A stretch of DNA of 23,111 nucleotides. Origin: Neolentinus lepideus HHB14362 ss-1 (lineage: Eukaryota > Basidiomycota > Agaricomycetes > Gloeophyllales > Gloeophyllaceae). How positions within the stretch are numbered: the first letter of the stretch is position 1; every line of letters starts with the position of its first letter. The notes beneath the pieces are model-generated. The model had not been told where the DNA came from. It saw only the letters and a program-made list of their open reading frames with translations, and did not search any database. Positions 1 to 23,111 of the stretch are shown piece after piece. The stretch is taken from NCBI GenBank assembly GCA_001632425.1, contig KV425688.1, positions 15,167 through 38,277 on the forward strand, in the 5' to 3' direction. A program made the translations under genes and the position numbers.

Positions 1-467
1 CTTAAAACATTACTGGGTATTGCATAAGGGTTTGTTAAAATATTAGACATGTAATACATTAATACTACAGCATTAGGTGCCGTGGTCACGCCATGTGTCG
101 ATGCGCACTGCACGCATAAGGAAAGTCGCGCCAATAGAACTTGCGCTGATCCGAGGCGACGGCGGGCTGTACACCATATGGAAAGGCGCCCTGAGACACC
201 GCCTCGGTTCGGTCTGCAGTAAGAACGCCGGCCGATGCATGCCGAAATGCCGATGACTCGACTGAATGACGTCCAACGTCCGAGCTACCGAGGAGCCGTC
301 CTAAGTCCGCCGAGGAGCCGAGAGCCTTGTCACTGGTGCGTAGGGTCGCTAGTGCGCAGAGTACCGACAGTGCGCTATTGAGTCGCTAAGTCGCCGTTCC
401 CATGAAGCGCGCGGAATCGCCCTAAGTCGCGTTTTCTGGGGTCAGAAGCCAACGGGGCCTATCAGCG
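1..467. other. Unassigned stretch upstream of the copia remnant
   Basis: I see no convincing gene. If the copia element were intact, this DNA should encode the middle of reverse transcriptase on the plus strand, but no RT motif such as YVDD is visible in any frame. Short motifs recur around 285-430: GAGGAGCCG occurs twice and CTAAGTCGC-like words several times. The left part of the retroelement is therefore either deleted or replaced before about position 468. Confidence 0.4.
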
Positions 468-617
468 GCTACGTTACCATATCGTTCGCTAATCAGCTCC
501 CTCATGTATCTCTCTGTGGGCACTCGTCCCGACATTACCTATGCCGTCACATATCTTAGCCAGTTCCTCGACTGCTATGGCCCTACTCACTGGGAGGCAG
601 CTAAACGTGTTGTCAAG

Positions 618-619
618 TA
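618..619. repeat. Left TA target-site duplication of the inserted element
   Basis: TA directly precedes AGATAGG. Together with TA at 1745-1746 it brackets the element exactly. Confidence 0.8.
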
Positions 620-1744
620 AGATAGGCGACATCCACAGGCATCGATATCATGTGACCGATTGTGACCGCCAACGACGGCGGCATACCCAGACAGCGGCGA
701 CAACTTTCTCGGCAAAGTAGGACCGAGGAAAGGTGCTTATAGAGCATATCTACAGTTTCTAGGTTTCAGTTTCCAAAAATATTATGTCTATGTTGAGCAG
801 TATGAAATTTTTCGAAGACTTTTTTTGGAAGTTGCCAATTGCATTTTTCTGCGAGTTCCGTAAGGAAAGGATTTTGGACTCAAAAATATTTGCCGCCGGT
901 GGTACCGGTCCATGATTACATAATGCTCATATATGGATATACTCCTAACCCAATATTACCAAATCCAGTATCCAGCGAGCTCATCACGTACCACGATGGC
1001 CACGGAACCTTTGTCACCAAGCTAAGGTGCTGTACCGTAGTGGGGGAGAAGTGGAATTAATGTAGAGTACATATGCAATGGAACAACAGTCGGGAAATCG
1101 ACCGCAGCTCGAGGCTAGGTACGATTTCCGTGGGTTGGGGGGAGGCTCGGCCGGCAATGCCGGTGGCAGGCACGTGACCGGCAAACCCCGTGGTGGCTAG
1201 CAATGTGGCACCGGGGATGAGGCAAGCCGGAAGCCGGAAGCCAAGACTCAGGGTTGGAGAGGCGAAGCCACACTGTGCGCCATTTGCGGCGCGACGAAAT
1301 CTGGGCTACACCCAACCGCCAGAACAGGAGTGAAAGGGAGGCGGGCGGGATGAAAAGATGCGGCGTCGAGCCTAGCTGGCGAGCGACGTGTAATGGGGAA
1401 AGAAAAAGATGAGGGCACGCGTGGCCCATTCGCACGCTCTTAGCTTGGCTCGACATAAGTCTGAGCCGCTCGTGCCTCGCGTCATCCTTGTCCAGCACTA
1501 GAGTAGAACCAAGTCACTAACGAACTATATCAACAATCTCTCGGTTACCAAACTATGATATTCGCTCTGAGTAAATAGCTATTATCTATTTAAGGTAAAG
1601 TCGCCGGGTGACTTTCTTAAACACATTTTCAGAGCATTCTAGGTTTTGAGCCCTGAGATGTCCGAAATATTTGCCATGTTACCATTACATATTACGTAAT
1701 TGTCACGCACACGTGATGTCGATGCCTGTGGATGTCGCCTATCT
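620..1744. mobile_element. Non-autonomous TIR element with TA target duplication (Tc1/mariner-like MITE)
   Basis: The ends form terminal inverted repeats. The left end from 620 begins AGATAGGCGACATCCACAGG, and the reverse complement of the right end (1744 backwards) reads the same for 25 bases. Similarity then continues to about 35 bases with two T/C differences. TA occurs immediately outside both ends (618-619 and 1745-1746) and only one TA is needed to rebuild the copia reading frame. A TA duplication is the hallmark of the Tc1/mariner superfamily. The 1125-bp body has no recognisable transposase or DDE motif; open frames inside, such as 1115-1498 minus, have no family features and lie in a GC-rich patch. 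I infer a deletion derivative moved in trans. Confidence 0.85.
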
Positions 1745-1746
1745 TA
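1745..1746. repeat. Right TA target-site duplication of the inserted element
   Basis: TA directly follows CCTATCT and leads into TCTCAAAGGC, the interrupted copia codons. Confidence 0.8.
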
Positions 1747-2279
1747 TCTCAAAGGCACTCGCGACTTCAAACTGGTCCTGGGCGGCAAGCATACGGCGCA
1801 GTTGCTCGGTTACACTGACTCCGGCTTTGCCATGTGTCCCGATACCCGCCGCTCCGTCGGCGGATACTGCTTTACTCTAGGCTCTGGCATGGTGACCTGG
1901 CGTTCTTCCAAGCAAAAGACAGTATCTACTTCTTCTTGCGAAGCCGAATACATAGCAGCCTCTGAGGCGGTGAAAGAACTGATCTGGCTGCACACTCTTC
2001 TCACGGGCATCAAGTTTGAGCAACCTACCCCTACTCCTTTACTTTGCGACAATAATGGTGCCATCGTTCTCTCTGGCAATCCCTCGTTCCACAACCGTAC
2101 CAAACACATTGACATCAAATATCACTACATCCGAGAACTCAGCGACGCCCGCGCCCTTTCTGTCAGCTATGTCAACACCCGCGACAACATTGCCGACATC
2201 TTTACCAAAGCTCTTGAGCCAGCCCAATTCACTCGTCTTCGTGGCTTCCTTGGTCTCAAACGATAATCTTAGGGATGAA

Positions 2280-2372
2280 GAACAGTTGGATTCGAGGAGG
2301 AGTTGGATTTGGGGAGGAGTTGGGTTTTAGGAGGAGTCGGATTCCATGCGAGGAGGAGATATTGGGATGTTG
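2280..2372 (+). repeat. Imperfect tandem GGAGGAGTTGGATT repeats after the Pol stop
   Basis: Four to five purine-rich units of about 15-18 bases follow each other: GAGGAGGAGTTGGATTT, GGGAGGAGTTGGGTTTT, AGGAGGAGTCGGATTCC and GAGGAGGAGATATTGGG. They lie between the Pol stop codon and the presumed polypurine tract, so they may be amplified or decoy polypurine tracts. Confidence 0.6.
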
Positions 2373-2396
2373 ATGTTCCGGGATGCCTAGCCCTCG

Positions 2397-2406
2397 CAAG
2401 GAGGAG
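2397..2406 (+). promoter_or_regulatory. Presumed polypurine tract (plus-strand primer) of the copia element
   Basis: The run AAGGAGGAG ends directly before TGTTGG, the typical start of a copia LTR. In LTR elements the polypurine tract adjoins the 3' LTR and primes second-strand synthesis. Confidence 0.6.
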
Positions 2407-2678
2407 TGTTGGCGCACGAGCACTGACGCGCTATGACGCGTGATCCGCGTTTGTGCAATGCGAGAGCGACATTGTCACAGAAGTACTGGTGTCGACGTAT
2501 ATAGTCGCCGCCTCTCCCCGCGCTCCATTTTCCTCAGTCGTTATCGTACACGGCTGAGGTGAGCGCCCCCCATCCACATATTTCATGTCCGAGCATAGCA
2601 TTGATCCATGTACCATAGAACATTTGTCTATAGGTACACAGCTCTATATACAGTCGTTATCGTACACGGCTGAGAACA
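2407..2678 (+). mobile_element. 3' LTR of the copia element (right boundary uncertain)
   Basis: The LTR starts at TGTTGGCG right after the polypurine tract. It contains a TATA box near 2497-2504 and a probable RNA start near 2535. A likely end is GAGAACA at 2678, because AACA complements the starting TGTT. An earlier end at GTACA (2550) or at AACA 2619-2622 is also possible. The 5' LTR is outside the window, so the boundary cannot be fixed by comparison. Confidence 0.55.
2497..2504 (+). promoter_or_regulatory. TATA box of the LTR promoter
   Basis: GTATATAG lies about 34 bases upstream of CAGTCGTTATCG, the sequence that begins both copies of the leader repeat. That spacing fits a Pol II start site at about 2535. 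Confidence 0.5.
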
Positions 2679-2687
2679 TTTGTCTAT
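2535..2687 (+). repeat. Tandem leader repeat: copy with and copy without a 60-nt GT...AG segment
   Basis: Copy 1 has a 24-base block at 2535-2558 that ends GGCTGAG, then a 60-base segment 2559-2618 that starts GTGAGC and ends CATAG, then AACATTTGTCTAT at 2619-2631. Copy 2 (2651-2687) has the same 24 bases joined directly to AACATTTGTCTAT. The difference is exactly an intron-like segment. The interval 2632-2650 (AGGTACACAGCTCTATATA) lies between the copies. Confidence 0.8.
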
Positions 2688-2689
2688 GG

Positions 2690-3561
2690 CTTCTACATAA
2701 CCATCGCATTATATACAGAGCATGTGATAGAGCACCATCTGTTATTGCGACCGCTATAGTCTATACTGGCTAGCTGGATGCTCACGAGCAAGGTTTCAAT
2801 CCACGGCATGCCGAGTGAGCGTCCATTCTAACAGTGATCTATGTATCTCCTTCAACCCGCTAAAAATTGCGTGTTGACGAAGCTTGCCGCCAGGAGCTAC
2901 GCGCTTGTCCGGAGCATGACTGAGATTATAGCGCCCTCTTCCGCGAGTAATCACACACTCCCTGCTCGTGTTAGATTCGGTCACAAACGGAGAAGCGAAT
3001 CTGGAAGTGTTCTGCAGAATGACGTGACTACCGAAACCCCGGTGCATGGAAACATGAACGGGCGGCATGCGTATGTGGCACTTATTTCTTCTCTCTTCTA
3101 GCTGTCGTCTGAGCTCCGAGGGCAGGTTCAACACCTGTCTAATAAAGGTACTAATATGATTAGAAGATTTCCTGACGTTCTAGTTATTCTACAGGATGCA
3201 TCGCAATGCGTTTCTATCTCTGAATATCTACCAACTATGATCGTCTGCGATCTATGCAAGAAGTCTGGATGTAGTTTATTTTTGGGAGGTCTTATAAGGT
3301 TCGTCTACTACCTTCCTAATAAAATGCGGAGAACATGCTACGTTCTTCATGTCAGGGTACAAATCAGGTCCACCATCAAGGGTATTCTCCCGTGGGTGGC
3401 GCTAATTAACATCATGATCCCATCCACCTTGTATGTATTTCTGTGGAACCTTGTTCCTCAGATTCCAGGTAAAGGAACAGTATCACCGCTGAAAACTTTA
3501 TCAAATGTGACTCGACCCAGTCTTCGTCTTATATAAGACGGCAATCCAGCACGACTCCACC
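2690..3561. other. No gene recognised between the LTR and the first kinase
   Basis: Open frames here (for example 2796-3134 minus and 3156-3536 plus) show no family motif, no splice-consistent extension and no conserved composition. The last 300 bases probably hold the kinase promoter, but I see no clear TATA box. Confidence 0.35.
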
Positions 3562-4956
3562 ATGATGATGACTGTCATGGCTGAAGATTCTTCCACTGCC
3601 GTCCTTTCCACTCTAGAAGGGACATCGTCTGAATATGAGAACGTGAGTCACGTTGCTTAGACGATTGTTTCTCTTCACTTATCACATACCTAAACTCGGC
3701 AGAATTTAACTAAATACATCGATGCTGATCTGCGGCATGACACAAAATTTGAGGGCGGGGGACAATCGGATATATTCACTGCCGTCCTTGATTGCGGAAA
3801 GCTTCCGAGAGGTGTCTCCGCTTTTCAACAGTTGTACGATGGGCCGGCAACCAAGACTGTTGCCTTGAAGATATTACGTGTTATGGCCAATGCGGACTCG
3901 GACCGGTATCAAATAATAATGCGTGTAAGTATGAAGACTATTGATGTGTCTACCGGATAGTTTCTAATGTGTGTCTTCCAAAAGCGTCTGAAACGGGAGA
4001 CTGGGCTGTGGCAAACTTTGTCTCACGACAATATAGTCCCTCTCTTTGGGGTATACCAGTCCCCCCGTTCTCCCGAAGTCGACGGCCTCGTTATGCCGCT
4101 CTACTCGGGAGACCTTAAGAAATATCTTGCCGCTCATGAAGATGCCAACAAACTATTACTCGTGAGACACCACAATCATATCACAGTCATAGAGCAACTT
4201 GATTACTCGGGTGTTAATGTATTTCGTAGCTCTTAGGAACTGCGAAAGGCATTGAGTATCTTCATACCAAACGCTTAGTTCACGGAGACATAAAACCAGT
4301 ATGTACTCTCTTTATTGTCATGGTTCTTCAGTCCGCATTACCGGTTGAAATAGCGCAATATCCTTGTCACTGCAGAAGGGGTTCCAATGCTATCAGACTT
4401 CGGGACCAGCAGAATATTGGGGATGAAAGGTTACACAACTAATCTGACGACAACTACCACTTACACCGCTCCCGAAATTCTCGACTTTGACGAGGATGAT
4501 TCAAAGACCTCTGAAAATAAAGAAACCCCTCACCCCCTCAGCAGCTATTCTGACATCTATTCATTTGGAATGACTATATTAGAGGTATGTCGCGTGCTCG
4601 GGAAGCAATGTACGCACATATCAACCCGCAATTGTGATGCTCCTTTGTAGGTCATAGATGGACGTGCCCCGTTCTATCATCGGAGAGCCATTTTGGTGAG
4701 ACAGATCGTGGACGGTCTGCGACCCGAGCCAAAGCACCACCCGGGAATTGATGAAGTGAATGGGAAAATATGGATTTTGCTTGGCCAATGCTGGGAACGC
4801 GATGGCAAGCTTAGGCCAGACATCGGAAAAGTAATGCTTGAGCTACAGTGCCTAGCGCCGTTGGATGCAGCCTCGAGTGGTATGTCCTGGTTCTGTCTTC
4901 GCATATGGTCAGAAGTTAATCCAATTATGCATATTTTATGTTCAGTCGAGGCCTAG
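3562..4956 (+). CDS. Protein kinase, fungal tyrosine-kinase-like type, complete (7 exons)
   Basis: Exons 3562-3642, 3703-3924, 3985-4161, 4230-4298, 4354-4584, 4651-4879 and 4946-4956 join in frame to about 339 residues. The glycine loop is FEGGGQSDIFTA (43-54), the ATP lysine is in VALKIL (K83), and the helix-C glutamate is in RLKRETGLW (E106). The catalytic loop is HGDIKPRN (D180), with Gly replacing the usual Arg before Asp. DFG is at 198-200, YTAPE ends at 224, and SDIYSFGM follows. All catalytic residues are present, so an active Ser/Thr kinase is expected; the substrate is unknown. Nothing recognisable lies N-terminal beyond about 40 residues. The start is the first of three adjacent ATGs after a CCACC context. 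The last intron (4880-4945, 66 nt) is a multiple of three without a stop, so retaining it adds 22 residues before the same TAG. It is paralogous to the kinase at 14595-16383, with homologous intron positions. Confidence 0.9.
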
Positions 4957-5029
4957 AATTTATTCGTTGGTTCAAAGTCATTCCAGTCTGAGACGCGGCG
5001 AGCAGTAGGAAGAGCATTGCCTCTGAATT

Positions 5030-5200
5030 CAAGTTTAGTGGGACCGACATTTTCCCGAACACTGGTCCTTCAGCTGATCTACCTACACACATCCTAAACT
5101 CAATCATACAATTTCTTTAGCTGGTCTGCATAAACCTGAGAGGTTCTGGAAGCGGCGTCTTACACTATTACACTCTTCGGAGGTTAGAGGGTGCTAGTGA
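5030..5200 (+). pseudogene. F-box-like fragment with a frame break
   Basis: One frame reads LPTHILNSIIQFL and then stops at 5120. Another frame takes over with GLHKPERFWKRRLTLLHSS. Leu-Pro followed by I-L-x-x-I-x-x-F/L resembles the start of an F-box, where LPxEIL is typical. The two frames would need a 2-base correction to join. It is short and could be chance; I include it as a weak remnant just downstream of the kinase. Confidence 0.25.
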
Positions 5201-5381
5201 CCGGTGACCCCCGGCGAAAGCCCACCATAACGTAGCACTCAGAGAATTGCTTCGCAAATATGTGCAATATGTTCGGCGTTCAGACTAAAGAATATGGCAG
5301 AGTAATCGTCCCGGTCTGCCCTCATAGCCAGGACTCAGGTAACAATATGCACGGGACTACAATGCAGTGGCACGCTACTCG

Positions 5382-5910
5382 TTATTTTTGTGGCCCGAGG
5401 ACCGCTGTAACCAGCTGCTCCCCTAATATTTCGTGAACCTCCGATGTCAGAGGCAAGTCATCTACCCAAATGATACCACCCTCGTTGGTGGGATCATCCT
5501 CGCTGAAGTCGTATTCTAGAGGGTCTTCGAGCACATCTAAGAGTACTTGATGTGATGAGAAGAGCATTACTGTCGCCTCTTTGCTGGACAACGCAAATTC
5601 GGTTGTCTGTGCTTGTAGTACTTCATTCCAGGTCTTTACGCGATCTTCTATCACCTGTACAGAGTCGGAATCTATAGCTACGAAGTATCAGATGCATGCT
5701 CTATGAATCATGTAGTACTGAGAGACGATACCTTGTGGCGAGCGGTCGATGGGCGGAATATCGAAGAGAACAAAATTTCTGGCTCCGGCTCTGACATAGA
5801 GGTGATGAAGGGTGTCAAAGATGTTCTCAACAATAGAATCGAGTTCCTCGCTATCGGTAGTTCCACAATCGTTGATACCAAGGAATACAACTAGCGACCG
5901 TTTTTGTTTC
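5382..5910 (-). pseudogene. GDSL/SGNH esterase (CE16-like) remnant, 5' truncated, catalytic His changed
   Basis: On the minus strand, 5910 to about 5732 encodes VVFLGINDCG, which carries the GxND asparagine of SGNH hydrolases, then FVLFDIPPIDRSP, a block typical of fungal acetyl-esterase-like proteins. An intron at 5648-5731 (84 nt, GTATCG...TAG) joins it to the second exon 5382-5647, which contains EDRVKTWNEV, a long conserved middle and WVDDLPLTSEVHEILGEQL. Family members usually have DDLHLTS here, where His is the catalytic base; this copy has Pro (CCT). The first block with the GDS nucleophile is not found: sequence upstream of about 5910 stops matching and carries an unrelated basic frame. 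The protein would lack both Ser and His of the active site, so I call it a pseudogene. The family would deacetylate sugars or cleave lipid esters outside the cell. Confidence 0.75.
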
Positions 5911-6061
5911 GCGAGATGTGTGCCGTTTCCGTATCATTCTCAGGCTTGGGGTGTATTTTCTCCGGATCCCTTTTCCTAGGGCGTGATGACGGACTTGTTT
6001 CTTCGCTCAAGTGCACCTTAGACTCGAGGCATTGTCGCTTCCGTTTGCTGGAGGAATCCAT
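5891..6061 (-). CDS. Small basic ORF of 56 residues, unidentified
   Basis: It starts with ATG at 6059-6061 and stops at TAG 5891-5893. The product begins MDSSSKRKRQ and is rich in Lys, Arg, Ser and Pro (RPRKRDPEK), resembling a nuclear-localisation-type disordered segment. It may be the 5' exon of a lost gene now abutting the esterase remnant, which it overlaps in another frame at its 3' end. No family recognised. Confidence 0.25.
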   Translation of the reverse strand: MDSSSKRKRQCLESKVHLSEETSPSSRPRKRDPEKIHPKPENDTETAHISRNKNGR

Positions 6062-6289
6062 GGAGCCTGAGGCAAGCTAGACTCAGAAAAGCTGGCCACT
6101 TGTATCCGGGGACTGACATTGCGCATGCGCACCTGGTGGCTGGGTCACTATGCCACATGTCACGAGACACGTGATGATTACGGTCACGTCCACTTTTGTT
6201 ACTGGCTATTTTTGGTTTCGCTTCGCATCCACGCTCGTCGACTCGAGTCACTCGACACTCTCACCGCTTCTTGCCATTCCAAATCCCTC

Positions 6290-6469
6290 ATGGCTGAACG
6301 TGGCTACCAAAATCTCAATGCTTCTGTTCTCAAGCAAATATCAAAGGCTTTGGAACACGACTCAGCCACCGATATTGAACCTGTCTTGAGAAAAGTGTAT
6401 ACCTCCTACGCAAAATATCCCCATAGGATTGGCGAGTGCCAGGCGAAGCGGCAGACAGATGCGTATTGA
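6290..6469 (+). CDS. Short hypothetical ORF, possibly a first exon
   Basis: ATG at 6290 opens 59 residues beginning MAERGYQNLNASVLKQISKA with an amphipathic, charged composition unlike the surrounding non-coding frames. The frame is open upstream to 6119 as well. Two CACGTG or TCACGT words (about 6163-6189) lie roughly 100-130 bases upstream and could be bHLH sites. No family recognised and no clear continuation by splicing. Confidence 0.3.
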   Translation: MAERGYQNLNASVLKQISKALEHDSATDIEPVLRKVYTSYAKYPHRIGECQAKRQTDAY

Positions 6470-6571
6470 TCTGTCTGAAATCTTATCGACATCTTAACTC
6501 TGTTATTCATATAATCAAGCGAGGAGCATAGTCTCCCCCTCAAGAGGCATCGCCACCCCTATCCTGACGCA

Positions 6572-7522
6572 TTGCTACCCTTTGCCTCTTGTATCCAACC
6601 GCATCTACCCTTGACCGAGCCGCATCTTCTGGAACAGTGGCCGCTATCATGTTCTTTCCCACATTCCATCATCTTCCCATTATCGCCCGTGGTCCGCAAC
6701 CTACTCAAGATAGCGGACGGCTATGAACCAGACCTTTCCTCCATACTTCTCAGAAGCGTTCTCTCTAGTACACCAATCTGGGAAGACAGTTCGCGTGCCG
6801 TGGTGCAGACCGGGGAGGACGTGGTTAAGGTCGCGCAACACCTTGACCACGATGAGCACAGCGTCCTGCAACTCGTGGAAAAGAACCTTCCGAGCGTTCC
6901 TGCCCCTCGGGCGTTAGGATTGGTTACTGTCGGCACCACGTCCTTCATGTTCTTGACCAAGATCCCTGGTACTACTCTAGAAACCCGCTGGTCGTCATTA
7001 TCCACGGAGGCAAAGACGAACATCAGACGCGTCTTGGATAAGTATGTTCATGCCCTGCGCGAGCTCGACCCCCCTCATGGCTCACCGTTCGGCTCGCCCG
7101 TTGGTCGTCGGTTCTGTAAGGATATTCGAAGAGATGAACGAGTCAGCCCATCATCCATATACTCTGAGTCTCAATTCAACGACTGCCTTCTGGATCCACC
7201 AACTTCCCGCGCTGCATTGAATCACAAGAAATGACTGCGCTCCATGCTACGCACCGATCATCGCATCGTGTTTACCCACGCCGATTTTCATCCCCGGAAC
7301 ATCATGGTGGTAGATGGACCAGGTGGTGTCGTCGAGCTCTCCGGGATTATCGACTGGGAGGTTAGCGGTTTCTATCCTGAGTACTGGGAACAGCTCAACG
7401 CGGTGAATACGCGTTCGATCAAAGACACGAGTGATTGGTGGGATCATTTGCCCCCTTGCATTCTAGGGTACGACCATGAGGTTGTGTTGGACCGAGTTAT
7501 CGAATCCACTGTAGTGCATTGA
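6572..7522 (+). pseudogene. Aminoglycoside-phosphotransferase-family (APH) kinase-like gene with one in-frame stop
   Basis: A single frame covers both halves of a fungal APH-fold protein. The N-lobe includes DVVKVAQHLDHDE (Lys for ATP), then PSVPAPRALG and FLTKIPGTTLETRW, all standard for the family. The C-lobe has FTHADFHPRNIMV (catalytic Asp and Asn) and GIIDWEVSGFYPEYWEQL (Mg-binding Asp), ending at TGA 7520-7522. TGA at 7232-7234 interrupts between HKK and LRSM, where the family normally has Trp, so TGG to TGA is the likely change. No ATG opens the frame: it runs back to a TTG at 6572, so the true start or first exon is missing or upstream. Such proteins phosphorylate small molecules in bacteria; in fungi most have unknown substrates. 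Confidence 0.85.
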
Positions 7523-7605
7523 TCACTACTCCGCTGTCGTGTATTCCAATAATAACATGGACATGCTCCAGATATACTGACCGACACACAGAGTCAGTTG
7601 CTCGA

Positions 7606-7806
7606 TCAAAATCCGCAACTGTGGCGGATGATATGTCCGGCTCGACAGTTGCCGTATCGAATGTTGGCAGAGGTTTCTTCTACGCGAGGGTCTCGATACT
7701 TTTCAACCGACTTAACTCGAATCCCAGTCACGACACAACTGTACCCATCTCGCATAAGCACAGGGATAATCAGCAGGGCAGGATTATGCTTCCGAAGATG
7801 TGCCAT
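7606..7806 (-). pseudogene. HNH-endonuclease-like fragment (fungal type)
   Basis: The minus-strand frame reads VLMRDGYSCVVTGIR and later NCRAGHIIRHSCGF. RDGYxCxVTG followed some 35 residues later by a His motif is the pattern of the fungal HNH domain, where the second block is usually CxAHII. Here Gly replaces the usual Ala before the His. The frame ends soon after, and about 80 bases separate it from the convergent APH remnant. The rest of the domain is not visible, so this looks like a relic. Confidence 0.45.
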
Positions 7807-8532
7807 ACCTGTTTTCTGAAAACCTTCCTTCGGCTACAAACTGGCAAATGGCTAGTAGCATCATCTTTGGTAGGCGAAACGTTCCATGTGCGAGTTCTGG
7901 AATATGAGATACATGTTCTGATATTTGCGCCACTGGTTGGAGGAAAGCTTGAAAGTACCTGCAAGCGAATGAAAAGTGTGTCAGTCAAGTGACACGTAAA
8001 GAAGGTATATTGTGTCCCCCTGGAGCATGGTATCAGTGGTGAGCCGCCATTACTGCTGAAGCGGCATAACACTTCCACTCTACCCTCTACACTCCGGGCT
8101 GTGAACCAACGCGGCCAACATGACCTTGTCTGGCCAGACGGCACGCTGTACTACAGTTTTGAGCTATATCATACTCATACTGGTTAGATGGGTAACTAGA
8201 GAAAAAGCCGATGGCTTCGTTCGCAGTGCTCAACCAAGGTTCGAGGGCGATGTCGCTGCTTGCGAGACATCACTAGCAGATTTCATCGTACAAGTCAAAG
8301 GAAGTCAGTGAGAAGGACTCTCCGGAATCGCTCCGTTGACACGCATATGTAGTCTTGGATAGTTGCAGGTTATTGGCTCAAAGACCATCTTGTGTCTCCT
8401 GCTTGAAATGGAACGTAAGCGCCAGTGCCAGAGGAAAGGGCCTACGAAACAGTTGCTGACATCTGAATGATACATGGAAGCTACCCTCTAGAACGCCAGA
8501 CACCGGTCCGTCCAGGATGTTCACGACCACTA
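7807..8532. other. Degenerate stretch between two HNH-gene pieces
   Basis: I see no complete gene. If the two minus-strand pieces at 7606-7806 and 8533-8733 are parts of one HNH gene, this is its decayed middle. The frame at 8378-8581 (LKEELEKLSRQMIVVVNILD) is helix-like and may be a frame-shifted continuation. Confidence 0.3.
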
Positions 8533-8733
8533 TCATCTGTCTGGACAGTTTCTCCAGTTCCTCCTTAAGCTGCATGGACACTTAAGCACAGCAGTTGGAT
8601 GTCGTTCCTTCCAATGTCGGCGAATATTTGGTAACAACTGGTCCTGGCGCCAGGTCTGTTTCACTGTATTTCCTTGGTCATCATATATAGAATATTTTTG
8701 GCTTGCCTGACATCGAGAGCCGTTCCATGACAT
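8533..8733 (-). pseudogene. Possible N-terminal piece of a fungal HNH protein
   Basis: ATG at 8731-8733 opens CQASQKYSIYDDQGN, which resembles from memory the start of fungal HNH-domain proteins (a short beta segment with IYD and a following Trp). The frame runs into basic, low-quality sequence and ends after 66 residues. It lies about 730 bases upstream, in transcript direction, of the HNH motif fragment. Weak assignment. Confidence 0.3.
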
Positions 8734-8813
8734 TTTCCAAATTCCAATGATCTGACACGAATATGGTACAAATGGCTTGAGCAGTTACATTACACATTAG
8801 CACTTCCAAAAAC

Positions 8814-9460
8814 TCAGCTGAGTAAGGTACAAGAAGAGGATGTCCTATTGTGCCATCTTTTTGATGTCCATCGGCGGCGTGTCAAAAAGAAGCCTCGAGC
8901 TCTCAAGAACCGTGGCATTTCGCCAATCCACTCTGCTAATCGTATGGATCTCCCTGGCGCGCCAAGTTGTTCACGTTGTGCATTATTTGTCCGGCGCCAG
9001 GTCGCCACCAGCCCAGAATCACCTGGAACAAAGTGGCGTTTACGTTCGAGGAGATGCTTCCGATACGCAGTCCCACTCGAATCAAGGGCGTGAGCACCGG
9101 GACTAGGAGGTTCATAAAATCCTATTGTGCGGCATGAAATATATGAGTGGGCAAGTTGTGTAGGGAAAACGGAACGACCTACATCCGGGTGGTACCAATC
9201 TTCTTGGAGCGCGATGTAGTGGCGTCCGTCGATCTCCCGAAGCTGGATGTGCGTCAACAAGCTACGACAGCGTAAGCAAGCGAAATACGAAGTAAACAGA
9301 TGACCTACCGTGCGGGAGCTGGAGAAAATATACTCCACCGAATGTGGAACAACTGCGTGGAATCTGCAATTATCCGTGCTTGGGCAGGATCGTACACTGG
9401 TCGGATGTCAGATTCGAAGTCCTTGAAGGTCACCGCAAGGGCCACTTACTGACACTCTGT
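8814..9460 (-). pseudogene. Unidentified minus-strand coding-like remnant
   Basis: A 174-codon open frame ends at 8814 and includes LTHIQLREIDGRHYIALQED and WYHPDVGRS. A second frame just upstream (about 9335-9450) reads VTFKDFESDIRPVYDPAQAR. Both have protein-like composition, but the overall frame changes character after about residue 85 and becomes Arg-rich. I recognise no domain. It is probably two decayed exons. Confidence 0.25.
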
Positions 9461-9639
9461 GTCGTTATACTTAGCTTAGGCGATATGACCCGGTACCACC
9501 TATGACGGTAGTTATTGGGAATCACGTTAGAATCCGTTGACAGCGTCCTCACTGGTATATGCCGAGAATCTCCTCTCTTGATTTGTACCCTGAAGGTACA
9601 CGACAAAGTGGATGCCGAAACTCAGCATCGGGGCAGAAG

Positions 9640-9845
9640 TACCTCGATATTTTTCAGAAAATCCGCAACAGACGGCTCTCTAATTGAATAATTACCTCTC
9701 TACAGTCGCTTTCTGAATATCTGGAGAAGCGGAACTGCAGAGCAGCTGTATGACCTGCTTGATATCTTCGGCAGGATTCTCCATAGCCCAGTTAATCCTG
9801 CAGGAGTAGTCTCGGATAGGTGTTAGAAGACAGTAACAGAGGTAC
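9640..9845 (-). pseudogene. Isolated exon-like fragment of an unknown gene
   Basis: Minus-strand 9696-9797 encodes INWAMENPAEDIKQVIQLLC and SSASPDIQKATVER, flanked by a good acceptor (CTCCTGCAG) and donor (GAG-GTAATT). The 48-nt intron upstream (9798-9845) has GT, a CTAAC branch site and CAG. A further piece, EPSVADFLKNIE, follows at about 9645-9680. No start, stop or upstream frame could be connected, so it looks like a surviving scrap. Confidence 0.35.
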
Positions 9846-10148
9846 GCCACTGGAGGACTCTAGGCAAGACGTCATTGTTGGTTGAACTTGAACGGTTCAC
9901 GCTGCGAACCAGGCTGAAGTTCAGAGTCGCAGACGGCATTAGCCGATGCAACGCCAGTGGCACCAATTCCCATTCAGCGGTCCAATAACTAGATCAGTTT
10001 ACATTTACATAAACAACATCCAGGAAACAGCGCAGAGGTAAGACGCCGAGCATCAAGCGGCGGATCCAGCAGCTCCTCCAATTAGCTTCGGATAAGATAC
10101 GCTTAGTGTAGGTATATACATAAATTAGCATGAGTCGAATATCCACCC
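9846..10148. other. No gene recognised upstream of the YPP1 stop
   Basis: Short frames only. It probably contains the 3' untranslated region of the YPP1-type gene on its right side. Confidence 0.35.
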
Positions 10149-13100
10149 TTACAGACACCACCCCACAGCAGCCCCAATATTTCTAACACCCCGTGTCACC
10201 GACAAACCCAAAGCAAAGGTCAAGCAGTCCCTCTCCCTGTCCCTGCGACCCTGCAGATTGTAAGCTTTGGCCAAAAAGTACCACGCCTCCGGAATATCCC
10301 AGGCAGACCCTCGCGTTAGGTCCCTGAGCATGCCTGCTGCTAAGTCAACATTGTCTGGCTCGGGCTTGTCTTTGTGCGGGCTAGTCGGCGAAAGCGATGC
10401 ACCCGGCTGAGTCAAGTACAGCTGAGACAAGTGAATAGTTGCAGGTATGTCATCAGTCAAGATGAACAGCGCCTTTTGAAATGCTTCCTTCGCGCGCCGA
10501 GGATTGTTGAGGGCCATGTAGTAAAGCCCAAGCTGAAGATGCGCAGTACTAGATTAACAGCAAGAGGATCACGGCCAAAATACTACTTACTTGCACCCAT
10601 ACGCCCGTATTCTGCTGATCCTGCACCTCTGCCTCTTGGATAGCCCCCTTCGCTTGGTCGAACTGCCCTAGCCTTCTGAATGTCGCGGCGGACATCAGCC
10701 ATAGGTCGCTCAAGAGCCTCTTTTCTCTCGCTATCCGCTTATTCCACTTCATCACCGGCTGCTGGGGAGACAACGATGGTGGAGGCGGGGGGGCGGATTC
10801 CATGAAAGTGAGGTTTTGCTGCGAGCGTGAGTTTGACGAAATGAGGAGTCGCCGTGATGACCTATGGATAGAAGATGCTTGGTAAGGAGAACGGCTGAGC
10901 GGATCATGGAAGTCTGGAAACAGATAAGCTCGGCGGAGGATCGAAAATGGAGCATTGCACGTACTTGGCGCTGAGTTGGTCCTTCGAAGGTGATTAACAA
11001 CTCCGTTTCTTGTCACGCCATGTCCGATCTTCTTCGAGATTGTCGAGATTCTCGCCTGACCTTTATGCACCCGGCTCTTCAGCATCTGCTGCACCTTCCT
11101 TCCACTGAGGGAGTCCCTCTCCTTATCAAATGAAGAGGACCGTTTTTCACCCGCTACTTCCTCCGTGGGAGAAAACCCGTTGGAGGGTATGGTTGGAGTA
11201 GCAGGCTGAACGTTAATGGAGATGGGCTGCCGAATAGTATCCTCCTGAGACCTCGTCCTAGTAACATCCAATGGCTGTTCTTTTTCTGAGACCTCATGTA
11301 GAGGCTCTTGCTGATGTAGGTCCAGCGTGGATAACCGGTTGAGCTCAACAGACGTTCTATTACTATCTATTGATGCTCTTCCTGTGAGGTAAATCACCAT
11401 CCATCAGATTCCTGTACACTACGAAGGAATACAGTGAGCTTACTAGATTCACCTGTGCTCCGCCTCTCAGCAAACCAGCTGAACAAATCTGGCGCCTTCA
11501 TCTGGGCACCCTCGGGGCCTTCCACCATTTCTGCCAGAGCTAAATGTGTCACGCGGAGCTGCAGCGCGTACTCAAATACATCGTGTCGAGATAGCACAGG
11601 GTAGTCAGGTAAAGGTCGCAACAAGGTCTCCGGAGAAGGTAGACGATGGACATCCTGATCCAATAGCTTCACCATAGGAACCGGCTGGCCTTCAGACGGA
11701 GCGGATTCAGGCTCAGCGGCAGCGTGCCCGTTCGAAGGAAGACCGTCGATAGGACTGCTAGATACCACTCCGGAAGTATCAAAGTCCTTCGCACGGGTAT
11801 TATCTCCATTCAGACCTTCATCTTGCTGTTTCATGGCCTGGGCCTCCTCCGCATCGTCGGGTTCCTCGCCGATAGTGGAACCAAGCTCCAGCACACTCCT
11901 CGCGGCCCTCCATTCTCCAGTGGCCACAAGGAGCAGACCAAGTAGATGCCAATGCCGAATCTCCTGAGACTCGGTCTCGACAGCCAGTCGCACGTACTCG
12001 ATTGCTTTCTCGTAGTCTCGGGAGGGTCCTGGTCGGGTTAGGGAAAGTGCGAGATGATGGTGCCCGGAAGGAGTAGCGTAGGTCTCAACCGAATGATGTA
12101 GCATTGCAACAGCATGTGCCAGCCTATTGGGCCGTGTGCGTGAATCCAGCTCTGCAAACATTATCGACGATCAATAATACGTCAAACAAAATATGAGAAT
12201 CGGCGCTCACCCTTATCAGCCATCATCAAACTCCAAATTCCCTCAGCAAGATCCACGCTCGCCACTAACTCCTTACTCTCCGGGTCCAACCTCGACCTCG
12301 CCTTCTCCACCAGCACCCCCGCCTCTCTCAACTCCTCCAGCCCTTCCCCACCGGGCTTTCCTCCGGCAATCCGGCACAGCATCCTTGCACCATGCACAAG
12401 CGTCTCTACCCAGTGCCTGTCCGTGTCAACTTCTAGCGCACCCAAAGGAGAGTTCTCCTTGACCTTTTGCTCTTGTCCGTCTGCTTGTACGGTCTCGCGC
12501 GCCTTGCTTACCACCTGGACGTACAACCGCAGCGCGCGCTTCGCCAGCTCGGGGTCTCCGGAGACGTACAGCAGACGGGACATGTGGCGGAAAATGCGGT
12601 ACGAGTTGAAGGTGAGGCGGGTAGCCCACCAGAGGACCTGCGCAGCATTTACATCGAATAGCAGTATGATTGAGACAACGTTACTCACATCGATCACTAG
12701 ACCAGCATAGTCTCCTACTGCCCCGCTTGCCTCCCATACGGCCACGCAGAGGTCGACAAAGTCCTCCACCTTCACATTTCTCTCTCCAGCTTTCGGGAAG
12801 TTCGTGCTGACGGTTAAGACCACCCTATATTCCTGGATAATTGGACGGGCAGTCCCCAGCCACGACGAAGGTCTCGCCGCGTCCTTAGACAGAAGAGCGT
12901 AATTTGGCGACTTGGGCGCGTTTCTGGCCTGGACGATGATCGCACGCAAATGCAGCACGGCGATCGTCGACCGGTGCTCCGAGCGGAACGTTGGTGGCCA
13001 GTGCGCGCTGCAGGAGTAGTATTGTTTCAATAACGTCCACAGTGGGCCTGAAGTGTCCCGTCCAAGCTCAGTGGTGCGTGCAGTGAGAATGATCACGCGC

Positions 13101-14065
13101 CAAAGAAGACGCTCTGCCCACCGCCAGAGCTCGCGGTAACGAGTGAATGAGCTAAATTCAAGCATTCCAGGTCCGTGGGCGGATGATTGAGGGGCGAGCG
13201 GGCGAGGCATTTCAGACTCGATCGTCGTTATCAAGGGGAGAGCAGCGGAGTATAGCTCCAGTGCCTTGTGGTAGTCAGCCTGCCTGAGTTTCTCAGCAGA
13301 CATGCCTGTACTACACCGTCAGATCGTTAGCGCATTGTGGACGCGACGTACCTTCCAGACAGACACTCCGTATGCTCTCGGTCAGTGCCCATGCCCTCCC
13401 GTCCCTGATGTCGGGAAAGGTAGTAGGGGGGTCATGTGAGATGATACTCCCGGCCCACGAAGATGCTGGCGTGTCGGACGGGGTGCTGGAGACCTGTAGA
13501 GTAGGCGCATCCGAGCGTACAGTCGCAGGCGGAGTCATTCGACTCTGGAAGTCGGACACGCCGGGCACGGTCGCGATGTAAGACAGGCATTCCTCAGGTC
13601 TGCCAAGGGCGTAAGCGTAGTACGCCAATGCGAGTTTCAGTGACTTTCGATGGAGTACGGTACATTGAGGCTCTAGGACGATCTAACAGTATAGTGGCAA
13701 CGTACATCGAGATTTGAAGACTCCAACTTCTTCAGAGCCTCGTACCCTGCCTTCGCGTCTTCCAAATGCCCTTCTTGAACAATACACTCCTCGCCCAAGT
13801 CTAAACATCCGTAAGGAGTTTCCTGGCCGTCGAGCTCCTTGCGCTCTAAGCCTCCACCTAGCAGCAGTCCGAGATTCTGCGTCTGTGCAGCAACTTCTGC
13901 GACATCTGCGAATCCCCTCGCATGTTTGTTGAACTTGCGAAGCAACTCAGGCCATGGCAAGGGTGCGCCCTTCGGTGTCTTTGCTGGAGACGACGATGCC
14001 CAGTCTCCCGCTGTCAAAGCCACCCTTAGCTGGGCCCAATAGTGCTGGTCTTTCGCGAGTGACAT
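10149..14065 (-). CDS. YPP1: YPP1/TTC7-type TPR protein, PI4-kinase complex scaffold (8 exons)
   Basis: Exons in transcript order are 14065-13706, 13643-13352, 13305-12689, 12637-12211, 12151-11444, 11381-10965, 10913-10591 and 10532-10149, giving 1175 residues with consistent phases. The start MSLAKDQHYWAQLR opens the only good 5' exon. The alpha-helical body includes AYYAYALGRPEECLSYI, a Ser-rich disordered insert in exon 6 (RTNSAPNF, proline run PPPPPPSL) and C-terminal TPRs: AATFRRLGQFDQAKGAI, VQLGLYYMALNNPRRAKEAF and PEAWYFLAKAYNLQGRRDRE. The end is RGVRNIGAAVGWCL. This order and C-terminus match the Ypp1/TTC7 family, which holds the Stt4 PI4-kinase with Efr3 at the plasma membrane to make PI4P. 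It is longer than yeast Ypp1, mostly from disordered inserts. Two introns (12638-12688 and 10914-10964) are both 51 nt, stop-free and in frame. No defects seen. Confidence 0.88.
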
Positions 14066-14594
14066 ATCAGGGACAAGGCATCTGGTTTGCAGCCGAAAGT
14101 GCAGCGTTGAAAGAGGCGCGGAAGGAAATGTGCGAAACCGTAAAATTCCATATTTGGAAAGGTAATTGCTAGTTCTAGAATAATGTTCTCCATTGCATGG
14201 TAGGTGCCAGTAGGATGCATTGTACAGTATTCTAGAATTTTACTGAAAAAAAACTGAAATTTTTCCGGACTGCAGTTTGGTAGGTCTTTGTCAATGAATG
14301 CTTGCCACTCTTTATAGGCTCGAACGACTCGAACTTAATCGAAGCCCTCACACCAGCGTCGAACACAACTACATTGGCACAAGAAATTGGTCTTTATTAA
14401 TGCAACACAGACTATAAAGTTACACAGGAATCATAGCTAATACATACTGAACAATCTTAGGACTATGCTCAAACAGTATCGACAATATAGAGGTATTCTC
14501 TAGAACAAGACATGTTAGACCATAATGACCAAGAATGAAAAATGGGCGCTTGAGTCAATCTACAGGAAGCCCTATCGTGAGCTCCTGGAAGGCG
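14066..14594. other. Intergenic region between YPP1 5' end and second kinase 3' end
   Basis: It should hold the YPP1 promoter near 14070-14250 and the kinase 3' end. A minus-strand AATAAA (TTTATT around 14393-14398) lies about 200 bases past the kinase stop and could be its poly(A) signal. No ORF of note. Confidence 0.4.
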
Positions 14595-16383
14595 CTACCG
14601 GACGCCCCCACTGGACTTGAACATTTTAAGGCTCTGAATAATCATACCCATGTCAGGCCTATTTTCTGGCTTGACGTCCCAACATTGCGCCGCCACTCTC
14701 CACAACACCTCTGGTGTTTCCGGATGCTGGTAAGGTTCTGGTCGAACCCCTTCAATGACAGCGAGAACAATCTTTGCTTCATTTCTCTTAGATGGAAACG
14801 GCTCTCTGCCGCTTACAATCTTTACGGCGGAGATGAGTCCAAAGTATCACAAAGATAATTTTAGCCTGACCTCTAGCATTGACATCCCAAAGCTGTATAC
14901 ATCACAGCTAGACCTCAAGATGGTTGGCGACACTTCAGCTGTTGGTTTGTCCGCCGTATCTTGAGGAGGTTCCCAGAGCAGAACCTCAGGCGGTGCATAC
15001 CTACACGAGTAGCCAGTCGCTATTGTCGTGAAGCCCTTGTAGCCTACGATTCGCGAGGTACCGAAGTCAGATATTACTGGGATACCTTCTTGAGTAATGA
15101 GCACGTTGCGCTACCATACCAACGTAAGACTCGGACTCGAAGCGGCTGAAGAGCGACGCACAGGTTTCATGTCCCCGTGAACGACTTGGTGCGCGTGCAG
15201 GTAGTGCAAGCCACGCGCAATACCAAGAACCTGGAAATTGAAAGGTTAGATCCAACCATGATTCGACAGTGAAAGTCGCACAAGTTCGAGTCTGTCTGCG
15301 CGTGGTTGACGCAGGAGGTAGGTCATGATGTGTCCGGTACAATACGGCGCCACAAGACCATAGATATTATACCCTTTATCCCGCCGACAGACTCCGTAGA
15401 ATTGCAAGACATTGGGATGCTCCAAATTTCCCCACACATAACTTTCCCGGTTGATGCGCTATAATACATAATTGAGGCACAACAGCCCTTATAAGTGACA
15501 TAATCACCTGTGCAAAGAGGGAAAGGCGCGCACGCGTTTAATCGCCTCTCGGTCCTTCTCGGTATTCGGCACACCTCGCAAGAACTTGATCACGACTCGC
15601 TCTGGAACCGGCTCCCCTTGTGTCGTGCCCGGATTCGGGAAACCTGAACGGTGCAAGGTCCCCAGATAGACGTCGGACATCCCGCCTTGAGCAAAGATCT
15701 GTTCGCTGATATCGGTGATGCGATGACTCAAATCCTACGGTTCCGTAAAACCGACGCCGAGGCAGGAATACAACAGTAACCAGATGCTCACCACCATCGG
15801 CCTATCTGAAGGAGGTACATGGCGGATTTGTCGCTGAAGCGAGGATGCTGTCACCTGAGTGGGAGACTGGTTAGATGACATGATGGTTATCGATGATGAG
15901 GTACCGCAGGAAGACGCCTTATACTTGCTGTATCCCCCTGCCGGCGTCAGCTTGGGCAGTGTATTTTTGTCTGTCATAAACATCCAGAAGTTACCTTCCA
16001 AAATGAAGTAAGCGCTCGGTTTCAGCGCGATTATGCCACTAGTCCCGCGCATTGTGCCAACACGCGAAAACAAAGTTTCCCGTGACATACTTCGGGCTCA
16101 GACTCGGGGTCAGATACGGATAAGAGGCTAACTTCCATTGCACCGTCGCCGACATACCGTCTGCAGAATACATAGATACTGATTTATGTCAGTTCCGCTT
16201 GCATAAAGCGCTGATTCAACCTGTGCTCGTGCACGTACCCGCGTCTACGCCGACTCTGCGGGCGCAATATACGTTCACGTTGTTGATTAAGTCCGCTAGT
16301 ATGGTAGTGTCCCCAAAGCGCCTTACGGATGGCTGCCCCGTTATACACGGATATTGACGAGATGTCCAGATGCACACAACCAT
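14595..16383 (-). CDS. Protein kinase, fungal tyrosine-kinase-like type, complete (9 exons) with a novel-looking N-terminal region
   Basis: Exons 16383-16239, 16160-16091, 16038-15995, 15937-15792, 15734-15534, 15458-15282, 15230-15162, 15110-14871 and 14819-14595 join in phase to 438 residues. The kinase domain starts near 145: loop IFAQGGMSDVYLG, VVIKF (K185), helix-C Glu in RINRES (E207), HGDMKPRN (D281), DFG 299-301, YAPPE ending at 326, CDVYSFGM. All catalytic residues are present; the loop is HGD, not HRD. The first 135 residues (FGDTTILADLINNVN, SATVQWKLASYPYLTP, a Ser-rich linker) match nothing I recognise. The start at 16383 is the first ATG in this frame; a TGA lies just upstream. 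A competing frame through the first exon (HLDISSISVYNGAAIRK) and an exon-like piece at 16443-16550 mean the true 5' end may lie further upstream. It is paralogous to the kinase at 3562-4956. Confidence 0.82.
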
Positions 16384-16442
16384 GCATCAGCCCTAAATCC
16401 TTCTTTACTGAAATTTCAAAATATAACCAAATAATGACCTAC

Positions 16443-16551
16443 TTGGACCCACATCTCAATCTGCCTTTCCATACGCGCCGAATCCAATGACAGTATTCCA
16501 TACCTTGCCAGAATATTGCCGTAGAACTTGTCATGACTTGGCAATTTTAAT
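16443..16551 (-). CDS. Exon-like piece upstream of the second kinase, unlinked
   Basis: The minus strand reads KLPSHDKFYGNILARYG, then SLDSARMERQIEMWVQ, ending at a plausible donor (CAA-GTAGGT at 16442-16443). Composition is clearly protein-like. No acceptor downstream joins it cleanly to the kinase start exon, except CAG at about 16335-16337, which would skip the assumed ATG. It may be a further 5' exon of the kinase or a relic. Confidence 0.35.
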
Positions 16552-16675
16552 CAAAGCGAACTCCATTTAAATTCGGCATTCCCTGAGATCCTAAATGACA
16601 CTGTTCATTGCACGGGTGCCTCTATCAAGTGATAGCGGGTGCGCGACAACAATGAAAAGAACATAGGGATCCCCT

Positions 16676-16914
16676 GACGACACAGGCCAGTAGTGCAACG
16701 GCGAGGTCATCACGCCTCTCAGTTGCAAGCAGAGCTGAAGGGCAAGGCGGCAAAAATTAGATAACCAGAAATGAGGGCGGTGCCCTCATAATAGTGGTTA
16801 AACTATTAAGAACAGCTAGAACAGCCAAGGTCAGAAAATAATTTCTTAATAGTTAGAAGACCCGATATTACTCACATACTACACTTGATCTAAGCCAAAA
16901 GGCCAGAGTGGTAA
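16676..16914 (-). ncRNA. U2: U2 spliceosomal snRNA gene with an internal intron
   Basis: Exon 1 (16914-16876) contains GGCCTTTTGGCTTAGATCAA and then GTGTAGTAT, the universal U2 5' region that pairs with U6 and the intron branch site (GUAGUA). Exon 2 (16815 to about 16676) starts CTGTTCTTAATAG. It forms stem IIa (AATAGT/ACTATT) and a perfect 8-bp stem IIb (ATGAGGGC/GCCCTCAT), followed by the Sm site AATTTTTG at about 16754-16761. A stem III candidate (CCTTCAG/CTGAGAGG) and a stem IV-like loop GTTGCACTAC follow. Joining the exons gives GTAGTAT-CTGTTC, exactly the conserved sequence. Mature length would be about 180 nt, near the usual size. The 5' end is placed by analogy, ten bases before GGCC; the 3' end is approximate. 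U2 pairs with the branch site in pre-mRNA. It lies in tandem with DPH2, about 300 bases downstream of it. Confidence 0.93.
16816..16875 (-). other. 60-nt spliceosomal intron inside the U2 snRNA gene
   Basis: Starts GTGAGT and ends TTCTAG on the minus strand. Branch-site candidates are CTAAC in TTCTAACTATT (about 38 nt from the acceptor) and CTGACC (about 19 nt). Size and signals match the mRNA introns of the neighbouring genes. Confidence 0.9.
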
Positions 16915-16938
16915 GGAATCCACGGGCAGGAGGCCGCC

Positions 16939-16946
16939 TTATATTT
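16939..16946 (-). promoter_or_regulatory. TATA-like element of the U2 promoter
   Basis: AAATATAA on the minus strand is centred about 28 bases upstream of the inferred U2 5' end, a normal Pol II spacing. Confidence 0.5.
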
Positions 16947-17210
16947 GTCAAGAGGGTAGCGCACGGACCAGGGAAGCGCGCGGTCAAGTCATAGACGCGC
17001 CACCGGGCGCCCTGCCTCGACCCAGCCACCAAGGCGCATCTGCGATGGTGGACGCGAATAGGTTTAGGCCAGTGACATATGCGTTCGATACATAAAATCA
17101 TAGAGAATATTCTATTTATACACACTACATTGCCAGTCAGGCCTTGTGTTTACTATACAGCGGTCAAATCAAAACTCACATCACGCGTCAGCCACTGGCC
17201 CTGCGCTTGC
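16947..17210. other. Spacer between U2 promoter and DPH2 3' end
   Basis: It holds the distal U2 promoter and the DPH2 3' untranslated region. Open frames across it (for example 16868-17125 minus) overlap the U2 gene and show no protein family features. Confidence 0.4.
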
Positions 17211-19373
17211 CTATCCGACGCTATCATTCTTGTACCCTCTGGCGATACCGCTCCGCCCTTGTTCCAAGACACTTGGTGCGTCCTCCCCTACCCTAGTCTC
17301 GAGGCCACGGAAGGCGCGAGATTGCAAGAATTCAGCTGAGGTAGGTAGACAAAACATCAGGGAAAGATGGACCAGACGCATTTGAAGTGAGACTGACCTG
17401 CCGCACTATCTGCTAGTGTGGCGACGGTATCATCCTGATTTCTTAGGATAACCGCAGATGGTCCGCCTTCTCCAACACTGGACGTATTGGCATCTAATAA
17501 GATTCAGTGCGATTATACTGCATACAGCATTGAGAACACTGACCTGCACCACCAAACCGTCTTGATGTCCGATACTTCCCCGTGATCAAAGAGAATTGGG
17601 GTTGATCAGGGTCCTTTTCGCTGGTCGATTCACCTACGTACAGGATCAGCAGACGAAATCCCGCAATCAAGGCTGGGACATACGGTTTGCATCATCCTCT
17701 GGAGCTTCTCGTGCATGATCTGCCAATAATCGCTCAAAATCGAGTACATATCGTCCTGTCCAAGTCTGCTCTGCCTGAAGGGCTATTTCAAGCTCAAAAG
17801 GTGTCACGATGGCTTTGTGGAACTCCTATGGAGGGGATTTAGTTCGTGAAAGCTGGGAGAAGAGTGTCATCGTCGTCGGACCTTGGACTCGATTAAGCTA
17901 TTTTCTGGACACGCCACGAGAACGAAGCATTCGATCTCCATGAAATTCGCTAGCTTGGCTGGGTTGAGCTTGCCCACGCTGATTGTGTACGTTTTCTTCC
18001 GATGTCGAGCGAGAAGCGAGCGCAGATGTGATATCAGTGGTAAATAGGACGCTGCAATTTGTCGGATCAGTAGGATTACTTAGAATCCAAACTGTCACTG
18101 AGTCGGACTACGGACCGATGCCGAGAGTCCCGACCAAGATCCCAAAAACGTCTGCATCTCTTGCTCGCTGCACAGTTGCGTACCGCCGCATAAGCAATTT
18201 ATTGGTTCGTCCTGATTCGAGACGTGTCGATCTGGTTTCTGGGTCGTATGAATACACCTAGGCATGTCATCTAGAATGAGAAACGACAGTAAAGAGAAGT
18301 AGACAGACCTCCGACGACGAATGTGTCATGAGCAAGTTCGTCAGACCCAGATTTTCGCCTCCGATGTACAGAATGAGAGATGGGTCAACATCCCTATTTG
18401 CCTCCTTACTGTCGTGTTTTCCAGAGTTCAACTGGGTCTCTGCTGTTGCTGACTCTGTTGCAGAGGCAACGGCACTGGGCTGAGGGGGCGACGGGTCAAG
18501 CCGTAATGGTGGCCGATTGTACTGAACAACGGTGTCAGGAATAGACTCTCTTAGTCTTGTGACCACATAATCTGCATCAGTCATTGAACGGGACTCCGTG
18601 AAATAGAGCTGGTAAGAGCAAATACCTGCCAAGTGTGCGTACGCAACGTCATGTCTTAATACCACTATTTTCTCCACTTCCATCGTATACGACTTGACGA
18701 TCTCTCCCAGCTTTGACGCACAATCCTCCACATCCAGATGTTTTTTCCCAAACACATAGATCACGGGCATGCGGTACGTCCTGAGAATGGTAAACCCAAC
18801 CCCAACGAATGCAGTTCGAGATTCAGACTCACTTGCTCATACAAGCATGCCCGTAATGGACGATCAGATCCGCGTCGACGTGTTGCGCGGCTACTTCATC
18901 CGCGCAGCAACTGTTTCGTCAAGCTCTACCGTTAATTTTGACAGATCAAAGCATGCTCGAGGAATCGAACCTGCCATAGGATGTATCCGCAAGGACGTAT
19001 AGCTCCGGAGGTCCATCGTCGTTATGGGCTTTTTCCAGTTCTCTTTTTAAGTAGCGGTAGATGGGTACGGAGTCGTGTAGGAGTTCATCGGGGAATTGTA
19101 GGGCTATCTGGAGGGGGTCAATAAATATTGTCTCGTTTTGATCATGTTCTCCGGCAGAGTGAATCCCTTCCGTCCAAGCGACTGAAAATGGGCGAGGAAC
19201 GCACGCACTCTTTTGAATGATCCCTGTATGATCTCCGTCGCCACCCTCGGAATCTCGTAATAGTTCTTGAACTCCTCGACAGATCTGAAATCAGGCGTGC
19301 TCTTTTCCGGCTGCACTTCGATACTGCGGGTGATGGCGTCTTCGCCAGACGGAGCGAAAGTAGTGGCAGCCAT
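17211..19373 (-). CDS. DPH2: Diphthamide biosynthesis protein 2 (11 exons), complete
   Basis: Exons in order are 19373-19209, 19107-18971, 18910-18833, 18780-18626, 18571-18309, 18257-18116, 18051-17882, 17825-17684, 17633-17544, 17493-17398 and 17335-17211, giving 520 residues (yeast Dph2 has 534). Family blocks are in order: [100 protein letters not shown] and the C-terminal [11 protein letters not shown]. Cys102 (or 103), Cys124 and Cys361 sit where the Fe-S ligands are known in Dph2; 102 and 124 have the expected 22-residue spacing. Dph2 pairs with Dph1 in the cytosol to transfer the aminocarboxypropyl group of SAM to a histidine of EF2. The ATG at 19371-19373 is the only one in frame. 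The second donor is an unusual GTTCGA. Intron 18572-18625 is 54 nt, in frame and stop-free. Confidence 0.95.
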
Positions 19374-19698
19374 GAACACTCTTCAGAATCGAGTATCAGT
19401 CGTTTGGATATCCAGAAACTCAGAAACTATGCAGTGGATGATGGATGAAAGGGAAGAGAGTTGTCTACGTAAATCGAAGAGGGAAACTTGAAATCGAGAT
19501 CTCGGTCCCGAAGAGAAGGCTGGAAAGCTGTGCAGCGACGCGCCACAGCGAACTTCAGCCACTCCCGCGAGTGATGATCTTTGCCATAGCTTCTTCTTTG
19601 GATCTTTCACTAGTCTCTCGTACTTTATTTCTTATAAGTCAGCACCGGCTTGAACAACCCATGATTTCTGCCGGATCTGGGATGAAATGTCTATTGCC
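19374..19698. other. DPH2 upstream region
   Basis: Probable DPH2 promoter and 5' leader. A minus-strand AATAAA (TTTATT near 19622-19627) could be the poly(A) signal of a minus-strand gene to the right. No recognised ORF. Confidence 0.35.
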
Positions 19699-20158
19699 TT
19701 AGGCCACCAAGAGAAAAACAAACAGACTAATGAATGACACACAGATTATCCTCCTGGAATACGGATACCTTCGGCACAAAGACACACAGCGCCATAACTG
19801 TGCGAATGTGCCGCAGATCTTGAAGCGTATCCCGCCCAATGAATGGGAGGTCGGACGAAGTTGAGCATAAAAGGATAGAACCATTGTGCGGCCATGCCGG
19901 TAGGCGGTCTGTATGGGGTTTTGTGAGAGTGTGCCATCAGGGCGAAGGTACACTTTTTAAAGATGATCATCCAATCAGACAGTCGACAAATGATATTGAA
20001 CCCGCCGTCTTGGGCGTTGCAAAATACGAAGGCGAGAACCCGCGAATGTCGAACGAGGGAGGCCTGAAATAATGAAATAAAGTTGGACCTTGGGTAGTTC
20101 TATCCTGAGCGAGATGAGCGCTGAGAGTTGAGAAGTGGAGCCTTCTGGAATACCGCAT
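19699..20158 (-). CDS. Uncertain minus-strand coding-like region
   Basis: Frames on the minus strand have protein-like runs. ATG at 20156-20158 opens RPPSFDIRGFSPSYFATPKT up to a stop near 19967, preceded by TTTCAG, a possible acceptor. An overlapping frame at 19746-19970 reads MAHSHKTPYRPPTGMAAQWF, and another at 19699-19953 ends in a hydrophobic stretch. I cannot choose among the frames or build a consistent exon chain, and recognise no family. Confidence 0.25.
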
Positions 20159-20159
20159 T

Positions 20160-20963
20160 AATATATAGACACCCTTGACACGCTCCTATCTGGCGTACTC
20201 AGACTGAACAGGTGAAGTGGATTTGAAGGCTATTATTGGGAGGAAGATCGCCTTGCGTCTTAGCTTGTTCATCACATCTAACTACCATGAACTTCGCTCT
20301 CTCCCTTGGAAACATTATTGGTGGGATGTCTCCGTCACATTGCGCTCGGGCTTCGAGTAGACTTTCACAGAGTACGACGTATAGACAAATTAAGGGAGTC
20401 GGAGTGTGTCTGAGTTTGCATAACTTGACAGACCCGGAAGAGATGGCCCTGTGCTGTGATTGCATAAGGCTGTCGTCGACGTCTATCATTGTTTTATTTA
20501 GTATTATATGTTAATAAAGTAGTTTACCGGTCTGTTTATTGCTGATTTCAATAATAATGGCACTTCACAAAAATATCAAAATTCAAGTGACCTGAGTACA
20601 TGGCGTGGGAAAGTGTGCAAGGCCTGCACTGATTCCCAGCTTTATTTGTCGTACATTCCTCTGTTGTAACTCCAACTGTTGACATGAAGAACTTGACTGA
20701 CCACTACGAATAGCACCTGCTTGCATAAATTTAAACTGAGAATGACAACCCCCCACACCCGATACAACAGCTCTTCAAACTTGAAGTTGATTTCGAACTC
20801 CGACTCTTAATGTGGCAGCGCACACCGCACAGACGCAAACGAACAGGGCACTCTCAATTAATCGGCCATTCGTTTGTTGAGTATGACCGTCTTTGCGCAA
20901 CAAACTAACTGAAAACTTAAGAATTGAGCACCCCTAGTAACCCGTACCCTGGAGGGCTAAGGT
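20160..20963. other. No gene recognised left of the hAT-like element
   Basis: The frames at 20199-20489 minus and 20236-20514 plus overlap each other and show no motif. From 20520 the sequence is AT-rich and stop-dense. Confidence 0.35.
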
Positions 20964-20971
20964 GTCTACGA
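20964..20971. repeat. Left 8-bp target-site duplication GTCTACGA
   Basis: GTCTACGA directly precedes TAGGGTTCGGGG and recurs directly after the right end of the element at 21730-21737. Confidence 0.85.
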
Positions 20972-21729
20972 TAGGGTTCGGGGAAATTGGGACAGGACCT
21001 AATTGACCGTTGGAATTTACCAGCCAGCAGGCCGTAGGCCTAATTAACGGGTGTAATTAATAGTTATTTACCAACGGGGTCCGGGGCGGAGCCCCGGAGC
21101 GGACCGCGTTAATTAACACTAATTAACTGGTAAAATAGGGCTATTTTACATGTAAATTACAGGCTGGTGAGCTCTACCATACGTCTCAATGGAGCAGTTC
21201 CTCCACTGTGACAGTGTGAATCTTTGCTAGTATTTCCCGACACTGATAGTCTTGGTGCTTAATGAAAATCTGATAAGATACCCTGCAAGAAGTGAGATCT
21301 AGTGTCAGTATATATGGTCCCGGAGGTTCACGCCGCCAATCCTTGGATCTAGAGTGAATTCGTCTCTCTATGCTGAGCTGTATGATTCTCGGTTCACAGT
21401 TATGGCGACCGAGTGCATTCAAATTTGCAACGGGCCGTCTTGCTCGTGCTCAAATACGCACGTGGCACAGCTGCCAGAGTCTTCTTGTATCATGCAAGTG
21501 GCCCAAGGTGTGTATTATGCATGACAAGGAGGTCTATTATAAGTTATAACTACTACACACCATGGATCACTGTATCATGAGCTTGCGTCGTTCCCAGACC
21601 AGTATTCCCAAATTAACCCAAATTTACACCCTCTATACGGGCCTGACCAAATTTACCAGTAAATTTCCTGTAAATTACAGGTGTTAAATAGCGGAGGTAA
21701 TTTACACTTCCCAAATTCCCCGAACCCTA
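20972..21729. mobile_element. hAT-type non-autonomous element (MITE), 758 bp
   Basis: The left terminus TAGGGTTCGGGGAAATTGGG and the reverse complement of the right terminus agree over 21 bases with one A/T difference. An 8-bp direct duplication GTCTACGA flanks it, which is diagnostic of hAT-superfamily insertion. Subterminal AT-rich motifs repeat in both halves (GTAAATTACAG at about 21154 and 21669; TAATTAAC several times). No transposase is present; the frame at 21186-21422 minus has no hAT features. It must rely on an enzyme supplied elsewhere. Confidence 0.85.
21078..21105. repeat. GC-rich palindrome within the hAT-like element
   Basis: GGTCCG and CGGACC flank an inner GGGGC-GGA-GCCCC stem, forming a strong hairpin in otherwise AT-rich sequence. 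Confidence 0.65.
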
Positions 21730-21737
21730 GTCTACGA
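21730..21737. repeat. Right 8-bp target-site duplication GTCTACGA
   Basis: Exact copy of 20964-20971, directly following CCCCGAACCCTA. Confidence 0.85.
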
Positions 21738-21964
21738 GCACCGGTAAGCCTTACTCACGTGACTCTCAGAGTGCTCGGACTTGAAATTTTTTTTTTGGTG
21801 ACTGCCATTATTTTGGCAAGTAGCAATAATTCAACGCGAGCACAGCCTAATTTAAGATGCTAAAGTCATACCGATTTAGAAGGCGAATTCCTTTCTTCGG
21901 AAGCATGGTGCTTACATACGTCATTTTCTGGTTGTCTCCTCACACCATATTACATTCCGAAAGG

Positions 21965-21972
21965 TATATAAG
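21965..21972 (+). promoter_or_regulatory. TATA box, possibly of the transposase gene
   Basis: TATATAAG followed by GGCTGACC lies about 330 bases upstream of the transposase ATG at 22299. It is the only strong TATA motif in that interval; a long leader is implied. Confidence 0.4.
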
Positions 21973-22145
21973 GGCTGACCCCCAGTAAGAACGCCCACAA
22001 TTTAGTATCGTTTAGTTCTGCTGGCAATCAACGAGCTCATCTTTGTCACGTATTGTAGTCAAAAATAGCATGACACGCGTTCTTTTTTCTGAGCTCATGT
22101 GTTCGATCCCACCCAAACACTCCGCAAAATGTTTTGCTCAGCCCA

Positions 22146-22235
22146 GCTGGCCTTGCAAGCTCTCGTTTTTGCTTAAGTAAGCTATGCGACAAGCTGGCCT
22201 CACAAGCTCGCATTTGCTTAAGTAAGCCATACGAC
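22146..22235 (+). repeat. Two tandem copies of a ~44-bp unit upstream of the transposase
   Basis: Unit 1 (22146-22190) and unit 2 (22193-22235) both start GCTGGCCT, share CAAGCTC and TTTGCTTAAGTAAGC, and end CGAC, with a few substitutions and a short indel. CTTAAG inside TGCTTAAGTAAGC is palindromic. They could be transposase-binding or promoter repeats. Confidence 0.7.
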
Positions 22236-22298
22236 GCGCTGAGTTGCAAAGCATAATCGTGTCGCGCCACTAAGTAGAAGTCCAATCTGTGTTCGAGT

Positions 22299-23111
22299 AT
22301 GGCCAAGCGCAAGGCCCCCCCTGCATCAGACAAGACTCAAAAATTCTGCTATTGCCATAAGTGCCACGGCGGTAAATCTGTCTCACAACGTACATGGGAA
22401 AGACATAAAGAATTCCGTGACGAGGCCGATAAGTTGAACAACGGTCAAGCCACCTCGTCTACTGCATCCTCGTCTATGTATGCAGCAAATACTACATCGA
22501 GGGTCGTAGCTCCATCCGTCAAGAGACAGCGGGCAAAGGTGCCCCCTCCCACCACAGATGTTTATCCTCGCACCGTATGTAATTCTGTCATCAACCACTT
22601 GTTACTAACAAACTCGGCTCTCGTTACAGGAATTTCCACCTACAGCATCTCCTACCGGTTCTTTCGAACTATCAGGCCCTTATTTCAGCTCCCAGGACTC
22701 CCAATGCTTTGGCAACATCTCCGAGGCTGGCGCTGATGGTGCTCGTTACTCTGGCTTTGCAGATGGACCTGCCGAAGTCTCTGACACAGCTGAGCAAGAT
22801 TCTCTCGTTTCTGGCTCTGGTATACCTCCTCCTGCAGATTCACCACACCAGACTAGTCAACCGAGCTTCTCTCCAGATCCTGACATCGACAACCGGCCAC
22901 AGACTCCTGTTGTACAATCTGACACTCCTAATGCAGCACCACTGCAGCTTCCCGCTGATGTTGATGAGTTCTCGGAAGCTGAAGAAGAGCCTGAGGACGA
23001 TGATCCGATCTATGGAACTCTCGAGTCTCGCTCTGCAAGAGAGTACATTCGTCTACTCCAGAGGGCCAGCCTAGACGATATCCATTCGCATATGGGTCAT
23101 GAACCACTTGC
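22299..23111 (+). CDS. N-terminal part of a Tnp2-like transposase, runs off the window
   Basis: Exon 1 (22299-22574) encodes MAKRKAPPASDKTQKFCYCH followed by KCHGGKSVSQRTWERHKEF: a CxCxxC...H pattern like the small zinc-finger head of basidiomycete Tnp2-type (CACTA/EnSpm-related) transposases. A 55-nt intron (GTATGT...TTACAG, 22575-22629) follows. Exon 2 (22630 onward) keeps the frame through a Ser/Pro/Asp-rich acidic linker (EAEEEPEDDDPIYGTLESRS), then AREYIRLLQRASLDDIHSHM. The catalytic domain would lie beyond the window. No frame break is seen, so it may belong to a young or active element. Reading straight through the intron switches to an Arg/Leu-rich frame that soon stops. Confidence 0.6.

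Follow-up and report, generated by a model that had tools for sequence, protein, structure and literature searches.

A U2 snRNA gene of Neolentinus lepideus with a probable spliceosomal intron behind its branch-site-pairing sequence

Can a U2 snRNA gene carry an intron whose removal itself depends on U2? The question is raised by a locus of Neolentinus lepideus, a wood-rotting mushroom, in a window of 23,111 nt (the whole stretch of DNA analysed, on contig KV425688.1). The first-pass annotation had described a U2 gene split by 60 bases on the minus strand, directly behind the sequence that pairs with branch sites. The split is borne out, and the ends of the insert can be given exactly (Table 1). 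As to the extent of the gene, the proposed start stood, while the proposed end at 16676 fell short, the match to the Rfam U2 model RF00004 reaching 16669. The minus-strand scan with this model that had been suggested for the locus gave 67.0 bits over the whole split gene with the insert included (cmscan; gathering score 46), and each exon was also recognized on its own (Table 1). The two exon scores sum to about 104 bits, a figure that serves as a guide and not as the score of the joined RNA, as separate scans allow truncated hits. At the junction, the two separate matches follow on from each other with no gap or overlap in the model.

Table 1. Features of the split U2 locus and of the neighbouring gene (window coordinates; nt, nucleotides)
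Feature	Position	Strand	Remarks
snRNA promoter motif TGGTCCGTGCG (11 nt)	16960-16970	minus	first base 56 nt from first U2 base
TATA-like box AAATATAAGG	16937-16946	minus	within 35 nt of the motif
U2 snRNA, full-length	16914-16669	minus	RF00004 model 1-192; 60-nt insert within
U2 exon 1	16876-16914	minus	stem I and branch-site-pairing GTGTAGTAT; RF00004 1-39, 39.1 bits alone
GT-AG intron, 60 nt	16816-16875	minus	5' splice site GTGAGT 16875-16870; 3' splice site TAG 16818-16816
Intron segment AACTATTAAGAA	16843-16854	minus	exact reverse complement of exon 2 start
Likely branch site CTGAC	16830-16834	minus	branch A 16831, 15 nt from intron end (pattern scan)
U2 exon 2	16669-16815	minus	stem IIa onward, Sm site, stems III and IV; RF00004 40-192, 65.4 bits alone
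Exon 2 segment TTCTTAATAGTT (contains 5' arm of stem IIa)	16801-16812	minus	partner of 16843-16854
Sm-site region CTAATTTTTG	16751-16760	minus	same in all four U2 copies
Downstream hairpin, candidate 3'-processing stem	16600-16660	minus	arms 16660-16650 and 16610-16600, by paralog comparison
TPR gene	14065-10149	minus	protein matches NEOLEDRAFT_1143513 (Neolentinus lepideus HHB14362 ss-1), 98% by initial gene model

A search for intronless U2 genes elsewhere in the genome, also proposed in the first-pass annotation, was successful. The 33.8-Mb assembly holds three other U2 genes, called C23, C49, and C10 after their contigs, which score 119.0, 118.0, and 116.3 bits with RF00004. The insert is absent from all three, and GTAGTAT-CTGTTC is read without interruption. 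Pattern searches allowing up to two mismatches located the exon 1 core at four exact genome sites, together with a C89 site with two mismatches, and the exon 2 start at four exact sites. From these counts and the three intronless paralogs it follows that one U2 gene in four carries the insert. Were the intron ancestral to the four genes, three losses would have to be assumed, and a single gain is the simpler history. Beyond this genome, the split-U2 pattern was found in no stretch of a viral and a genome contig collection, both nearly empty of U2 genes. The intronless pattern was likewise absent from the viral contigs and occurred in four stretches on three contigs of the genome collection. 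These stretches (L045-L048) have the exact intronless U2 core in contigs deposited as bacterial genomes, probably as eukaryotic contamination.

Set against the three paralogs, the ends of the insert are unambiguous and fall on GT...AG, the 3' end reading CTAG. By simple arithmetic, the chance that a random insert would have a flush GTRNGT...YAG together with CTRAC near its end is of the order of 10^-6 to 10^-5. Two branch-like sequences are present, CTGAC (Table 1) and CTAAC at 16856-16852, 37 nt before the intron end. Of the two, CTGAC is the likely branch site and CTAAC an alternative. The seven introns of the neighbouring TPR gene provide a local reference. Their positions stem from an exon-by-exon fit to NEOLEDRAFT_1143513 with zero residue mismatches (path cost 56, i.e., seven times 8); the next-best matches of the TPR protein come from Heliocybe sulcata (80%) and Gloeophyllum trabeum (76%). 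At this gene, the window thus belongs to N. lepideus or to a fungus that cannot be told apart from it, in agreement with the Agaricomycete supposed in the first-pass annotation. These introns are 46-62 nt long, a range that includes the 60 nt of the insert, and begin with GTACGT (three introns), GTGAGT, GTGAGC, GTAAGC, and GTAAGT, all of which fit GT[AG][AC]G[TC]. Their G+C content is 0.39-0.54, compared with 0.35 in the U2 insert. The loose branch pattern YTNAY is present in five of the seven and is therefore a soft criterion. Both this anatomy and the intronless paralogs of the same genome lend good support to the original claim of a spliceosomal intron directly after the branch-site-pairing sequence.

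Quite probably, the locus is a working U2 gene of N. lepideus in which a short spliceosomal intron of the ordinary type has been acquired, exactly at the border of the branch-site-pairing sequence and stem IIa. Transcription by RNA polymerase II from the host snRNA promoter would give a precursor, with the downstream hairpin perhaps aiding the formation of the 3' end. Recognition of GTGAGT by U1 and of CTGAC by pre-existing U2, followed by joining at TAG, would restore GUAGUAU-CUGUUC. The product would be an intact U2 of about 186 nt (taking the Rfam ends), distinct from the other three chiefly in the variable 3' half. The splicing steps of this scheme are general knowledge of splicing; for the split gene itself, we infer transcription, splicing, branching at CTGAC, and snRNP assembly from the sequence. 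That such a U2 must be spliced by spliceosomes already containing U2, as stated in the first-pass annotation, follows from how splicing works. The paradox that this seemed to imply does not arise: U2 can be provided by the three intronless genes, which have the same promoter motif, so that the arrangement would be self-feeding and not circular, with no problem of start-up.

The main alternative is that the split copy is a recent pseudogene, in which a once-working U2 gene was hit by an intron-like 60-nt insertion, or in which the intron is poorly spliced, the other three genes being sufficient. Given three intact intronless genes, the split copy would indeed be dispensable. The promoter gives a first means of weighing this explanation. 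The motif TGGTCCGTGCG is found in exact form at all four U2 loci, at a distance from U2 of 56 nt in C23 and C49, as in the split copy, and of 65 nt in C10. In five U1 genes, which were themselves located by way of the motif, the corresponding distance is 55-57 nt. The genome has 29 motif sites, versus 12 for the reversed control, and ten of the 29 precede snRNA genes, namely four U2, five U1, and one of the two U4 genes; the motif is absent before three U5 genes, the second U4 gene, and five U6 genes. A TATA-like box lies within 35 nt of the motif at all ten snRNA-linked sites, as judged with a search pattern that was drawn up with the split-U2 box in view. In total, 12 of the 29 motif sites have such a box, the additional two being unrecognized sites (L032 and L033). 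Around the 17 box-less sites there were no Rfam matches at gathering score and no U1, U2, U4, or U5 cores within 150 nt. The promoter motif and its spacing are thus intact in the split copy, which speaks against a pseudogene. On the other side, its TATA-like box is the least regular among the four U2 loci.

The transcribed region offers a similar balance. Over 187 positions, a comparison of the joined exons with C49, C10, and C23 gives 15, 17, and 22 differences. Among the other three genes there are 11, 13, and 2 substitutions, and the split copy is thereby the most diverged of the four, as a pseudogene might be. The differences are unevenly placed: 1, 2, and 3 of them (versus C49, C10, and C23, respectively) fall within the initial 107 nt once the exons are joined, and 14, 15, and 19 in the remainder. 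The branch-site-pairing GUAGUA GTGTAGTAT and the Sm site AATTTTTG do not differ among the four copies. In the variable part, the stems were compared with arms picked by eye in four sequences and without a formal covariation test. One stem III pair is U-A in the split copy versus C-G in C23, C49, and C10, and another is C-G in the split copy, G-C in C49 and C10, and A-U in C23. In the inner part of stem IV, C-G and G-U of the split copy stand against U-G and A-U (A-C in C10). A single C-A mismatch in stem III leaves the split copy with eight of nine pairs, a count shared by C49 and C10; C23 has nine of nine. The mismatch is a point in favour of a pseudogene. The changes in stems III and IV mostly keep pairing, which would attest to past function, possibly from before the intron, and not to present-day splicing.

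Taken with the intact core and Sm site, the promoter motif, the conserved first 107 nt, and the paired stem changes give the split copy the look of a working gene. The insert itself, with its flush GT-AG ends, branch-site match, and typical length, is unlike a random insertion. In our judgment, the pseudogene explanation is unlikely. In the first-pass annotation, the idea of a functional split U2 was to be abandoned if the split locus was a silent pseudogene beside an intact intronless U2 that is expressed. Intact intronless U2 genes are indeed present, three times over; the split locus, however, does not have the look of a silent pseudogene, judging from its promoter motif, its core, and its mostly kept pairings.

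The downstream hairpin has a place in this discussion as well. In yeasts, RNase III enzymes (Rnt1, Pac1) cut hairpins of this kind to mature U2, and a hairpin occurs at the equivalent place at all four U2 loci. In C23, C49, and C10, the stem starts 14 nt past the start of the conserved GGGATC and is predicted at 0.79-1.00, with ten pairs. The homologous arms of the split copy start at 13 nt and form 9 of 11 pairs, compared with 10 of 11 in each paralog. Two pairs are changed on both sides, as seen in TTCATTG/CAATGAA of the split copy and TTCGCTG/CAGCGAA of C49 and C10. When one arm is slid along the other, nine pairs are obtained in register and at most eight elsewhere, and an equally good stem is given by 90 of 5000 shuffles. 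The predicted folding of the split copy is less clear. A 90-nt fold favours an alternative register (0.73-0.93) over the homologous one (0.00-0.06), and a 69-nt fold gives no clear preference, the respective values being 0.26-0.34 and 0.31-0.47 with mismatches set apart. This lack of a clear fold in the register of the paralogs is a further point for a pseudogene. Because the fold favours the alternative register, our confidence in a working gene was lowered slightly and the pseudogene gained by as much. On these predictions, the hairpin is a weaker witness that counts for little in the case for a working gene, and it is not taken as firm.

A different possibility concerns the intron as a regulatory device. 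The intron holds a segment that is the exact complement of a stretch early in exon 2, within which the 5' arm of stem IIa lies (Table 1); together they form a perfect 12-nt inverted repeat with arms 30 nt apart. When the intron was dinucleotide-shuffled 20,000 times, a complement of 12 nt came up in 8 cases; this test was carried out after the repeat had been spotted and was not planned beforehand. The complement may be a relic of the origin of the intron, a means to hold unspliced U2 inactive, or a coincidence. According to the second option, the unspliced RNA would be a switch, kept inactive by the helix between intron and exon 2, and the efficiency of splicing would set the yield of U2 in a form of spliceosome autoregulation. 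The rarity of the complement is in line with this proposal, and so is the predicted precursor fold, in which the 12-nt helix forms at 0.71-0.99 and stem IIa at 0.00. In the same fold, CTGAC is open (unpaired 0.88-0.96), whereas the A and G of the 3' splice site are closed, with unpaired values of 0.04 and 0.02, and so is the 5' splice site over its first five bases (0.02-0.04). Such pairing of both splice sites in the naked precursor could slow splicing, a point against the working-gene explanation. Against the switch stands the fact that the energy model is a poor guide to this region: stem IIa is under-predicted also in the spliced RNA of the split copy (0.04-0.09) and in C23 (0.03-0.06), the values for C49 and C10 being 0.47-0.87. 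Moreover, the 96-nt local fold is no more stable than shuffled sequences (z -0.02), and the whole precursor is only modestly more stable (z -2.05). A switch of this type is decidedly improbable on present indications. As a stronger form of the working-gene explanation, it may be true together with it.

That the insert is not an intron but, for example, a small mobile element or a scar left by repair with U2 itself as template is most improbable. The start of exon 2 does recur in it, as the 12-nt inverted copy and, at its end, as a direct copy of 7 nt. Against this reading it counts that the direct match is at chance level (10,694 of 20,000 shuffles), that the insert matches the genome once, at its own place, at E up to 10, that by eye no target-site duplication is seen at its edges, and that its splice signals are complete. 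A templated origin would not exclude that the insert now works as an intron. An introner-type mobile intron was also considered and rejected on the same single genome match.

The favoured reading, a working U2 gene with a gained intron, has precedents of several kinds. Rhodotorula hasegawae is a Pucciniomycotina yeast with introns in several snRNA genes. The intron of its U2 gene is reportedly 60 bp long and follows directly on the branch-site recognition domain, and the acquisition of introns is said to have been discussed on its discovery. In both insertion point and length, the N. lepideus intron would, on that description, be its equal. That the R. hasegawae U2 gene has an mRNA-type intron was described by Takahashi, Urushiyama, Tani, and Ohshima in 1993 (Mol Cell Biol 13:5613, as cited in PMC2586383). 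An mRNA-type intron in U2, probable in N. lepideus, is what the two fungi share. They differ in that R. hasegawae is a distantly related yeast, whereas N. lepideus is an Agaricomycete with an intron in one of the 19 snRNA genes found.

The U6 snRNA of fission yeast and of further fungi is also described as having introns (Tani and Ohshima 1989, 1991; Canzler et al. 2016), and in fission yeast intron-containing and mature U6 are both present according to PMC8917221. Like the N. lepideus intron, these are spliceosomal introns in an snRNA of the catalytic core. Unlike it, they interrupt a different snRNA, encoded by a polymerase III gene, and in fission yeast both RNA forms have been seen. The third case is U3 snoRNA, for which PMC5832005 lists eight fungal genomes with split and intronless copies, e.g., that of Coprinopsis cinerea; according to this paper, frequent interruption is known for no small structured RNAs other than U3 and U6. 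The likeness is that a small structured RNA has an mRNA-type intron and that split and intronless copies coexist. However, U3 acts outside the spliceosome, so the self-dependence of U2 does not apply to it. Among the literature matches listed (titles and abstract starts, with subscription journals thinly covered), none reports a U2 intron in an Agaricomycete, and an earlier description is possible.

While a U2 intron has been known since 1993 from R. hasegawae, new aspects of the present case are the lineage (Agaricomycetes, Gloeophyllales), the coexistence with intronless copies, and the 12-nt complement. According to an old idea, to which snRNA-gene introns are relevant, introns can be gained by reverse splicing into RNAs near the active site of the spliceosome. 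A second lineage with an intron at seemingly the same position of U2, beside three intronless genes, opens the way to a clean test. Since these three genes are in the genome, one could delete the intron or change it while the cell still has its U2. The shared position could reflect common descent or repeated insertion. One may go further and propose, tentatively and with low credence, that U2 gained its intron independently at the same phosphate as in R. hasegawae, an intron fresh from excision having been reverse-spliced into U2 in the spliceosome core, and that the complement bars unspliced U2 from snRNPs. If true, the presence of the intron in one copy of four would mark a recent event, observed mid-course.

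The other 18 snRNA genes that were found (three U2, five U1, two U4, three U5, and five U6) have no intron-sized insert. The two U4 matches are 135 and 143 nt long on a 138-position model, and the three U5 matches are 116-119 nt on a model of 117 positions. Each of the five U6 matches measures 117 nt on a 105-position model, an excess of 12 nt that is too short for an intron; four of these sequences were inspected by eye and the fifth was judged by its equal match length. For U1, a profile search of the genome with RF00003 returned no matches. Of the five U1 loci known through the promoter motif (L019, L020, L021, L023, and L034), three match RF00003 at 28-35 bits, with a cut-off of 69.5, and the remaining two have no match at E 0.01. 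With scores so far under it, annotation at the Rfam cut-off would miss the U1 genes of this fungus, and further copies may exist in the genome. Similarly, no U3 was recovered by a profile search of the genome, a method that is no proof of absence. Two of the U1 genes, L020 (C22:402311, minus) and L021 (C22:412579, plus), are identical over 175 nt and lie in opposite orientation about 10 kb apart.

Two further features of the window were noted. An open frame at 1700-2266 of the plus strand has no Pfam match at E 0.001; we take it to resemble the RNase H end of a copia-type retrotransposon. The exon at 18267-18770 of the minus strand belongs to a probable diphthamide synthesis protein, with a PF01866 score of 31.3 bits that narrowly misses the cut-off of 33.2. 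Finally, the two unrecognized promoter sites noted above, L032 (C59:58070-58080) and L033 (C59:66276-66286), are both on the minus strand, about 8.2 kb apart, and combine the snRNA-type motif with a TATATAA box. The two sequences downstream of them are near-identical and gave no Rfam match, whether at gathering score or at E 0.01; they possibly encode an unrecognized small RNA transcribed by polymerase II.
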